Shown: piece by piece, positions 1 through 64,000 of the stretch
Numbering within the stretch: position 1 is the first letter of the stretch
Layout: each line of letters begins with the position of its first letter
Assembly (NCBI RefSeq): GCF_011762095.1
Contig: NZ_JAASQO010000001.1
Span: 124,001-188,000, forward strand
Origin: Parvibaculum indicum
GTDB lineage: Bacteria > Pseudomonadota > Alphaproteobacteria > Parvibaculales > Parvibaculaceae
Length of the DNA stretch: 64,000 bases
Direction: 5' to 3'
The notes under the pieces: generated by a model
Database searches by the model: none
Told to the model about the DNA's origin: nothing
What the model saw: only the letters and a program-made list of their open reading frames with translations
Program-made: the position numbers and the translations under genes

Positions 1-1
1 C

Positions 2-1774
2 AAGGAAAGGTCGCGCGTGCTGGCGATCGGCTTTTCGTCCGGCGATGCGAAGCTGGCCGCGCAGGTGCCGAACAAGCTCGCCGAAATCTATGTCGGGCAG
101 CAGATCGCCGACCGCGAAAACCTGAACCGCGAAGCCACGAAATGGCTGGCTGGCCAGATCGAGCAATTGCGCGCCAAGGTGCAGGAGAGCGAAGCCAAGG
201 TCGAGGCGTTCCGGACGAAATCGGGGCTCTTCATCACCAATGGCTCCACCTTGCCGCGCCAGCAGCTCACCGACCTCAATTCGCAGCTCACCGTCGCGGA
301 GTCCGATCAGGCCGCCGCCCGCGCCAAGCTGCAGAACGCCCAGTCGCTGCTCGCCTCCGGCGGACAGGTCGAATCCGCCATCGACGTTCTCCAGTCGCCG
401 CTGATCCAGCAATTGCGCCAGCAGGAAGTGCGGCTCAAGGCGGAGATCGCGCAGCTTTCCGAGACGCTTCTGCCGACGCACCCGCGCATGCGCCAGATGC
501 AGGCCAATCTGGCCGACCTGGAATCCCAGATCCGCGTCGAAGTCCGCAAGATCGTCGAAGCGTTGCGCAACGAGGCTCGCGTGGCCGATGCGCGCGTCGC
601 CTCCCTGCGCTCCAGCCTGGCCCGCCTCAAGCAGCGCATGGGCCAGCTCAATCAGGACGAGGTGACGCTGCGCTCCCTCGAACGCGACGCGGCCAGCAAC
701 CGCAAATTGCTCGAAGACTTCCTGCAACGCTATCAGCAGGCCAATGCCCGCGCCGAAGCGGATGCGCGCACCGCCAATGCGCGTATCGTCTCGATGGCGC
801 AAACGCCAGCGGCGCCCTCCTATCCCAACACGGCGTCCTCGATCACCTTCTCGGTCGTGGCCTCGCTCATTCTGGCCATCATGGTGGCCTTCCTGATGGA
901 GGTTTTCTCCGCGGGCTTCCGCTCCGGCGAAGAGGCCGAGCGCATCACCGGCATGCCCTTCCTCGGGCTCGTGCCGGAACTGCCCGGATCGGGGAAGAAG
1001 TCGCCGCCCGCCGCCCACGTCATGCGCGAGCCCTTCGACCTCTATAGCGAGGCCATCCGCGCACTACAGGGCAATGTGCTGCTCGCCCGCGTCGGCGAAA
1101 GCCGCGCCCGCACCGTTCTCGTGACCTCCGCCCATGCCGGCGAAGGCAAGACCAGCACCGCGGCGAGCCTTGCCCGCGTCTTTTCCATGGGCGGGTATCG
1201 CACCATCGTGGTGGACGCCGATCTGCGCGCGCCCGGCATTCACGACGCGATGGGCCTTGCCGCCCAGCACGGCCTGTCCGATCTGCTGATGGGGCGCGTC
1301 CGCTTCGAGCATGTGATCCGCCAGGACATCATGAGCCCGGCCCATGTCATTCAGGCCGGCAGCCCGGTCGCGAACCCGACCGCCGCCATCGCCTCCTCGC
1401 AGATGCTCTGGGTGCTGAACGCATTGCGGCAGACATACGACATCGTCATCGTGGACTCGCCCGCCGCGCTGGCCGCCGCCGATGCGCAGGTCCTGTCCAA
1501 GATGACGGATGTGACCGTCCTCTCGGTTCGCTGGGCGTCCACCAGCCGCCGGGTCGTTGCGCGCGTTCTGAAGATGCTCTCGGCCGCGAGCAGCCGCCGG
1601 GTCGGCGTCCTGCTCACGCGCGTCGACATGCGCCGCTATCGCCGTTACAGCGAAACGGGCCTGGAATCATATCCGGCCCGTCCCGTAACGCCTCAATCGG
1701 CCCCTCGCCCCGCCGGCCGCCGCGCTTCCGCCGGAAACACCGGCGAACGCCCGATCCGACAGGCCGCTGAATAA
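2..1774 (+). CDS. Polysaccharide biosynthesis tyrosine autokinase (Wzc/ExoP-like), 5' truncated
   Basis: Chain-length and export regulator of exopolysaccharide synthesis in the inner membrane, fusing a Wzz-like periplasmic region to a cytoplasmic BY-kinase. The frame is open from base 2, so the N-terminus (first membrane helix) lies outside the window; the GTG at 17 is unlikely to be the true start. About 250 residues of periplasmic coiled coil come first, then a membrane segment near base 840-900 (SITFSVVASLILAIMVAFL). The kinase follows: Walker A GEGKT at about 1139-1153, Walker A' VVDADLR, and Walker B-like IVIVDSP. The C-terminal tail has only a few tyrosines (RRYRRYSETGLESY) rather than a dense cluster. 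It converges with the polysaccharide operon on the other strand. The family assignment is firm; the polymer is unknown. Confidence 0.9.
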   Translation, partial: KERSRVLAIGFSSGDAKLAAQVPNKLAEIYVGQQIADRENLNREATKWLAGQIEQLRAKVQESEAKVEAFRTKSGLFITNGSTLPRQQLTDLNSQLTVAESDQAAARAKLQNAQSLLASGGQVESAIDVLQSPLIQQLRQQEVRLKAEIAQLSETLLPTHPRMRQMQANLADLESQIRVEVRKIVEALRNEARVADARVASLRSSLARLKQRMGQLNQDEVTLRSLERDAASNRKLLEDFLQRYQQANARAEADARTANARIVSMAQTPAAPSYPNTASSITFSVVASLILAIMVAFLMEVFSAGFRSGEEAERITGMPFLGLVPELPGSGKKSPPAAHVMREPFDLYSEAIRALQGNVLLARVGESRARTVLVTSAHAGEGKTSTAASLARVFSMGGYRTIVVDADLRAPGIHDAMGLAAQHGLSDLLMGRVRFEHVIRQDIMSPAHVIQAGSPVANPTAAIASSQMLWVLNALRQTYDIVIVDSPAALAAADAQVLSKMTDVTVLSVRWASTSRRVVARVLKMLSAASSRRVGVLLTRVDMRRYRRYSETGLESYPARPVTPQSAPRPAGRRASAGNTGERPIRQAAE

Positions 1775-1793
1775 CGATCTCGCCGCCGCCGGA

Positions 1794-2702
1794 TCAGACC
1801 GGCTCCGCGTTCTTCCGCCCGAAGACGAGCGCCACGGCCTTGTCGCGATCGCCGACGAGCTTCTTGACCGCATCATAGGCGGGCCTCAGGACGCGATAGG
1901 CGGCGACCTTCACACCGTCCCAGAGCTTGTGCTCGCCGGGCTCGGCCTGCGGCAGGCCCAGCTTGCGCAGGACGGCATTCACATATTGCAGGCTGACGAA
2001 ATTCTCCGCCTCTTTCGTCATCCAGGTGATGGAGAAGGAAACGGAAACCTCTTCGCCGTTCTGCACCCAGTGAGGCGCCATGAGCGGCACGAAAATGCTG
2101 TCGCCCGGCTCCAGATGCTGGTGCAGCGCGCGGGCTTCGTATTCGTCCCGATAGGGAATGTTGCGGTGTTTCCCGGGATACATTTCCATGTGCTCGGCGG
2201 GCACGGTTTCGCGGTCCTTCTGGTCCCAGACCGACATGCGCTTGCTGCCGCGCACCTGAAGCAGGAAATTGAGTTCGGGATCGGTATGCATCGGCGTCAC
2301 ATTGCCCGGCGAGGTGACGAAGATGAAGGCCGCGCGCCGCATGGCACCGCCCATCGCGCCGCCGGTCTGCTCGGCGATCTCGTCGAGACAGGCATCGAGA
2401 AGCGCCTTGTATTCCGGATCGGTCCCGACATCCTTCAGCACCATCCAGGATTTCGCTTCCTCGATGCGGCGCACCGTTTCCTCCGCGCTCATGCCGTTGG
2501 CCGGCGTCAGCTTCGGATCCTGATTGGGCGCCACCTGGCCGTTCCACTCCACCTGATCGGCGGGAAGGTCTCCGGCAAGTTTTGCCAGACGGTCGAGCTG
2601 AAAGAGCGGATGAGACGCCAGATCGTGCTTAAGGCGAAAGCTCTTCGTCGGCATCGTTTCGCCGACGGCATCCTTTTCAACGATTTCAATTAGCCGTGCC
2701 AT
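1794..2702 (-). CDS. Cupin-like / JmjC-fold protein of the polysaccharide operon
   Basis: A 302-residue protein with a double-stranded beta-helix core. Visible iron-site candidates are HTD in 'TPMHTDPELNFLLQV' (His-x-Asp) and a later His in 'PLMAPHWVQNG', the pattern of JmjC/cupin_8 Fe(II) dioxygenases. A 2-oxoglutarate-dependent hydroxylase role is inference; no substrate can be read. The ATG has a near-perfect Shine-Dalgarno (AAGGAGGTG four bases upstream), and the first 17 bases overlap the end of the preceding acetyltransferase gene, so the two are probably translationally coupled. It is the last gene of a four-gene minus-strand operon. Database names such as 'transcriptional regulator, cupin' are possible but I see no DNA-binding domain. 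Confidence 0.75.
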   Translation of the reverse strand: MARLIEIVEKDAVGETMPTKSFRLKHDLASHPLFQLDRLAKLAGDLPADQVEWNGQVAPNQDPKLTPANGMSAEETVRRIEEAKSWMVLKDVGTDPEYKALLDACLDEIAEQTGGAMGGAMRRAAFIFVTSPGNVTPMHTDPELNFLLQVRGSKRMSVWDQKDRETVPAEHMEMYPGKHRNIPYRDEYEARALHQHLEPGDSIFVPLMAPHWVQNGEEVSVSFSITWMTKEAENFVSLQYVNAVLRKLGLPQAEPGEHKLWDGVKVAAYRVLRPAYDAVKKLVGDRDKAVALVFGRKNAEPV

Positions 2703-3975
2703 GTTCCACCTCCTTGCGGATCATGTGATAGATGCGCTTGGCCCGTTCCCGGAGCATGGTTGCGCATGTCGTCATGGTTGAAAGGAAAGGGACCGCGGCC
2801 TGGCTGAGCCTGTGGTCCGTCCCGACGATGACGGAACGCATGACGCGACGCTCCGCCCAGATGTGATCGATCATCGGATGATCGGGAATGGCGCAGGAAT
2901 CGACCCAGTCGAAACGCGGATCGTCGAGCAACATGGCGCCGCCCCGCATCATGAGCTGCGCGCCGGGAGAGAACCGGGCGTAATCCTCGTCAAAGGCGAT
3001 CTTGAAGGTGTAGAGGCCGCGCCCCGCGCGAAAGCTCGCCAGCATGGCGATCGGCGCGCCGTCCACCGTCAGTTCGAGACAATGCAGCTTGTCCTGGGCC
3101 CGGGCGCCCTTGCAGATCTCCGTAAAGAAGGCCCGTTCGCCCGGCACGACCTTGAGCGCCGTGCCGCGCTGTCCTTTCCAGCCCTTCGCCTCGAGCGTGA
3201 GAAAGCGATCCAGCCAGCCGTCGAAATCCGACGCGGCATCATGCGCGACAAGCTGCACATCGCCTTCTTCCGACAGCCGGTTCCAGAGCCGTCCGTATTC
3301 CTTGCGCTTCTTCTTGCGCATGGTCTTCGTGAAATAGTCCGCGCCCTTGAAGTCGGATTGCAGAAAGGCCCGCTCGTGCCGGTCGGTTTCGCGCAAAGGC
3401 AGGCTGCGTTCCGCGACCACCTCATCGAGAGCCGCCGAGAACGCCCCGTCGCCCTGGCAGAGCGGAAATTCGACCGCGACGGCGCCGCACTGACCGGCAA
3501 AGGCAAGGAAACGCGCCAGCGCCTGTTTCTCCCGGCCCGCCCGCAGCAAGGGGGTCGCGATGTAGCTGTGAAGATGCGTCCAGACCTGCCAGACGGGAAG
3601 CGGAACGCCGAAACGCCCGCGCAGGGAGCGATAGGGAAACGCGCCGAGAAGCACACGCTGGCCCGCCCCGTCCGCATCGCTCCAGACAAGCGCGATCTCG
3701 ACGTCCTTCCCGCCCGCAAGATGACGCATCGACGACGCCAGCGTCGCGCTTTCGAACTGCGTATTCGTATCCGTCGCCCGCTCGCCAAGCGCATCGATTT
3801 CGGCGGCATAGGGCGACAGCGCATCGGCGCTTTCCAGCACGACGACATCCGCCTCGGGCGGCGCATCGTGCAGATAGCGCGCCGCATGAAGCAGCCGCTC
3901 GACCGTCAGCACGGGCTCGTCCGTCCTCCCGTCCCGCGTCTTGATCCTGCCGATATTGGTACGAATGCCGGTCAT
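2686..3975 (-). CDS. GNAT-fold acyltransferase, CelD/BcsL family
   Basis: A 429-residue protein whose second half matches the Acetyltransf_6 (CelD/BcsL, FemAB-like) fold: a basic 'KTMRKKKRKEYGRLWNRL' helix, then 'WKGQRGTAL' and a C-terminal 'YTFKIAFDEDYARFSPGAQL' strand-helix typical of the acyl-CoA site. Enzymes of this type are found in exopolysaccharide and cellulose loci, where they probably acylate sugars or polymer precursors in the cytoplasm. The start ATG has a G-rich ribosome site and lies one base after the flippase stop, showing co-transcription. Related in fold to the product at 5411-6706, so the operon carries two such enzymes. Substrate unknown. Confidence 0.8.
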   Translation of the reverse strand: MTGIRTNIGRIKTRDGRTDEPVLTVERLLHAARYLHDAPPEADVVVLESADALSPYAAEIDALGERATDTNTQFESATLASSMRHLAGGKDVEIALVWSDADGAGQRVLLGAFPYRSLRGRFGVPLPVWQVWTHLHSYIATPLLRAGREKQALARFLAFAGQCGAVAVEFPLCQGDGAFSAALDEVVAERSLPLRETDRHERAFLQSDFKGADYFTKTMRKKKRKEYGRLWNRLSEEGDVQLVAHDAASDFDGWLDRFLTLEAKGWKGQRGTALKVVPGERAFFTEICKGARAQDKLHCLELTVDGAPIAMLASFRAGRGLYTFKIAFDEDYARFSPGAQLMMRGGAMLLDDPRFDWVDSCAIPDHPMIDHIWAERRVMRSVIVGTDHRLSQAAVPFLSTMTTCATMLRERAKRIYHMIRKEVEHGTAN

Positions 3976-3976
3976 G

Positions 3977-5407
3977 TCAGACCCCCCGCTTCAGGCCGAC
4001 GAAACGGGCAAGGCTTCCCGCTCCCACGAATGACGAAATCCCCAGCCGGCGTTTCACGATGACGCAGAGCCCTATGGAGGTGAGCGTCACCGAGGCCGAG
4101 GTGGCGACAGCCGCCCCCTCGAGACCGAAGCGGGGAATGAGAAGGATGTTGAGCGCGATATTGCACAGCGCCGCGGCGCCATAGGCCCAGGCGGTCGCCT
4201 TCTGATGGCCGGTCATGTTCAGCACATGCTCGGTCGGACCGAAGGCGGCATGCGCCAGAAAGCCGATCATCAGGATCCAGAGCACCGGCGCGCCGTCGCG
4301 GAATTCCGGCCCGAAGAAGCCGAGCGCAAACTCGCCGAACACAAGCAGGCCGAGAGCGGCGACGAGCGTCGGCCAGAACACCGAATGCACCACGCCCCGC
4401 ATCAGCTTCTGCAACTCCGCATGTTTGCCGGAGGCATGAAGCTCGGCGAATTTCGGCGCCGCCGGCGCGGCGAAAGCGAAATAGATGAAGCTCATCAGAT
4501 TGGCGATGCGCGTCGCGGCGAAATAGATCCCCACCTTGTCCGGATCGACATAGCGGCCCAGCAGAACGATGTCGGTATTGGAGAGGACGAGATAGAACCC
4601 CTCGACCAGCACCAGCGGCACGGACGCCATCCACCAATGTTTGAGATGATAGACCGGCCGCGCCGACGGCACGTTGTCCCGCACGCGGCGCATCAGCAGG
4701 ACGCGCTGCAGGATGAGCGCCAGCATGGTCGCGCCGAGCGCACCGGCGATGACATTGAGGCCCGTCGGCTCGAACCCGGCCAGAAGGATGCCGCCTGCGG
4801 CGAGCACGATGCCGAGCGGCCGGAACACATAGGTCGGCAGATAGGCGAGATTGACCCAGCCAAAGGCGCGCGCGGCGCCTTCCTGCCAGTCCATCAGCGC
4901 AAAGCCGGGTACGCAGAGAAGCCCTACAAGGAGCGGCAGCAGAAAATAGCCGTCGATCACGCCGCGAAGCGCATAGAGAAGACCGCTGCCGAGAAGCACC
5001 GCCCCGAGCGACAGCGCCATCACCACATACCAGGAGGCGCGCAGCATGCCTGCGAGACGGCGCCATTTTTCCCGCGCCCGGTAATCCGGCACGAAACGCA
5101 GCACCGAAGTCCCGAACCCCATGGGCACGATGATGCCCAGAACGATCACCCAGACCCAGACATAGGAAAAAATGCCGTACTGGAACGCGCCCATCCAGCG
5201 CGCGAGCAGGATCTGGCTGGCCAGCCCGATCACCGCGCCCAGAACGCGGATACCCATGACGAAAGCGGCCCCGCGAAGGACGCCCGAAATGTCGCCCTCG
5301 CGCATTTTGGCGAGAAGCCCCGTCAGCAGAGCGGAAACGCCGCCCTGCTCAGGCTTGTCGTCATTCTGTGCGACAGCCGTGGGTTCCGCCGCTTGGGTCA
5401 TTGCCAT
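3977..5407 (-). CDS. Polysaccharide flippase, Wzx/MATE-type (oligosaccharide transporter)
   Basis: A 476-residue polytopic membrane protein with about 12-14 hydrophobic segments, for example around 'VMGIRVLGAVIGLASQILLA' at the N-terminus and 'AAALCNIALNILLIPRFGLE' near the C-terminus, the layout of the polysaccharide transporter (PST/Wzx) family. It would flip lipid-linked repeat units across the inner membrane. The N-terminal 40 residues are hydrophilic. Two in-frame ATGs (5407 and 5401) are possible; the second has the better spacing to the TGAGG ribosome site. Three bases separate it from the upstream acetyltransferase and one base from the downstream one. Confidence 0.88.
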   Translation of the reverse strand: MAMTQAAEPTAVAQNDDKPEQGGVSALLTGLLAKMREGDISGVLRGAAFVMGIRVLGAVIGLASQILLARWMGAFQYGIFSYVWVWVIVLGIIVPMGFGTSVLRFVPDYRAREKWRRLAGMLRASWYVVMALSLGAVLLGSGLLYALRGVIDGYFLLPLLVGLLCVPGFALMDWQEGAARAFGWVNLAYLPTYVFRPLGIVLAAGGILLAGFEPTGLNVIAGALGATMLALILQRVLLMRRVRDNVPSARPVYHLKHWWMASVPLVLVEGFYLVLSNTDIVLLGRYVDPDKVGIYFAATRIANLMSFIYFAFAAPAAPKFAELHASGKHAELQKLMRGVVHSVFWPTLVAALGLLVFGEFALGFFGPEFRDGAPVLWILMIGFLAHAAFGPTEHVLNMTGHQKATAWAYGAAALCNIALNILLIPRFGLEGAAVATSASVTLTSIGLCVIVKRRLGISSFVGAGSLARFVGLKRGV

Positions 5408-5410
5408 TCC

Positions 5411-6706
5411 TCAGGCCGATACAGCCGCGGCTCGCCCGAAAGTCAGCATCGACCGGCAGGAGCGCAACTTGAGATAGGCATTGCAGAATAGCGGCGTCTT
5501 CTTGACGAACCGTTTCAGCCAGATGAGCCCCCGGGCGGGAAACGCAGCAATCGTCCCCCGTACGCCCTGCGCGTCGAAGTGGTTGTAGAGATACTGCGTA
5601 TTTTCGCACCAGGTGGCCTTGTAGGCCTCGTCGCCCATGGTGAAATCGAAAACCGTGTGATCGGTATCGATGGCGTGCTTCATGAGTTCCATCTGCTGGA
5701 CGACGCCGGGACCGAAGCGGGCCGCCTCGGACGCCTCGTCATAGCTGGCGAGAAGGTCGTAGAAGCGGCCTCCGAAACTCACGCAGAGATTGGCCGCCAC
5801 GATGTCGTCGCCCACCGTCAGGGAGGAGACACAGGCGATATCGCTGTCGGCATCCGTTGCCAGCGCCTTGTAAAAGTCGCGATAGCCGGGACGGTCGAAG
5901 ATATTGGCGACGCCCATCCGCGCGAAGCTGCGGGCTTTCTGCGCCATCAGCGCTTCGATGGTCTCGACTTTCGCGCCGTCCTCGTCATGCATCGCAAAGG
6001 CGATCTCGCCAAGTTCACCCATCCGGCGGCGCTTCTGCCGGTCGCGCTTTTTGCTGCTCTTGGACCGTTTGGCGTCGTAATAGCTGTCCCAATCGGCCAT
6101 CAGGGTCGTGGAGTGAGAAGCGCAGTTATGCTCGCTCAGGCCGCCAAGTTCCATGAAGGGATTGGCCTGTTCGCCGGTCCGCCGGGTCATCCGGTTGAGC
6201 GCGACGAGGTGATGCTTCGGCAAAAGCGCGCGCACGTCTTCCCAGAGAGCCGGAAACTGGCCCGGCCGCACCTGACGGGCAAAATTCTTCGCAAGGATGG
6301 GCCCGGGATATTCGGCCAGTTCGCCGCCCAGCCAGACGAGCTTCCGGGCCAACAGATTGCCCTCGATCGCCATGGGGAAAAGAAAGAGCGCCTCGCCCGA
6401 TGCATCCCAACCGACGACGATCTGCGGACGAACCCCGCGCAGCGCGCCGATATGGCGCGTCCAGTTGGAAAGCCAGGCATAAGTCTGGAAAACGCTGCAA
6501 TCGCCCTCTTCTTCGAGCTGCTGCCAGACTTCCCGAACCTCGGCGAGATCTTCATGGACCGAAAGCAGAACCCGCGGCTTCACGGCGGCCCACGGCCCCT
6601 GAATGACCTCGCCTTCGGCGGCAAGGCCCGCTTTTTCGTGCAATTCCTCCCGGCCGATGGGCCGGGCTGACGGAAACTCCTCGAACTGCGACTTAATCTG
6701 GGTCAT
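5411..6706 (-). CDS. GNAT-fold acyltransferase, CelD/BcsL family (second copy)
   Basis: A 431-residue Acetyltransf_6 protein: a central basic segment 'KRSKSSKKRDRQKRRRMGEL', then 'ARFGPGVVQQMELMKHAID' and 'VFDFTMGDEAYKATWCEN', the C-terminal pattern shared by CelD/BcsL enzymes. I start it at the ATG at 6706 because a GAGG ribosome site lies six bases upstream; the frame stays open another 285 bases, but that extension is arginine- and proline-rich without any domain. First gene of the minus-strand polysaccharide operon and divergent from the deacetylase. It probably adds an acyl group to a polysaccharide precursor; the substrate is unknown. Confidence 0.82.
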   Translation of the reverse strand: MTQIKSQFEEFPSARPIGREELHEKAGLAAEGEVIQGPWAAVKPRVLLSVHEDLAEVREVWQQLEEEGDCSVFQTYAWLSNWTRHIGALRGVRPQIVVGWDASGEALFLFPMAIEGNLLARKLVWLGGELAEYPGPILAKNFARQVRPGQFPALWEDVRALLPKHHLVALNRMTRRTGEQANPFMELGGLSEHNCASHSTTLMADWDSYYDAKRSKSSKKRDRQKRRRMGELGEIAFAMHDEDGAKVETIEALMAQKARSFARMGVANIFDRPGYRDFYKALATDADSDIACVSSLTVGDDIVAANLCVSFGGRFYDLLASYDEASEAARFGPGVVQQMELMKHAIDTDHTVFDFTMGDEAYKATWCENTQYLYNHFDAQGVRGTIAAFPARGLIWLKRFVKKTPLFCNAYLKLRSCRSMLTFGRAAAVSA

Positions 6707-6870
6707 CGGAGGCCTCGTTGAGATGCGTCGTTTTGAAACGTTCGTTTTCTTTCGGCGCAGTTTCGGAAAGGATTTCTCAATTCCGGACATGCACTCTGTT
6801 TGCTGCATGAGGTTTGCAAACGGCGTGCAATATCCCGTCGAAAAGTCGGGATTTAGCGGATCAAGGTGAA
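6707..6870. promoter_or_regulatory. Divergent promoter region of the polysaccharide locus
   Basis: A 164-base region between the divergent acetyltransferase and deacetylase genes must hold promoters for both. It is more AT-rich than its surroundings. It contains two copies of GTTTGC (near 6798 and 6812) and an inverted repeat ATCCCG-9 nt-CGGGAT at 6832-6852, just upstream of the AAGGTG ribosome site of the deacetylase. The last could be an operator or a leader hairpin. I could not assign clear -35/-10 boxes. Confidence 0.4.
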
Positions 6871-7965
6871 ATGGCCGATACAGACGCAGGCGTGGCGGCC
6901 CCCGTGGCAAGGGGGCCCGCCCCCGAGCCCTCCCTGATGAGAACGGGGTTGCTGGCGATCCACGCCCTGCGCGGCCACCGCATGGCACCACGCTTCCTTT
7001 CGGGCCTCGGGGTCATTTTCATGCTGCATCGGGTGCGGCCCGAAAGCACGGCGCCCTTCCAGCCGAACCGGCTGCTGGAGATCACCCCCGATTTTCTGGA
7101 CGAGACGATCCGCCTGGTGAAACGGCTCGGCTATGACTGCGTCGACCTCGACGAGGCCGCCCGCCGCATCGAAACCGGCCATGAACGGAAATTCGCCGCC
7201 TTCACGCTGGATGACGGTTACCGGGACAATTTCACCGAGGCCCTGCCCGTCTTCGAGCGCCACGAAACCCCTTTCACCGTCTATCTGGCGACCGACCTGC
7301 CCGACGGAAAGGCGGACCTCTGGTGGATCACGCTCGAGAACGTCATCGGCACGGCAAGGCAGATCACGATGGAGCTGGAGGGAAAGCCGGTCGTCATCCC
7401 GACCGCGACCACGGACGACAAGAAGGCCGCCTGGCAGACGATCTACTGGAGCCTGCGCAAAAGGCCGGAAAGCGAGATGCGGGCCGTCATCGCCGCGCTC
7501 GCGGAGCAGCACAATGTTCCGGTGGCCTCCATCGCAAAAGATGCCGCCATGAGCTGGGACGAGCTGCGCAGCCTCGCGCGCCATCCGCTGGCCCGCATCG
7601 AGGCGCATACGGCGGGACACTTCGCCCTGTCCGGCCTGACGGACGCGGCGGCGCGCGCGGAAGTCGAGCGCGGCCTTGCCCGCCACGAGGCCGAACTCGG
7701 CAAGCGCCCGACGCATTTCTCCTATCCCTATGGCGATCACGGCTCGGCGGGCGAGCGCGATTTCCGGCTGATCGCCGAGATGGGCTTTCGCACCGCGACC
7801 ACCACGCGCAAGGGCCTCATCCAGCCCCGGCACCGCGACAGGATGTGCGCATTGCCCCGGCTCTCGCTCAACGGGGAATTTCAGGACATACGAATGGTGG
7901 AGACGCTGCTGAGCGGCCTGCCCTTCGCGCTCGGCAAGCCGATCGCTTCCATGGGGATCGACTAG
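6871..7965 (+). CDS. Polysaccharide deacetylase (NodB/CE4 family)
   Basis: A 364-residue protein starting at ATG 6871 behind AAGGTG; an upstream in-frame extension to 6814 lacks a ribosome site. The NodB homology region is clear: 'AAFTLDDGYRDNFTEALPVF' has the catalytic/metal Asp pair, 'RIEAHTAGHFALSGL' supplies the His pair (HTAGH), and 'HFSYPYGDHGSAGERDF' is the later motif. The N-terminal 'IFMLHRV' is typical of deacetylases in exopolysaccharide loci. It would remove N- or O-acetyl groups from a polysaccharide or its precursor. No classic signal peptide is visible, so a cytoplasmic role or an uncleaved export signal is possible. It overlaps the convergent small membrane protein gene by 4 bases. 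Confidence 0.87.
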   Translation: MADTDAGVAAPVARGPAPEPSLMRTGLLAIHALRGHRMAPRFLSGLGVIFMLHRVRPESTAPFQPNRLLEITPDFLDETIRLVKRLGYDCVDLDEAARRIETGHERKFAAFTLDDGYRDNFTEALPVFERHETPFTVYLATDLPDGKADLWWITLENVIGTARQITMELEGKPVVIPTATTDDKKAAWQTIYWSLRKRPESEMRAVIAALAEQHNVPVASIAKDAAMSWDELRSLARHPLARIEAHTAGHFALSGLTDAAARAEVERGLARHEAELGKRPTHFSYPYGDHGSAGERDFRLIAEMGFRTATTTRKGLIQPRHRDRMCALPRLSLNGEFQDIRMVETLLSGLPFALGKPIASMGID

Positions 7966-8240
7966 TCGGAAGCCCGGCTGCCATCCGTCGCCGCGGACGA
8001 ATCACCCGAGCGCGTATTTTGCCGCCACCGCCCCCATCGGACCTCGACCTTCCGGCGAAAACGCCTCACCGGGTGGAAATCCACCGACAGGATGATGATG
8101 CCCAGCGGAATCATCCAGAAGCCGAGAATCGGGAGAAAGCCGAGGACGCCTCCGAATATCAGGGCAATACCGGCGATTGTCCGGGTCAGCGGCGTACCCG
8201 GAGCCTTGAATTCCCTGTTGCCAAGACGCACACGCGCCAT
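7962..8240 (-). CDS. Small two-helix membrane protein (PGPGW-like)
   Basis: A 92-residue protein with a hydrophobic block 'AGIALIFGGVLGFLPILGFW' followed by 'MIPLGIIILSVDF' and then an Arg-rich cytoplasmic tail 'HPVRRFRRKVEVRWGRW'. This layout resembles the PGPGW-type putative transmembrane family, but the defining motif is not exact. I use ATG 8240 instead of a TTG at 8264. Function unknown. Its 3' end overlaps the convergent deacetylase gene by 4 bases, so it does not belong to the polysaccharide operon. Confidence 0.6.
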   Translation of the reverse strand: MARVRLGNREFKAPGTPLTRTIAGIALIFGGVLGFLPILGFWMIPLGIIILSVDFHPVRRFRRKVEVRWGRWRQNTRSGDSSAATDGSRASD

Positions 8241-8412
8241 TTTCCCGTCCCGGTTTCTGCTCAAAGCCGGAAATCCCCGGCACTGCCTGCTCTAAATAGA
8301 TATCCAAGATGTCGATTGTAAGGAATTTCGGTTGGCAGCCCGCCAACGCTTTTGCTATATGCAGCCTTCATCGACGCGCGGCGGCAAGCAGTCCGGACGT
8401 GTGCCGATCTGA

Positions 8413-8487
8413 TCCCCGGTAGCTCAGTGGTAGAGCAACCGGCTGTTAACCGGTTGGTCGCTGGTTCGAATCCGGCCCGGGGAGCCA
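8413..8487 (+). tRNA. tRNA-Asn (anticodon GUU), CCA encoded
   Basis: Full cloverleaf: acceptor TCCCCGG (8413-8419) pairs with CCGGGGA (8477-8483); D arm GCTC/GAGC; anticodon stem ACCGG/CCGGT around loop CTGTTAA with GTT at 8445-8447; T arm GCTGG-TTCGAAT-CCGGC. Discriminator G at 8484 and CCA at 8485-8487 are encoded. Confidence 0.97.
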
Positions 8488-8492
8488 TTTTG

Positions 8493-8530
8493 AAGCCACG
8501 GTGCAGTCTCTGCGCCGTGGCTTTTTCTTT
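8493..8530 (+). terminator. Rho-independent terminator after tRNA-Asn
   Basis: A 9-bp stem AAGCCACGG (8493-8501) / CCGTGGCTT (8515-8523) with a 13-base loop is followed by a run of T (CTTTTTCTTT). It sits nine bases after the tRNA 3' end, so it would terminate the tRNA transcript. Confidence 0.85.
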
Positions 8531-8656
8531 CCGTCTCCGTCACCATATCCAAAAGACCTGCTGAACCGTGCCCGTCCCCGGTTCGTAACAAAGGCGTGGC
8601 CCGATCAGCCCTGTCATTCATTTCGATGACCGGAGCAAGGAGGAGGTTCCGACGCC

Positions 8657-9922
8657 ATGACAGAAACCACCGGTTCCCCCAGGCACGATCTGCTTGCCAC
8701 CACATTGGTCACGCCCGCCAATCTGCGGGCGATCAAGCCGCTGCCGTTCTTTCTGCGGCTTGCCTTCCGCCTTTTGATGCGGCTGCGCTATGGCGCGCTC
8801 GACCTCACCCTGCCCGACGGTCGCCGGTTTCGCTTCGAGGGGCCCGAGGACGGCCCCCATGCGGTGATGGAACTCAGGGACACCGCCGTCGCCCGGCGCT
8901 TTTTCACCGGCGGCGACCTGGGAGCGGCGGAAGCCTTTCTCGAAGGCATGTGGACCACGCCCGACGTCACCGCTTTCCTGCAGCTCGTCGAAAACAACAA
9001 GCACGCGCTTCAGCGCCAGCGCCACGGCTTCGGCCTGATGAAGGCCCTGGCCCGGCTGCGCCATCTCGCGCGGCGCAACTCCCGATCCGGCTCGAAGCGC
9101 AACATCGAGTATCACTACGACCTCGGAAACCATTTCTACCGCCGCTGGCTGGATCCGAGCATGACCTATTCCTCCGCGCATTTCGCGCATCCCGGCCAGC
9201 CGCTACCGGAAGCGCAGGAAAACAAATACCGGATGCTCGCCGAACGGATCGAGCTGAAGCCGGAACACGAGCTTCTGGAGATCGGTTGCGGCTGGGGCGG
9301 CTTTGCCGAATTCGCCGCGCGGGAAATCGGCTGCCGCGTAACGGGCATCACCATCAGCAAGGAACAGCTCGCCTTCGCCCGCGAGCGCATGGAAAAGGCT
9401 GGCTTAAGCGACCGCGTCGAAATCCGCTATCAGGACTATCGCGACGTGAAGGAAAAATACGACCGCGTCGCTTCCATCGAGATGTTCGAGGCGGTCGGCG
9501 AACAATACTGGCCCTCCTATTTCGACGCGCTTCATCGCTGCCTCAAACCCGGCGGCGTGGCGGGATTGCAGATCATCACCATCAACGACGTCTCCTTTGC
9601 CACCTATCGCAGGCGCGCCGACTTCATTCAGCGCTACATCTTTCCCGGCGGCATGCTTCCCTCGCCGTCGGCCCTGCGCGACCAGGTGACAAGGGCGGGC
9701 CTCACATGGGTCGGCAATTTCGATTTCGGTCTCGACTATGCGGAAACGCTGAAGCAATGGCGGGAGCGCTTTCTGGGCGCCTGGCCGGAGATCCAGCCCA
9801 TGGGCTTCGACGACCGCTTCCGCCGCATGTGGGAATTCTATCTCAGCTACTGCGAAGCGGGCTTCCGCACCGGCAATATCGACGTGACGCAGGTGACGCT
9901 CGCACGGCCCGCCAAGGCCTGA
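8657..9922 (+). CDS. cfa: Cyclopropane-fatty-acyl-phospholipid synthase
   Basis: A 421-residue SAM-dependent enzyme that methylenates the double bond of unsaturated phospholipid acyl chains at the inner membrane. Seen in the sequence: 'EYHYDLGNHFYRRWLDPSMT', the family's bicarbonate/lipid-site motif region; SAM motif I 'LLEIGCGWGGFAEFAAREIG'; and 'SIEMFEAVGEQYWPSYF', with the conserved Glu of the catalytic pocket. The length is slightly above the E. coli enzyme. A strong ribosome site (AAGGAGGAGG, 8638-8647) precedes the ATG. It appears monocistronic or leads the NUDIX gene. Confidence 0.93.
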   Translation: MTETTGSPRHDLLATTLVTPANLRAIKPLPFFLRLAFRLLMRLRYGALDLTLPDGRRFRFEGPEDGPHAVMELRDTAVARRFFTGGDLGAAEAFLEGMWTTPDVTAFLQLVENNKHALQRQRHGFGLMKALARLRHLARRNSRSGSKRNIEYHYDLGNHFYRRWLDPSMTYSSAHFAHPGQPLPEAQENKYRMLAERIELKPEHELLEIGCGWGGFAEFAAREIGCRVTGITISKEQLAFARERMEKAGLSDRVEIRYQDYRDVKEKYDRVASIEMFEAVGEQYWPSYFDALHRCLKPGGVAGLQIITINDVSFATYRRRADFIQRYIFPGGMLPSPSALRDQVTRAGLTWVGNFDFGLDYAETLKQWRERFLGAWPEIQPMGFDDRFRRMWEFYLSYCEAGFRTGNIDVTQVTLARPAKA

Positions 9923-10006
9923 CGGGCCGAGGCCCGAACCGCTTTGGCAGGCCGCCATCGGCTGCTACCGTGACGGCCTATTTCCCGCCGAAACGAGTCG
10001 CCTCCG

Positions 10007-10621
10007 ATGGAAAAACGCCTGACGCCCAGCCCCCGTACGCTCGACGATGTCGACCGGCAATCGCGCGAAACCATCGGACAGGGATGGGGCAAGCTGGAGC
10101 GCTTCACCTTCCGCCATCGCCTGTTTGAAGGCGGCTGGTCGGATGTCGTCACGCGCGACGTCTACACCATCGGCGAGGTCAGTTGCGTGCTGCCCTACGA
10201 TCCGGCGCTGGACGCCATCCTGCTCGTCGAGCAGTTCCGGCCCTGCGGCCTGGTCCATGGCGAGGCGACCTGGCTCTTCGAGGCGATTGCCGGGATCATC
10301 GATCCGGGCGAGACGCCCGCCGAGGTGGCCATCCGCGAAGCGCAGGAAGAGGCGGACTGCCTGATCGACGATCCGATCCTCATCGGCCCCTTCTGGTCGT
10401 CCCCCGGCGGCTATGGCGAACGCTCCTATATCTTCGCCGCCCGGGCGGACCTCTCCTCCGCCGGCGGCATTCACGGCCTCGACCATGAGCATGAGGATAT
10501 TCGCGCCGTGGCGGTGCCCCTTGCCGACGCCCTGGCCGCCATCAATGACGGCCGCATCCGCGACGCAAAGACAGCCTTTATGATTCAATGGGTTGCGTTG
10601 AATCCCGAACGGCTGAGGTAA
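10007..10621 (+). CDS. NUDIX hydrolase, ADP-ribose pyrophosphatase-like
   Basis: A 204-residue protein with a NUDIX box 'GIIDPGETPAEVAIREAQEE' (G-x5-E-x7-RE-x2-EE), in which the last conserved Gly is replaced by Asp. The preceding 'LVEQFRPCGL' matches the EQFR motif of NudF/TrgB-type ADP-ribose pyrophosphatases. It probably hydrolyses ADP-ribose or a related nucleoside diphosphate sugar. It starts at ATG 10007 with no strong ribosome site. Eighty-four bases separate it from cfa and it precedes cysK on the same strand. Confidence 0.83.
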   Translation: MEKRLTPSPRTLDDVDRQSRETIGQGWGKLERFTFRHRLFEGGWSDVVTRDVYTIGEVSCVLPYDPALDAILLVEQFRPCGLVHGEATWLFEAIAGIIDPGETPAEVAIREAQEEADCLIDDPILIGPFWSSPGGYGERSYIFAARADLSSAGGIHGLDHEHEDIRAVAVPLADALAAINDGRIRDAKTAFMIQWVALNPERLR

Positions 10622-10715
10622 AGCCTTTTTCGCCGGCCCCTTACTTGAAGTGGCCGCCGCCGCTCCGTATGTTCCCAGCACCGACAATTTCGCAACGAAC
10701 ATCAAGAAACGCCCG

Positions 10716-11717
10716 ATGGACATCAAAAACGGCCTCGCCGACGCGATCGGCAACACCCCCCTCCTCAGGCTGAAAAAGGCCTCGGAGGAAACCGGGTGTG
10801 ACATTCTCGGCAAGGCCGAGTTCCTGAACCCGGGCCAGTCGGTCAAGGACCGCGCCGCGCTCTTCATCATCCAGGACGCGCTGGCCAAGGGCACGCTGAA
10901 ACCCGGCGGCGTCATCGTCGAAGGCACGGCGGGCAATACCGGCATCGGCCTGGCGCTGGTCGGCAACGCATTGGGCTTCCGGAGCGTGATCGTCATTCCC
11001 GAGACCCAGTCTCAGGAAAAGAAGGACATGCTGCGGCTGTGCGGCGCCGAACTCATCGAGGTTCCGGCGGTGCCCTACAAGGACCCGAACAACTACGTGA
11101 AATATTCGGGCCGCCTCGCCGAGGAACTGAACGCGAAAGAGCCCGGCGGCGCCATCTGGGCCAACCAGTTCGACAATGTCGCCAACCGCCAGGCGCATAT
11201 CGAAACCACGGGCCCGGAAATCTACGCCCAGACGGACGGCAAGGTGGACGGCTTCATCTGCGCCGTCGGCACGGGCGGCACGCTGGCCGGCACCGGCATG
11301 GCGCTGAAAGAGCGCAACAAGGATATCCAGATCGGCCTCGCCGACCCGATGGGCGCCGCGCTCTACAATTATTACAAGAACGGCGAACTGAAATCCGAGG
11401 GCGGGTCCATCACCGAGGGCATCGGTCAGGGCCGCATCACGGCGAACCTCGAAGGCGCGCCGATCGACCATCCGTTCCAGATCCCCGATGAGGAAGCCCT
11501 CCCCATCATCTTCGATCTCTTGCAGAATGAAGGCCTCTGCCTTGGCGGCTCCAGCGGCATCAATGTCGCCGGCGCCATTCGGCTGGCAAAGGAAATGGGA
11601 CCGGGTCATACCATCGTCACGATCCTTTGCGACTACGGCACACGGTATCAGAGCAAACTGTTCAACCCGACGTTCCTGAAAGAAAAAGGACTGCCGGCCC
11701 CGGCCTGGCTCTCCTGA
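10716..11717 (+). CDS. cysK: Cysteine synthase A (O-acetylserine sulfhydrylase)
   Basis: A 333-residue PLP enzyme condensing O-acetylserine and sulfide to cysteine in the cytosol. The PLP lysine is K44 in 'NPGQSVKDRAALFII'; the substrate-binding loop reads 'EGTAGNTGIGLAL' (TAGNTG rather than the more common TSGNTG); and the phosphate-binding glycine loop is 'VGTGGTLAGTG'. I start it at ATG 10716 (MDIKNGLADAIGNTPLLRL), where homology begins; the frame is open 66 bases further upstream. It is followed 23 bases later by the sulfurtransferase gene, making a small cysteine metabolism pair. Confidence 0.93.
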   Translation: MDIKNGLADAIGNTPLLRLKKASEETGCDILGKAEFLNPGQSVKDRAALFIIQDALAKGTLKPGGVIVEGTAGNTGIGLALVGNALGFRSVIVIPETQSQEKKDMLRLCGAELIEVPAVPYKDPNNYVKYSGRLAEELNAKEPGGAIWANQFDNVANRQAHIETTGPEIYAQTDGKVDGFICAVGTGGTLAGTGMALKERNKDIQIGLADPMGAALYNYYKNGELKSEGGSITEGIGQGRITANLEGAPIDHPFQIPDEEALPIIFDLLQNEGLCLGGSSGINVAGAIRLAKEMGPGHTIVTILCDYGTRYQSKLFNPTFLKEKGLPAPAWLS

Positions 11718-11740
11718 GACGCCCAGAGAGGAAACGAGAA

Positions 11741-12619
11741 ATGGCTGCCGATCCATCCCCCCTGGCCAGAGAAGCGACAGCCGCCTCTTCCGCTCTCGTC
11801 AGCACCGACTGGCTCGCCCGCCATCTCGAAGCGCCCGATGTGACGATCGTCGATGCGTCCTGGTACCTGCCCGAGCATCAGCGCGATCCCCGCGCGGAAT
11901 ATGAGCGCGAGCATATTCCCGGCGCGCTCTTTTTCGATATCGACGAAATCTGCGATCTCGACAGCCCCTATCCGCATATGCTGCCGAGCCCGGAAAAATT
12001 CTCCTCCCGCATGCGCAAGATGGGCCTCGGCGACGGTACGCGGGTGGTCGTCTATGATGGCGCAGGGCTTTTCAGCGCCGCCCGCGTCTGGTGGATGTTC
12101 CGCGTCATGGGCCATGACGACGTCGTCGTGCTGGATGGCGGCCTCAAGAAGTGGAAGGCCGAGGGACGCCCGGTCACCGACGAAGCGTCGCGCAGCGGTG
12201 CGCGCCACTATACGGCGCGGCGCAACACCATGCTGATCCGCGACTGCGACGCCGTGGCGCGCGATCTGGAAACGCAATCCGAGCAGATCGTGGATGCGCG
12301 CGGGCCGGGACGCTTCAACGGCACGGACCCGGAGCCGCGTGCAGGCCTCGCCTCCGGCCATATTCCCGGCAGCGTCAACGTGCCCGCCGGATCCCTGCTC
12401 AGTGAAGACGGCACGATGAAACCGCGCGAGGAGCTGCGCGACCTGTTCCAGAAGGCGGGCATCGACCTGCGTCGCCCGATCGTCACCTCCTGCGGCTCCG
12501 GCGTAACGGCCTGCATTCTGGCGCTGGCGCTGCATGAACTCGGCCTGCCCCGCGTCGCCGTCTATGACGGCTCATGGGCCGAATGGGGATCGCGGTCCGA
12601 CCTGCCTCACGAATGCTGA
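11741..12619 (+). CDS. sseA: 3-mercaptopyruvate sulfurtransferase
   Basis: A 292-residue tandem rhodanese protein. The catalytic loop in the second domain is 'CGSGVTA' with Cys251, the signature that favours 3-mercaptopyruvate over thiosulfate (CRxGxT). The domain markers 'HIPGALFFDID' and 'HIPGSVNVPAGSL' precede each half. ATG 11741 follows an AGAGG ribosome site. The gene lies 23 bases after cysK, suggesting coordinated cysteine synthesis and desulfuration. Confidence 0.92.
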   Translation: MAADPSPLAREATAASSALVSTDWLARHLEAPDVTIVDASWYLPEHQRDPRAEYEREHIPGALFFDIDEICDLDSPYPHMLPSPEKFSSRMRKMGLGDGTRVVVYDGAGLFSAARVWWMFRVMGHDDVVVLDGGLKKWKAEGRPVTDEASRSGARHYTARRNTMLIRDCDAVARDLETQSEQIVDARGPGRFNGTDPEPRAGLASGHIPGSVNVPAGSLLSEDGTMKPREELRDLFQKAGIDLRRPIVTSCGSGVTACILALALHELGLPRVAVYDGSWAEWGSRSDLPHEC

Positions 12620-12628
12620 GACAGGCGC

Positions 12629-13153
12629 ATGGGCAGGAAGCACAAGACAACCGTCACGCATCTGGAAATGCCGGCGGAGCCCGTGCACGCAAAGCGCCCC
12701 TGCCCCTGCCCGCGCGGCAAATGCGCGCTTCTCCGCGCCGAACGGCCGCCGATCCACTTTTACCGCTATCTTTATGACGCCATCGGCAGGGACTATGTCT
12801 GGGTCAATCGCAAGCGGCTGACCGACCTGGAACTCGGCGCGATCATCCATGACGAGAATGTCGAGATCTACGTTCTCTACATGAACGGCGTCCCGGCCGG
12901 ATTTGCCGAACTCGACTTCCGCTTCATGCCCCGCGCCGAACTGTCCTTCCTCGGCCTGATGCCCGAATTCATCGGGGAAGGGCTTGGCGCCTTCCTGTTG
13001 CAGGAAGCGATCCGCATCGCCTGGGCGCGCCATCCGCAGCGCCTGATCGTGCAGACCTGCACGCTCGACCACCCGCGCGCGCTGACCATGTATCAGCGCG
13101 CAGGCTTCAGCGTCTGCGGCCGCGAGGAAGTCGAGCTGGAAGAGGTGGACTAG
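12629..13153 (+). CDS. GNAT family N-acetyltransferase
   Basis: A 174-residue protein. The C-terminal two thirds is a GNAT domain: 'GVPAGFAELDF', then the acetyl-CoA loop region 'GEGLGAFLLQEAI' and 'HPRALTMYQRAGFSVCGR' at the end. The N-terminal 35 residues include a cysteine pattern 'CPCPRGKCALLRA', which could bind metal. It is nine bases downstream of sseA and presumably in the same transcript. Substrate unknown. Confidence 0.82.
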   Translation: MGRKHKTTVTHLEMPAEPVHAKRPCPCPRGKCALLRAERPPIHFYRYLYDAIGRDYVWVNRKRLTDLELGAIIHDENVEIYVLYMNGVPAGFAELDFRFMPRAELSFLGLMPEFIGEGLGAFLLQEAIRIAWARHPQRLIVQTCTLDHPRALTMYQRAGFSVCGREEVELEEVD

Positions 13154-13163
13154 GACAGGCCCC

Positions 13164-13245
13164 CGTCATTGCGAGGAGCGCAGCGACGAAGCAATCCACG
13201 CCGTGCCGTGTGGCACTGGATTGCTTCGCTGCGCTCGCAATGACG
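13164..13245. repeat. Dispersed palindromic repeat, family A, copy 1
   Basis: Imperfect inverted repeat: the left arm begins CGTCATTGCGAGGAGCGC and continues to GAAGCAATCCA; the right arm begins TGGATTGCTTCG and ends CTCGCAATGACG. A second copy is at 63509-63592. It lies between the convergent 3' ends of the GNAT gene and aapP, so its transcript hairpin could end both. Confidence 0.9.
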
Positions 13246-13252
13246 CCTCAGA

Positions 13253-14029
13253 TCAATGGGCCAGAATCTGCGACAGGAACGTCTTCGTCCGCTCGTTCTT
13301 GGGATGATTGAAGAAGGTTTCCGGATCGGCCGTTTCCACGATCTCCCCCCCGTCCATGAAGACGACGCGATTGGCCACTTCGCGCGCGAAGCCCATTTCA
13401 TGCGTGACGCAGAGCATGGTCATGCCTTCTTTCGCAAGCTCCACCATCACATCCAGCACTTCCTTGATCATTTCCGGATCGAGCGCGGAGGTGGGTTCGT
13501 CGAACAGCATGACGCGCGGGTTCATGCACAAGGCGCGCGCGATGGCGACGCGCTGCTGCTGGCCGCCCGAAAGCTGCCCCGGATATTTATGGGCCTGCTC
13601 GGGTATCTGGACGCGCTCCAGATATTTCATCGCCAGATCGCGCGCTTCATGCTCCGGCATTTTCCGTACCCAGACGGGGGCGAGCGTACAGTTCTCAAGC
13701 ACCGTCATATGCGGAAAAAGATTGAACTGCTGGAATACCATCCCGACTTCGCGCCGTACGCTGTCGATCTTCTTGAGATCGTCCGACAGCTCGATCCCGT
13801 CCACCACAATGGACCCGGCATCATGCGTTTCGAGATGATTGATGCAGCGGATCAGCGTCGACTTGCCGGACCCCGACGGCCCGGCAATGACGATCCGCTC
13901 GCCCTCGTTCACCGTGAGGTTGATGTCCTTCAGGACATGGAAATCGTCGAACCATTTATCGAGATGGGATATCTCGATAATCGCCTTGTCGGAGACTTTC
14001 ATTTTCGGCGGAACGGCGGTGTCGGACAT
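13253..14029 (-). CDS. aapP: General L-amino acid ABC transporter, ATP-binding protein
   Basis: A 258-residue ABC ATPase of the polar amino acid (GlnQ/AapP) type. Walker A '[13 protein letters not shown]', the Q-loop region '[16 protein letters not shown]', signature '[15 protein letters not shown]', Walker B '[14 protein letters not shown]' and H-loop '[16 protein letters not shown]' are all present. It energises uptake by the adjacent AapQ/AapM permease pair. The ATG has AGGAG six bases upstream and lies nine bases after the aapM stop. Last gene of the aapJQMP operon, followed by a palindromic repeat. Confidence 0.95.
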
Positions 14030-14038
14030 GAAGGTCTC

Positions 14039-15151
14039 CTAGCGGCGCGATCCGGCGTTCAACCGGCGCTCCATATAGGCTGAATAGCGGGCCATGCCGA
14101 AGCAGAAGACCCAGAATACCAGGGCGGCAAAGAGATAGCCGGTAATCGCGCCCTGCGGCACCGACCAGTTCGGATCGCTCAATTGCGAGCGCACCTGCCC
14201 CAGCAGATCGAAGATGCCGACGATCAGCACCAGCGTCGTATCCTTGAAGAGGCCGATGAAGGTGTTGACGATCCCCGGAATGACATGACGCAACGCCTGG
14301 GGCAATACGACGAGCCCCATGGCCTGCCAATAGCTGAGCCCGCCGGCCCGCGCCGCCTCGTACTGACCGCGGGGAATGGCCTGCAGCCCGCCGCGCACCA
14401 CTTCCGCCATATAGGCCGAGGCGAAAAGCGCCACGCCGACCAGACAACGCAAGAGATTGTCGAGAGAGACCCCTTCCGGCAGGAAGAGCGGCAGCATGAC
14501 GCTTGCCATGAAAAGAACCGTGACAAGCGGAACGCCGCGCCAGAACTCGATAAAGACGATGGAGACCAGACGGATCGCGGGCATGGAAGAGCGCCGCCCC
14601 AGAGCGAGCACGATACCGAGCGGCAGCGAGATCACGATGCCGGTGACCGCCACCACAAGCGTCACCAACAACCCGCCCCAATAGCTTGTATCGACCGCGG
14701 GCAGGCCCGGACGCCCGCCAGCGAGCAGCGTGACGGCGATGACGGGATAGGCGACGAGCAGGAAGATCAGGTTGAAGCGCTTCGCCGGCGCCGCCGGAAT
14801 GAGCGCCGGGACGAGCCCTATCGCGCCAAGGGCGAATACGACATAGACCCGCCAGACTTCCGACGACGGATACCGCCCGTAGAGGAACTGGTCGATATTG
14901 GCCCAGACGAACGGCCAGCAGGCCCCGGCATCCGGCCCGAGACACGCCTCGCGCGAGGCCCCGGTCCAGACCGCATCGATAATCGCGAAATCGATCAGCG
15001 GCGGGACGACCAGCCAGATGACATAAAGCGACAGCAGGGTCAGTGCGGTATTGAACCAGCTCGAAAACAGGTTTTTCCGCAGCCATGTAATCCCCCGCCC
15101 GATGGACAGCGGCTCCCGCGGCTTTTGGATCTGCGATGCCATATCCGTCAT
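14039..15151 (-). CDS. aapM: General L-amino acid ABC transporter, permease AapM
   Basis: A 370-residue inner-membrane permease of the HisM/GlnP family. The EAA-type cytoplasmic loop reads 'QYEAARAGGLSYWQAMGLVV' and contacts the ATPase. It has a long N-terminal region with an extra helix and the Cys-containing periplasmic segment 'CLGPDAGACWPFVW' typical of AapM proteins. It starts with an ATG directly after the aapQ stop (TAG-ATG), with no intergenic base. Confidence 0.94.
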   Translation of the reverse strand: MTDMASQIQKPREPLSIGRGITWLRKNLFSSWFNTALTLLSLYVIWLVVPPLIDFAIIDAVWTGASREACLGPDAGACWPFVWANIDQFLYGRYPSSEVWRVYVVFALGAIGLVPALIPAAPAKRFNLIFLLVAYPVIAVTLLAGGRPGLPAVDTSYWGGLLVTLVVAVTGIVISLPLGIVLALGRRSSMPAIRLVSIVFIEFWRGVPLVTVLFMASVMLPLFLPEGVSLDNLLRCLVGVALFASAYMAEVVRGGLQAIPRGQYEAARAGGLSYWQAMGLVVLPQALRHVIPGIVNTFIGLFKDTTLVLIVGIFDLLGQVRSQLSDPNWSVPQGAITGYLFAALVFWVFCFGMARYSAYMERRLNAGSRR

Positions 15152-16348
15152 CTACCGCTCCTGTATGGCCACACGGGCGTTGTAGAGGTTCATCAGGAAC
15201 GAGGTGACGAGACTGATCGTGAGATAGACGGCCATGGTGAGCGCGATGACCTCGATGGCCTGCCCCGTCTGGTTCAGCACCGTACCGGCGAACACCGCCA
15301 CGAGGTCGGGATAGGCGATCGCAACGGCCAGAGAGGAATTCTTGGTGAGGTTGAGAAGCTGGCTCGTCAGCGGCGGCACGATGACCCGGAGCGCCTGCGG
15401 AATGACGACGAGGCGCAACGTCCGGCCCGCCGGCAGGCCGAGCGCATAGGCGGCTTCCGTCTGCCCATGGCTGACCGACAGAATACCGGCGCGAACGATC
15501 TCCGCGATGAAGGCCGCCGTGTAAAGCGTGAGGCCGAGAAGCAAGGCGATGAATTCGGGTATGAGGCGCATCCCGCCATCGAAACCGAAGCCCCGATAGG
15601 CCGGAAAATCGAGCGTGAAAGGCGCTCCGCCGAAAAGCCACGCCAGCGCGGGAACGCCCAGCACGATCGCAATGGCCGTGCGCCAGGCGGGAAATATCTC
15701 ACCCGTCGCGGATTGCCGTTTCCGGGCCCAGCGAAGGACCGCATAGCCCGCGACCAGAGACAGCAGCACGACAATGCCGAAAAAGGCCGAACTCTCGCCG
15801 AAGACGGGCGACGGCACGACCACGCCGCGATTGTTCAGATAGACGCCTTCCACCGGCGAAAGGCTGTCGACCGGCGCCGGAAGCGGCCGCAGAACGGTGA
15901 AATACCAGAAGAACAATTGCAGCAGCAGCGGAATGTTCCGCATCACCTCGACATAGGCCCAGGCGATCTTCGAGACCAGCCAGTTGGTCGAAAGGCGCGC
16001 CACGCCGACGAAGAAACCGAGGATCGTCGCCAGAACGATACCGATACCGGCGACCATCAGCGTATTGATCAGGCCGACCAGAAAGGCGCGGCCATAGGAG
16101 GATTCTTCCGTATAGGGAATGAGCGACTGAACGATGCCGAAACCGGCCGTATTGTCCATGAAGCCGAAACCCGTCGCGATATTCAGCCGCGCCAGATTGG
16201 CCTGCGTCGTCGTGACGATGAACCAGCCGCCATAGAGCACCAGCGCGATCAGGGCCGCCTGATAGACGACCGAGCGCACCGCCGGATTGGACCATTTCAG
16301 CCCGATCTTCCGCTTGTCCCTTGCCGCTGCCCCCGCCACGCCCGTCAC
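15152..16348 (-). CDS. aapQ: General L-amino acid ABC transporter, permease AapQ
   Basis: A 398-residue permease, longer than typical HisQ because of the additional N-terminal helices seen in AapQ. The EAA loop is 'QTEAAYALGLPAGRTLRLVV'. It starts with GTG directly after the aapJ stop codon (TAG-GTG). It forms the heterodimeric channel with AapM. The end-to-end joining of the J, Q and M genes indicates a tightly coupled operon. Confidence 0.94.
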   Translation of the reverse strand: MTGVAGAAARDKRKIGLKWSNPAVRSVVYQAALIALVLYGGWFIVTTTQANLARLNIATGFGFMDNTAGFGIVQSLIPYTEESSYGRAFLVGLINTLMVAGIGIVLATILGFFVGVARLSTNWLVSKIAWAYVEVMRNIPLLLQLFFWYFTVLRPLPAPVDSLSPVEGVYLNNRGVVVPSPVFGESSAFFGIVVLLSLVAGYAVLRWARKRQSATGEIFPAWRTAIAIVLGVPALAWLFGGAPFTLDFPAYRGFGFDGGMRLIPEFIALLLGLTLYTAAFIAEIVRAGILSVSHGQTEAAYALGLPAGRTLRLVVIPQALRVIVPPLTSQLLNLTKNSSLAVAIAYPDLVAVFAGTVLNQTGQAIEVIALTMAVYLTISLVTSFLMNLYNARVAIQER

Positions 16349-17455
16349 CTATCGGATCGGCGGCGCATACATGATGCCGCCCTTGTTCCAGAGCGCGTTC
16401 AGGCCGCGCTCGATTCCGAGTTTCGTATTCGTGCCGACATTCCGCTCGAACACTTCGCCGTAGTTCCCGAGATGACGGATAATGCGCACGACCCAGTCGT
16501 CGCTCAGGCCTATCGCATTGCCATAAGCGCCCTCGCCGCCGAGGAGCCGCCGGACGCGCGGCGAGTCGGAACTTTTCATCTCCTCCACATTACCGGAGGT
16601 GACGCCCAGTTCCTCGGCATTGATGAGGGCGAAAAGCGTCCAGCGCGCAATGTCGGCCCATTGCGGATCGCCCTGCCGCACCACCGGCCCCAGAGGTTCC
16701 TTTGAAATGATTTCCGGCAGAATGAGATGCCGGGAAGGATCCTTCATCTTCAGCCGGACCGCCGCCAGGCCCGACGCATCGGTGGTATAGGCATCGCAGC
16801 GGTGATCGTCATAGGCGGCGAGCGCCTCGTCGTTCTTCTCGTAGGAAAGCACCTTGTATTTGTACCCGTTCGACCGGAAATAATCCGCGACGTTGAGTTC
16901 GGTCGTGGTGCCTGTCTGTGTGCAGATCGTCGCGCCGTCGAGATCGGCGGCATGCGCGATGCCGGAATCCTTGTGAACCAGAAAACCCTGGCCGTCATAA
17001 TAAACGACGCCCGCGAAATCGAGCCCGAGCTGCGTATCGCGCGACATGGTCCATGTCGTGTTGCGCGACAGAATGTCGATCTCGCCGGATTGAAGCGCCG
17101 TGAAACGGTCCTTCGCATTGAGCGGGCGGAATTTCACCCTGTCCGGATCGTCGAAAATCGCCGCCGCGATGGCCCGGCAATAGTCCACATCGATGCCCGA
17201 CCAGCGCCCCTTGTCGTCGGGATTCGAAAAACCGGGAAGCCCCTGATTCACGCCGCAGACGAGTTCGCCCCGCTCGCGCACCCGCGCAAGCGTGTCGCCC
17301 GCCGCCGTTTCCGGCCGCGCCTCGCCGGTCGCGCGATCCACCGCCGCAAGCCGATTGCCCGCCGGACCGGGCGCTTTGGCAATGGGCATGAAGAGATAGA
17401 CGATCGCCGCTCCGAGCACGAGGCCCATTAAAAGAGCCTGAAATCGATTCTCCAT
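16349..17455 (-). CDS. aapJ: General L-amino acid ABC transporter, substrate-binding protein
   Basis: A 368-residue periplasmic amino-acid-binding protein (SBP family 3). I choose ATG 17455 because AAAGGAAG lies directly upstream; an alternative TTG at 17485 lacks one. The N-terminus 'FQALLMGLVLGAAIVYLFM' is hydrophobic but no clear cleavage site follows, so the protein might stay membrane-anchored. Binding-domain features are 'VRERGELVCGVNQGLPGFS', 'GIDVDYCRAIAAAIF' and 'TICTQTGTTTELNVADYF'. First gene of the operon, divergent from metC across 112 bases. Confidence 0.94.
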   Translation of the reverse strand: MENRFQALLMGLVLGAAIVYLFMPIAKAPGPAGNRLAAVDRATGEARPETAAGDTLARVRERGELVCGVNQGLPGFSNPDDKGRWSGIDVDYCRAIAAAIFDDPDRVKFRPLNAKDRFTALQSGEIDILSRNTTWTMSRDTQLGLDFAGVVYYDGQGFLVHKDSGIAHAADLDGATICTQTGTTTELNVADYFRSNGYKYKVLSYEKNDEALAAYDDHRCDAYTTDASGLAAVRLKMKDPSRHLILPEIISKEPLGPVVRQGDPQWADIARWTLFALINAEELGVTSGNVEEMKSSDSPRVRRLLGGEGAYGNAIGLSDDWVVRIIRHLGNYGEVFERNVGTNTKLGIERGLNALWNKGGIMYAPPIR

Positions 17456-17567
17456 CCCGCTTCCTTTGCCAGCGCCCTGTGACAAGATGTTATGGTGTCC
17501 GCCAAGAGACTAACCACGATGCGCCTCAGCGCAAGGCCTGAGGCAGCCAGCACCACGCCGGGATATT

Positions 17568-18740
17568 ATGAGCGAAAAGAAATTCTCCCGTCCGGAAACG
17601 ACGATTGTCACGGCGGGGCGCGACCCGGAAGCCAATTTCGGGGTTGTCAACCCGCCCGTCTATCACGCCTCCACGATTCTCTATCCGACCTTCCAGTCGC
17701 TGAAGAAGCGCGAGGTCAAATACACCTATGGACGCCGCGGCACGCCCACCACCGCCATGCTGGCCGAGGCCGTGGCCGAACTCGAGGGCGGCGCGCATTG
17801 CGCCCTCGCCCCGTCCGGCCTCGCCGCCGTCACCGTCTCGCTGCTCGCCAACCTGAAAGCGGGCGATCATCTGCTGATGACGGACAGCGTCTACGGTCCG
17901 ACCCGGCATTTCTGCGATACGACGCTCACCCGCTTCGGCGTCGATGTCGAATATTACGATCCCCGCATCGGCGGAGACATATCGACGCTCATCCGGCCCG
18001 CCACATCCGTCGTCTTCGTGGAATCGCCGGGCTCGGTCACCTTCGAGGTGCAGGACATTCCCGCCATCGCCGAAGCGGCGCATGAAGGCGGCGCGCTCGT
18101 CATCATGGACAACACCTGGGCCTCGCCGCTCTTCTTCAAACCCTTCGAGCATGGCGTCGACATATCCGTTCAGGCGGCGACGAAATATCTGTGCGGCCAT
18201 TCCGATGTGATGGCCGGCACGATCACCACCACCGAGGAAGCCTGGAAGCAGACCATCGACGGCCATGGCGAAATCGGCATGTGCCTTGCGCCGGACGACG
18301 CCTATCTCATCCAGCGCGGGCTCCGCACCCTTAGCGTGAGGCTGAAACAGCATATGGAAACGGGCCTCGAACTGGCGCGCTGGCTGGAAACGCAACCCGA
18401 GGTTGCGCGCGTCATTCACCCCGCCCTGCCGAGCCACCCCGATCACGCGCTCTGGCAGCGCGACTTCACCGGCGCAAGCGGTTTGTTTTCCATCGAACTC
18501 ACACCCTGCACGGACGATGCGCTGGCCGCGATGCTGGACGATCTTGAGCTTTACGGAATGGGATATAGCTGGGGCGGCTATGAAAGCCTGATCGTGCCGC
18601 AATATCCCGCAAAGATCCGTACAGCGACGAAATACGCGGCGGAAGGCCCGCTGCTGCGCATCCATGCGGGACTGGAAGCGCCCGAGGATCTCATCGCCGA
18701 CCTCGAAGCCGGTTTCGACCGGCTGAATGCCGCCCGCTAA
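17568..18740 (+). CDS. metC: Cystathionine beta-lyase
   Basis: A 390-residue Cys/Met-metabolism PLP enzyme that splits cystathionine to homocysteine, pyruvate and ammonia. The PLP lysine is K206 in 'VQAATKYLCGHSDVMAG'. 'YTYGRRGTPTTAMLAEAVAE' is the N-terminal region with the phosphate-binding Tyr/Arg, and 'ESLIVP' with the later Arg fits MetC rather than cystathionine gamma-synthase. ATG at 17568. Divergent from aapJ; a small biotinyl protein follows on the same strand. Confidence 0.92.
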   Translation: MSEKKFSRPETTIVTAGRDPEANFGVVNPPVYHASTILYPTFQSLKKREVKYTYGRRGTPTTAMLAEAVAELEGGAHCALAPSGLAAVTVSLLANLKAGDHLLMTDSVYGPTRHFCDTTLTRFGVDVEYYDPRIGGDISTLIRPATSVVFVESPGSVTFEVQDIPAIAEAAHEGGALVIMDNTWASPLFFKPFEHGVDISVQAATKYLCGHSDVMAGTITTTEEAWKQTIDGHGEIGMCLAPDDAYLIQRGLRTLSVRLKQHMETGLELARWLETQPEVARVIHPALPSHPDHALWQRDFTGASGLFSIELTPCTDDALAAMLDDLELYGMGYSWGGYESLIVPQYPAKIRTATKYAAEGPLLRIHAGLEAPEDLIADLEAGFDRLNAAR

Positions 18741-18773
18741 CCCTTGCCATCGACCGACAACAGGACATCCCCA

Positions 18774-18998
18774 TTGGCCCGCAAAGAAGTCAAAAGCGAA
18801 ATCGCCGGAAAGGTCTGGAAGATCGAAGCCGGTATCGGCGACACGCTGGAAGAGGAAGATCCCATCCTCATCCTTGAATCGATGAAGATGGAAATTCCGG
18901 TCGATGCGCCCTTCGACTGCACGCTTGTGGAAATTCTCGTCGCCGAGGAGGAGCCCGTCGCGGAAGGACAGGTCGTCGCCATCGTCGAGGAAAGCTGA
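18774..18998 (+). CDS. Free-standing biotin/lipoyl attachment domain protein (BCCP-like)
   Basis: A 74-residue single biotinyl domain with the signature 'LILESMKMEIPV' (acceptor Lys38 if started here). Such proteins carry biotin for acyl-CoA carboxylases, but no carboxylase gene is in the window. I start it at TTG 18774 because the conserved domain begins there (ARKEVKSEIAGKVWKIE); a further TTG at 18744 would add ten residues. It lies 33 bases after metC. Its partner enzyme cannot be inferred from context. Confidence 0.85.
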   Translation: MARKEVKSEIAGKVWKIEAGIGDTLEEEDPILILESMKMEIPVDAPFDCTLVEILVAEEEPVAEGQVVAIVEES

Positions 18999-19018
18999 GC
19001 CCTACGCTTCCTCGCCGC

Positions 19019-20326
19019 TTACGCTTCCTCGCCGAAGAGACGCCTCAGATGCGGATTGAGGAATTTGCCGCCGGGGTCGAGCCTGCGGCGCACTTGCTGG
19101 AAGTCATCCCAACGCGGATAGAGCTTTTGCAGCTCGGCCTCGCCGAGCGTGTGCAGCTTGCCCCAGTGCGGCCGTCCCTCATAACGCGCGAAGATGGCTT
19201 CCACGCCCTTGAAGAGCTCCGCATAGGGCTGGCGATGATACTGGTGGACGGAAATCGTCACGCTGTCGCGCTCGTGGAACGGGCTCAGCCACGCATCGTC
19301 CGCCGCGACATAGCGGAATTCGAGCGGGAAGAGGAAATTCACCCCGCACTTCTTCATGTAGGCCCCGACCTCTGCGATGCAGTCCGGCCCGCGCTCGGCA
19401 GGGACGGCATATTCCATTTCGTTGAACCGGACGTTCCGGTCGCTCGGAAAGGCATCGTATGACCATCGCGCCTTTCCGGCCTGGCCCGGCGCATAACGCT
19501 CGCCCGCATTGCGCGTCATGAAGCGCTGAAGCGGCCCGCGCAATGGCGGCAGGAAACGCGCCGCCTCGCAGGCGCGCTGCATGATTACGTCGCCACGGGA
19601 CATTTCGCCGTCCGGCGCGCGACGACGCGGCTTCGCGGGCCGATCCGTTTCGTTGAGCGTCTTCACCAGCACGTCGTCGGCAAAGGGAAACCAGAAAAAC
19701 TCGAAATGGCGGTTGGCATCGCGCATTTCCGGCGCCTTGGCCAGCGCCTCGGAGAGCGCCATGCGGCCGCCGCCCTCTTCCAGCGCATAGGACGGCCGTA
19801 ACTGCATCTCGATTTCGCTCATCACGCCCAGGCTGCCGAAACTGACACGGCCCGCATCGTAAACGTCGCTGTTCTCGGCCCGGCTGCACTCGAGCACCTC
19901 GCCCGAGGCCGTGACCAGACGGAAGCCTTTCACCGCGGCCGAGAGAGAGCCGAGCTTGCCGCCCGTGCCATGCGTTCCGGTTCCCACCGCGCCGGCGAGC
20001 GCCTGACGGTCGATATCGCCCTGATTGGCAAGCGCCAGCCCCTTTTCGTGCAGCAGCGGACCGAGATCGCGGATCGTGGTGCCCGCGGCGATGCGCGCCG
20101 TCTGCGCATTGGCGTCGTGGGACGCCACACCGCTCATTTTTTCCAGAGAAAGCAGCACATCGTCGGAGGGAACGATCGCCGTGAAGGAGTGCCCCCGGCC
20201 CGCAACGCGAACGGGGCCCGACGCCTCGCCGACGATGCCCGCCAGCGCCGCCTCGTTCTCCGGCGTCAGGATTTCCTTCGGCCAGGCTTTGACCCAGCCC
20301 GACCAGTTCGACCAAACGGTACTCAT
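19019..20326 (-). CDS. FAD-linked oxidoreductase, D-arabinono-1,4-lactone/L-gulonolactone oxidase-like
   Basis: A 435-residue vanillyl-alcohol-oxidase-fold flavoprotein. The N-terminal FAD domain has 'VRVAGRGHSFTAIVPSDD', where the His in GRGHS is the usual site of covalent FAD attachment in this family, and 'GAVGTGTHGTGGKLGSLSA'. The C-terminal ALO domain ends with 'PRWDDFQQVRRRLDPGGKF'. It probably oxidises a sugar lactone or polyol using O2 or another acceptor. ATG 20326 has AGGAGGAG upstream. It converges with the biotinyl gene, leaving 20 bases between. Confidence 0.86.
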   Translation of the reverse strand: MSTVWSNWSGWVKAWPKEILTPENEAALAGIVGEASGPVRVAGRGHSFTAIVPSDDVLLSLEKMSGVASHDANAQTARIAAGTTIRDLGPLLHEKGLALANQGDIDRQALAGAVGTGTHGTGGKLGSLSAAVKGFRLVTASGEVLECSRAENSDVYDAGRVSFGSLGVMSEIEMQLRPSYALEEGGGRMALSEALAKAPEMRDANRHFEFFWFPFADDVLVKTLNETDRPAKPRRRAPDGEMSRGDVIMQRACEAARFLPPLRGPLQRFMTRNAGERYAPGQAGKARWSYDAFPSDRNVRFNEMEYAVPAERGPDCIAEVGAYMKKCGVNFLFPLEFRYVAADDAWLSPFHERDSVTISVHQYHRQPYAELFKGVEAIFARYEGRPHWGKLHTLGEAELQKLYPRWDDFQQVRRRLDPGGKFLNPHLRRLFGEEA

Positions 20327-20390
20327 GGCTCCTCCTGTTCTATGCGGTCATGCTACCCGCTTGCCCGGCATGGCGACAGACCCTTGCCCG

Positions 20391-20421
20391 CAAACGAAAA
20401 TCCCCGGCACAAGCCGGGGAT
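20391..20421 (-). terminator. Rho-independent terminator of the Sel1-repeat gene
   Basis: A perfect 9-bp stem ATCCCCGGC/GCCGGGGAT (20400-20408 with 20413-20421) and 4-base loop. Read on the minus strand it is followed by TTTTCGTTTG. It lies 30 bases after the stop of the minus-strand gene at 20452. Confidence 0.75.
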
Positions 20422-20451
20422 AATGCCGCGGGGTATGAAGACACCGCGATC

Positions 20452-21180
20452 CTATTTCATGGACTCCGCCGCCGCCGCGGGCGCAAGCGGATCCTGCGGC
20501 TGCGATTTCATCATTGTCGCCGCCATTTTGGAGGCCGCCTTGATATCCGCGGGCTCCATCTCCTTCGACAGACGCTGGATCGCCTCGGCGGGATAGTTTG
20601 GGAAACCGTTCTTGGCCGCCATGAGATAATAGGCGTAAGCGAGCTTCAGGTTCTTTTCGACGCCCTCGCCGTCCTCATACATGGTGCCGATATTGTACTG
20701 CGCGTCGGGCTTGCCGTTATCCGCCGCCGCCTTGTACCACCTGGCCGCGAGTTCCCGGTCATGCTTCACGCCCCAGCCCTTGTCGTAATAGGTGCCGAGA
20801 TCCATCTGCGCCCGGGGGTCGCCGCCTTCCGCGCCGATCATCATGTATTTCACCGCGTCGGTCATGCTCCGGTCCACGACCTTGGCATCGAAATACTCTT
20901 CTCCCAGACGGAAGGCCGCGCCCGGATCCTGCTTCTCTTCCACGGCGCGTTTCCAGACCTTCATCGCCGCCTCGTAAAAGCCCCGGTGATAGAGGTCCAC
21001 ACCGGCCGCCTCGCTGGCGTCCTTCACCTGGTCGGCCGTGGTGATCAATTCGTCGGTCTCGGCAAAGGCCGGCCGCACGAAGTTCAACGACAGGGCCAGC
21101 AGCAAAGCCGCCGCGGCCACCGTCAGCGCGGTCAGTACATCCTGGCGTTGCCGGGCCGACCCGCTCGTTTCCTTGTGCAT
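20452..21180 (-). CDS. Secreted Sel1-like repeat (TPR) protein
   Basis: A 242-residue protein with an N-terminal export signal (TALTVAAAALLLALSL then AFAE, a likely signal peptidase site) and several Sel1-like repeats such as 'DPRAQMDLGTYYDKGWGV' and 'KPDAQYNIGTMYEDGEGVEK'. SLR proteins are adaptor scaffolds, often periplasmic; no specific partner is visible. The start ATG 21180 is fixed by a strong GGAGGAGG ribosome site seven bases upstream; the frame stays open to 21222. It has its own hairpin terminator. Confidence 0.85.
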   Translation of the reverse strand: MHKETSGSARQRQDVLTALTVAAAALLLALSLNFVRPAFAETDELITTADQVKDASEAAGVDLYHRGFYEAAMKVWKRAVEEKQDPGAAFRLGEEYFDAKVVDRSMTDAVKYMMIGAEGGDPRAQMDLGTYYDKGWGVKHDRELAARWYKAAADNGKPDAQYNIGTMYEDGEGVEKNLKLAYAYYLMAAKNGFPNYPAEAIQRLSKEMEPADIKAASKMAATMMKSQPQDPLAPAAAAESMK

Positions 21181-21309
21181 GAAATAGCCTCCTCCGCTCG
21201 TTCTCCAATGTGCATACGGCACTGCACATCATCCCTGCCATGAAGGATGAAAGTCATCGCCAAGCGGCGCAACTTAAACCTTGGTTATCTGGCCCGGACG
21301 GCGGGTCGC

Positions 21310-22233
21310 TCAGCCGTCGCGGCGAGCATCGGGCGTGATATGGGTCCCCGCCTCGCCCTCGAAAACCGCCAACGCCCTGGAAAGACTGCCGATCGAGGCG
21401 GTTTTGCCCGCTTCCTGCGCGAAATAGGCGGCGGCCTCCACCTTGGGGCCCATGGAGCCGGCCGCATAGCCGGAGCCGTCCGCCTCGGCAGCTTTAATTT
21501 CCGTAATCAAGGTCTGATCCGGCGTTCCCCACCCCGCGAACACGCCATCGACATCCGTCAGAATCACCAGCCTGTCCGCCTTGAGCCGATGCGCCAGCAA
21601 AGCCGCCGCGCGGTCCTTGTCGATCACGGCCTCCACGCCGGAAAGCCCGCCGCCTTCGCGCGGAATGACGGGAACGCCGCCACCGCCGGCGCAAATCACC
21701 ATCGCGCCGGAGGCAAGCAGCGTGGAGATGGCCGACAGCTCCACGATCTCGCGCGGACGAGGCGACGCCACGACGCGCCGCCAGCCGGCCTTGCCCTCGT
21801 CCACCATGTGCCAGCGCCGCGCCGAGGCCAGCTCCTTTGCCTGCTCCGCCGTATAAACCGGGCCGATGGGCTTGGTCGGCGTCTGGAAGGCGGGATCCTC
21901 GCCATCGACCACGGTCCGGGTGATGAGCGTCGCAATCGAACGATCCGCGAGTTCGGCCTGAAGTTCCTGCGCGATGACATAGCCGATCATGCCCTGGGAC
22001 TCCGCGCCCAGAATGTCGAGCGGATAGGACGGCACGTCCTTATAGGCATCCGCTTCCAGCGCGAGCAGGCCGACCTGCGGACCGTTGCCATGAACCAGAA
22101 CCAGCTCATGGCCTTTCGCGATAGCCGCGAGCTGGCCCGCCGCTTCGCGCATGTTCCGGCGCTGGTTCTCCGCCGTCAGCGGTTCACCACGCTTCAGAAG
22201 GGCATTCCCGCCCAAGGCAACGACAATCCGCAT
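21310..22233 (-). CDS. arcC: Carbamate kinase
   Basis: A 307-residue amino-acid-kinase-fold enzyme making ATP from carbamoyl phosphate and ADP. Features are 'RIVVALGGNALLKRGEP' at the N-terminus, 'LVHGNGPQVGLLALEADAY' and 'VICAGGGGVPVIPR'. I start it at ATG 22233; a TTG at 22254 would overlap the upstream gene. It begins 11 bases after the agmatine deiminase stop. It is the last step of the agmatine deiminase pathway encoded by this operon (aguC in lactic acid bacteria). Confidence 0.93.
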   Translation of the reverse strand: MRIVVALGGNALLKRGEPLTAENQRRNMREAAGQLAAIAKGHELVLVHGNGPQVGLLALEADAYKDVPSYPLDILGAESQGMIGYVIAQELQAELADRSIATLITRTVVDGEDPAFQTPTKPIGPVYTAEQAKELASARRWHMVDEGKAGWRRVVASPRPREIVELSAISTLLASGAMVICAGGGGVPVIPREGGGLSGVEAVIDKDRAAALLAHRLKADRLVILTDVDGVFAGWGTPDQTLITEIKAAEADGSGYAAGSMGPKVEAAAYFAQEAGKTASIGSLSRALAVFEGEAGTHITPDARRDG

Positions 22234-22243
22234 GGCCTCAACC

Positions 22244-23347
22244 CTACCCGGCAATGCCCACAGGTTGCTGCTGCGTGATGCAATGAATATTGCCCCCGCC
22301 GAGCAGGATTTCCCGCGCGGGCACCTGCGTCACATGACGCCCGGGAAAGAGCTTGCGGAGCGTCTCGGCGGCTGGCTCGTCCATCGGATCGCCGAAGGCG
22401 GGCACGGCCACCACCGAATTCCCGATATAGAAGTTCACATAGGACGCCGCCATCCGGTCGCCCTCGCGCCGGGGCTGGGTTCCCTCGACGACATCGACCC
22501 CCGCCGACTCTTCAGCCGTGATGAGGATCGGCGACGGCTGATGAATCTTGTGGATGTCGAGCTTGCGGCCCCGCGCATCGGTCGCCGCGCTCAGCCGCTC
22601 GTAAGCGTCGAGCGAAATCTCGTATTGCGGATCCGACTTGTCGTCCGTCCACGTCAGCGCGACGACGCCGGGCTCCACGAAGCAAGCGATATTATCCACA
22701 TGCCCGTTCGTTTCGTCGTTGAAAACGCCCCGCTCCAGCCAGATCACCTTGGTGATGTTCAGATACTCGCCCAGCACGTCTTCAATCTCCCGACGCGAAA
22801 GCCCCGGATTCCGGTTCTTGTTGAGCAGACATTCCTCGGTCGTCAGCAAGGTGCCTTCCCCGTCGACGTGAATGGAGCCGCCCTCCAGCACGATGGGCGC
22901 GCGGTAGCTGTGCGCCTTCTCGATTTCGGCAACCTTCAACGCGACGAGATCGTCCTGATCCCACGGAAAATAGAGCCCACCTTCCAGACCGCCCCATGAA
23001 TTGAAGATCCAGTCGATGGCCCGGATCTCGCCATCGGCATTGGTCACGAATGTGGGACCGCAATCGCGTATCCATGAATCGTCATTGGAGATTTCGACGA
23101 CCCGCACGGTCTCCGGCAGCATGGCCCGCGCATTCTGGAACTGGCGCGGGGAAACCGCCATCGTAACCGGCTCGCTGGCGGAAATCGCCCGGGCCACGGC
23201 GACGAACGCCTCCTGGGCCGGCTTCGCGCCGAGACGCCAGTTGTCCGGCCGCTCGGGCCACAAAATCCAGCACCCCGCATGGGGCTCGAATTCGCCGGGC
23301 ATCCGGAAGCCGTCGGCACGAGGGGTGGTTTGCAGGCGTTTGCTCAT
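22244..23347 (-). CDS. aguA: Agmatine deiminase
   Basis: A 367-residue guanidino-modifying enzyme converting agmatine to N-carbamoylputrescine and ammonia. The catalytic Cys356 is in the C-terminal '[15 protein letters not shown]'. Other family motifs are 'RDCGPTFV', '[17 protein letters not shown]', '[20 protein letters not shown]' and '[10 protein letters not shown]' (active-site His). ATG 23347 follows GGAGAG; an in-frame start at 23395 has no ribosome site. It lies between the permease and carbamate kinase genes. The downstream carbamoyltransferase step, not an amidohydrolase, is encoded here. Confidence 0.95.
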
Positions 23348-23369
23348 GGCACTCTCCAAAAGAACGGAT

Positions 23370-23391
23370 GCCGGGCCCCGAAGGGCCCGGC
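23370..23391 (-). other. Intercistronic UUCG-type hairpin between permease and aguA
   Basis: A perfect 9-bp inverted repeat, GCCGGGCCC and GGGCCCGGC, with a 4-base loop that reads TTCG on the transcribed (minus) strand, giving a C(UUCG)G tetraloop. It has no T-run, so it is more likely an mRNA stability or processing element than a terminator. It lies 22 bases upstream of the aguA start. Confidence 0.7.
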
Positions 23392-23405
23392 GCATTGAAC
23401 CCGGG

Positions 23406-24803
23406 TCAGACTTTCTTGCCCATCCGGATCAGCACTTCACCGACGATCAGCGTCGCGACCACGCCGGCGACGATGGACAAGGCATAGTTCCAGTCGAACT
23501 CGCCCGGAATGTAGATGAAGAACACGATCGCCTGGACGATGAACGCCATGCAGACAAGCGACAGGACCCAGGCCGTGCTGTTGCCCCCCGGGACGCGATA
23601 GGCGCGCGGCCGGTCGGCATCGATGGTCCTGAGCCGCAGGAAGGCGGCGAACATCAGCAGATAGGGCAACAGGAACACCACCGACGAGAAGGCGAAAAGC
23701 GTCCAGAACAGGTCTTCCGCATCGGCCGCCATGAAGCCGTAGATCACGATCACGACGGTCGTCACCACCGCAGTCACGATGGCCGCCGAGGCCGGCGTCT
23801 TGTGAACCGGATGCAGCTTTTCGAACATCGTCGGCAATGCGCCCTCATTGGCCGCTTCCGCCGCCGACCGGTTCGCCCCGAGCGTCCAGGTCACCATGTT
23901 CGCCACGAAGGTGTAGAGCGCCATGATACCCAGCACATAGACGGCGGCCTGCCCCGCTCCGCTATCGCCGAGCAACTGACGAAGCGTATCGATGATGCCT
24001 TCCACGAGATTGATCTCGTCCATCGGCAGGGCGATCAGAATTCCGATGGTGCCCAGCAGATAGAAAGCGGCGATCAGAACGCCCGATACCACGATGGCGA
24101 GCGGCACGTCGCGCGCGGGGTTTTTCATCTCCGCGCCGGCACCCGACATCAGCTCGAAGCCCATGAAGTTGTAGACAATGACCGGCAGGAAGGCGAGCGT
24201 CGCTCCCCAGCTCGGCGCCATGCTCTCCAGCGTCAGCTCGTTTGCCACGCCATGCTGGCTTGCATAGACGAAGCCGCCAATGCCGATGGTGAGCATGATC
24301 GCGACCTTGAAGACCGCGCCCACATTCGGCACCCATTTACCGACATCGAGCGCGATAATGTTGATCCAGGCCACGAGCCAGGTCAGGACGACCGCGATCC
24401 CGATCTGCCACCACAGCGGCAGGCCCGGAATGAAGAGAGTGGCAAAAATACCCGCGAACAGAATGAACACGGAAGGCTGCCAGAGAGCCACGTTGATCCA
24501 CCAGAGCCATGCGGTTCGCCCGCCCCATTTGGGACCGAAAGCGCGCCGCACCCAGGCATAGATACCGCCCTGATCGGGATAGGTGCTGCCCAGTTCGGCC
24601 GTGATCAGGCCGTAGGGAATAAAGAAAAGGATCATGGTGAAAATCCACCAGAAGACCGACTGCGCGCCGATCGCGGCGGAGGCGGCCAACTGGTCGATCA
24701 CCAGAATTGCGCAAACGGTGAAAAGGGTCATATCGAGCCCCCTCAACACCTTCTTGAACCCACCGGCGCCGTTCGCGTCCGGTCCCGCGGAAGTTTCCGA
24801 CAT
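23406..24803 (-). CDS. APC-family amino acid/polyamine permease, probable agmatine-putrescine exchanger
   Basis: A 465-residue membrane protein with about 12 transmembrane helices. The N-terminal '[16 protein letters not shown]' and helix '[20 protein letters not shown]' match the APC superfamily. The position between the carbamoyltransferase and agmatine deiminase genes is the one held by the agmatine-putrescine antiporter AguD in Gram-positive agmatine operons, so exchange of agmatine for putrescine is the likely role. That is inference from context; sequence alone shows only an APC permease. Confidence 0.82.
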
Positions 24804-24854
24804 CTCTATAACCCCGTTTGTTTTTCAGCCGAACTCACTCTCTGAACTGCCCCG

Positions 24855-25859
24855 TCAGCCCCCCATGAAGGCTTCGATCTCACCTTGATGATGTGCGACG
24901 AGAGCCTCCGACGCATGCTTGAGGCGCGGATACACGAAATAGACAAGCAACGCTTTTTCAGTATGAAGACGGTTTTCCGCCTGATCGAAAATGACCGACT
25001 TGTCGGAATCCAGCACCTCGTCGGTCGCCTCCACGCCTCGCGAGGCCGGCAGGCAATGCATGATCTTGACGGTGTCGGGCGCTTTGGAAACGAGATCGGC
25101 ATTCACCTGGAAGGTGGGCATGAAGGCGTCGCGCCGTTCCGGGATCTCGTCTTCCTGTCCGACCCACCACCACAAATCGGTGTAGATGAAATCGGCATTC
25201 GAGACCGCCGCCGCCGGATCGTCGGTGATGGTGAGGCTGCCGCCGGACTGCTTGCAGTTTTCCTCGCCGATTTTCCGCATCTCGTCCCAGAGCTGATATT
25301 TCTTCGGCGCCGCATGGGTGAAGGACATGCCCAGATGCGTGCAAATCATCATCAGCGAGGTGCAGACATTGGTGGCGTCGCCGACAAAGGTGACGTTGAA
25401 GTCTTCCAGCTTCTTTCCCTTGGGCGCATGCTCGATCATCGTGAAGACATCGCACACGACCTGGGTGGGATGGTTGTAGTCGGTCAGCCCGTTGAGCACC
25501 GGCACGGTCGCATATTTGGCCAGATCGAGAACGGTCTGATGCTTGAGCGTGCGCGCCTCGATGACGTCGACCATCCGGGACACGACCTTGGCCGTGTCGC
25601 TGATCGATTCCCGCTCTCCCATATGAATTTCGCCCGGACGCAGATAAAGCGCGTGGCCGCCCAGCTTCGTCATCGCGACTTCAAAGGACACCCGCGTGCG
25701 CGTCGACGGTTCCTCGAAGATCATGCCCAGCGAAGCGCCCGCCAGCAGCTTCGGACACGCGCCTTCCTTGTCGGCTCTTTTGAGCAGGCGAATAAGCTCG
25801 ATGAGCCTGAGCAGTTCTTCCTTGGAAAAGTCCTGTGTCTGAATGAAATGCCTGAGCAC
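24855..25859 (-). CDS. ptcA: Putrescine carbamoyltransferase (ornithine carbamoyltransferase family)
   Basis: A 334-residue enzyme of the aspartate/ornithine carbamoyltransferase fold. Carbamoyl-phosphate motifs are 'EEPSTRTRVSFE', 'HPTQVVCDVF' and 'HCLPASRG'. The ornithine-specific SMG loop of OTC is replaced (YTDLWWWVGQEDE), and the N-terminal 'GACPKLLAGASLGMIFEEPS' and 'SDYNHPTQ'-like region resemble putrescine carbamoyltransferases. With aguA and arcC downstream, phosphorolysis of N-carbamoylputrescine to putrescine and carbamoyl phosphate is the expected role. The GTG start has GGAGG six bases upstream. First gene of the operon. The alternative, argF, is less likely. Confidence 0.83.
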   Translation of the reverse strand: MLRHFIQTQDFSKEELLRLIELIRLLKRADKEGACPKLLAGASLGMIFEEPSTRTRVSFEVAMTKLGGHALYLRPGEIHMGERESISDTAKVVSRMVDVIEARTLKHQTVLDLAKYATVPVLNGLTDYNHPTQVVCDVFTMIEHAPKGKKLEDFNVTFVGDATNVCTSLMMICTHLGMSFTHAAPKKYQLWDEMRKIGEENCKQSGGSLTITDDPAAAVSNADFIYTDLWWWVGQEDEIPERRDAFMPTFQVNADLVSKAPDTVKIMHCLPASRGVEATDEVLDSDKSVIFDQAENRLHTEKALLVYFVYPRLKHASEALVAHHQGEIEAFMGG

Positions 25860-25939
25860 GCCTTGCCTCCGTCGCTGACTGATCCGATGTGAGCCCGGAT
25901 CGATGGACGGGATGATGCATCCCCGGCGTTGGCCTTTGT

Positions 25940-25957
25940 ATCCGCAATAATACGGAT
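25940..25957 (-). promoter_or_regulatory. Candidate operator upstream of the agmatine operon
   Basis: Inverted repeat ATCCG-8 nt-CGGAT (25940-25944 and 25953-25957) inside an AT-rich stretch, about 81 bases upstream of the GTG start of the carbamoyltransferase gene. It has operator-like geometry, but no regulator gene is adjacent, so the assignment is tentative. Confidence 0.3.
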
Positions 25958-26032
25958 GGCAGGTCGCCGCACCGTCTTGCAGCGCAACAACTGGCCTAAA
26001 AATTCAGGTAAAAAACAGACAATGGAAGCGAG

Positions 26033-26109
26033 TGGCGATCCCGGCAGGACTTGAACCTGCAACCACTCGCTTAGAAGGCGAGTGCTCTATCCAGTTGAGC
26101 TACGGGACC
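26033..26109 (-). tRNA. tRNA-Arg (anticodon UCU), CCA encoded
   Basis: Minus-strand cloverleaf: acceptor GGTCCCG pairs with CGGGATC, D arm GCTC/GAGC, anticodon stem CTCGC/GCGAG around CTTCTAA (anticodon TCT), and T arm GCAGG-TTCAAGT-CCTGC. Discriminator G and encoded CCA (TGG on the plus strand at 26033-26035). Confidence 0.96.
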
Positions 26110-26147
26110 GAAGAAGCACTCGGAGGCGGCCCGGCAAGGGACGTCGA

Positions 26148-26456
26148 TCAATGCGTCCAGAGGGTCTTGCGGCCGAACTTGAAATTGTCCGCATAGGATT
26201 TGGCGGGCGCCTTGGCGCTATGCGGTTCGAAAACGCGATAGGTCAACCCATGCTTCTCGGCATAGGCGACGGCCTCTTCCTTCGTTTCGAAGCTCAGGCG
26301 AAGCTGCTGGCGCGTATCCGGAGAACTGGTCCAGCCCATCAGCGGCTCGATCTGCCGCCGCGCGGACGGCTCGAAATCGAGAACCCACTTCTTCGTCTTG
26401 GCCCGGCCCGACTGCATGGCCGTCTTGGCCGGCTTGTAGATGCGAACATGCGCCAA
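26148..26456 (-). CDS. NADH dehydrogenase (complex I) accessory subunit, NDUFS4 family
   Basis: A 102-residue ETC_C1_NDUFS4-type protein: 'ARIYKPAKTAMQ'-like start (here AHVRIYKPAKTAMQSG), 'PLMGWTSSPDTRQQLRLSF', 'TKEEAVAYAEKHGL' and C-terminal 'KSYADNFKFGRKTLWTH'. These are the conserved blocks of the 18-kDa accessory subunit of complex I, known only from alphaproteobacteria and mitochondria. Homology begins at a TTG (26456), which I take as the start; the frame stays open to 26699 without homology. It is encoded away from any nuo operon, next to tRNA-Arg. Confidence 0.88.
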   Translation of the reverse strand: MAHVRIYKPAKTAMQSGRAKTKKWVLDFEPSARRQIEPLMGWTSSPDTRQQLRLSFETKEEAVAYAEKHGLTYRVFEPHSAKAPAKSYADNFKFGRKTLWTH

Positions 26457-26685
26457 ATCCAAACTCCCGAGATCCGATCGAACAGAATGCCGAAACTTAC
26501 CGATTTTGCATCTTATGGCCTCAATAAGGTCAGATTTGCAAGCCACAAGAACCACAGGACGCCGTTCAGCGTCCCTCCCAGGTCCGCACGGCGCGGGCCT
26601 GACAACAAGAAGTCTCACAGGCGTCACGACCCTGACATGCCTCACGCCTAGACAACAACCGACAGAGACGGAAGGAGGTCCCCCC

Positions 26686-26919
26686 ATGGCGCAGGCCATC
26701 TCGAATCCCGTCTATTTCGACCGCCGCGAGACCGAGGCCTTTCTCGAAAGCAAGGGCTTCAACGGTCGCGATATTGAATGCATCCTCGATCTCGCCGGTC
26801 CGGTTGTCCGGGGCGGGCGGGACGTATGGCCGGCCGACAGGGTCGAACGCCTCGCCAGCAGAGCCTATTGGCTGGGCGAAGACGAGGTGCACTCGGCCAT
26901 CCTGGCAAAGGCCGCCTGA
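26686..26919 (+). CDS. Small conserved-looking hypothetical protein, 77 aa
   Basis: Unrecognised. The ATG at 26686 follows a perfect AAGGAGG site, strong evidence that it is translated. The product is mostly helical and soluble (AQAISNPVYFDRRETEAF, then 'GFNGRDIECILDLAGPVVRGG', ending 'LGEDEVHSAILAKAA'). No signal peptide, membrane segment or cysteine pair. It sits between the complex I subunit gene (divergent) and tRNA-Pro. The 229 bases upstream, from 26457 to 26685, hold no other gene that I can support. Confidence 0.65.
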   Translation: MAQAISNPVYFDRRETEAFLESKGFNGRDIECILDLAGPVVRGGRDVWPADRVERLASRAYWLGEDEVHSAILAKAA

Positions 26920-27011
26920 TCGAACGCCCCGGGCGATGACGGCCCGTTCTGGCCGGTTGCCGCGACTCTGCAATCGGGTGTATTGGAACGGTCTCCGCGA
27001 TTTGGAGCCGT

Positions 27012-27088
27012 CGGGGCGTAGCGCAGCCTGGTAGCGCATCTGCTTTGGGAGCAGAGGGTCGCGTGTTCGAATCACGCCGCCCCGACCA
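27012..27088 (+). tRNA. tRNA-Pro (anticodon UGG), CCA encoded
   Basis: Acceptor CGGGGCG (27012-27018) pairs with CGCCCCG (27078-27084); anticodon stem TCTGC/GCAGA around TTTGGGA (anticodon TGG); T arm GCGTG-TTCGAAT-CACGC. Discriminator A, then CCA at 27086-27088. Confidence 0.97.
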
Positions 27089-27112
27089 TCTTCCGGCCGA
27101 AAGGCCGCTCCC

Positions 27113-27562
27113 CTAACCTTCCTTGTGCCGCTGCATCAGCTTGAAGACGCCATTGGCCTTCAGGACCGGGCGGCTTCCGACATATAGCTCGGCTTCGCAA
27201 AAACAGACCGATCGCGTCGCCTTGACGACGCGCGCCGTCCCCTCCAGCCAATCGCCCGGCCGGGCGGAGGAGAGAAAATCCGACGTCATCCGGATGGTCA
27301 GCGCCACCGTCTGGGTTTCCCGGAAAACCGCGGTCCCGAGCAAACCGTCCGCAAACGCCATCAACATGCCGCCATGCGTGATGCCGCGCGAATTGCAGTG
27401 CCGCTCCCTCACACGCACCCCGTGCCAGAAGCCGTCTTCCGTCACCTTATGGAAAAAGGGCCCGTTATGCGTGGTGTAGGGACCGCGCGTACCGGACGGG
27501 ACGAACCCCTCGGGCGGATCGTCATAGGCGGAATCGTCCTCGGAAAGCTTTTCGCGGCGCAT
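27113..27562 (-). CDS. PaaI-family acyl-CoA thioesterase (hotdog fold)
   Basis: A 149-residue hotdog thioesterase. The motif 'NSRGITHGGMLMAFADGLLG' contains the HGG core followed by the catalytic Asp, as in PaaI/hThem2-type enzymes. 'TIRMTSDFLSSARPGDWLEG' and 'CFCEAELYVGSRPVLKANGV' are the later strands. It probably hydrolyses an acyl- or aryl-CoA. Start ATG 27562 with GGGAG upstream. It converges with tRNA-Pro and is close to the cold-shock gene, 43 bases away on the same strand. Confidence 0.85.
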   Translation of the reverse strand: MRREKLSEDDSAYDDPPEGFVPSGTRGPYTTHNGPFFHKVTEDGFWHGVRVRERHCNSRGITHGGMLMAFADGLLGTAVFRETQTVALTIRMTSDFLSSARPGDWLEGTARVVKATRSVCFCEAELYVGSRPVLKANGVFKLMQRHKEG

Positions 27563-27605
27563 ACTCAACTCGTCTCCCGGAAATCGGATAGGGCCTTATA
27601 GCCGG

Positions 27606-28190
27606 TCAGTCGCCCTGATCCGAGCCGTTACCGTCGCCGTTTCCATTGCCTTCCGGAAGCGAGATCTCAGCCACCATCAGCCCTTTCGGACCTTCGCCGA
27701 ACCGGACGCTGACATTCTGCCCGGGAACGAGATCCCGGATGCCGTGGCGGCGCAGCGTCTCCATATGCACGAAAATGTCCGGCGTTCCGTCCCCGCGCGT
27801 CACGAAGCCATAGCCCCGGGCGCGGTTGAACCATTTCACGGTCGCGATCTCGTATTCGCCCACGGCGACCACCGCCGAGGCCGGAGAGCGGTTGCGCGCC
27901 GGCACCTGGGACGAGGCGCTGCGCACGGCCGTACTCTCGTCGACTTCAAGTATTCGGATTGCCTGATTGCCCTTGGGCCGCTTGACCGCCTCGCAGGTGA
28001 CGGTCGCGCCCTCTTCGAGAATTTCCCTGCCCGCCTGCTTCAGACATGACAGGTGAACGAGCACATCCTCTCGTCCGTCATCGGGTACGATGAAGCCATA
28101 TCCCTTGACCGCATCGAACCATTTCACGACGCCAGATACTTCGAATGCGTTATCGACGGATTCCGCCGCACTCTCCAACCGTTCTTCCAT
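27606..28190 (-). CDS. Cold-shock protein with two cold-shock domains
   Basis: A 194-residue RNA/DNA-binding protein with two OB-fold cold-shock domains: '[20 protein letters not shown]' and 'VLVHLSCL' in the first, '[19 protein letters not shown]' and 'IFVHMETL' in the second. The linker is about 40 residues, and the C-terminus is Gly/Asn/Asp rich. Two-domain CSPs of this length are common in alphaproteobacteria. I choose ATG 28190; the frame stays open to 28337, but that section is non-homologous. A long AT-rich leader precedes it. Confidence 0.85.
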
Positions 28191-28304
28191 CCCAGCCACG
28201 ATTACCGATCCGACGTGCCGAGACAGATATGGCCTCCGCTCAGACAAGCCGGGACTTCGTTCTGGTCCGTGGATACTCCCCACGATCCCCCTCAAGATGA
28301 AAAA

Positions 28305-28332
28305 ACTATAACAGCGATCCGGCGGCAGTAAA
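28305..28332 (-). promoter_or_regulatory. Candidate sigma70 promoter of the cold-shock gene
   Basis: On the minus strand TTTACT and TATAGT are separated by 16 bases (28327-28332 and 28305-28310). They lie in the 324-base gap between the cold-shock gene and the divergent antiporter operon. The predicted leader would be about 105-110 bases, long as is usual for cold-shock mRNAs. The rest of the gap (28333-28514) shows no gene. Confidence 0.4.
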
Positions 28333-28514
28333 GACAAAGCCCGTCGTCAAAAAATGTTTCTCTAATATTCAGGTCATCCAAAGGCGCAGGCCGTGTCCGG
28401 GGTTCCTTGCCCCCCATAGCGCGACTGTGCATATTAGCGTGTCGCAGCGAGAATCTCCTTTTCGCAGCGCAAAACATCCCATCAGCAGCCGGCATACGCC
28501 TTCGGGGAACCGCT

Positions 28515-29030
28515 ATGCTGCGCCGCACCCATCAGGACGCCGGTACCGAAATGGTCAAAGCCATCAGCTTGACGATCGCCCTCATAGCGCTCTGGCTCAC
28601 ACTTTCGGGTTACTTCACGCCGTTCCTTCTTTCGATTGGCGTGGCCTCGGTTCTCTTCACCGTCTATCTCGCCGCGCGCATGCGCCTGCTCGACGACGAA
28701 GCCGTTCCCGTGCAGCTCCGGCCCGCGCTTTTCCTTTACTGGGGCTGGCTTGGCGGCGAGATCTTCAAGGCGAGCGTGGCCGTCTGCCGCGTCATCCTGT
28801 CTCGGGACATGACGCTCTCCCAGCAGTTGATACGGGTACCGTGGGATCAGAAAACCGAGATGGGACGGACGATCTTCGCAAACTCCATTACGCTCACCCC
28901 CGGCACGATTACCGTCGAGACCGGCGACGGCGCCTTTCTCGTTCACGCCCTGACAGACGAATTCACCGGCAGCGAAGGCTTCGAGGAGATGGGCGACCGG
29001 GTGACCAAAGTAGAGGCCCGCCACCGATGA
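28515..29030 (+). CDS. mnhE: Mrp/Mbh-type cation/proton antiporter subunit E (MnhE/MbhA-like)
   Basis: A 171-residue membrane protein: 'LTIALIALWLTLSGYFTPFL' and the following helix, then the family's soluble C-terminal domain 'NSITLTPGTITVETGDGAFL', the hallmark of MnhE. Two starts are plausible, ATG 28515 (GGGGAA upstream) and ATG 28551. First gene of a ten-gene operon of an ion-translocating complex. The stop overlaps the start of the F subunit (ATGA). Confidence 0.9.
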   Translation: MLRRTHQDAGTEMVKAISLTIALIALWLTLSGYFTPFLLSIGVASVLFTVYLAARMRLLDDEAVPVQLRPALFLYWGWLGGEIFKASVAVCRVILSRDMTLSQQLIRVPWDQKTEMGRTIFANSITLTPGTITVETGDGAFLVHALTDEFTGSEGFEEMGDRVTKVEARHR

Positions 29031-29320
29031 TCCTGTTCATTGCCGGCACCGCCGCCCTTGTCGTTGCCATGCTGCTCGTTCTCGCCCGGCTCTATATCGG
29101 TCCGGCCCTTTACGACCGTGTCCTGGCGCTGAATTCCTTCGGCACGCTCACCGTTCTGCTGCTCGGCTTTATCGGTTTCCTGACCGAGCGCCCTGACTTC
29201 CTGGACATCGCCCTCCTCTACGCACTGATCAATTTCGTCGGCACGATCGCCGTGCTGAAATTCTTCCGTTACCGCGCACTCGGCCGCGGCCTGGGCAACC
29301 GGGACGGGGCGGAGGGCTGA
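29027..29320 (+). CDS. mnhF: Mrp/Mbh-type antiporter subunit F (MnhF/MbhB-like)
   Basis: A 97-residue protein with three hydrophobic helices; 'LYIGPALYDRVLALNSFGT' carries the Asp/Arg pattern of the MnhF/MrpF family. It starts within the stop codon of the E subunit gene (ATGA), so the pair is translationally coupled. Structural subunit of the antiporter module in the inner membrane. Confidence 0.9.
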   Translation: MILFIAGTAALVVAMLLVLARLYIGPALYDRVLALNSFGTLTVLLLGFIGFLTERPDFLDIALLYALINFVGTIAVLKFFRYRALGRGLGNRDGAEG

Positions 29321-29323
29321 ACG

Positions 29324-29752
29324 ATGGATATGAGCCTCATCGAAACCGCCTGCGACATCGCCACCGCCATCGCCTTTACGATGGGAAGCATTTTCCTGCT
29401 CATCGGCGCGTTCGGCATCGTTCGCCTGCCCGACTTCTGGTCCCGCCTGCATGCCGCCGGCGTGATCGACACCGCCGGGGCCGAACTCATCCTGATCGGC
29501 ATGATGTTCCAGACAGGCTGGGACATCGCGACCCTCAAACTTATCCTCATCGCCTTTTTCGTTTTCATCACCAGCCCGACGGCGACCCACGCCGTCAGCA
29601 ACGCCGCTTTCGTTGCCGGGCTGAGGCCGCTCGACCTCAAAAAGGACGAGACGGAGGAGACTCTGGGCGATGTGCCGACGGCCGCCATTCCCCATCGCAG
29701 CGGCGCGGCGGCAAGCCCCGGCACGACGTCGGGCACGGAAGGAAACGCATGA
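29324..29752 (+). CDS. mnhG: Mrp/Mbh-type antiporter subunit G (MnhG/MbhC-like)
   Basis: A 142-residue protein. The PhaG/MnhG core is 'GIVRLPDFWSRLHAAGVIDT', and helices lie on both sides ('IAFTMGSIFLLIGAFG', 'LKLILIAFFVFITSPTATHA'). A 45-residue hydrophilic C-terminal tail is longer than in most MnhG proteins. Three bases after the F subunit; overlaps the start of the next gene by four bases. Confidence 0.9.
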   Translation: MDMSLIETACDIATAIAFTMGSIFLLIGAFGIVRLPDFWSRLHAAGVIDTAGAELILIGMMFQTGWDIATLKLILIAFFVFITSPTATHAVSNAAFVAGLRPLDLKKDETEETLGDVPTAAIPHRSGAAASPGTTSGTEGNA

Positions 29753-30318
29753 TGACCGGCATCTCCCTGGCAGCCATCGTCAACGTCCTGCTCTTCACCT
29801 TTCTCGTCATGACGGCCATCGCCATCGTCCGGGTGCGGCATCTCTTCGCCGTTGCGATGCTGTCGGGCGTGTTCAGCCTCTTGTCCGCCGGTCTCTTCGT
29901 CGCGCTGGACGCCGTCGACGTCGCCTTTACCGAAGCCGCCGTCGGGGCGGGAATTTCCACCGTCCTCATGCTCGGCACCATGGCGCTCACCGTCACCCGC
30001 GAAAAAACCACGAAACGCTCGCCGGTCCTGCCGGTTTTCGTCTGCGTGGTAACGGGCGCCGCCCTCGTCTACAGCACGCTGGACATGCCGGCTTTCGGCA
30101 CGGCGCAGGCGCCCATCCACGAACATGTGGCGCCCGACTATATCGCCCGCACGCCGGACGATATCGGCGTGCCCAATATCGTCACCGGCATTCTCGCGAG
30201 CTATCGCGGCTACGACACGCTGGGCGAAACCACCGTGATCTTCACCGCGGCCGTCGCCGTTATCCTGCTGCTCGGCTCGTTCAGCCGGAAAAAGCAAAAA
30301 CGCACGGACAAGGAGTGA
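29749..30318 (+). CDS. MbhD/MbhE-like subunit (DUF4040), equivalent to the MrpA C-terminal part
   Basis: A 189-residue membrane protein. Its first half ('IVRVRHLFAVAMLSGVFSLL' and 'FTEAAVGAGISTVLMLGTMA') is the DUF4040/MbhD domain, and its second half has a periplasmic segment followed by helix 'TTVIFTAAVAVILLLGSFS', like MbhE. In classical Mrp operons these domains form the C-terminus of the large MrpA protein; here they are a separate gene, as in archaeal Mbh complexes. No MrpA gene exists in the window. Confidence 0.82.
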   Translation: MMTGISLAAIVNVLLFTFLVMTAIAIVRVRHLFAVAMLSGVFSLLSAGLFVALDAVDVAFTEAAVGAGISTVLMLGTMALTVTREKTTKRSPVLPVFVCVVTGAALVYSTLDMPAFGTAQAPIHEHVAPDYIARTPDDIGVPNIVTGILASYRGYDTLGETTVIFTAAVAVILLLGSFSRKKQKRTDKE

Positions 30319-30325
30319 AAAACCG

Positions 30326-30763
30326 ATGGACCATCACTCTATCCTTCGCGTCGTTTCCAAACTTCTGATCCCCCCGATCATCGTCTATGCGCTTTATGTG
30401 CAATGGCATGGGGACTTCGGACCGGGCGGCGGCTTTCAGGCCGGCGTCATCTTCGCCGTCGCCTTTATTCTCTACGGGCTGGTCTTCGGCGTCGAAGCGA
30501 TGACGGAAGTCCTGCCGACATCCGTCATTCGCGTGGCGATGAGCCTCGGCGTCCTGATCTATGCCGGGACCGGCTTTTACGCGCTCCTCGTCGGCCATAA
30601 TTTCCTGGACTACGAATCCATCGGGCATGGCGGACATCACGCCCAGGAATGGGGAATTCTTCTCGTGGAACTCGGCGTCGGCATCACCGTGGCATCCGTC
30701 ATGATCGGCATTTTCGTGGCCTTCGCATCCCGCACGCCCAAACTCAAGGATGAGGACTGGTGA
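30326..30763 (+). CDS. mnhB: Mrp/Mbh-type antiporter subunit B (MnhB/MbhF-like)
   Basis: A 145-residue MnhB-domain protein with four helices. The family motif 'WHGDFGPGGGFQAGVIFAVA' is conserved, and 'WGILLVELGVGITVASVMIG' is the last helix. In Mrp structures this subunit bundles next to MrpA and MrpC. ATG 30326 lies seven bases after the previous stop. Its stop overlaps the ATG of the C subunit. Confidence 0.92.
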   Translation: MDHHSILRVVSKLLIPPIIVYALYVQWHGDFGPGGGFQAGVIFAVAFILYGLVFGVEAMTEVLPTSVIRVAMSLGVLIYAGTGFYALLVGHNFLDYESIGHGGHHAQEWGILLVELGVGITVASVMIGIFVAFASRTPKLKDEDW

Positions 30764-31221
30764 TGCAGGAAGTCGTCCTCGATCTCGAGTTCATCATCGG
30801 CCATTACAATTACTGGCTGTTCGTCATTCTGATGATGACCGGCCTCTACATCACGGTGAGCCGGGGAAATCTCATCAAGAAGGTGGTCGGCCTCAACCTG
30901 TTCCAGACCTCGGTCTTCATGCTCTACATCTCGATGGGCAAGATCGAGGGCGGAACGGCGCCGATCCTGACCGGCGATCCGAATACCGTCTATTCCAATC
31001 CCCTGCCGCATGTCCTGATCCTCACCGCCATCGTGGTCGGCATCGCAACGACCGCTCTTGCGCTGGCGCTCGTCGTGCGCATCGGCGAGGAGTTCGGCAG
31101 CATCGAAGAAGACGAACTCATCGAAATCGAACATGAACTCGATTTCGCCGAAGAAAGCGCCGAAGCATCCCCCGTCCCCGGACAGGGCGATGCGAACAAG
31201 GGAGAGCCCGGCGGGAAATGA
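30763..31221 (+). CDS. mnhC: Mrp/Mbh-type antiporter subunit C (MnhC/MbhG, NuoK-like)
   Basis: A 152-residue NuoK-like protein with three helices: 'YWLFVILMMTGLYITVSRGN', 'LNLFQTSVFMLYISMGKIEG' and 'LPHVLILTAIVVGIATTALA'. It links the antiporter-like subunits in Mrp and Mbh complexes. The C-terminal 40 residues are acidic. Start overlaps the mnhB stop (TGATG). The last four bases overlap the first D-type subunit gene. Confidence 0.92.
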   Translation: MQEVVLDLEFIIGHYNYWLFVILMMTGLYITVSRGNLIKKVVGLNLFQTSVFMLYISMGKIEGGTAPILTGDPNTVYSNPLPHVLILTAIVVGIATTALALALVVRIGEEFGSIEEDELIEIEHELDFAEESAEASPVPGQGDANKGEPGGK

Positions 31222-32723
31222 TCGACCTCATCGCCAAAAACCTGCCGGCCCTTCAGGTCGTGATACCGCTGATGGCCGCCCCGGTCTGCGCCATCTTCAA
31301 TCGCAGCCGCCTGGCATGGCTCATCGCCTTCGTCGTCGCCATTGCGAGCTTCGCCATGTCGGTGGCGCTGCTCGGGCAGACGCTGGACGGCGGCATCATT
31401 TCCTATCATCTGGGGGGATGGGCGCCGCCAATCGGCATCGAGTACCGGGTCGACGTTCTGAATGCCTTCGTCCTGCTGATCGTGTCCGGCATCGCCGTCG
31501 TCACGCTCCCCTATGCCGCAAAAAGCGTGGCGCAGGAAATTCCGCGGGAAAAACAAGGCTTCTTCTACACCGCCTTCCTTCTCTGCCTGACGGGCCTGCT
31601 CGGCGTCACCATCACGGGCGACGCCTTCAACGTGTTCGTCTTTCTGGAGATATCCTCGCTCTCGACTTACGCACTGGTCGCGACGGGCGCGGAGCGCAAC
31701 CGGCGCGCCCTGACCGCCGCCTACAACTACCTCATCATGGGGACGGTGGGCGCGACCTTCTTCGTCATCGGCCTCGGCCTTCTCTATATGGCGACCGGTA
31801 CGCTCAACATGGCCGATCTCGCCCACCAGATCACCCTGCGCGGCGACACCCGCATGCTGCATATGGGCTTTGCCTTCGTGCTGGTGGGCATCGGGCTGAA
31901 GCTCGCGATGTTCCCGCTGCATCTCTGGCTGCCGAACGCCTATACCTTTGCGCCGTCCGCCGTCTCGGTCTTCATTTCGGCGACCTCGACCAAGGTCGCG
32001 GTCTATGTGCTGCTGCGCTTCATGTTCGGCATTTTCGGCTTCGACTACGCCTATCAGCAATCGACGCTGCAATACGTGCTGCTGCCGCTGGCGCTGCTGG
32101 CGATGTTCGCCGCGTCGCTGGTGGCGGTTTTCCAGACCGACCTGAAACGCATGCTGGCCTATTCCAGCATCGCGCAGGTCGGCTACATGCTGCTCGGCAC
32201 CGCCTTCATGACGCAGACCGGCGTCATGGCCACCGTCATCCACCTCTTCAACCATGCCGTGACCAAGGCCACACTGTTCATGGTGGCCGGGGCGTTCGTC
32301 TATTCGGTGGGCAGCAGCAAGATTTCGGAGCTGAAAGGACTGGGCCGCATCATGCCCTGGACCAGCGCCGCCTTCGTCGTCGGCGGGCTGAGCCTGATCG
32401 GCATTCCTCTCACCGTCGGCTTCGTGAGCAAATGGTATCTCGTCCAGGCCGCGCTGGAACTCGGCTGGTGGCCGGTGGCGGCGGCCATCGTCCTGTCGTC
32501 GCTGATCGCCATCGCCTATGTCTGGCGCATTGTGGAAATGCTCTATCTGCACTCCCCCTCGCCCGACACGAAAGCGAAGGAAGCGCCGCTCAGCATGCTT
32601 GTGCCCATGTGGATTCTGGCGGCGGCAACCGTCTATTTCGGCACCCATGCGGCGCTGACCAGCGCAGCGGCCAGCCGCGCCGCCTCGACGCTCATCTCCA
32701 CATCCAACATCATCTGGCAGTGA
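31218..32723 (+). CDS. mnhD: Antiporter-like proton-conducting subunit D, first of three (MrpD/MbhH-like)
   Basis: A 501-residue NuoL/M/N-family protein with about 14 helices. The conserved channel residues are visible: the helix-5 Glu in 'VFLEISSLSTYALVATG' and the Lys in 'FNHAVTKATLFMVAGAF'. It conducts protons or Na+ in the complex. Closest in position to MbhH/MrpD, directly following subunit C. The reading frame overlaps the mnhC stop by four bases, and seven bases separate it from the next D-type gene. Confidence 0.92.
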   Translation: MIDLIAKNLPALQVVIPLMAAPVCAIFNRSRLAWLIAFVVAIASFAMSVALLGQTLDGGIISYHLGGWAPPIGIEYRVDVLNAFVLLIVSGIAVVTLPYAAKSVAQEIPREKQGFFYTAFLLCLTGLLGVTITGDAFNVFVFLEISSLSTYALVATGAERNRRALTAAYNYLIMGTVGATFFVIGLGLLYMATGTLNMADLAHQITLRGDTRMLHMGFAFVLVGIGLKLAMFPLHLWLPNAYTFAPSAVSVFISATSTKVAVYVLLRFMFGIFGFDYAYQQSTLQYVLLPLALLAMFAASLVAVFQTDLKRMLAYSSIAQVGYMLLGTAFMTQTGVMATVIHLFNHAVTKATLFMVAGAFVYSVGSSKISELKGLGRIMPWTSAAFVVGGLSLIGIPLTVGFVSKWYLVQAALELGWWPVAAAIVLSSLIAIAYVWRIVEMLYLHSPSPDTKAKEAPLSMLVPMWILAAATVYFGTHAALTSAAASRAASTLISTSNIIWQ

Positions 32724-32730
32724 GGGTCGT

Positions 32731-34245
32731 ATGATTATCACGGACGGCAGCACCGCCATTCTTCTCGCAATCGGCATTCCGGCCTTCGTCACGCTCGTCA
32801 TCGCCGCCCTTTCCAGCCGGCCGAACCTGCGCGACGCCGCCAGCGTCGTCGCCGCCATCGCCACCTTTCTCGTCGTGCTGGACCTGCTGGGCATGGTCAA
32901 TGCCGGCCAGACGCCGTCCGTCTCGCTTTTCGAGGTGATGCCCGGGCTGGTGATTTCCTTTTCCATCGAACCGCTGGGCATGATCTTCGCACTGGTCGCA
33001 TCGGGCCTGTGGATACCCGCCGCGATCTACTCCATCGGCTATATGCGCGCGGAAAACGAGCGCCATCTGACGCGCTTCAACATCTGCTACGCGCTGGCCA
33101 TTTCCGCGGCGCTCGGCATCGCGTTCTCGGCGAACCTTTTCACGCTCTTCATCTTCTACGAAGTGCTGACGGTCTCGACTTATCCCCTCGTCGCGCACAA
33201 GCAAACCGACGAGGCAAGGCGCGGCGCGCGGACCTATCTCGCCATCCTGATGACGACCTCGATCCTGTTCCTGCTGACGGCGATCATCTGGACATGGAGC
33301 GCGACGGGAACGCTGGACTTCCGGCCCGGCGGTTTCATCGCCGGTCAGGTGGACCCCGCGCTGGTGCCGGTACTGCTTGCGCTCTTCGCTTTCGGCATCG
33401 GCAAGGCCGCGCTCATGCCGTTCCATCGCTGGCTGCCCTCCGCCATGGTCGCGCCGACGCCGGTCAGCGCCCTTCTCCATGCCGTGGCCGTGGTGAAGGC
33501 GGGTGTCTTCACCATGCTGAAAGTCGGCGTCTATGTCTTCGGCGTGGATTTCCTGTCGCAGACCGACGCCTCGCAATGGCTCGTCTGGCTCGCCTCGGCC
33601 TCGATCCTGATCGCCTCCATCATCGCGCTGACCAAGGACGACCTGAAGGCGCGGCTCGCCTATTCCACCGTCAGCCAGCTTTCCTACATCACGCTTGGCA
33701 TGGCGTTGGCGACGCAGATGGGGATTGTCGGCGGCGCCATGCATATCGTGACGCACGCCGTCGGCAAGATCACACTCTTCATGTGCGCGGGCGCCATCTA
33801 TGTCGCGACCCACAAGAAAAAGGTCAGCGAACTGGACGGGCTCGGCCGCGAAATGCCGTTCACCTTCGCCGCCTTCGGCATCGCGTCCTTCAGCATTATC
33901 GGCCTGCCGCCCTTCGCCGGCGCCTGGAGCAAGATGTATCTGATGCTGGGCGCCGCCAATACGGGACAGCTCGCGATCATCGCGGTCCTGCTTGTCAGTT
34001 CGCTGCTGAATATCGCTTATCTCATGCCCATCGTGGCCCGGGGATTTTTCGCGCCCGCGCCCGTTGCCGCGCACTCACTGGGCGCGGCGGCCGCGGATGA
34101 CGGCAAACGCTGGCGCGAGGCGCCGCTTCTCTGCGTCCTGCCGCTCTGCCTCACGGCACTCCTGTGTCTGCTCGCCATATTCGCGATCAGCCCGCTCTAC
34201 GACTTCCTGCTGCACGTTCCGATCCTCCCGGAGACATATCCATGA
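32731..34245 (+). CDS. Antiporter-like proton-conducting subunit D, second of three
   Basis: A 504-residue NuoL/M/N-family protein, distinct from the preceding one. The helix-5 Glu is in 'LFIFYEVLTVSTYPLVAHK' and the channel Lys in 'HAVGKITLFMCAGA'; 'MPFHRWLPSAMVAPTPVSAL' is the conserved central motif. The 'APTPVSALLHAVAVVKAG' block resembles NuoL and MrpA more than MrpD, so it may functionally replace the missing N-terminal half of MrpA. Overlaps the start of the small membrane protein gene by four bases. Confidence 0.9.
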   Translation: MIITDGSTAILLAIGIPAFVTLVIAALSSRPNLRDAASVVAAIATFLVVLDLLGMVNAGQTPSVSLFEVMPGLVISFSIEPLGMIFALVASGLWIPAAIYSIGYMRAENERHLTRFNICYALAISAALGIAFSANLFTLFIFYEVLTVSTYPLVAHKQTDEARRGARTYLAILMTTSILFLLTAIIWTWSATGTLDFRPGGFIAGQVDPALVPVLLALFAFGIGKAALMPFHRWLPSAMVAPTPVSALLHAVAVVKAGVFTMLKVGVYVFGVDFLSQTDASQWLVWLASASILIASIIALTKDDLKARLAYSTVSQLSYITLGMALATQMGIVGGAMHIVTHAVGKITLFMCAGAIYVATHKKKVSELDGLGREMPFTFAAFGIASFSIIGLPPFAGAWSKMYLMLGAANTGQLAIIAVLLVSSLLNIAYLMPIVARGFFAPAPVAAHSLGAAAADDGKRWREAPLLCVLPLCLTALLCLLAIFAISPLYDFLLHVPILPETYP

Positions 34246-34598
34246 ACCGCGAACACGAAAATCGGCGCGACGACCCGGCCGCCTTTTCCAGGCTGGCCCG
34301 GATGTTTCTCTGGGTCGACGATATGCGCAATGTGAACAGGCTGGTCTGGATGCTCGTCACGCTCTGCGTCGTGCTCGGCCTGCTCGATTTCGCCTATCAC
34401 AAGCATGTGGAGTTCCCGATAGAGGAGTTTCCCGCCTTTTACGGTCTCTACGGCTTTTTCATGTGCGCCGGGCTCGTGGTCGCGGCCAAGGGCCTTCGCA
34501 TGATCCTCATGCGCCGCGAGGATTACTACGCGCCGCGCTCGGTGGAGGCGGAAGAGCATCCCGAGTTCGATCTGGGCCGGGAGGATTTCGATGCCTGA
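34242..34598 (+). CDS. Uncharacterised two-helix membrane subunit of the antiporter cluster, 118 aa
   Basis: Unrecognised. Two hydrophobic segments ('RLVWMLVTLCVVLGLLDFA' and 'PAFYGLYGFFMCAGLVVAAK') are separated by a short loop with 'YHKHVEFPIEEF' (His/Glu rich), followed by an acidic C-terminal tail 'EEHPEFDLGREDFDA'. The N-terminal 35 residues are charged. It starts in the stop codon of the second D-type gene and overlaps the third by eight bases, so it is almost certainly a component or assembly factor of the same complex. No match to a classical Mrp subunit. Confidence 0.75.
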   Translation: MNREHENRRDDPAAFSRLARMFLWVDDMRNVNRLVWMLVTLCVVLGLLDFAYHKHVEFPIEEFPAFYGLYGFFMCAGLVVAAKGLRMILMRREDYYAPRSVEAEEHPEFDLGREDFDA

Positions 34599-36285
34599 GA
34601 TCCTGACCCCCGCCGCGATCTATATCGCCGCCGCGCTTCTGGTCCCCTTCCTGCCGAACGGGAGAGCGCGCCAGCTCTTCATGCTGCTCGTCCCCGTCGC
34701 CGGCGTCGCGGTCTTCTGGACCCTGCCGGAAGGCACCTATGCCTCCTTCAACGCCATGGGCATGCATATCGGGCTGATGCGCGTCGACGCGCTTTCGCGG
34801 ATTTTCGGCCTGATCTTCTCAATCGCCGCCTTCCTGTCGATCATTTACGCATGGCATGTCCGCGATACCGTCCAGCAGGTCGCGGCGCTTCTTTACGCCG
34901 GTGCCGCCATCGGCGCGGTCTTCGCATCCGACCTCGTCACGCTCTTCGTATTCTGGGAACTGACGGCGATCACCTCGGTGTTTCTTGTCTGGGCGCGGCG
35001 CACCGAAGGCGCCTATGCGACCGGGATGCGCTATCTCGTCATACAAGTCTTCTCCGGCGTCTTGCTGCTTGCCGGTACCGTTCTTCAGTACCGGGAAACG
35101 GGCTCGATCGCCTTCGAGACGATGACGCTCGGCAGCCCTGCGACCATCTGCATCTTCATCGCCTTCGGCATCAAATGCGCCTTCCCCCTGCTGCATAACT
35201 GGCTTCAGGACGCTTATCCCGCCGCCACCGTCACCGGGTCGGTCGTGCTCTCCGCGTTCACCACCAAACTTGCGGTCTATGCGCTGGCCCGGGGATTTCC
35301 GGGAACCGAAATCCTGATCTATATCGGCGCGGTGATGACACTGTTCCCGATCTTCTACGCCGTGATCGAGAACGACCTGCGCCGCGTTCTCGCCTACAGC
35401 CTCAACAACCAGCTCGGCTTCATGGTGGTAGGCGTCGGCATCGGCACGCCGCTCGCGCTCAACGGCACGGCGGCCCATGCCTTTTGTCACATTCTCTACA
35501 AGGCGCTTCTCTTCATGAGCGTGGGCGCGGTCCTGTTCCGCACCGGCACAGCCAAAGGCTCCGAGCTGGGCGGCCTCTACAAGACCATGCCGCTGACCAT
35601 GCTCTTCTGCGTGGTGGGGGCGGCCTCCATTTCCGCCTTCCCGCTCTTTTCGGGCTTCATCTCGAAATCGCTGATCGTGAGCGCCAGCGCCGACCAGGGA
35701 CATTATGTGGTCTGGCTGATACTGCTCTTCGCCTCGGCGGGCGTGTTTCACCATTCCGGGATCAAGATTCCCTATTTTGCCTTCTTCGCCCATGACAGCG
35801 GCAAGCGGCCGAAGGAAGCGCCCACGCATATGCTGATCGCCATGGGGATCACGGCGGCCCTGTGCATCGGCATCGGCGTCTATCCGGCCCCGCTCTATTC
35901 GCTGCTGCCCTTCGACGTGACCTACCATCCCTATACGACCGGCCATGTCATCACCCAGTTGCAGCTTCTCTTCTTCTCGGCGCTTGCCTTTACGGTGCTG
36001 ATGAAAACCGGCGTCTATCCGCCGGAACTGCGCTCGGTCAATCTCGACACGGACTGGATCTACCGCCGCATGCTGCCGGTCATCATGGGCTTCCTGTCGG
36101 CCATGGTCGGCGCGATCTGGCGCGGGCTGAGCCAGTTCACCGAGTACTACATCACCAGTTTCATCCGGGGCATCTACGCCACCCACGGTCCCCACGGCCC
36201 CCTCGCCCGCACATGGCCGAGCGGATCCATGGTCCTTTGGGTCGCGGTGATCCTTGGTATGACGGTGCTGCTCACCTATGTTTGA
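34591..36285 (+). CDS. Antiporter-like proton-conducting subunit D, third of three (long form)
   Basis: A 564-residue NuoL/M/N-family protein, the longest of the three. The helix-5 Glu is in 'LFVFWELTAITSVFLVWAR' and the channel Lys in 'HILYKALLFMSVGAVLFRTG'. The C-terminal extension has a long amphipathic part and a final helix 'SMVLWVAVILGMTVLLTYV', as in NuoL-like proteins with an extra helix. Start overlaps the 118-residue protein. It ends 52 bases before coxG, with no terminator seen between. Confidence 0.9.
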   Translation: MPEILTPAAIYIAAALLVPFLPNGRARQLFMLLVPVAGVAVFWTLPEGTYASFNAMGMHIGLMRVDALSRIFGLIFSIAAFLSIIYAWHVRDTVQQVAALLYAGAAIGAVFASDLVTLFVFWELTAITSVFLVWARRTEGAYATGMRYLVIQVFSGVLLLAGTVLQYRETGSIAFETMTLGSPATICIFIAFGIKCAFPLLHNWLQDAYPAATVTGSVVLSAFTTKLAVYALARGFPGTEILIYIGAVMTLFPIFYAVIENDLRRVLAYSLNNQLGFMVVGVGIGTPLALNGTAAHAFCHILYKALLFMSVGAVLFRTGTAKGSELGGLYKTMPLTMLFCVVGAASISAFPLFSGFISKSLIVSASADQGHYVVWLILLFASAGVFHHSGIKIPYFAFFAHDSGKRPKEAPTHMLIAMGITAALCIGIGVYPAPLYSLLPFDVTYHPYTTGHVITQLQLLFFSALAFTVLMKTGVYPPELRSVNLDTDWIYRRMLPVIMGFLSAMVGAIWRGLSQFTEYYITSFIRGIYATHGPHGPLARTWPSGSMVLWVAVILGMTVLLTYV

Positions 36286-36337
36286 CGTCTGCTTCGGCTC
36301 GCGGAAAACAAGCAATCGAATTTAAGGAGACGCGCCC

Positions 36338-37006
36338 ATGGAAATGTCAGGCGAATACACGATCCCGGCACCGCGCGACAAAGTCTGGGCCGCGCTCAAC
36401 GACGCCGCCATCCTGCAGCAATGCATCCCCGGCGCGGAAACCGTCGAACAGACGGCGGACGACGCCTTCGCAGCCACGGTGAAGGCCAAGGTCGGGCCCG
36501 TCAGCGCCCGCTTCAAGGGCAAGGTGCAGCTCACCAATATCGATCCGCCGAACGGCTACACGATTTCCGGCGAAGGCTCCGGCGGCGCGGCCGGCTTTGC
36601 CAAGGGCTCCGCGGATGTCTCGCTCGAGGACACCGCCGATGGCGGCACCAAGCTGTCCTATGCGGTGAAGGCCCAGGTGGGCGGCAAGCTCGCCCAGATC
36701 GGCCAGCGCTTTATCGACTCCACCGCGGCCAAGATGTCGGAAGAATTCTTCTCGAATTTTTCCAAGGTCGCGGGCCAGAAGGAACCGGAAGCCGCGCCGG
36801 CCGAGGAGACCGGCGAAGAATTGCCGGAAATCGTGGAAGAAGCCTCGCACGGCATCGAAGGAAAATCCCCCGATCACGATGCGATCTCGCCGACGGGCGC
36901 GCCGCTTATCCCCGACGAGGAAGCCGGTTTCAGCATCTCGCCCTGGGTTTGGGGACCGCTCATCATCGTCGCCGTGGTCGTCGCCGCCCTGATCGTCGGC
37001 CTCTAG
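36338..37006 (+). CDS. coxG: CoxG-like SRPBCC protein, carbon monoxide dehydrogenase subunit G
   Basis: A 222-residue protein. The N-terminal 150 residues are a START/SRPBCC CoxG domain ('MSGEYTIPAPRDKVWAAL', 'IPGAETVEQ', 'GKLAQIGQRFIDSTAAK'). An acidic linker and a single C-terminal membrane helix ('WVWGPLIIVAVVVAALIVGL') follow, so it should be membrane-anchored with the domain in the cytoplasm. In CODH-bearing bacteria CoxG recruits the enzyme to the membrane; that role is inferred here from its place ahead of coxSLM. Confidence 0.88.
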   Translation: MEMSGEYTIPAPRDKVWAALNDAAILQQCIPGAETVEQTADDAFAATVKAKVGPVSARFKGKVQLTNIDPPNGYTISGEGSGGAAGFAKGSADVSLEDTADGGTKLSYAVKAQVGGKLAQIGQRFIDSTAAKMSEEFFSNFSKVAGQKEPEAAPAEETGEELPEIVEEASHGIEGKSPDHDAISPTGAPLIPDEEAGFSISPWVWGPLIIVAVVVAALIVGL

Positions 37007-37152
37007 GGCCCGGCGGGCGGCCCGTCGCCGCAAAACTTGACGGGAAGTGACCGAAAGCAGAGACTCGTTCAGTCGGCAGCGCGTTGCTGCCGGTTCACAA
37101 GGCCCGATCCGCTGATTTTTCAGAAGAGGCCAAACTCGACGGGAGGTCGCGC

Positions 37153-37617
<465 letters not shown>

Positions 37618-37651
37618 AGCGCAGGACACATATCCGGGGAGGAGGAGCGCC

Positions 37652-40033
37652 ATGACGGCAGAAATTTCTGAAACCGGTATCGGCAAGCCAGCGCGCCGGA
37701 AAGAGGATTTCCGGTTCATCACCGGGAACGGCCACTACACCGACGACATCAACCGCCCGCATCAGACGCATGCGAGCTTCCTCAGATCGCCCCACGCCCA
37801 CGCCAGGATCCGCTCCATCGACATCAGCGATGCCGAAAAGGCGGAAGGCGTTCTCGCCGTCTTCACCGGACAGGATATCGCCAGGGACGAACTGGGCGGC
37901 CTGATCTGCGGCTGGACGGTCACCTCGAAAGACGGCGAGCCGATGAAGGTCGGCCCGCATCCGGTTCTCGCCCTCGATACCGTGCGCTATGTCGGCGATC
38001 ACGTCGCCATGGTCGTCGCCGAGACGCGCGAGCAGGCCGAAGCCGCCGCCGAACTCATCGATGTGGATTACGACGCCCTGCCCGCCGCGGTTTCTCTCGC
38101 GAGCTGCCAGAACGGCGACGCCCCGCAGGTCCACCCGGAAGCGCCGCGCAATACCTGTTTCGAATGGGAACTTGGCAACAAGGCCGAAACCGAAGCCGCC
38201 TTCTCGAAGGCCGCCCGTATCGTCTCGCTCGATCTGGAAAACAATCGCCTGATCCCCAATGCGATGGAACCGCGCGCGGCCATCGGCGAGTTCGACAAGG
38301 GAACCGGGGATTACACGCTCTGGACCACGAGCCAGAACCCGCATGTCGCCCGTCTCGTCCTCTCCGCCTTCGTCGGCGTCGCGCCGGAACACAAGCTGCG
38401 CGTCATCGCACCGGATGTGGGCGGCGGGTTCGGCTCCAAGATCTTCATCTATTCGGAAGAAACTGCCTGCGCCTGGGCGTCGGCCAAGGTCGGCCGCCCG
38501 ATCAAATGGACGGGCAATCGCTCCGAAGCCTTCCTATCGGATGCGCATGGGCGCGACCATCTGAGCAAGGCGGAACTGGCGCTCGACGCCGACGGCAAGA
38601 TGCTGGGCCTGCGGGTGAAGACGGTGGCCAATCTCGGCGCCTATCTCTCCACCTTCTCCGCCGCCGTGCCGACCTATCTCTACGGCACGTTGCTTTCCGG
38701 CCAGTACGATCTGCCGGCCATCCATGTCGAGGTGGACGGCGTTTATACGCATACCGCGCCCGTGGACGCCTATCGCGGCGCGGGCCGCCCGGAAGCGACC
38801 TACCTCATCGAACGGATCGCGGAAACGGCGGCGCGTGAAATCGGCATGGACCCGGCCGAGTTCCGCCGGAAGAATTTCGTGCGCGAATTCCCGCACCAGA
38901 CGCCGGTCATCATGAATTACGACATCGGCAATTACGAAGCCTCGCTCGACGCGGCGCTGGAAGCCATCGACTACAAGGGTTTTCCGGCCCGCCGCGCGGA
39001 AGCGGAATCCCGGGGCAAGCTGCGCGGCATCGGCTTCTCGACCTATATCGAGGCCTGCGGCCTTGCACCCTCCGCCGCCGTCGGCTCTCTCGGCGCAGGC
39101 GTGGGGCTTTGGGAATCCGCCGAAGTCCGCGTCAATCCGACAGGGAATATCGACGTGCTGACGGGCTCGCACAGCCATGGCCAGGGCCATGAAACGACTT
39201 TCGCACAGCTCGTTTCCTCGCGCCTCGGCGTGCCGCTGGACGATGTGGAGATCGTGCATGGCGACACGGACAAGGTGCAGTTCGGTATGGGGACTTACGG
39301 CTCGCGCTCCGGCGCGGTCGGCATGAGCGCCATTTCCCGCGCGCTCGACAAGATCGAGGCCAAGGCGAAGAAGATCGCCGCGCACCTCATGGAAGCCGCC
39401 GTCGAGGATATCGTCTTCGAGAACGGCACCTTCACCGTACAGGGCACGGACAAGAGCATGGCCTGGGCGGAACTCTCGCTCGCCGCCTATACCGCGCATG
39501 GTTTCGCCGGCAGCGACCTCGAACCGGGCCTCAAGGAAGGCGCGTTCTACGATCCGACCAACTTCACCTTCCCCGCGGGCTGCCATATCTGCGAAGTCGA
39601 GATCGACCCGGACACCGGCGTCACGAAGATTGCGAATTTCGTGGCCGTCGACGATTTCGGCACCATCATCAATCCCATGATCGTCGAGGGACAGGTGCAT
39701 GGCGGCATCGCGCAGGGCGTCGGCCAGGCGCTGCTGGAACATGGCGTCTACGACCCGGAATCCGGCCAGCTCGTGACAGGCTCCTATATGGATTACTGCA
39801 TGCCGCGCGCCGACGACCTGCCGAGCTTCCGGCTCGGTTTCACCACGACTGAATGCCCCTCGAACCCGCTCGGCATGAAAGGCTGCGGCGAGGCAGGCGC
39901 CATCGCCTCCCCGCCCGCCATCATCAACGCCGTGACGGATGCCCTCAACATTCGCGAAATCGCCATGCCGGCAACGCCGGCGCGTGTCTGGGCCGCGCTG
40001 CAAGCCAGGCAGCCGCGCGCAGCCGCCGAATAA
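37652..40033 (+). CDS. coxL: Form II aerobic CO dehydrogenase-like large (molybdenum) subunit
   Basis: A 793-residue molybdopterin-cytosine-dinucleotide enzyme subunit. The active-site loop is AYRGAGR (residues 373-379), the marker of form II (putative) CODH; form I enzymes have AYxCSFR with the Cu-bound Cys, which is missing here. The conserved Glu is in '[18 protein letters not shown]', and the cofactor motif '[19 protein letters not shown]' is clear. True CO oxidation by form II enzymes is unsettled; other hydroxylations of small substrates are possible. Confidence 0.93.
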
Positions 40034-40044
40034 GGAGACACCCG

Positions 40045-40842
40045 ATGTATCAGTTCAACTATCACCGCCCGAAGACGCTGGACGAAGCCGTCAAGGCGCT
40101 TGCCGGGGCGGACGATCCCAAGCTCCTGGCCGGCGGGCAGACCCTTATCCCCACGCTGAAGCAGCGGCTTGCCATGCCGAGCGACCTCGTCGATATCGGC
40201 TCGCTGACGGACCTGCGTTACATCAAGGCCGAAGGCGATGCGCTGACCATCGGTGCCGGCACGAAACATGCCGATGTCGCAGCCTCCGCCGATGTCATGA
40301 CGCACAATCCCGCGCTCGCGAGACTGGCCGACAATATCGGCGATCCCGCCGTCCGTCATATGGGCACACTGGGCGGCTCCATCGCCAATAACGATCCTGC
40401 CGCCGATTATCCCGGGGCCTGCCTCGGACTCGACGCCAAGATCCACACCACCAAGCGGCTGATCGAGGCGGACGAGTTCTTCACCGGCATGTTCGAAACC
40501 GCGCTCGAAGACGACGAAATCATCAAGGAAGTGACCTTTCCGCATCCGGAAAAGGCGGCCTACATGAAGTTCGCCAACCCGGCCTCGCGCTACGCCATGG
40601 TGGGGGTTTTCGTGTCCAAAGGCCCGTGGGGCATTCGCGTCGCCGTGACGGGCGCCGGTCAGGACGGCGTCTTCCGTGCCAGCGAGATGGAAGCGGCGCT
40701 GGAAAAAAACTGGTCCCCGGACGCCGTCGCCAACGTCAAGATATCCCCGGACGGACTCAACACTGATATGCATGGTAGTGCCGAATATCGGGCACACCTC
40801 ATCACCGTGATGGCCAAACGGGCGGTCGAGGCAGCCGGATAA
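40045..40842 (+). CDS. coxM: CODH-like medium subunit, FAD-binding
   Basis: A 265-residue molybdopterin-dehydrogenase FAD domain protein. The isoalloxazine/diphosphate motifs are 'LAGGQTLIPTLKQRLA' and 'HMGTLGGSIANNDPAADY'. It receives electrons from CoxS. ATG 40045 follows AGGAG. The order S-L-M with 11 bases between L and M matches form II operons rather than the M-S-L order of form I. Confidence 0.93.
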   Translation: MYQFNYHRPKTLDEAVKALAGADDPKLLAGGQTLIPTLKQRLAMPSDLVDIGSLTDLRYIKAEGDALTIGAGTKHADVAASADVMTHNPALARLADNIGDPAVRHMGTLGGSIANNDPAADYPGACLGLDAKIHTTKRLIEADEFFTGMFETALEDDEIIKEVTFPHPEKAAYMKFANPASRYAMVGVFVSKGPWGIRVAVTGAGQDGVFRASEMEAALEKNWSPDAVANVKISPDGLNTDMHGSAEYRAHLITVMAKRAVEAAG

Positions 40843-40884
40843 GCGGCGTTTCGGCTTTTGGTTCCCGACCGGTAGACTGAGTTC

Positions 40885-41796
40885 ATGACCCTGCCTTCTT
40901 CCATCGACGAGACAGTCGATCTGCTGGCGCGCGGCAGCTATGTCGCCGACCGCTCGCTGTCGACCGTTGTTTTTCTCGCCCTGAAAATGGGCCGTCCGCT
41001 GCTGCTGGAAGGCGAAGCGGGCGTCGGCAAGACCGAGATCGCCAAAGTCCTCGCACAGGCGCTCGGCCGCCGCCTCATCCGCCTGCAATGCTATGAGGGG
41101 CTCGACACCGCCGCCGCCGTCTATGAGTGGAACTATCAGGCGCAGATGATCGAGATCCGGCTGGCCGAAGCGGAAGGCGTGGAAACGCGCGACGAACTGG
41201 GCAAGGACATCTTCTCCGAGCGCTTCCTCATCCGCCGTCCGCTGTTGCAGGCGCTGGAACCGGCGGTGGAAGGCCCGCCCGTGCTGCTGATCGACGAGCT
41301 GGACCGGACGGACGAACCCTTCGAGGCCTATCTGCTGGAAGTGCTTTCGGATTTTCAGGTGACGGTGCCCGAGATCGGCACCATCCATGCGGATAATCCG
41401 CCCATCGTCATCGTGACCTCCAACCGGACGCGCGAAATCCATGACGCGCTGAAACGGCGCTGCCTCTATCACTGGGTTGACTATCCGAACGCCGAACGGG
41501 AACTGGAAATCCTGAAGCTGAAAGCGCCGCATGCACCCGAAGAGCTGTCGCAGCAGGTGGTCGCCTTCGTGCAGCAGCTCCGGAAAATGGACCTCTACAA
41601 GAGCCCTGGCGTGGCGGAAACGCTCGACTGGGCCAACGCGCTGACCCATCTCAATGCGCTCGCGCTCGACGCCAACAATGTCAACGACACGCTCGGCACG
41701 CTGCTGAAATATCAGGACGACATTGCGCGCGTTCAGGGCAGCGAAGCGGCGCGGATTCTCGAGGAGATCCGCATGGCCGCGAGCGCGGCGCAATAG
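40885..41796 (+). CDS. coxD: MoxR-type AAA+ ATPase, CoxD-like
   Basis: A 303-residue AAA+ protein: Walker A 'GEAGVGKTEIAKVLA', Walker B 'LLIDELDRTDEPFEAYLLEV', sensor 1 'VIVTSNRTREI'. CoxD proteins help mature the molybdenum active site of CO dehydrogenases; MoxR proteins usually work with a VWA partner, here the next gene. Nine bases separate the two. Confidence 0.92.
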   Translation: MTLPSSIDETVDLLARGSYVADRSLSTVVFLALKMGRPLLLEGEAGVGKTEIAKVLAQALGRRLIRLQCYEGLDTAAAVYEWNYQAQMIEIRLAEAEGVETRDELGKDIFSERFLIRRPLLQALEPAVEGPPVLLIDELDRTDEPFEAYLLEVLSDFQVTVPEIGTIHADNPPIVIVTSNRTREIHDALKRRCLYHWVDYPNAERELEILKLKAPHAPEELSQQVVAFVQQLRKMDLYKSPGVAETLDWANALTHLNALALDANNVNDTLGTLLKYQDDIARVQGSEAARILEEIRMAASAAQ

Positions 41797-41804
41797 GTCC
41801 CGCC

Positions 41805-42995
41805 ATGGCAGAGCCTCAGCCGGAAGGCCGCCTCGCCGAAAACATCGTCCATTTCGCCCGCGTGCTGCGCCGCGCCGGCATGCCCGCCGGCCCCCGGCAG
41901 GTGATCGAGGCCATCGAAGCGGTGCAGGCCGCAGGGCTGACGCGACGCGAGGATTTCTACTGGACGCTGCATGCGACATTGGTGAAACGGCACGAGCATC
42001 ACGAGCTTTTCGATCAGGCCTTCCACGTCTTCTGGCGCGATCCGAAACTCATCGACCGCATGATGTCGATGATGCTGCCGGAAATCGAAAGCACCGACGA
42101 GACGCGCGAGGAAACGAGCCGCCGCCTCGCCGAAGCTTTGTTCGGCCAGAACGATATGGAGGCGACCGAGGAGCCCGATATCGACGTCGATGCGAGCGAG
42201 ACCTTTTCCGCGCAGGAAGTGCTGCGAACCAAGGATTTCGAGCAGATGTCGGCAGCCGAACTCGCCGAGGCGCGCGCGGCCATTGCAAGGCTGCGCCTGC
42301 CGCTCGACGAAAGCCGGACGCGGCGGACACGCGCGGCGGTACGCGGCCAGCTCGTGGATATGCGCGCCACCATGCGGGCGAGCTTGCGCACCAGCGGCAT
42401 CATTCCGCTGAAGCGGCGCGACTACCGCACACGCCGCCCGCCGCTGGTCGTGCTGTGCGATATTTCCGGCTCCATGTCCGTTTATGCACGGGTTTTCCTG
42501 CATTTCCTGCATGCGCTGACCAATGCCCGGGACCGGGTGCATGTCTTCCTTTTCGGGACGCGGCTGACCAATGTGACGCGCGAACTGCGCCACCGCGACA
42601 TCGACGAGGCCATCGAGCGCGTGACGCAGGCCGTGGACGACTGGGACGGCGGCACACGGATCGGCGAGACGCTGCATCGCTTCAATGTGGACTGGGCGCG
42701 GCGCGTGCTGGGCCAGGGCGCGGTCGTGCTGCTGGTGACGGACGGCCTCGACCGGGAGGCCGGCGACGGCGTGGAACCCGAGATCACGCGGCTGCATCGG
42801 CAGACAAAGCGGCTTATCTGGCTTAATCCCCTCTTGCGCTATGACGGCTTCGAACCGAAATCACTGGGGATCAGGGCGCTGCTGCCCCATGTGGACGAGT
42901 TCCGGCCGGTCCATAACATCAAGTCGCTGACGGCGCTGGTGGAAGCGCTTTCCGGCGAGCCGGACCGGGCGAAAACAGGAAAGAAAGCGGCATGA
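41805..42995 (+). CDS. coxE: VWA-domain protein, CoxE-like
   Basis: A 396-residue protein. The C-terminal von Willebrand A domain has a complete MIDAS motif 'LCDISGSMSVYARVF' (DxSxS) with 'VTDGLDREAGDG' as the later Asp. The N-terminal half is helical. Partner of the MoxR ATPase; the pair probably inserts or remodels the cofactor site of the CODH-like enzyme. Its stop overlaps the next start (ATGA). Confidence 0.9.
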   Translation: MAEPQPEGRLAENIVHFARVLRRAGMPAGPRQVIEAIEAVQAAGLTRREDFYWTLHATLVKRHEHHELFDQAFHVFWRDPKLIDRMMSMMLPEIESTDETREETSRRLAEALFGQNDMEATEEPDIDVDASETFSAQEVLRTKDFEQMSAAELAEARAAIARLRLPLDESRTRRTRAAVRGQLVDMRATMRASLRTSGIIPLKRRDYRTRRPPLVVLCDISGSMSVYARVFLHFLHALTNARDRVHVFLFGTRLTNVTRELRHRDIDEAIERVTQAVDDWDGGTRIGETLHRFNVDWARRVLGQGAVVLLVTDGLDREAGDGVEPEITRLHRQTKRLIWLNPLLRYDGFEPKSLGIRALLPHVDEFRPVHNIKSLTALVEALSGEPDRAKTGKKAA

Positions 42996-43348
42996 GCGAT
43001 ACCTCGAAAAGCGCGCGCGAAATGGACCACGACAAGGTGCTGGAACAGGCCGCCGCCTGGATGAAGGACGGCCACAAGGTGGCGCTCGCGACCGTGATCG
43101 AGACTTGGGGTTCCGCGCCCCGGCCCGTGGGGAGCCAGCTCGCGATCCGCGACGATGCGACCTTCACGGGGTCGGTTTCCGGCGGCTGTATCGAGGGCGA
43201 TGTGGTGACGCGCGCGCTCGACAAGCTCGACGGCGGAACGGCGGAGATCGTGGAATATGGCGTCTCCGACGCCCGCGCCTGGGAAGTGGGGCTTGCCTGC
43301 GGCGGGCGCATCCGCGTCATGATCGAACCGGTCGAGGGGAACGCATGA
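42992..43348 (+). CDS. XdhC/CoxF-family protein, N-terminal domain as separate gene
   Basis: A 118-residue XdhC_CoxI-type domain: 'VALATVIETWGSAPRPVGSQ', 'FTGSVSGGCIEGDVVTRALD' and 'EVGLACGGRIRVMIEP', with the conserved Cys in GGCIEG. XdhC-type proteins bind and deliver the molybdenum cofactor. The Rossmann part normally fused to it is encoded by the next gene, which begins in this one's stop codon (ATGA), so the pair may act as one protein. Confidence 0.88.
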   Translation: MSDTSKSAREMDHDKVLEQAAAWMKDGHKVALATVIETWGSAPRPVGSQLAIRDDATFTGSVSGGCIEGDVVTRALDKLDGGTAEIVEYGVSDARAWEVGLACGGRIRVMIEPVEGNA

Positions 43349-44025
43349 AGGCGGAAATCCTCGAGGAGCTGGTCCGCGCCCGCGCCGAAAAGCGCCCCGC
43401 CGTGCTGGCAACCCGCCTGAGCGATGGGGTTGAAAAACTTGTGTATCAAACTGATACACAAACAGAAAACTGGCTTGTTGAAGCGGTTTCTGAAGTGCTG
43501 CGCGCCGACAAGGGACGCGTCCAGGCGGACCCTGACGGGGAAGACTGGTTCCTCAATCCGTTCAACCCGCCGCTGCGGCTCGTCATCCTCGGCGCCGTTC
43601 ACATCGCGCAGCCGCTGGCGAAAATCGCCGAACTCGCCAATTACGACGTGACCGTGATCGACCCGCGCACGGCCTTCGCCTCCGAAGAACGCTTTCCGGG
43701 GGTAACGCTCGTCACCGACTGGCCGGACGAGGCGATGGAGACAATCGACCTCGACACGCGCACGGCGGTCGTCACCCTCACCCACGATCCGAAGCTCGAC
43801 GATCCCGGGCTTCATGCGGCGCTCAAAAGCCCCTGCTTTTATATCGGCGCACTGGGAAGCCGAAAGACGCATGGGAGCCGCGTGGAACGGCTGACGGAGG
43901 CGGGCTTCAGCGACAACGAGATTGCCCGCATTCACGGGCCGGTGGGGCTCAATATCGGTGCGCGGAGCCCGGCGGAAATCGCCATCTCCATCATGGCCGA
44001 GATGACCGAAAGGCTGAGGACATGA
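43345..44025 (+). CDS. XdhC/CoxF-family protein, Rossmann domain
   Basis: A 226-residue protein whose last 150 residues form the XdhC Rossmann domain: 'RLVILGAVHIAQPLAKIAEL', 'DVTVIDPRTAFASEERFPGV' and 'CFYIGALGSRKTHGSRVERL'. It probably binds nucleotide and works with the preceding domain in delivering the Mo cofactor to the large subunit. Residues about 32-50 are encoded by an AT-rich stretch with a perfect palindrome (43439-43461), unlike the rest of the gene. Confidence 0.88.
   Translation: MKAEILEELVRARAEKRPAVLATRLSDGVEKLVYQTDTQTENWLVEAVSEVLRADKGRVQADPDGEDWFLNPFNPPLRLVILGAVHIAQPLAKIAELANYDVTVIDPRTAFASEERFPGVTLVTDWPDEAMETIDLDTRTAVVTLTHDPKLDDPGLHAALKSPCFYIGALGSRKTHGSRVERLTEAGFSDNEIARIHGPVGLNIGARSPAEIAISIMAEMTERLRT
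43439..43461. repeat. Perfect 10-bp inverted repeat inside the XdhC-like gene
   Basis: TTGTGTATCA (43439-43448), spacer AAC, TGATACACAA (43452-43461). It lies in a locally AT-rich part of a GC-rich coding sequence. It may be an operator or a small inserted palindrome; coding is uninterrupted through it. Confidence 0.75.
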
Positions 44026-45656
44026 GGTTCGGCCCGGTTGCGCCGGACGAGGCCGAAGGCGCGGTGCTGGCGCACTCGCAGAAGGTGGGCGGCACCACTT
44101 TCAAGAAGGGCCGGATCCTGAGCGCGGACGATGTGACGGCGCTGAAAGAGGCAGGATTTCAAGAGGTTATCGTGGCGCAATACGGCCCGGACGACGTGCC
44201 GGAGGACGAGGCCGCGCGCGAACTCGCCACAGCGCTCTGCGGCCCCGGCATTCGCGCGGGCGAGTCCTTTACCGGCCGGGCGAACCTCTTTGCCGATGCG
44301 GACGGCGTGCTCGAGATCGACCGGCACCGGCTCGACCATATCAACATCGTGGACGAGGCGGTCACGCTGGCGACGCTGGAGCCGTTTTCGCGGGTGCATG
44401 CGGCGCAGATGGTGGCGACGGTGAAGATCATCCCCTTTGCCGCGCCGCGCGAAAGCCTGCGCCTGGCGCTGAAACGCGCGGGCGAGCCGGGGCCCCTGCT
44501 CCATCTCCACGCTTTCAGGCCGCACAAGGCGGGGCTTGTGGCAACGAGGTTGCCGGATACGAAGGAAAGCGTGCTCGACAAGACGCGGGGCGTGCTGGAC
44601 GAGCGGCTGGCGGGCATGGGCTCCGAAATCGCGCGGGAAATCCGCTGCGGCCATGACGAGCGCGAAGTGAGCGCGGCGGTCAGCGAATTGCTGGCCGACG
44701 GGCTGTCGCCGATCCTCGTTTTCGGCGCCTCGGCGACGGTGGACCGGCGCGACGTGGTGCCGGCCGGGATCGAGCTAAGTGGCGGAGAAATAGAGCATTT
44801 CGGGATGCCGGTGGACCCCGGCAACCTGCTGCTGCTGGCCGCCCACGGACAAACGCCGGTGATCGGCCTGCCGGGCTGCGCGCGCTCGCCGAAGCTCAAC
44901 GGCTTCGACTGGGTATTGGCGCGGATCCTCGCCGGGCTCAGGGTGGAACCGAAGGACATCATGCTGATGGGCGGTGGCGGCCTCTTGAAAGAGATCGCGA
45001 CCCGGCCCCAGCCGCGCGCCGGAAACCCGCGGAAATCCGCCGGTTCCGCGCCGAAAATCGCGGCGATCATCCTCGCGGCGGGCAAATCCACCCGGATGGG
45101 CGCGGTGAATAAGCTCACCGAAGAGGTGGATGGAGACCCGATGGTGGCGCGGGCGGCGGACGCTGCTTTGACAGCCGGGGTGTCGAAAATCGTCGTGGTG
45201 ACCGGGCATGAGCGGGACAAGGTGGAGGCCGCGCTTGGCGCGCGCGATGTGGGGGTGATCGAAAACCCCGAATACGATCAAGGACTTAGCACATCGCTGA
45301 AAGCGGGAATTGCGGCGCTGCCGGATGCGGTGGACGGCGCGGTGGTGCTGCTGGGCGACATGCCGGACGTGACGGCGGCGCATATCGACCGGCTGATCGC
45401 GGCCTTCGACCCGGAGGAAGGCCGCGCCATCTGCGTGCCGACCTGGGAAGGCAAACGCGGCAACCCGGTGCTCTGGGGCGCGGAATATTTTGAAGAAATT
45501 CAAGGTCTTACGGGCGATACCGGCGCAAAACAGCTCTTCGCCACCCATGCCGAGGAGATCGCCGAAGTGCCCATGCCCGACGATGCGACGCTGAAGGATA
45601 TCGACCTCATGACCTCGCTGGAGGCACGCCGCCGGAAAGCCCAAGGGCATGAATGA
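44022..45656 (+). CDS. Molybdopterin-binding / MobA-like nucleotidyltransferase fusion (MocA-like)
   Basis: A 544-residue two-domain protein. Residues 1-340 resemble a MoeA/MoaB-type molybdopterin-binding region ('VGGTTFKKGRILSADDV', 'LPGCARSPKLNGFDWV'). Residues 345-544 form an NTP-transferase domain with 'IILAAGKSTRMGAVNKL' and 'VVLLGDMPDVTAAHIDRLI', as in the MCD synthase MocA. It probably converts Mo-molybdopterin to the cytosine dinucleotide form needed by CoxL. Overlaps the XdhC gene by four bases and ends the operon. Confidence 0.85.
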   Translation: MRFGPVAPDEAEGAVLAHSQKVGGTTFKKGRILSADDVTALKEAGFQEVIVAQYGPDDVPEDEAARELATALCGPGIRAGESFTGRANLFADADGVLEIDRHRLDHINIVDEAVTLATLEPFSRVHAAQMVATVKIIPFAAPRESLRLALKRAGEPGPLLHLHAFRPHKAGLVATRLPDTKESVLDKTRGVLDERLAGMGSEIAREIRCGHDEREVSAAVSELLADGLSPILVFGASATVDRRDVVPAGIELSGGEIEHFGMPVDPGNLLLLAAHGQTPVIGLPGCARSPKLNGFDWVLARILAGLRVEPKDIMLMGGGGLLKEIATRPQPRAGNPRKSAGSAPKIAAIILAAGKSTRMGAVNKLTEEVDGDPMVARAADAALTAGVSKIVVVTGHERDKVEAALGARDVGVIENPEYDQGLSTSLKAGIAALPDAVDGAVVLLGDMPDVTAAHIDRLIAAFDPEEGRAICVPTWEGKRGNPVLWGAEYFEEIQGLTGDTGAKQLFATHAEEIAEVPMPDDATLKDIDLMTSLEARRRKAQGHE

Positions 45657-45667
45657 AGCATGCTTTC

Positions 45668-45710
45668 GGTGAGATTAAAGTGAGGTTCGGGTGAGATTGA
45701 AGTGAGGTTG
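45668..45710. repeat. Two tandem copies of a 22-base unit
   Basis: GGTGAGATTAAAGTGAGGTTC (45668) and GGTGAGATTGAAGTGAGGTTG (45690), period 22 with one internal mismatch. It starts 12 bases after the operon's last stop and may be a local duplication. Confidence 0.7.
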
Positions 45711-45744
45711 GGAGAGGTTCGTCCCGAGCCTCCGGAGAAGGTCG

Positions 45745-45840
45745 CCATCCTTCGAGACGCGGCTTCGCCGCTCCTCAGGATGAGGTCGTCTCTTGGGCCC
45801 TCATCCTGAGGAGGACCGCAAGGTCCGTCTCGAAGGATGG
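45745..45840. repeat. Dispersed palindromic repeat, family B, copy 1
   Basis: Begins CCATCCTTCGAGACG, has CTCCTCAGGATGAGG and CCTCATCCTGAGGAGG as inner arms, and ends CGTCTCGAAGGATGG. Outer and inner arms are inverted complements, so it can fold into one long hairpin. It separates the convergent Mo-cofactor and alpha-glucosidase genes. Copy 2 is at 47839-47936. Confidence 0.9.
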
Positions 45841-45857
45841 ATTATCCCCGCCTCCCC

Positions 45858-47456
45858 TCACTCGACCCTGGCGAGATACGCCCCGCGCGGCGGCAGCGCG
45901 ACCGCGCCGCCCGACGAGGCGGCCCCGGCGAGCGAAAGGATGTCCCCGGCAATCGACAGACCGTCCGGCAGCGCGAAGCGCGCCTCGTCGGTCTTGCCGA
46001 GATTGAAGACGCAGAGAATCTTTTCCCCGCCCCCGTCTCGCGTGAAGGCGAGCACACTGCCTTCGGTGTCGAGGAAGGAAATATCCCCGCCCATGAGCGC
46101 CGGGTTCGCATGGCGCATCGCGACGACGGCACGGGCATGGGCGAGCACGCTTCCCACATCCGCCGCCTGAACGTCCACCGCGCGCTCGCGGTGATAATCC
46201 GGGATCGGCAGCCAGGGCGCGCCCTTCGCCGCCCAGGGCATCGGCGTGCGGCAACCGTCGCGCCCCTTGGCCCAGGGGAAATAGAGATCGCCGACGGGAT
46301 CGTGAATGTCCTTCTCTTCCAGATCCACCTCCGGCAGGCCCAGCTCCTCGCCCTGATACATCAGCACCGTGCCCTTGAGCGACAGGAGCAGCGTCAGCGC
46401 GAGCGTCGCCAGCGCATCGTCGCCTTGCCCCCCGCCCCAGCGGGTGACGGGACGGACGACATCGTGATTGGAAAAGGTCACGCAGGGCGTGAGGTCCGGC
46501 AGCGCCGCCAGCAGCTTCTCGTAATAGTCGCGGAAGAGCGGCGGCTGGAACATGAAGTCTTCGATGAAGGCGAAGGTATAGGCACTGTGGAGATGTTCGG
46601 GGCCCGTATAGGCACCCAGCATTTCCGGCCGCTCGGAAAACTCGCCGAAGGCGAAGCGGCCTTCATACTCGTCCATCACCTTGCGCACCTCGCGCATGGC
46701 CCATTCGTTTTCCGGCGTGTTGGCGTCGTGAACATGCTGCTGCAGGCGCGGCGCATGGGCCCAGTCGAGAAAGCTGCGTTCCTCGCGCGGCACCGGCGGA
46801 TTATCCGCCAACTGAGGATCGTGGACATAGCTGTTCGCCACGTCGAGGCGGAACCCGTCCACGCCCCGGTCGAGCCAGAAGCGCAACACATCCATGCAGG
46901 CGGCGACGACATCCGGATTGTGGAAATTGAGCTTGGGCTGCTGCTTTAAAAATTTGTGGAAGTAATATTGCCGCCTGAGCGGGTGCCACGACCAGGCGGG
47001 CCCGCCAAAGGCCGACAGCCAGTTGTTCGGCACGGTGCCGTCTTCCTTCGCCTCCGCCCAGACATACCAGTCGGATTTTTCGTTGTCCTTCGAGAGCTGG
47101 CTTTCGAGAAACCACGGATGCTGGTCGGAGGTATGGCTCAACACCTGATCGAGAATGAGCTTCAGCCCGCGCGCATGCGCGGCGGCGAGCAGACGGTCGA
47201 AATCGTCCAGCGTGCCCATTTCCGGCGCGATGCCGACATAGTCGGAAATGTCATAGCCGAAATCGCGATTGGGCGTGGGATAGATAGGCGAAAGCCAGAC
47301 GGCGTCCGCGCCGAGCCCGGCAATATGGTCGAGCTTGCGCTCGATGCCGGCAAGATCGCCGATGCCGTCGCCATTCGTGTCGAGAAAACTGCGCGGATAG
47401 ATCTGATAGACGACCGCGCCTTTCCACCAGTCCCCCGCTTCGCCCTGAACCGCCAT
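45858..47456 (-). CDS. Alpha-glucosidase, glycoside hydrolase family 13
   Basis: A 532-residue (beta/alpha)8-barrel enzyme of the oligo-1,6-glucosidase/alpha-glucosidase branch, hydrolysing alpha-glucosidic bonds in the cytoplasm. Conserved regions: 'DQVLSHTSDQHPWF' (region I), 'DGFRLDVANSYVHD' with the nucleophile Asp, 'FAFGEFSE' with the acid/base Glu, and 'VTFSNHDVVRP' with the third Asp. ATG 47456 has GGGGAGAG upstream; a longer frame to 47552 has no homology. Neither sugar transporter nor regulator is adjacent, so it stands alone between repeat clusters. Confidence 0.92.
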   Translation of the reverse strand: MAVQGEAGDWWKGAVVYQIYPRSFLDTNGDGIGDLAGIERKLDHIAGLGADAVWLSPIYPTPNRDFGYDISDYVGIAPEMGTLDDFDRLLAAAHARGLKLILDQVLSHTSDQHPWFLESQLSKDNEKSDWYVWAEAKEDGTVPNNWLSAFGGPAWSWHPLRRQYYFHKFLKQQPKLNFHNPDVVAACMDVLRFWLDRGVDGFRLDVANSYVHDPQLADNPPVPREERSFLDWAHAPRLQQHVHDANTPENEWAMREVRKVMDEYEGRFAFGEFSERPEMLGAYTGPEHLHSAYTFAFIEDFMFQPPLFRDYYEKLLAALPDLTPCVTFSNHDVVRPVTRWGGGQGDDALATLALTLLLSLKGTVLMYQGEELGLPEVDLEEKDIHDPVGDLYFPWAKGRDGCRTPMPWAAKGAPWLPIPDYHRERAVDVQAADVGSVLAHARAVVAMRHANPALMGGDISFLDTEGSVLAFTRDGGGEKILCVFNLGKTDEARFALPDGLSIAGDILSLAGAASSGGAVALPPRGAYLARVE

Positions 47457-47547
47457 GCGCCGCTCTCCCCTGCGCTTTTTGCTTTGCGACAGAGTGCATG
47501 GGCGCGGGGAAGGTGGCAAGGCGGGGGTGCCTCCCCCTCTCTCGGAT

Positions 47548-47632
47548 GTCATCCCGGCGAAAGCCGGGACCCACTCGCATCAGCCGCTCGCCGCAGCCGC
47601 CATTGGGTCCCGGCAACGAGTGCCGGGACGAC
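47548..47632. repeat. Dispersed palindromic repeat, family C, copy 1
   Basis: Outer left arm GTCATCCCGGCGAAAGCCGG and right arm GGTCCCGGCAACGAGTGCC ending GGGACGAC. Each half is itself a small hairpin. The stretch from 47457 to 47961 has no gene and is filled with such repeats. Related copies are at 47747, 51316, 54739, 55658 and 61818. Confidence 0.85.
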
Positions 47633-47746
47633 ACTGAGTTTTTGGGTTTTCGGAAAATACAAAGGGCTCTCATCCGGGGACCTGCCTGCCCCGGCGGAGG
47701 CCGAGGTCCCGAATCTACTCGCTCTGCAAATTGCTGAGACGTGGAT

Positions 47747-47772
47747 TGGGTCCCGGCTTTCGCCGGGATGAC
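47747..47772. repeat. Family C repeat, half copy
   Basis: TGGGTCCCGGCTTTCGCCGG followed by GATGAC, the reverse complement of one family C arm. It is a single hairpin half unit. The 115 bases on its left are probably a degraded remainder. Confidence 0.75.
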
Positions 47773-47838
47773 ACTGAAGGTTTAGCTGCCGCCTTGCGCG
47801 GTCCACTTCCCGGCGCGACACTGGCCGGAACATTGAAT

Positions 47839-47936
47839 CATCCTTCGAGACGGCGCGAACGCGCCTCCTCAGGATGAGGACCGTATAAATAACGACCTCA
47901 TGCTGAGGAGAGCCGTCAGGCTCGTCTCGAAGCATG
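47839..47936. repeat. Family B repeat, copy 2
   Basis: Begins CATCCTTCGAGACGG and ends CGTCTCGAAGCATG; the inner arms are CCTCCTCAGGATGAGG and CCTCATGCTGAGGAG. Same architecture as 45745-45840. The pair brackets the alpha-glucosidase gene. It ends 26 bases before the halohydrin dehalogenase-like gene. Confidence 0.88.
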
Positions 47937-47961
47937 ACGGACGCAAAACCGGGAGGCCCTC

Positions 47962-48696
47962 ATGGCACGCAGCGTGCTCATCACCGATATCGCCCATTTC
48001 GTCGGCGCGCCCGCGGCCCGGCGGCTGATCGCGGATGGCTGCGCGGTCTACGGCACGGATGCGGGCTTTGGCGACGCCGCCGCCCGCGCCGCCTTCGAGG
48101 AGCGCGCGCCCGGCGTGAAAACGCTTGCCGAAACCGACCCGGAAAAGGCCGTGGCCGAGGTGATCGCCGCGGAAGGCAAGCTCGACGTGCTGGTGAACAA
48201 CGACGCCTTCCCCGCGATCCGCGCGACGATCGACGCCTTCGCGGATGACGACCTCGAAGCGGGCTTCGAGGCGCTGGTCTTCAAATGCTTCCGGGTAACG
48301 CGCGCCGCCGCGAAACACATGAAGGCGCGCAAGGAAGGCCGCATCGTCATCATGTCGTCGGCCGCGCCCATGAACGGGCTCGCCAACTATTCCATGTATT
48401 GCGCGGCGCGCGGCGCGGCGAACGCGCTCGCCGTGGCGCTCTCCAAGGAACTCGCACCCTTCAACGTGTCGGTGAACGCGGTGGCGGCGAACTTCGTGTC
48501 GAACCCCGACTACTTCCCGCCGGAACTGATGGCCGACGAAACGAAGGCCGCGAAGATTTTGAAAAACATTCCGCTGAACCGCCTCGGCGAACCGGAAGAA
48601 GCCGCCGCCCTCGTCTCCTACCTCGCGGGCGAGGAAAGCGGCTTCGTGACGGGTCAGGTGATCGGGTTCTCAGGCGGTTGGGCGAATGCGCGGTGA
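47962..48696 (+). CDS. SDR-fold protein with halohydrin dehalogenase motifs
   Basis: A 244-residue short-chain dehydrogenase fold. The nucleotide-binding Gly-rich motif of SDRs is missing: instead residues 8-15 read TDIAHFVG, which is T-x4-F-x-G, the marker of halohydrin dehalogenases, where the halide site replaces NAD(P). The catalytic triad is Ser133-Tyr146-Arg150 in 'SSAAPMNGLANYSMYCAAR', S-x12-Y-x3-R, with Arg in place of the usual SDR Lys. 'ANFVSNPDYFPPEL' matches the halide-pocket loop seen as NPTYFP in HheA/HheG. Predicted to dehalogenate vicinal haloalcohols to epoxides, without cofactor. A generic SDR oxidoreductase is the alternative. Confidence 0.82.
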   Translation: MARSVLITDIAHFVGAPAARRLIADGCAVYGTDAGFGDAAARAAFEERAPGVKTLAETDPEKAVAEVIAAEGKLDVLVNNDAFPAIRATIDAFADDDLEAGFEALVFKCFRVTRAAAKHMKARKEGRIVIMSSAAPMNGLANYSMYCAARGAANALAVALSKELAPFNVSVNAVAANFVSNPDYFPPELMADETKAAKILKNIPLNRLGEPEEAAALVSYLAGEESGFVTGQVIGFSGGWANAR

Positions 48697-48699
48697 ATA

Positions 48700-49119
48700 C
48701 TAATGCGAAAGAAAATCTGAGATCGTCTCTTTAAGTTTATCTATCTGAGATGGCGTTGTTTCGCACTCCCAAACAACTAAGACGTCCCACCCCATTCGCC
48801 GCAACTCATCTTGCGATCTGGTATCCCGCGCGACATTGCCTTGAAGTTTAGGTATCCAAAAGTCTTGCCTCGTTTTCGGAATTCGGCTTCGCCAACAATT
48901 AGCGTCTTTATGCTGGTGCCAAAAGCAACCGTGAACGAAAATGATTTTCTTAAGCCGAGGAAATACTAGATCCGGAGTACCCGGCAAATCGCGACGATTA
49001 AGTCTATATCTGTAGCCGAGCGAGTGGGCTAATTTCCTGACCACAAGCTCAGGCTTCGTATTCTTAGATCGGACGCGCGCCATTTGCGCGCTTCGCTCAG
49101 GGGTGGTTCGTTGAGTCAA
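48700..49119 (-). CDS. vsr: Very short patch repair endonuclease
   Basis: A 139-residue Vsr nicking enzyme that repairs T:G mismatches from deaminated 5-methylcytosine. Motifs: 'VRSKNTKPELVVRKLAHSLG', 'LPGTPDLVFPRLKKIIFVHG' with the catalytic Asp, 'GCFWHQHKD' with the zinc/active-site His and Cys, 'FWIPKLQGNVARD' and 'VVWECETTP'. Starts with TTG overlapping the stop of the endonuclease gene (TTGA), so it is translationally coupled. Ends three bases from the convergent halohydrin dehalogenase-like gene. Confidence 0.93.
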   Translation of the reverse strand: MTQRTTPERSAQMARVRSKNTKPELVVRKLAHSLGYRYRLNRRDLPGTPDLVFPRLKKIIFVHGCFWHQHKDANCWRSRIPKTRQDFWIPKLQGNVARDTRSQDELRRMGWDVLVVWECETTPSQIDKLKETISDFLSH

Positions 49120-49874
49120 AATTCCCGACGCAATATTTCAGCTTGCGCCTGATAAGTTCTATTTTCGCGATATAAAATTACCCTACTAGGAAGAACAGTT
49201 GCCTGCCAGCTAGGAGGAAGTGCATCAAGAATCAACTTCAACACATCTCGCATCGTTACTGTTTCAGCCGGAATTACAATTTCTAGATTCTGCATATCCG
49301 GATGCCCTTCTCCACGCGCTCCTTCGTATCGAAAAAGATAGGGAAGATAGGACTTCAATTCCTTTGCCACGTCCACGAGGGTGTGCTGGCCAGGAGGCAA
49401 AAATTCAATTGGGCGGTCTATGTCGATTGGATAATCCAAATCGAACTGAGCGGGATGTTGATTTTCGCGATTGTGTCCGGGGTCATTCGAACCAAAACCA
49501 CTAAAATTCCAAGCGGGGCGCAATTCGTAGTGCCGTGAATATTCTTCAATCAACATTGTTTCTATATCAAAGGTCGAAAAGACAAATATCCTTGTTGCCT
49601 TAAACCCGACCTCCTTGGGAAGGAGATTATGCCTATGCTGAATACTATTAAAGTGTCTCGTTAGCCGATTTCGAAACCCTGCCTGAGCATCAGTTTTTCC
49701 TACGTAGACAAGTTCATCACGGAGAAACAATAAGTATGCGCCTTGTGCGCCCTCCGGAATTTTTCCAATGTTCTCCAAGTTCAAAGTTTCTATTTCTAGG
49801 TTAGAAAAGAAGCGCGGCAACTGCTCCCTCATAACGCTAGGAATATCCAGTTCAAACTCGCCGTAGCCCTTCAT
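49116..49874 (-). CDS. GIY-YIG restriction endonuclease, Eco29kI-like
   Basis: A 252-residue type II restriction enzyme candidate. Nuclease core: 'GAYLLF' (45-50) and 'LVYVGKT' (55-61) give the GIY-YIG pair; the arginines in 'GFRNRLTRHF', Glu in 'IETMLIEEY' and Asn in 'RPAWNFSGFGSNDPGHNR' match the Eco29kI pattern. The recognition site may be CCGCGG, as in Eco29kI, but that is inference. The ATG at 49874 lies in the stop codon of the methyltransferase (TGATG). The sequence is AT-richer than its surroundings. Confidence 0.8.
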   Translation of the reverse strand: MKGYGEFELDIPSVMREQLPRFFSNLEIETLNLENIGKIPEGAQGAYLLFLRDELVYVGKTDAQAGFRNRLTRHFNSIQHRHNLLPKEVGFKATRIFVFSTFDIETMLIEEYSRHYELRPAWNFSGFGSNDPGHNRENQHPAQFDLDYPIDIDRPIEFLPPGQHTLVDVAKELKSYLPYLFRYEGARGEGHPDMQNLEIVIPAETVTMRDVLKLILDALPPSWQATVLPSRVILYRENRTYQAQAEILRREF

Positions 49875-51043
49875 CAAGCCGCTCTTTTTCTCATCGACTT
49901 CAAGGAAGAGTTGTTGTTGACGACATCTCCTACAAGATGAGCCACAGCCTCGGAAAGTTCTGTGGGCACAGCATTTCCCAGCTGCCGCATATTCTCAGAC
50001 CACGAACCAACAAATTCATAGTCATCCGGCAAACCTTGAAGCCGCGCCGCTTCGCGAACCGTAAGATAACGAACCTTACCTTTTTCCAAGGCAAGCATGT
50101 TCTCCCCTCCTGGGACACCATGCACGCCTGCCTTCAAAGCCTTCGCAGGCATATCGAGAGGACTACCGGTGTGGCCTGGATAAGACTTTGCTCCCGGCTG
50201 CAACACGTGGTTTGTCCAATCACCGGTTCCGGGTTCACCCAAATCCCAGATAGCATCGCGCACCGTTCGCCAAGGATTCCCATCTGGCACGATCATGCCC
50301 TGCTTCAACCGACGGACCGTCGCAATATCACTTTTCGCCGGTCCGCTCCTCGGCGGCCTAACTCCGTGCCTCTCCCAATATTCACCAGTCACCCATTGAT
50401 CCCAGAGCAAACGCTCGCGAGAATGAGTCGCTTTCAATTTAGGGGGCAAAGCATCCAGATCTCGATGCACACCAACTATGATCACCCGATGCCTTTTTTG
50501 AGCCGCGCCGTAATCCGCCGCATTCACCTTGGTCAAAGCTACACGGTAAAGACTGTTGGAGTGTCTTTTTAAACGTGAAAGATGTTCCCCTCGACTCTCA
50601 CCATCGCGAAGCCGATTTGTCGGATGCGCGAGTGCATTCAGAATCCAATCTAAATAATCAGAAAACGCCACGCGTGTGAGTCCACGCACATTCTCAAAAA
50701 TGAAAGCACGAGGTTCGATCTCACCAACAGCTCTGACAGCCTCAGGCCACATATCGCGATCATCTTCATGCCCACGATGGCGCCCACCAATGGAAAACGG
50801 CTGACACGGGGGGCCACCAGCGACAAGGTCGATATCACCGTATCTCGACCAATCAACAGCGCGCACATCTTCCTGATGAATCGGCCAATCAGCCACATGG
50901 GTGATTTTTCTATCCACATTGTGCTGAACATTCGCTACGGAATGCCGGTCCCACTCGACCATCCGCTGCGAGCGAAAGCCTGCCCGAGATATTCCCAGAG
51001 CAAGCCCGCCACAGCCAGTGAACAACTCGACGCTGGATTTCAC
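49874..51043 (-). CDS. DNA (cytosine-5) methyltransferase of a type II R-M system
   Basis: A 389-residue C5-methyltransferase. Motif I 'VELFTGCGGLALGISRAGF', motif IV 'DLVAGGPPCQPFS' with the nucleophile Cys, motif VI 'FIFENVRGL' (ENV), motif VIII 'AAQKRHRVIIVG', and motifs IX-X 'LTVREAARLQGLPDDYEF' and 'QLGNAVP'. I start it at GTG 51043 because GGAGG lies seven bases upstream; a TTG at 51061 has no ribosome site. The variable region carries target recognition. It protects host DNA from the coupled GIY-YIG endonuclease downstream. Confidence 0.93.
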   Translation of the reverse strand: MKSSVELFTGCGGLALGISRAGFRSQRMVEWDRHSVANVQHNVDRKITHVADWPIHQEDVRAVDWSRYGDIDLVAGGPPCQPFSIGGRHRGHEDDRDMWPEAVRAVGEIEPRAFIFENVRGLTRVAFSDYLDWILNALAHPTNRLRDGESRGEHLSRLKRHSNSLYRVALTKVNAADYGAAQKRHRVIIVGVHRDLDALPPKLKATHSRERLLWDQWVTGEYWERHGVRPPRSGPAKSDIATVRRLKQGMIVPDGNPWRTVRDAIWDLGEPGTGDWTNHVLQPGAKSYPGHTGSPLDMPAKALKAGVHGVPGGENMLALEKGKVRYLTVREAARLQGLPDDYEFVGSWSENMRQLGNAVPTELSEAVAHLVGDVVNNNSSLKSMRKRAA

Positions 51044-51098
51044 CCTTTTGCCTCCATGCAATTGATATGAATTTGGCCGACTCGCAGCGGTATCTCAA

Positions 51099-51142
51099 TC
51101 CAAATGTCTCGGGCAGAACATTGGTCCGGCACAACATTTGGA
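51099..51142 (-). promoter_or_regulatory. Candidate operator upstream of the methyltransferase gene
   Basis: A perfect 9-bp inverted repeat TCCAAATGT (51099-51107) and ACATTTGGA (51134-51142), about 55-100 bases upstream of the GTG start, in an AT-rich leader. Many R-M systems control the methyltransferase through such sites. No controller protein gene is seen. The leader at 51044-51315 holds no gene. Confidence 0.3.
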
Positions 51143-51315
51143 GACAATTTGCACAACGTGTTACAGCGCGGCCGAGATAGTTCACTATTTGTTCCCGGAA
51201 ATCTAGTGCAAAATTTTGTCAAAACTCCACTCCCCCCTCCCCGCATATGAGGAGACCGAGGCTTTGGGGGATGACAGCCCTCTTTCGGGTTTCCGAAGAA
51301 GCCAAAACATCAAGT

Positions 51316-51416
51316 GTCGTCCCGGCGCTCGTTACCGGGACCCATTGGCGGCCGCGGCATGTGGTGGATGCGAGGGGGTCCCGGCCACCTTCGTAAGCAA
51401 GGAGGGCCGGGGTGAC
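51316..51416. repeat. Family C repeat, diverged copy
   Basis: Left part GTCGTCCCGGCGCTCG, then TTACCGGGACCCATTGGC; the right part is GGGGTCCCGGCC and ends GGCCGGGGTGAC. Marks the upstream edge of the AT-rich restriction-modification segment. Confidence 0.75.
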
Positions 51417-51436
51417 ACTATGAGGCGGCGCGCGCC

Positions 51437-52387
51437 TTACAGGGGCCGGAGGTGGCGGTACAGGAGGTCGGCGCTCTGGCCTCTTTGCTCCATCTGCGCG
51501 AACACCCGCTCGTAGAGATCGGGCAATTGCAGCGGATTGAGGGCGAGCAGCTCGCGCTTGACGAAGGGGCAGCCCAGAGACATCAGCGTGTCGAAATAAT
51601 AGTGCTGCGCATTGAGCGCGTACCACGCGCCCTGCTTTCGCCCGCTGACGGTATCGCATTTCTTTTCCGCCGCGAGGAGCTCCGCCGGATAATAGGGCGT
51701 GACCGGAATATGCCGCTCGACGAACCACTGGCTGAGTTCCAGCTCGCCATAGCGGATGACATTCGCGCGGTGATCGTAGAAATCATATTGCCTGAAAAAC
51801 GCCCGCGCCGCCTCCACCGCGTCCCGCCCGGAAAAGAGCAGATGCGAGCTTTGCAGGTGATAGGCATGGTCGAAGGATTCCGTCGCGCCCCAAAGCCCCG
51901 GGCCGCTCTGTTGCAGGCGCTGGAAATAGTCGGAGGGGAAAAGCGGGCCGATCAGGCCGTCATTGCCGAGAAAGACGCGCTCCGCCGCCGACAGCTCGTC
52001 GCCGAAGAAGTGAAAGGCGTCCTTGTAGCCGCCGAAATCCCGTCCGAGATTCCGCCGCCAGACGACCGTCGCATCGCCGAGGGGCGCGCCCTCCCCGGCC
52101 AGTTTCGCGAAGACGGCATCGAAATCCGGCATCCGGCCGGCCGTGACGATGAGGACGGGCGAGAACCCGACCCCGGCCAGGGCGGCGGCCAGCGCGAAAG
52201 GCGTGAGGCGACCGTTGCCGCCGGGCCAGAAGGTGGAAATAAACGCGATCCGCGCGCCGATGGGCCCCCGGCGGATGAGTTTCAGCGACCCCGTAGTCGA
52301 GCGCCGGAACAGCCGGGCCTTCCGCCTGTCCGTCGTTTTTCCGTGCAGGAATGTATCGAGGCGGCGCCGCAGGCCTTTCTTTCCCAT
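51437..52387 (-). CDS. Rhamnan synthesis F-like protein
   Basis: A 316-residue protein resembling the RgpF domain family: 'RIAFISTFWPGGNGRLTPFA', 'WRRNLGRDFGGYKDAFHFFG' (the N-x-G-x-D-x-GGYKDA signature), 'VFLGNDGLIGPLFPSDYF' and 'GLWGATESFDHAYHLQSSHL'. Such proteins probably act as glycosyltransferases or are fused to them in cell-surface polysaccharide synthesis. Start ATG 52387 has GGAGA close upstream; ATG 52423 has none. It is not adjacent to other polysaccharide genes. The 324 bases between it and the helicase contain no gene that I can support. Confidence 0.78.
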   Translation of the reverse strand: MGKKGLRRRLDTFLHGKTTDRRKARLFRRSTTGSLKLIRRGPIGARIAFISTFWPGGNGRLTPFALAAALAGVGFSPVLIVTAGRMPDFDAVFAKLAGEGAPLGDATVVWRRNLGRDFGGYKDAFHFFGDELSAAERVFLGNDGLIGPLFPSDYFQRLQQSGPGLWGATESFDHAYHLQSSHLLFSGRDAVEAARAFFRQYDFYDHRANVIRYGELELSQWFVERHIPVTPYYPAELLAAEKKCDTVSGRKQGAWYALNAQHYYFDTLMSLGCPFVKRELLALNPLQLPDLYERVFAQMEQRGQSADLLYRHLRPL

Positions 52388-52711
52388 GTTCTCCAGTTCC
52401 ACGCGATGGCCCTCAGCCAGCATCGCGACCGACCGCCGACTCAGAATCTATCTTCGCTCAAGGGTAGCAGTCCGGAATCGAGAAGACATGCCGGATATTC
52501 CCGGAATGGCGCGCGTGAGCGGGCGTCATGGGGCCCGCGGCACGGGCTGCCGCAACGGCACCGGGCCGTTCCGGCGACACCTTCGGGGGCCTCGCCCCTA
52601 TACAAAAGCCCCGCAAACCTCTAGGAACAGCGGCTCGCCCCGCCCCCCGCGCGCGCCCTGGCCTGAAAAGGCGGCCGCGCCCGGCGGGCACCCCGTTCCG
52701 AAAGACCCGAC

Positions 52712-54721
52712 ATGACGAATTTCGAGGGGATTTTTCCCCCGCTTGCCGCCGCTTTGGAAAAGCGCGGCTATGAAACGCTTACCCCCGTGCAGCAGGCCGT
52801 GCTGGCGCCCGAGATGGCGGATGCCGATGCGCTCGTCTCCGCCCAGACCGGCTCCGGCAAGACGGTGGCCTTCGGCCTGACGCTGGCACCGACCCTGCTG
52901 GGCGACGAGCACTATTTCCCGCGCGCAGGCGCACCGCTGGCACTCGCCATCGCGCCGACGCGCGAACTGGCGCTGCAGGTGAAGCGCGAACTGGACTGGC
53001 TTTACGAGCCGACGGGTGCCGCCATCGCCTCCTGCGTGGGCGGCATGGATATGCGGACCGAGCGGCGGGCGCTGGAACGCGGCGCTCATATCGTGGTCGG
53101 TACGCCGGGGCGGCTGCGCGATCATATCGAACGCCATTCGCTCGACATGTCCGCCCTTCGCGCCGTGGTGCTCGACGAGGCGGACGAGATGCTCGATCTC
53201 GGCTTCCGCGAAGACCTGGAATTCATCCTGGGCAGCGCGCCGGAAACGCGCCGTACCCTGATGTTTTCCGCGACCGTGCCGCGCGCCATCGCGACGCTGG
53301 CGAAAAACTATCAGCGCGACGCAGTGCGTATCACCACGACCGCCGAGCGCGAACAGCATGCCGATATCGACTATCAGGCGATGACGGTCGCGCCGCATGA
53401 CCGCGAACACGCCATCATCAATGTGCTGCGCTTTCACGAGGCGCGCAATGCGCTCGTCTTCTGTTCGACGCGCGCGGCGGTGAACCATCTGACGGCGCGG
53501 CTCAACAATCGCGGCTTTTCGGTGGTGGCGCTGTCGGGCGAGCTGAGCCAGAGCGAGCGGACGCACGCATTGCAGGCCATGCGCGACGGGCGCGCCCGCG
53601 TCTGCGTCGCGACCGATGTCGCCGCGCGCGGCATCGACCTGCCGGGGCTGGAACTCGTGATCCATGCCGACCTGCCGACCAATCCCGAAACGCTGCTGCA
53701 CCGCTCCGGCCGGACGGGCCGCGCGGGCCGCAAGGGCGTCTCCGCGCTCATCGTGCCGGTGAATGCGCGGCGGCGCGCCGAACGCCTGTTGCGCATGGCG
53801 AAAATCAATGCCGACTGGACGCCGCCGCCTTCCGCGCAGGCCGTGATGGAACGCGACAATGACCGCCTGCTCGCCCATCCGCTGCTCGCCGAACCGGTGA
53901 GCGAGGAGGAGCGCGCCATGGTGGAGGCGCTGCTGGAAAAGCATGGCGCCGAAGGGCTCGCCGCCGGCTTCATGCGGCTGGCGCGCGAAGGCAAATCCGC
54001 GCCGGAAGACGTGCAGCCGATCGCCGAGCGGCCCGAACGCGGCGAGCGCCGGGAGCCGCGCGAGAAGAAGGAACGCCAGCCCTTCGGCGAGGCGGTGTGG
54101 TTCCGCCTGTCGGTGGGCCGCAAGCAGAATGCCGAACCGCGCTGGCTCCTGCCGATGATCTGCCGCGCAGGCGATCTGACGAAGCGCGATATCGGCGCGA
54201 TCCGCATTCAGGCCGACGAGACCCATGTGGAAGTCGCCACCGGCGCGGCGGACGCCTTCCTCGCCGGGCTCGGCGACAACATGACGCTCGAAAAGAGCAT
54301 CCGCGTCTCGCGCCTCGACGAGGACGCGCCGGAAGCCCCCTCGCATGAAGGGCGGCATCACGAACCGCCGCGCAATGCGCCGCCGCCGAAGAAGCCCAAA
54401 AAGAAATCGACGAAGAAATATGCGGGCAAGCCCGAGGCGACGCATCGCGCAAGGCCGAAGCCGCCCGAAGGCGCCGTCGCGCCGAAGGCGAACCCCTTTG
54501 CCGGCTATGCGGACGAGGCCAGCGGCACAGGCGCAGCACCTGCGAAACCGAAGGGCAAGAAGAAACCCGGCCCCAGAAAGCCGGGCGGCTTCAAGGGCAA
54601 GGCCGGCGGCCCGTCGAAGGCGGCGAAGGCGAAGTTCGGCAAATCGAATTTTGCCAAGGCCAATACCGGAAACAAGGCCGCAAAGGGAAAGCCCAAAGGG
54701 AAGCCGCAAAAGAAGGGGTGA
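52712..54721 (+). CDS. DEAD-box ATP-dependent RNA helicase with DbpA-like C-terminal domain
   Basis: A 669-residue RNA helicase. Motifs in order: Q-motif region 'YETLTPVQQAVLAPEM', motif I 'AQTGSGKTVAFGL', Ia 'PTRELALQ', 'GTPGRL', II 'VVLDEADEMLDLGF', III 'SAT', V 'VATDVAARGIDLPGL', VI 'HRSGRTGRAGRKG'. A DbpA/CsdA-type RNA-binding domain follows, residues about 465-545 ('WFRLSVGRKQNAEPRWLLP'). The last 120 residues are a Lys/Pro/Ala-rich low-complexity tail. Roles in ribosome assembly or mRNA turnover at low temperature are usual; not specific here. Confidence 0.93.
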   Translation: MTNFEGIFPPLAAALEKRGYETLTPVQQAVLAPEMADADALVSAQTGSGKTVAFGLTLAPTLLGDEHYFPRAGAPLALAIAPTRELALQVKRELDWLYEPTGAAIASCVGGMDMRTERRALERGAHIVVGTPGRLRDHIERHSLDMSALRAVVLDEADEMLDLGFREDLEFILGSAPETRRTLMFSATVPRAIATLAKNYQRDAVRITTTAEREQHADIDYQAMTVAPHDREHAIINVLRFHEARNALVFCSTRAAVNHLTARLNNRGFSVVALSGELSQSERTHALQAMRDGRARVCVATDVAARGIDLPGLELVIHADLPTNPETLLHRSGRTGRAGRKGVSALIVPVNARRRAERLLRMAKINADWTPPPSAQAVMERDNDRLLAHPLLAEPVSEEERAMVEALLEKHGAEGLAAGFMRLAREGKSAPEDVQPIAERPERGERREPREKKERQPFGEAVWFRLSVGRKQNAEPRWLLPMICRAGDLTKRDIGAIRIQADETHVEVATGAADAFLAGLGDNMTLEKSIRVSRLDEDAPEAPSHEGRHHEPPRNAPPPKKPKKKSTKKYAGKPEATHRARPKPPEGAVAPKANPFAGYADEASGTGAAPAKPKGKKKPGPRKPGGFKGKAGGPSKAAKAKFGKSNFAKANTGNKAAKGKPKGKPQKKG

Positions 54722-54738
54722 GGCATTCCTCTTCATGT

Positions 54739-54822
54739 GTCATCCCGGGGCTCGTCCCCGGGATCCACTCCCCTCCGGTCGCCGCAATGCCAATGGGTCC
54801 CGGCAACAAGTGCCGGGACGAC
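54739..54822. repeat. Family C repeat, copy
   Basis: GTCATCCCGGGGCTCGTCCC then GGGATCC on the left; GGGTCCCGGCAACAAGTGCC then GGGACGAC on the right. Sits between the convergent helicase and Sir2 genes, as family A does elsewhere. Confidence 0.85.
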
Positions 54823-54833
54823 GGCATCCCTTG

Positions 54834-55574
54834 TTACATATTCAGCATCGCGACGGGACCGAGCGTGGCGCCGATCTCGTCGTTGATGACGAGATCCGCG
54901 ATCTCGTCGAGCTCGGTCGGATCGCGATTGATAATGACGAGCCGCGCGCCGTTCCGTTTGGCGAGGATCGGAAAGCCCGCCGCCGGATAGACCTGCAGCG
55001 ACGAACCGATGGCGATGAAGAGATCGCAGAGAAGCGTCGCCTCATGCGCGCGCTCCATCTCCGCCTCCGGCATGGCCTGGCCGAAGGAAATCGTCGCCGT
55101 CTTCACATAGCCGCCGCAGGAGACGCAGAGCGGCGCCTCGCCCGTTTCCTCGAAGGCGGCGCGCAACGGTTCAAGCTCGTAGCGCTCGCGGCAGTCGAGG
55201 CATCTGGCATAGGTCGTGTTGCCGTGCAGCTCGATCACCTTGTCGTCGGGCACGCCGGAATCCTGATGCAGATTGTCGATATTCTGCGTGATGATGTGGC
55301 TGATGCGGCCCTCGTCGGCGAGCTTGGCGAGCGCCATATGGCCCTTGTTCGGCATGGCCTTTGCGAAGCTCTCATCCATGGCGAATTTCCGCCGCCAGGC
55401 TTCGCGCCGCATTTCGTCGGATGAGATGAAATCGTCGAAATAGATGGGCGCCATCTTCGTCCAGATGCCGCCGGGCGAGCGGAAATCGGGAATGCCCGAC
55501 TCCGTGCTGATGCCCGCGCCCGTGAAGGCCACAATGCGATGCGCCTCCGCTATGGCGCGCTTCAGCTCGTTCAT
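54834..55574 (-). CDS. NAD-dependent protein deacylase, Sir2 family
   Basis: A 246-residue sirtuin. NAD-binding 'VAFTGAGISTESGIPDFRS', catalytic region 'ITQNIDNLHQDSGVPDDKVI' and 'ELHGNTTYARC' with the His, four zinc cysteines in 'CLDCRERY' and 'CVSCGGYVK', and the C-terminal 'GSSLQVYPAAGFP'. It removes acetyl or related acyl groups from lysines, yielding O-acyl-ADP-ribose and nicotinamide. I start it at ATG 55574 behind AAGGGA. The Tyr-x-x-Arg marker of desuccinylases is not evident, so deacetylation is more likely. Confidence 0.92.
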   Translation of the reverse strand: MNELKRAIAEAHRIVAFTGAGISTESGIPDFRSPGGIWTKMAPIYFDDFISSDEMRREAWRRKFAMDESFAKAMPNKGHMALAKLADEGRISHIITQNIDNLHQDSGVPDDKVIELHGNTTYARCLDCRERYELEPLRAAFEETGEAPLCVSCGGYVKTATISFGQAMPEAEMERAHEATLLCDLFIAIGSSLQVYPAAGFPILAKRNGARLVIINRDPTELDEIADLVINDEIGATLGPVAMLNM

Positions 55575-55657
55575 GTTCGTTCCCTTTGACTTTCGCGTAT
55601 CGACGTGAATCATGCGGGCTCAGGAACCGAATTTCAATGCAGGGCCTATTTCCGGCC

Positions 55658-55742
55658 GTCATGGCCCGGCTTGTCCGGGCCATCCACGTCTTCCTTCGTT
55701 GCCGCCAAGACGTGGATGCCCCGCATGAAGCGGGGCATGACG
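55658..55742. repeat. Family C-like repeat, variant
   Basis: GTCATGGCCCGGCTTGTCC and GGGCCATCCACGTC on the left, GACGTGGATGCCCCGCATG and CGGGGCATGACG on the right. Same two-hairpin design with a different core (ATGGCCCGG). It lies in the 197-base gap between the Sir2 and glyoxalase genes. Confidence 0.85.
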
Positions 55743-55771
55743 AAACAGGGAAAAGCCAACGGAGAACCGCT

Positions 55772-56191
55772 ATGAAATACCTGCACACCATGGTGCGCGT
55801 CAGCGACCTCGACGCTTCGCTGGATTTCTACGTGAACAAGCTGGGGCTGGAGAATATCGGCCGCTTCGACATCGAAGAGGGCCGCTTCACGCTGGTGTTC
55901 CTCGCCGCGCCCGGCCAGAAGGAAGCCCAGGTCGAACTCACCTGGAACTGGGACCCGGAAGAACTCGGCGAAGGCCGCAATTTCGGCCATCTCGCCTATC
56001 AGGTGGAAAATATCTACGAGACCTGCCGGAAGCTCGCCGATGCGGGTGTCACCATCAACCGCCCGCCCCGCGACGGCCGCATGGCCTTCGTGCGCTCGCC
56101 CGACAATGTCTCCATCGAATTGCTGCAGGAAGGCGCGCCGCTACCGCCGCAGGAGCCCTGGGCCTCGATGGAAAATACCGGCCACTGGTAA
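55772..56191 (+). CDS. gloA: Lactoylglutathione lyase (glyoxalase I)
   Basis: A 139-residue VOC-fold metalloenzyme converting the methylglyoxal-glutathione hemithioacetal to S-lactoylglutathione. The four metal ligands fit: His5 in 'MKYLHTMVRVSDLD', Glu in 'VELTWNW', His in 'NFGHLAYQVENIYE' and Glu in 'VSIELLQEG'. The length matches nickel-type bacterial GloA. ATG 55772 has GGAG upstream. Detoxification role follows from the family. Confidence 0.92.
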   Translation: MKYLHTMVRVSDLDASLDFYVNKLGLENIGRFDIEEGRFTLVFLAAPGQKEAQVELTWNWDPEELGEGRNFGHLAYQVENIYETCRKLADAGVTINRPPRDGRMAFVRSPDNVSIELLQEGAPLPPQEPWASMENTGHW

Positions 56192-56242
56192 ACCGGGACG
56201 ACCGGTCTCCCGGCACCCGCCCCCGGAGAGCGCCGACGCGCG

Positions 56243-57055
56243 TCAGACGTCCCGGGCCATCAGTTCGATGACATTGGCGGTGTCGGTGAATTCCGCTGGC
56301 TTCGTGCCCTCGGCCAGTTCGCCGCGCAGATAGTACCAGCCGACCGCACCGACGATTTTTCCGTCCCGGTCATAGAAGGGCGCGGCATTGGAATCGATGT
56401 TGAGCGACCGCTCGGTGATCTCGTTCTTGAGCACGATCTTCTCGTCGCGCACCGTCTCGCCGCGCAGGGCCCGCGGGATGACACGGCGCTGCCGCGTCAG
56501 CGGGGTCACGCCGTCCGCCTCGAACAGGCCGACCGCGGAGGCGAACTCGCCCGGCGTCCCCCGTTCCATCAGATCGCCGACGAAACGCCGCGCGAACCGG
56601 TTCACATAGACGGGCCGGTTGTCGGTATCCATCACCACGATGCCGACGGAGAGACCGTTGAGCGCGGTCATCATCATCGCCCGCATCTCGTCCTTTTCCG
56701 CTTCAGCCTCGCGCAGGCGGTAGAGATTGGAGAGTTCGACGGTCACGTCGCGGATGCGGACCACCCAGTAGCGCTCGCCCCGTTTCACGGAGAGCTTGCA
56801 GGCCGCCATGCCGAGCGCGACGTCGCACTCCGTCACCGCCTCGCCGCTTTCCATGGCGCTCGTCACCAGACGGCAGAAATGCGCGAGCCCGCCCGAACAG
56901 ACATCGGAGAGCGGCCGGCCCTCCAGATGGGGATCGCCCGGCGAGACGAGCCGCCGCGCATTGTCGTTGACCGCAACGATCCGGCGCTCGGCGGACAGCA
57001 CAAGCGTCGCATGGTCCGCCGTCGCCAGCAGATCCTGAAGAATGATATCCGGCAC
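56243..57055 (-). CDS. PAS-domain sensory protein without output domain
   Basis: A protein of about 270 residues with two PAS domains: 'LLATADHATLVLSAERRIVA' and 'ALNGLSVGIVVMDTDNRPVY' begin them. A third PAS-like strand set ends the protein ('FYDRDGKIVGAVGWYYLRG'). There is no kinase, GGDEF, EAL or HTH domain, so signalling must occur through a partner. Several GTG starts are possible; GTG 57055 has an AAGGTGA site in front, while GTG 57091 would add 12 residues. The 357 bases upstream (57056-57412) are AT-rich and show no gene. Confidence 0.7.
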   Translation of the reverse strand: MPDIILQDLLATADHATLVLSAERRIVAVNDNARRLVSPGDPHLEGRPLSDVCSGGLAHFCRLVTSAMESGEAVTECDVALGMAACKLSVKRGERYWVVRIRDVTVELSNLYRLREAEAEKDEMRAMMMTALNGLSVGIVVMDTDNRPVYVNRFARRFVGDLMERGTPGEFASAVGLFEADGVTPLTRQRRVIPRALRGETVRDEKIVLKNEITERSLNIDSNAAPFYDRDGKIVGAVGWYYLRGELAEGTKPAEFTDTANVIELMARDV

Positions 57056-57412
57056 TTCAGTCACCTTTTCGACCCAAATTCCAACGGACACCCTGATTCA
57101 GAATTATGGGACCGGCTTACGGTTTTATTAAAACTCGGACCGTTCTCCTTTTGAAACATCTTGATCGCCATCGCCGTAACCATATTATTTTACGGCAATA
57201 CGATTGTTATACTTTGAGTTATTTCTTCTAATAAAACAAATTCAAGAAAAGGCCGCGTGAGGGCATCTTTTCCAAATCCTGCGCCGTAATGATCTGCCGC
57301 CATTACAGGCAGACGAAATAGGGCCAAATTAATTGCAGATAACGCACACATCCGCCGTTTTCCGGCCCGGCCGGGGCTTTGTTGCGTCAATGAAAGAGAA
57401 TGGCGCCGCCCG

Positions 57413-57720
57413 TCAGGGAGCGGCGCCGCCGCCCTTCCCCGCCCCGTCTTCGGGAAAGATGCGCGGGTCCGGCCGCCCGGTGATGAGCCGTGCACGGCGC
57501 TGATAGGTGACGTATTCCCACGCCCAGCTGAAGGCGACCGCGATGCGGTTGCTACCTGATAGAGCAGCGGCTGGAAACAGGGATAGCTCTGCCGGTCGAT
57601 AAGCGTGACGTCGACGGGCGCATCCGCCAGCCCGCTCGCCGCCTCGAGCCCGCCGAACCCGCCGCCCACGATGACGACGCGCGGACGGTTTCCGGTCCGA
57701 GGCCCGTGAGGGTTTTCCAT
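57413..57720 (-). pseudogene. Remnant of type II NADH dehydrogenase (ndh) with internal deletion
   Basis: The first 55 codons read as an NDH-2 N-terminus: FAD Rossmann '[17 protein letters not shown]', then '[11 protein letters not shown]'. Immediately after this (about 57545) the matching sequence continues in another frame with the NDH-2 C-terminus '[20 protein letters not shown]' and RLITG. About 1 kb of the middle (second Rossmann and quinone regions) is lost and the frame is shifted, so no active enzyme can be made. A 176-residue frame reading through the N-terminal part is an artefact of the deletion. Confidence 0.85.
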
Positions 57721-57807
57721 CGAAACGCTCCCTGCTGTCTCCGGCGTCCGGCATTGGACGCCCCGGACGAAACGGGTGCAATATAGCGGCGGGTCCCCGG
57801 CGAGAGG

Positions 57808-58707
57808 TCAGCCCAGTCTCCGGCGCGCGAACGCCACGATACGGGCAATCGCCTCGCGGGCTTCCGGCAGCATGTCGGCATTGAGCTGCCAGACATGCCA
57901 GACCTTGGGCCAGACCTCGATCGTGGTCTCCACCCCCGCCTTTTGCAGCGCATCGGCCATCTGGGTGCTGTCGTCGCGCAGCAGCTCCTTCTGGCCGACC
58001 TGGATGAAGGTCGGCGCCAGACCGGCCAGATCGCCGAAGAGCGGCGAGAGGAAGGGATTCTTTTCGTCGCCGCCCGGACAATAGGCCGCCTCCAGGCTGT
58101 CCATCATCTCGGCCACGAACAGCGCGTCGGCCTCGGCGTTTTCCTGCCGCGACGCGCCGCTGCCGGTCATGTCCGTCGCGGGCGAGAGGCAGACAAGGCC
58201 GGCAGGCTGCGGCAGCCCCTCCGCCTTGAGGCGCAAGGCCAGCGTCAGGGTGAGGTTGCCGCCCGCGCTGTCGCCGCCGACCAGAATGGCCGAGGGCGCG
58301 ATGCCCATATCGAGCAGCGCCTTGTAGGCGGTCACGCAATCGTCCAGCCCGGCGGGATATTTATGCTCCGGCGCGAGGCGGTAATCGATCGCATAGACGG
58401 GGATGTTGATGTCCCGGGCGAAACGCCAGGTCAGCGGGCGATGGGTGAGCGGCGAGCCGCCCACGAAGCCGCCGCCATGAATATAGAGAAAGGCCGCGTC
58501 CTGGCGCGGTTCCGCCGAGGTGAGCTTTTCGGCCGGTACGCCGCCCAGCGAGAGCGGCGTGGCCTCGATCTCCTTCGGCAGTTTGGAGACGCGCGGTTCC
58601 ATCTGCTTCATGATCGGCCGCAGAAGCTGGACGTCCGGATTCTTCCTGAATTTCCCCTTCACCTGCCAGCGAAGCAGCCACTCGATCAGCGGGCGCTGGA
58701 TACTCAT
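57808..58707 (-). CDS. Alpha/beta hydrolase, hormone-sensitive-lipase type esterase
   Basis: A 299-residue esterase/lipase of family IV. The oxyanion-hole motif 'FLYIHGGGFVGGSPLTH' (HGGG) and the nucleophile 'VGGDSAGGNLTLTLALR' (GDSAGG) are clear, and the C-terminal His is in 'VWPKVWHVWQLN'. ATG 58707 follows AGGGGAG. It would hydrolyse short acyl esters in the cytosol. The ndh remnant lies just downstream. Confidence 0.9.
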   Translation of the reverse strand: MSIQRPLIEWLLRWQVKGKFRKNPDVQLLRPIMKQMEPRVSKLPKEIEATPLSLGGVPAEKLTSAEPRQDAAFLYIHGGGFVGGSPLTHRPLTWRFARDINIPVYAIDYRLAPEHKYPAGLDDCVTAYKALLDMGIAPSAILVGGDSAGGNLTLTLALRLKAEGLPQPAGLVCLSPATDMTGSGASRQENAEADALFVAEMMDSLEAAYCPGGDEKNPFLSPLFGDLAGLAPTFIQVGQKELLRDDSTQMADALQKAGVETTIEVWPKVWHVWQLNADMLPEAREAIARIVAFARRRLG

Positions 58708-58818
58708 GAATCTTGTCTCCCCTCTCGAAATGCAGTGGCGGGCATTATCGAGATGCGAAGCCCCGGGGGCCACCCCTATTTCGTAAGGGAATGTGGGCGG
58801 CCCGGCGCGCCGAGTGGC

Positions 58819-59595
58819 CTACTCGGCCACGACCAGTGCCGCTCTGGCCACGCCGGTATTGCCGTTGGCCTTGTCATAGGCATAGACGACGAGTTCGTAG
58901 CGGCCGGGCTTAGGCGTCGCCAATTCGCCGGCGAACATGCTGGTCTCGCCGGCATAGGCGAGCGGGGTTTCGCCCGCTTTCTCGCCATCCTTGTAGAGAA
59001 GGCCTTTCACCTCATAGCCGTCGGCATCCCAGAGGCCGCCGGGGGTGATGGGGCAGCCGCACATCATCGTTACTTTGGCTTTGAGCGCGACGGGCTCGCC
59101 CGAGGCGGATGCGACGATGGGCGTGGCCGGGGCCTGAAGCTCCACGACGAAACCGGGAAGCTCCAGCACCCAGCCGTCGCCGCCGGTAAGATCGCGGCCC
59201 GGCACGACCCATTGCGTGGCGCTGGCGCTGTGCGCGGAGGCGGGATGTCCGAGCGGGCCATAGGCCTCCACCTCGATGAGGCGCGGCGCATCGAGATCGA
59301 GCGTGGCGGCGAATTTCGCCGCGCTGTCGTCGGCCATCGGCGCGCGGCGGTCGCCGCTTTCATGCATCAGGAGTTTCGTGTTGCCGGTGCCGCCTTCGGT
59401 GAGGCCCTGGGCCAGCACCTCGCCCGTTTCGGCATCGGAGAGCGTCACGCGCATGCCGCCCATGCTGGTGCCGATGAATTTCGCGTCCTTGCTGAGAACG
59501 CGGACGGTGATGTCCGTCGGCTCGGCCTGCGCCAGCGTGGCGCCGCCAAGGGCGAAGGAGAAAAGGGTCGCCGCCAGAAACCGTGTCGCGCGCAT
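58819..59595 (-). CDS. Secreted protein of unknown function with CGC motif
   Basis: Unrecognised. A 258-residue protein with a clear signal peptide (RFLAATLFSFALGGATLAQA then EP) and a beta-rich exported body. 'VTMMCGCPITPGGLWDADGY' contains a Cys-Gly-Cys-Pro motif that could bind metal or form a disulfide; the last domain ('TPKPGRYELVVYAYDKANG') looks like an immunoglobulin-type fold. ATG 59595 has GAGG seven to eight bases upstream; ATG 59610 is possible. No neighbour suggests a function. Confidence 0.68.
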   Translation of the reverse strand: MRATRFLAATLFSFALGGATLAQAEPTDITVRVLSKDAKFIGTSMGGMRVTLSDAETGEVLAQGLTEGGTGNTKLLMHESGDRRAPMADDSAAKFAATLDLDAPRLIEVEAYGPLGHPASAHSASATQWVVPGRDLTGGDGWVLELPGFVVELQAPATPIVASASGEPVALKAKVTMMCGCPITPGGLWDADGYEVKGLLYKDGEKAGETPLAYAGETSMFAGELATPKPGRYELVVYAYDKANGNTGVARAALVVAE

Positions 59596-59692
59596 CGCAT
59601 TGCCTCGCATCCGTGATGAAATTCACGGAATTAAAGCGTACTTAGCCGGAGCCCGGCTAGGGGAAGAGGCAAAGATTTCGGAGAAAAGCGAG

Positions 59693-59767
59693 TGGTACGC
59701 CCTAGGGGAGTCGAACCCCTCTTTCCAGAATGAAAATCTGGCGTCCTAACCGATAGACGAAGGGCGC
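59693..59767 (-). tRNA. tRNA-Glu (anticodon UUC), CCA encoded
   Basis: Minus-strand cloverleaf: acceptor GCGCCCT pairs with AGGGCGT, anticodon stem CCAGA/TCTGG around TTTTCAT (anticodon TTC), T arm GAGGG-GTTCGACT-CCCCT. Discriminator A and CCA (TGG at 59693-59695 on the plus strand). Confidence 0.95.
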
Positions 59768-59884
59768 ATACCTGCTCGCGGCATTGCAGCGGAAATCTGC
59801 AAGCGAGGCCGCCTTATACGGCTCCAGCGGACGGATTGCAAGCCCCGGAAAGCCCGGAAATACCTCGTTTTTCCGAGATTTCGC

Positions 59885-61711
59885 TCAAGGCGCGGCATCG
59901 CGCGCGGCCACCGCGTCCTCGATCTGGAACTGGACGTCGCGGCGGCCCTGCCAATCGTCGGATTTGAGGCGTCCGGCAAGATGGAGCGCGCCCGCGCCCT
60001 TGTCCATCAGGAGCGCGCCCAGAGGCGATTCCGCCGCCCGGAAGGCAATGGCTTTCAGCCGCCCGCCATCCTCCGCGCTGAGGATGCAGCGGACGTGATT
60101 CTTGCCCACGATGTCGGCCCGGACGACCCGGACCGAGGGGAGCGCGAAACGCGGCTCGGAATTGCCCGCGCCATAGGGCCCGGCCTGCTGGAGAAGCTCG
60201 TAAAGGTCGCGTGTCGCGCCGCGCAGGGAAAGCGCCCCGTCGAGCCGCACGGCGCGCGATTCCGACGCCGCCATGACGGGCTCTTCCAGCCGCTTCGAGA
60301 GGAAATCCTCAAACGCTGCGAGCTTGTCTTCCTTCAGCGTGATGCCCGCCGCCATGGCATGGCCGCCGCCATTGACGAGAAGCCCGGCCTCCAGCGCCGC
60401 GGTGACGGCGCGGCCGAGATCGACGCCGTTGATGGAGCGGCCCGAGCCCTTGCCCTCGCCTTTGCTATCGATGGCGACGACGAAGGTGGGGCGCTCGTAT
60501 TTGTCCTTGAGGCGGCTTGCGACGATGCCGATGACGCCGGGATGCCAGCCCGCCGCATGAGCGAGGATGAGCGGCGGCGGCGTGTTGCGCCGCTGGGCGG
60601 AAAGCCTCTCCTCCACCTGCGCCATCGCCTCTTCCAGCACGCGGGCCTCGATGGCCTGCCGCTCGGCATTGAAGGTGTCGAGCGCTTCGGCGAGTTCGCG
60701 CGCCTCGTCCGCATTGTCGGTGGTGAGCAGGCGCGCGCCGAGATCGGCCTTGCCGACGCGCCCGCCCGCATTGACGCGGGGGCCGAGCAGGAAACCGAGA
60801 TGATAGGGATTGGGCGCGCCTTCGAGCCGGGCGACCTGGCCGAGCGCGGTAAGGCCGATATTCTTGCGCCGCGCCATGATGCGCAAGCCCTGCGAAACGA
60901 GCGCGCGATTGAGCCCCAGAAGCGGCACCACATCGCAAACCGTGCCGAGGGCGACGATGTCGAGCCAGTCCATCAGGTTCGGCTCGTCGCGCGTCTCGAA
61001 GAAACCGCGCTGGCGCAGCGCCCGGTTGAGCGCGACGACAAAAAGGAAGGTGACGCCCACGGCGGCGAGCTGGCCGAGGCCGCTCTCGTCGTCGAGCCGG
61101 TTGGGGTTCACCAGCGCATGGACGGGCGGTAGCGCGGGCTCGGCCTGATGATGGTCGAGGACGACGGTATCCAGACCTTCGTCCTTCGCAACGCCGAGCG
61201 CCTTGTGCGCCATGGTGCCGCAATCGACGGTGACGAGAACCTTCACTCCCTCGCCCGCCAGCCGCTTCATGGCCGGCGCGTTGGGGCCATAGCCTTCGTC
61301 GATCCGGTCGGGGATGTAGATGCGCAAGGGCTTGCCGAGCGCGGAGAAATAGCGATGCAACAACGCGCTGGAGGTCGCGCCGTCGACATCGTAATCGCCG
61401 AAGACGGCGACCTTCTCGTCATTGGCGACGGCCTCGGCCACGCGGGCGGCGGCCTTGTCCATGTCCACGAGCACGCTGGGGTCGGGCATCAGCGTCTTGA
61501 GGCTGGGGGTCAGATAGGCCGCGACCTCCTCCGGCGCGATGCCGCGCCCGGCCAGCACCCGCGCCACGATCTCCGGCAGGCCCTCGCGCTGCGCGATCGC
61601 CATGGCGAGGCGGTCGTCGGCCAGACGGCTCACCCATTGGCGGCCGGTCGCGGAACGCTCCACGCCGAGAAAGGATCGGTCGGAGGCGGATGACGGGGCG
61701 GCGAGGCTCAT
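59885..61711 (-). CDS. recJ: Single-stranded-DNA-specific exonuclease RecJ
   Basis: A 608-residue 5'-3' exonuclease used in recombination and mismatch repair. DHH-family motifs: 'VAVFGDYDVDGATSSALLHR', 'VLVTVDCGTMAHKAL', 'VVLDHHQAEP' (DHH) and the DHHA1 motif 'VNGGGHAMAAGITLKED'. A C-terminal OB domain follows ('VVRADIVGKNHVRCILSAED'). ATG 61711 has only a weak ribosome site; a longer frame to 61888 runs into repeat DNA and is rejected. It lies between tRNA-Glu and the symporter on the same strand. Confidence 0.94.
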   Translation of the reverse strand: MSLAAPSSASDRSFLGVERSATGRQWVSRLADDRLAMAIAQREGLPEIVARVLAGRGIAPEEVAAYLTPSLKTLMPDPSVLVDMDKAAARVAEAVANDEKVAVFGDYDVDGATSSALLHRYFSALGKPLRIYIPDRIDEGYGPNAPAMKRLAGEGVKVLVTVDCGTMAHKALGVAKDEGLDTVVLDHHQAEPALPPVHALVNPNRLDDESGLGQLAAVGVTFLFVVALNRALRQRGFFETRDEPNLMDWLDIVALGTVCDVVPLLGLNRALVSQGLRIMARRKNIGLTALGQVARLEGAPNPYHLGFLLGPRVNAGGRVGKADLGARLLTTDNADEARELAEALDTFNAERQAIEARVLEEAMAQVEERLSAQRRNTPPPLILAHAAGWHPGVIGIVASRLKDKYERPTFVVAIDSKGEGKGSGRSINGVDLGRAVTAALEAGLLVNGGGHAMAAGITLKEDKLAAFEDFLSKRLEEPVMAASESRAVRLDGALSLRGATRDLYELLQQAGPYGAGNSEPRFALPSVRVVRADIVGKNHVRCILSAEDGGRLKAIAFRAAESPLGALLMDKGAGALHLAGRLKSDDWQGRRDVQFQIEDAVAARDAAP

Positions 61712-61817
61712 CGCGCGCTCGCTATGGGGGTTGAGTCGGGCATGGGGCGAGGATAGCGCGGGGACGGGGTCCGGGTCGAATGGATGTGTGGCGTTATTCT
61801 CCACCAAACAAAACCTT

Positions 61818-61900
61818 GTCATCCCGGCCTTGTGCCGGGATCCAGGGGCAACAGAGTCAGTGCTTGCGGCCCCTGGGCCCCGGGACAAGCCCGGGGTGAC
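61818..61900. repeat. Family C repeat, copy
   Basis: GTCATCCCGGCCTTGTGCCG then GGATCC on the left; GGGCCCCGGGACAAGCCCGG then GGTGAC on the right. Located in the 242-base gap between the symporter and recJ, both on the minus strand. Confidence 0.85.
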
Positions 61901-61953
61901 AGCATCATTTGGTGCCCGTCCTGAGCCCTATCGGATAACGCCGTTGTTTTGCC

Positions 61954-63411
61954 TCACGAACTGATCACCACGTCCTCGTTCTTCACTTCCTGGAGGAATT
62001 CGGTGCGGGCGGCTTCGCGCATTTCCTCCGCGCGCGGGGTTTCGGATTTGGTCCAGCGGTCCATCACCACGCAGGCGACGAGGTCGCCCGTGATGTTGAG
62101 GCTGGCGCGGAAGCGCTCCAGGATGCGGTCGAGGCCGATGATGAGCGCGAGCCCCGTCAGCGGCACGCCGACGCTCGACAGCACCGAGGCAAGCACCACA
62201 ATGCCGACGCCCGGCACGGCGGGCGTGCCGATGGAGGCGCCGACCGTGGTGGCGATGAGCGCGATCAGGACGCTCGCCGGCAGGTCGATCTGGTAGAGCT
62301 GCGCCATGAAGATGGTCGCAAGCGCCTGATAAAGCGCGGTGCCGCCCATATTCATGGTCGCACCGAGCGGCACGATGAATTGCGAGAGCGAGGGCCGCAC
62401 CTTCAGCACTTCCTCAGCCGTCTTCACCGTGACGGGCATGGTGGCGGCGGAAGAATTGGTGGAGAAGCCGAGCAGCAGCGGCTCGCGGATCGCCTTCAGC
62501 ATGAAGACGGGCGAGCGACCGCCCAGCACCATCGCCGTCAGCAGATAGGCGACCAGCAGCACGAGCATGCCGAAGACGACGACGGCGGCATAGGCGACAA
62601 GCCCCGTCAGCACGTCCGGCCCGGTCTTGATCATGACCTGCGCCAAAAGGCCGAACACGGCGACCGGCGCAAAGCGCATGACATTGGCGACGATGGCCAT
62701 GCTGACTTCCTGCACCGAGCCCAGGAGCTCGAAAAGCGGCTTGGACGACGCCACCGGCACGCTCAAAAGCCCCACCCCCAGCACGATGGCGAAGATGACG
62801 ATCTGGAGCATGTCGCCCCTAACGATGGAGCCGAGCGGATTGGAGGGCAGCACATCCGTGATCTTGCCGGGCAGCTCCTTCAGCCGGGCCGCCGGATCCT
62901 CGTTCGCATCCTCTTTCGCCTTTTCGACCTCGGCGGCGACCATCTCGCCGACCGGGCCCTGAAGCTCGACCTGCGGCGCGACGGCGCGGTCCACATAATC
63001 GCCGGGCTTCAGCGTGAGGCCGATCACGATGCCGAGCACGGCGGCGGCAATCGTGGAGACGACGAAATAGACCCCGAGCCCCATGCCGGTGCTCTTGAGC
63101 TGGCGCACATCGGTCGCCGCCGCGATACCCCTGACGATGGAGGCCAGGATCAGCGGCACGACGATCATCTGGATGAAGACGAGAAAGAGATTGCCCGGCA
63201 GCGCCAGCCATTCGCCGAGCGCATTGGCGACCGGGAGGGACACGAACCCCGAATCGGGATTGAGGAAGAGACCGGTGGCGATGCCCAGCACCATGCCGAT
63301 CAGCACCTGCAGCCAGAGGCGGCCCCGGGTCAGCCGGTTGAGCGGATCGGTGAGGAATTTCAGGCTCTTGGGAGAGACGTTTTCCAGCGTGGAGAAGAGC
63401 TTTCCGAGCAT
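61954..63411 (-). CDS. Dicarboxylate/amino acid:cation symporter (GltP/DctA family)
   Basis: A 485-residue secondary transporter with about eight helices and two re-entrant loops. Substrate-site motifs: 'GFSTNSSAATMPVTVKTAEE' (serine-rich HP1), 'VPLGATMNMGGTALYQAL' (NMGGT, cation/substrate site) and 'GASIGTPAVPGVGIVVLAS' (HP2). A hydrophilic insert of about 45 residues between helices ('EVEKAKEDANEDPAARLKEL') is longer than usual. Probably imports glutamate, aspartate or a dicarboxylate with H+ or Na+. Substrate not fixed by the sequence. Confidence 0.92.
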   Translation of the reverse strand: MLGKLFSTLENVSPKSLKFLTDPLNRLTRGRLWLQVLIGMVLGIATGLFLNPDSGFVSLPVANALGEWLALPGNLFLVFIQMIVVPLILASIVRGIAAATDVRQLKSTGMGLGVYFVVSTIAAAVLGIVIGLTLKPGDYVDRAVAPQVELQGPVGEMVAAEVEKAKEDANEDPAARLKELPGKITDVLPSNPLGSIVRGDMLQIVIFAIVLGVGLLSVPVASSKPLFELLGSVQEVSMAIVANVMRFAPVAVFGLLAQVMIKTGPDVLTGLVAYAAVVVFGMLVLLVAYLLTAMVLGGRSPVFMLKAIREPLLLGFSTNSSAATMPVTVKTAEEVLKVRPSLSQFIVPLGATMNMGGTALYQALATIFMAQLYQIDLPASVLIALIATTVGASIGTPAVPGVGIVVLASVLSSVGVPLTGLALIIGLDRILERFRASLNITGDLVACVVMDRWTKSETPRAEEMREAARTEFLQEVKNEDVVISS

Positions 63412-63508
63412 CGCACCGCCTTGTGGTTCCGGTTACCGGCTTCTAGACGATCATGCTGCCCCGGCCCTTGAGAAAGATCAAAGGGCGGGAGTGGTTCTCC
63501 ATGAAGGC

Positions 63509-63592
63509 GTCATTGCGAGCGCCAGCGAAGCAATCCAGAGCCCCGCGGCACGGGCTGGATTGCTTCGTCGGCTGCGCCTCCTCGCAATGACG
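63509..63592. repeat. Dispersed palindromic repeat, family A, copy 2
   Basis: Left arm CGTCATTGCGAGCGCCAGCG to GAAGCAATCCA; right arm TGGATTGCTTCGTCGG to CTCGCAATGACG. Same ends as 13164-13245 with a different GC-rich loop. It lies between the symporter promoter side and the 3' end of glpX. Confidence 0.9.
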
Positions 63593-63596
63593 AGGA

Positions 63597-64000
63597 TTAC
63601 TTGAACTTCTCGATGCTCGGATGGAAGGACTTCACCTGGCGGACCGTCTTGGTGGAGGAGCGCATCACGATGGAATGGGTGGTGATGCCGCCGCGCACAT
63701 TGTGGATACCGTCCAGCAGCCAGCCCGGCGTGACGCCGGTGGCGGCGAAGATGACGTCGCCCGAGGCCATTTCCTCAAGCTCGTATTTCTTGTTGAAATC
63801 CTCGACGCCCATTTTGGCGGCGCGGGACTTCTGCTCTTCCTTCTCGGTGACGAGACGGCCCTGCATCTGGCCGCCGATACAGCGCAGCGCCGCCGCCGCC
63901 AGTACGCCTTCCGGCGCGCCGCCCTGCCCCATATAGATATCGACGCCCGTATCGGGATCGGTGGTCGCGATCACGCCCGCCACGTCGCCATCGGTGATGA
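63597..64000 (-). CDS. glpX: Fructose-1,6-bisphosphatase class II, GlpX type (5' part outside window)
   Basis: The visible C-terminal 134 residues match GlpX: 'GGAPEGVLAAAALRCIGGQM' (the conserved Gly-rich phosphate/metal loop with Glu), 'VTEKEEQKSRAAKMG', 'ASGDVIFAATGVTPGWLLDG' and 'RSSTKTVRQVKSFH'. It hydrolyses fructose-1,6-bisphosphate in gluconeogenesis. The frame is still open at the window edge, so the start lies beyond 64000. It ends directly beside a family A repeat. Confidence 0.92.
   Translation of the reverse strand, partial: ITDGDVAGVIATTDPDTGVDIYMGQGGAPEGVLAAAALRCIGGQMQGRLVTEKEEQKSRAAKMGVEDFNKKYELEEMASGDVIFAATGVTPGWLLDGIHNVRGGITTHSIVMRSSTKTVRQVKSFHPSIEKFK

Follow-up and report, generated by a model that had tools for sequence, protein, structure and literature searches.

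Halohydrin dehalogenases (HHDHs) are recognised by two sequence motifs, T-x4-F/Y-x-G and S-x12-Y-x3-R, as defined in a 2016 review (PMC4989007) and in a paper on the first motif (PMC11976700); the latter defines the NAD(P)-dependent SDRs by a Gly-rich T-G/A-x3-G/A-x-G motif and by S-x10-14-Y-x3-K. In the HHDH mechanism as these sources describe it, the serine places the hydroxyl, the tyrosine is the base, the arginine tunes the tyrosine, and the halide departs into a pocket lined by motif 1 (PMC4989007, PMC11976700). Dehalogenation is stated as the natural function in one paper (PMC6434027), and detoxification of natural haloalcohols is presumed in another (PMC11536340). HheA3 of Parvibaculum lavamentivorans DS-1 is given as a characterised HHDH in the 2016 review (PMC4989007), beyond which our literature queries on Parvibaculum, HheA3, 6A41 and physiological role returned nothing pertinent.

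Here we describe a gene in a 64 kb stretch of P. indicum DNA, the whole of which is referred to as the window. We consider its product a genuine HHDH of the A/C side, whose ortholog in P. lavamentivorans DS-1 is very probably HheA3, and from the sequence comparisons below we put the probability of this reading at about 0.93.

The ORF and its motifs

The gene, assigned to the HHDHs by homology, is an ORF of 244 aa on the forward strand, running from an ATG to a TGA codon (47962..48696), and the sequence GGGAGG (47951..47956, forward strand), 5 bases 5′ of the ATG, is a likely ribosome binding site. Motif 1, T-x4-F-x-G, is present as TDIAHFVG at residues 8–15 (47983..48006, forward strand), replacing the SDR Gly-rich motif, which is absent, and motif 2 is present as S133-x12-Y146-x3-R150 (48358..48411, forward strand), corresponding to the catalytic triad. 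The S-x10-14-Y-x3-K pattern of the SDRs is likewise missing, with Arg150 standing where the SDR lysine is found. At residues 79–82 (48196..48207, forward strand) the protein has NNDA, a position taken by SND in HheC and HheA2 and by NNAG in the FabG 3op4. The loop NPDYFPP at residues 181–187 (48502..48522, forward strand) aligns with NPDYFPP of 6a41, NPTYFPT of HheA2 and NKEYFWP of HheB, and by this alignment probably lines the halide pocket. Position 176, a Pro in HheC and HheA2, is Ala in the window protein, which counts against the HHDH reading, although 6a41 also departs from Pro there, with Ser. A preliminary description of this DNA had claimed the ORF, the T-x4-F-x-G segment, the S133/Y146/R150 triad and the absence of the SDR Gly-rich motif, all of which we found in the sequence, and the motif definitions and HheC numbering that it used agree with those in the review and the motif-1 paper (PMC4989007, PMC11976700).

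The presence of both motifs goes beyond chance. Across the window's six reading frames, the combined pattern (motif 1 followed by motif 2 after 95–125 residues, with the frame open throughout) has a single match, the 47962–48696 ORF. The pattern is present in none of 40 other SDR-like loci taken as controls (E <= 1e-15; 19 from this genome and 21 from DS-1), 37 of which have the SDR pattern and three neither pattern. The window protein was aligned with 15 of its 18 whole orthologs, and T8, F13, G15, S133, Y146 and R150 are invariant in all 16 rows; the three orthologs outside the alignment (L009, L011, L015) likewise carry both motifs.

Homology to the HHDHs predicts a cofactor-independent dehalogenase, in which Ser133 would hold the hydroxyl of a vicinal haloalcohol and Tyr146, its pKa lowered by Arg150, would accept the proton. 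The alkoxide would then close to form the epoxide, with the halide released to a pocket located where SDRs bind NAD(P) and presumably lined by Thr8, Phe13, Gly15 and the loop around residues 176–187; these pocket residues align with their HHDH counterparts in the sequence alignment. Halide, azide, cyanide or nitrite would allow the reaction to run in reverse.

Distribution, neighbourhood and possible native role

An ortholog with 53–64% identity to the window protein is present in 20 of the 36 other Parvibaculaceae genomes; 18 of these are whole, one is in two pieces (G011) and one is truncated (G025). Three genomes (G003, G004 and G007) have only a 36–40% identical HHDH-type relative, and that of G003, at 38% identity, carries an internal stop; the other 13 have SDR-level matches or none, several of them being incomplete assemblies. 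Among 30 loci of the family, motif 1 is found in 24 and motif 2 with its Arg in 25, and five (L026–L030) are SDR-type or SDR-type fragments. L022 and L025, from the same genus, and L066 belong to a second HHDH-like clade, which branches deeply. L022 and L025 are 36–40% identical to the window protein and contain both motifs (SAGPIGGIPNYTAYAAAR), L023 is of similar type with an internal stop, and the clade may warrant a separate subtype.

A tblastn scan of named bacterial genomes yielded 105 related stretches, and 73 of the best 80 carry the two motifs in a single frame with the required spacing; the seven exceptions include L076, with both motifs and a shortened N-terminal half, and L075, a fragment. 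Outside the Parvibaculaceae, the loci among these best 80 are mainly from Sneathiella, Reyranella and Rhodospirillales. Motif 1 has Trp in place of Phe/Tyr in L071–L073 and Ser in place of Thr in L077 and L093, and such deviants would escape strict motif searches. The view that the HHDH family is small, expressed in the preliminary description, is outdated, given the number of two-motif relatives and the 37 plus 26 sequences that the review reports beyond the first five (PMC4989007).

Two of the 24 loci given for neighbourhood comparison (L113 and L116) belong to the second HHDH-like clade and have none of the Parvibaculaceae neighbours, and the other 22, from 21 genomes (G017 is represented twice, by L033 and L112), are syntenic. 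Their order is a MocA-like gene (21 loci), a GH13-type gene on the opposite strand at the 5′ side of the HHDH gene (20), the HHDH gene (22, one a remnant), a CobB-type gene on the opposite strand at its 3′ side (21), and a glyoxalase-like gene (19), and some of the absences fall at contig ends or past the available DNA (L034, L036, L038 and L068). The CobB-type gene is 5.6 kb away in L036 and 1.5 kb away in L037. The Parvibaculaceae neighbours (molybdenum hydroxylase, MocA-like, GH13-type, CobB-type and glyoxalase-like) all score below the NCBIfam cut-offs. The remnant is a truncated HHDH gene at L115:10002-10349, in the syntenic place and with the GH13-type gene lost, and the HHDH gene thus seems to be dispensable there. 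Recent acquisition of the gene was considered and rejected because of the conserved synteny. A plasmid search with a cut-off of 1e-20 gave no match, and the 28 viral-contig stretches that matched the pattern included no relative, records near the window possibly being excluded from both.

In the window, the HHDH gene and the CobB-type gene are separated by a Vsr/Eco29kI-like/C5-methylase set, an RgpF-like gene and a long ORF for a putative DEAD-box helicase, and a comparison with the 24 loci of the relatives at a threshold of 35% identity found none of these five genes. The HHDH gene is whole here, with only 3 bases between its stop codon and the Vsr gene's end. The restriction-modification genes, for Vsr, an Eco29kI-like restriction enzyme (31.6 bits versus a cut-off of 30.8) and a C5 cytosine methylase, occupy a lower-GC stretch on the reverse strand (48700–51061). 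To the left, a molybdenum hydroxylase cluster (37652–45656, forward strand) has a large subunit scoring 672 bits versus the cut-off of 991 for the CO dehydrogenase model, a 544-aa protein whose C-terminal part is MocA-like, and an XdhC-type maturation factor that is apparently split, as 42992–43345 and 43345–44022 match consecutive parts of one model. A repeat of ~100 bases (47840–47940) ahead of the HHDH gene has 53 match rows in the genome, and some places match on both strands, which is what a palindromic element would give.

Outside the Parvibaculaceae the surroundings are different. The neighbours in Sneathiella (L056 scanned) are a sulfate permease and purK/purE, and those of the Reyranella type (L104 scanned) are ubiE, an ABC1 kinase, TauE, dfp, a dUTPase and an Opp-type transporter; no neighbours are common to the Parvibaculaceae, Sneathiella and Reyranella types, and no recognisable haloalcohol operon is found in these three lineages. 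For several lower-GC loci, in which gene calling gave few or no genes, the comparison is by tblastn and covers those of the Parvibaculaceae. Reading the native role from the neighbourhood gave no answer.

In its native role the enzyme may remove haloalcohols of natural origin, the epoxide then passing to epoxide hydrolases encoded at unlinked places in the genome. Epoxide hydrolases are represented by two EHN-type matches and one LEH-type match that exceed the cut-off, all on contigs other than that of the HHDH gene. Trp_halogenase has no match in this genome (G000) and three match rows in DS-1, and five of 14 control genomes also match. A different native reaction can be envisaged, in which this HHDH-family protein opens or closes epoxides with another leaving group and dehalogenation is a side activity. 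This would suit a chromosomal gene in stable neighbourhoods that has no recognisable haloalcohol operon in three lineages, and TIGR01428 (2-haloacid dehalogenase type II) has no match over the cut-off in two genomes, with 15 weak ones below it. However, neighbourhood is weak evidence, the characterised relatives dehalogenate (PMC4989007), and dehalogenation or presumed haloalcohol detoxification is the function given in the literature (PMC11536340, PMC6434027), and we regard a different native reaction as unlikely.

The HHDH gene is at one conserved chromosomal site across much of a bacterial family, outside a recognisable haloalcohol operon. It is possible, if doubtful, that in Parvibaculaceae, Sneathiella and Reyranella the gene is old, chromosomal and vertically inherited, and that the native substrate of its enzyme is no pollutant and perhaps no halohydrin; if so, this industrial enzyme family would have an as yet undescribed physiological role.

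Placement by sequence, tree and fold

Among the best 60 of 516 PDB sequence matches the first is 6a41 (8.7e-58), named ‘dehalogenase’, followed by HheC (1pwx, 1.7e-37), HheA, 8xxb and 7b73, and HheB, with the first FabG (2ph3, 6.3e-25) in 15th place. The 14 entries preceding it comprise 12 with dehalogenase or halohydrin dehalogenase/epoxidase names and two, 8xxb and 7b73, with SDR names, 7b73 being HheD2 by its title. A profile of the 16 ortholog rows puts the same 14 entries on top, but then ranks the human SDR DHRS4 (15th) above the HHDH 7wkq (16th) and a FabG (19th) above AbHheG (21st), which speaks against the HHDH reading.

A tree of 42 rows (the window protein, 22 relatives, six HHDH structures and 13 SDRs; HheE, HheF and HheG types not included) splits 29 HHDH-type rows from the 13 SDR rows at 100/99. 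The tree contains several long branches, and the program issued a warning that such branches come together at L028_SDR. Ten syntenic Parvibaculaceae rows are in a single clade (99/96), and the window protein lies on the A/C side (87/67) and not with HheA2 in particular, in a part of the tree where the order of the A/C branches is not settled; subtype A would be assignable only via the name of the DS-1 ortholog.

The structure model of the monomer (pLDDT 93.5, pTM 0.91, 41 sequences) has an SDR-type Rossmann fold. Its best fold matches by VIA-align are 6a41 (Z 35.3) and the HheC mutant 5kwe (Z 34.1), and HheC itself (1pwx) has a Z of 33.7; the NADH-bound SDR 5itv reaches Z 32.5 and outranks HheA. 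Foldseek places HHDHs at ranks 1 to 16 and HheB at 48, below SDRs including FabG chains. The modelled fold agrees with an HHDH but separates it weakly from SDRs, and it is the motifs and the tree that decide.

The 25 NCBIfam models listed of 194 are all SDR-type and none is an HHDH model, each match being far below its cut-off (the best among those listed is 119 bits versus 222), and the Pfam matches are to two general SDR families only, such that automatic annotation would probably label the protein an SDR. These matches and the common fold would also suit an NAD(P)-dependent SDR resembling FabG or a glucose dehydrogenase, in which the cofactor motif has merely drifted, but the Gly-rich motif and the YxxxK lysine are missing from the window protein and all 15 aligned orthologs, and the tree and the order of PDB matches place it with HHDHs, making such an origin highly improbable. 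The preliminary description had set its own refuting condition, a best alignment placing the protein firmly among the NAD(P)-dependent SDRs with a Lys or a restored Gly motif; we ran this check and it did not refute the HHDH reading, since HHDHs are nearest in both sequence and fold and the tree groups the window protein with them. The candidate HHDH proposed in the preliminary description is thus supported by both motifs, the PDB match order and the tree.

Gene integrity and comparison with named enzymes

The window HHDH is 61–64% identical to those of G002, G008, G017, G024 and DS-1, whereas the DS-1 HHDH is 89–92% identical to the other four. The rise in dN for the window is greater for the HHDH gene than for four neighbour genes, with synonymous distances near saturation. 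Faster evolution of the window copy was not borne out by four HHDH relative-rate tests (p 0.27 to 0.69); relative to G033 there are 31 window-only and 22 DS-1-only changes (p 0.27), which is no rate difference. Four of 16 tests on neighbour genes gave p values of 0.035 to 0.09, uncorrected (CobB twice, GloA twice). The lower identity simply reflects P. indicum being a more distant species. Decay to a non-functional gene, suggested by the truncated copy in G025, which shows that the gene can be lost, and by the internal stop in the 38% identical gene of G003, is hardly credible, since the window gene is full length and keeps both motifs, has a residue of its own at only seven positions, none catalytic, where the other 15 orthologs all agree, and has a dN/dS of 0.38 versus DS-1, which exceeds the 0.07–0.13 between DS-1 and four other species yet stays below 1.

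The HHDH motifs are found in one of 22 SDR-like matches in DS-1 (G014:C1:3151113-3151844, L010). Like the window gene, this gene has both motifs, spans 244 codons from ATG to stop and lies between the GH13-type and CobB-type genes, and its product has 61% identity to the window protein. As the only two-motif gene there, with this identity and at the same locus, it is very probably HheA3, and the window protein would be an already known kind of enzyme, with a close relative in the same genus that has very probably been characterised. The ‘dehalogenation enzyme’ 6a41 is 40–41% identical to the window protein and shares with it the fold, the loop NPDYFPP and, at the catalytic serine, SAAP, but has TNVEKFAG as motif 1; it is up to 97% identical to Reyranella-lineage loci, which, unlike the window, have ubiE, ABC1 kinase genes and an Opp-type transporter as neighbours. 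HheC (1pwx) is similar in triad, motif 1 and fold at 34–35% identity, whereas its loop SEDSPYFYP is longer than NPDYFPP, and the window protein ends in GGWANAR, unlike the C-terminal extension with Trp249 described for HheC (PMC4989007). HheA2 (1zmo), HheB (4zd6, 5b12) and HheD2 (7b73) share the fold at about 30–32% identity (HheB as 5b12), but HheB and HheD2, together with 8xxb, differ from the window protein in forming a clade of their own in the 42-row tree (100/99).
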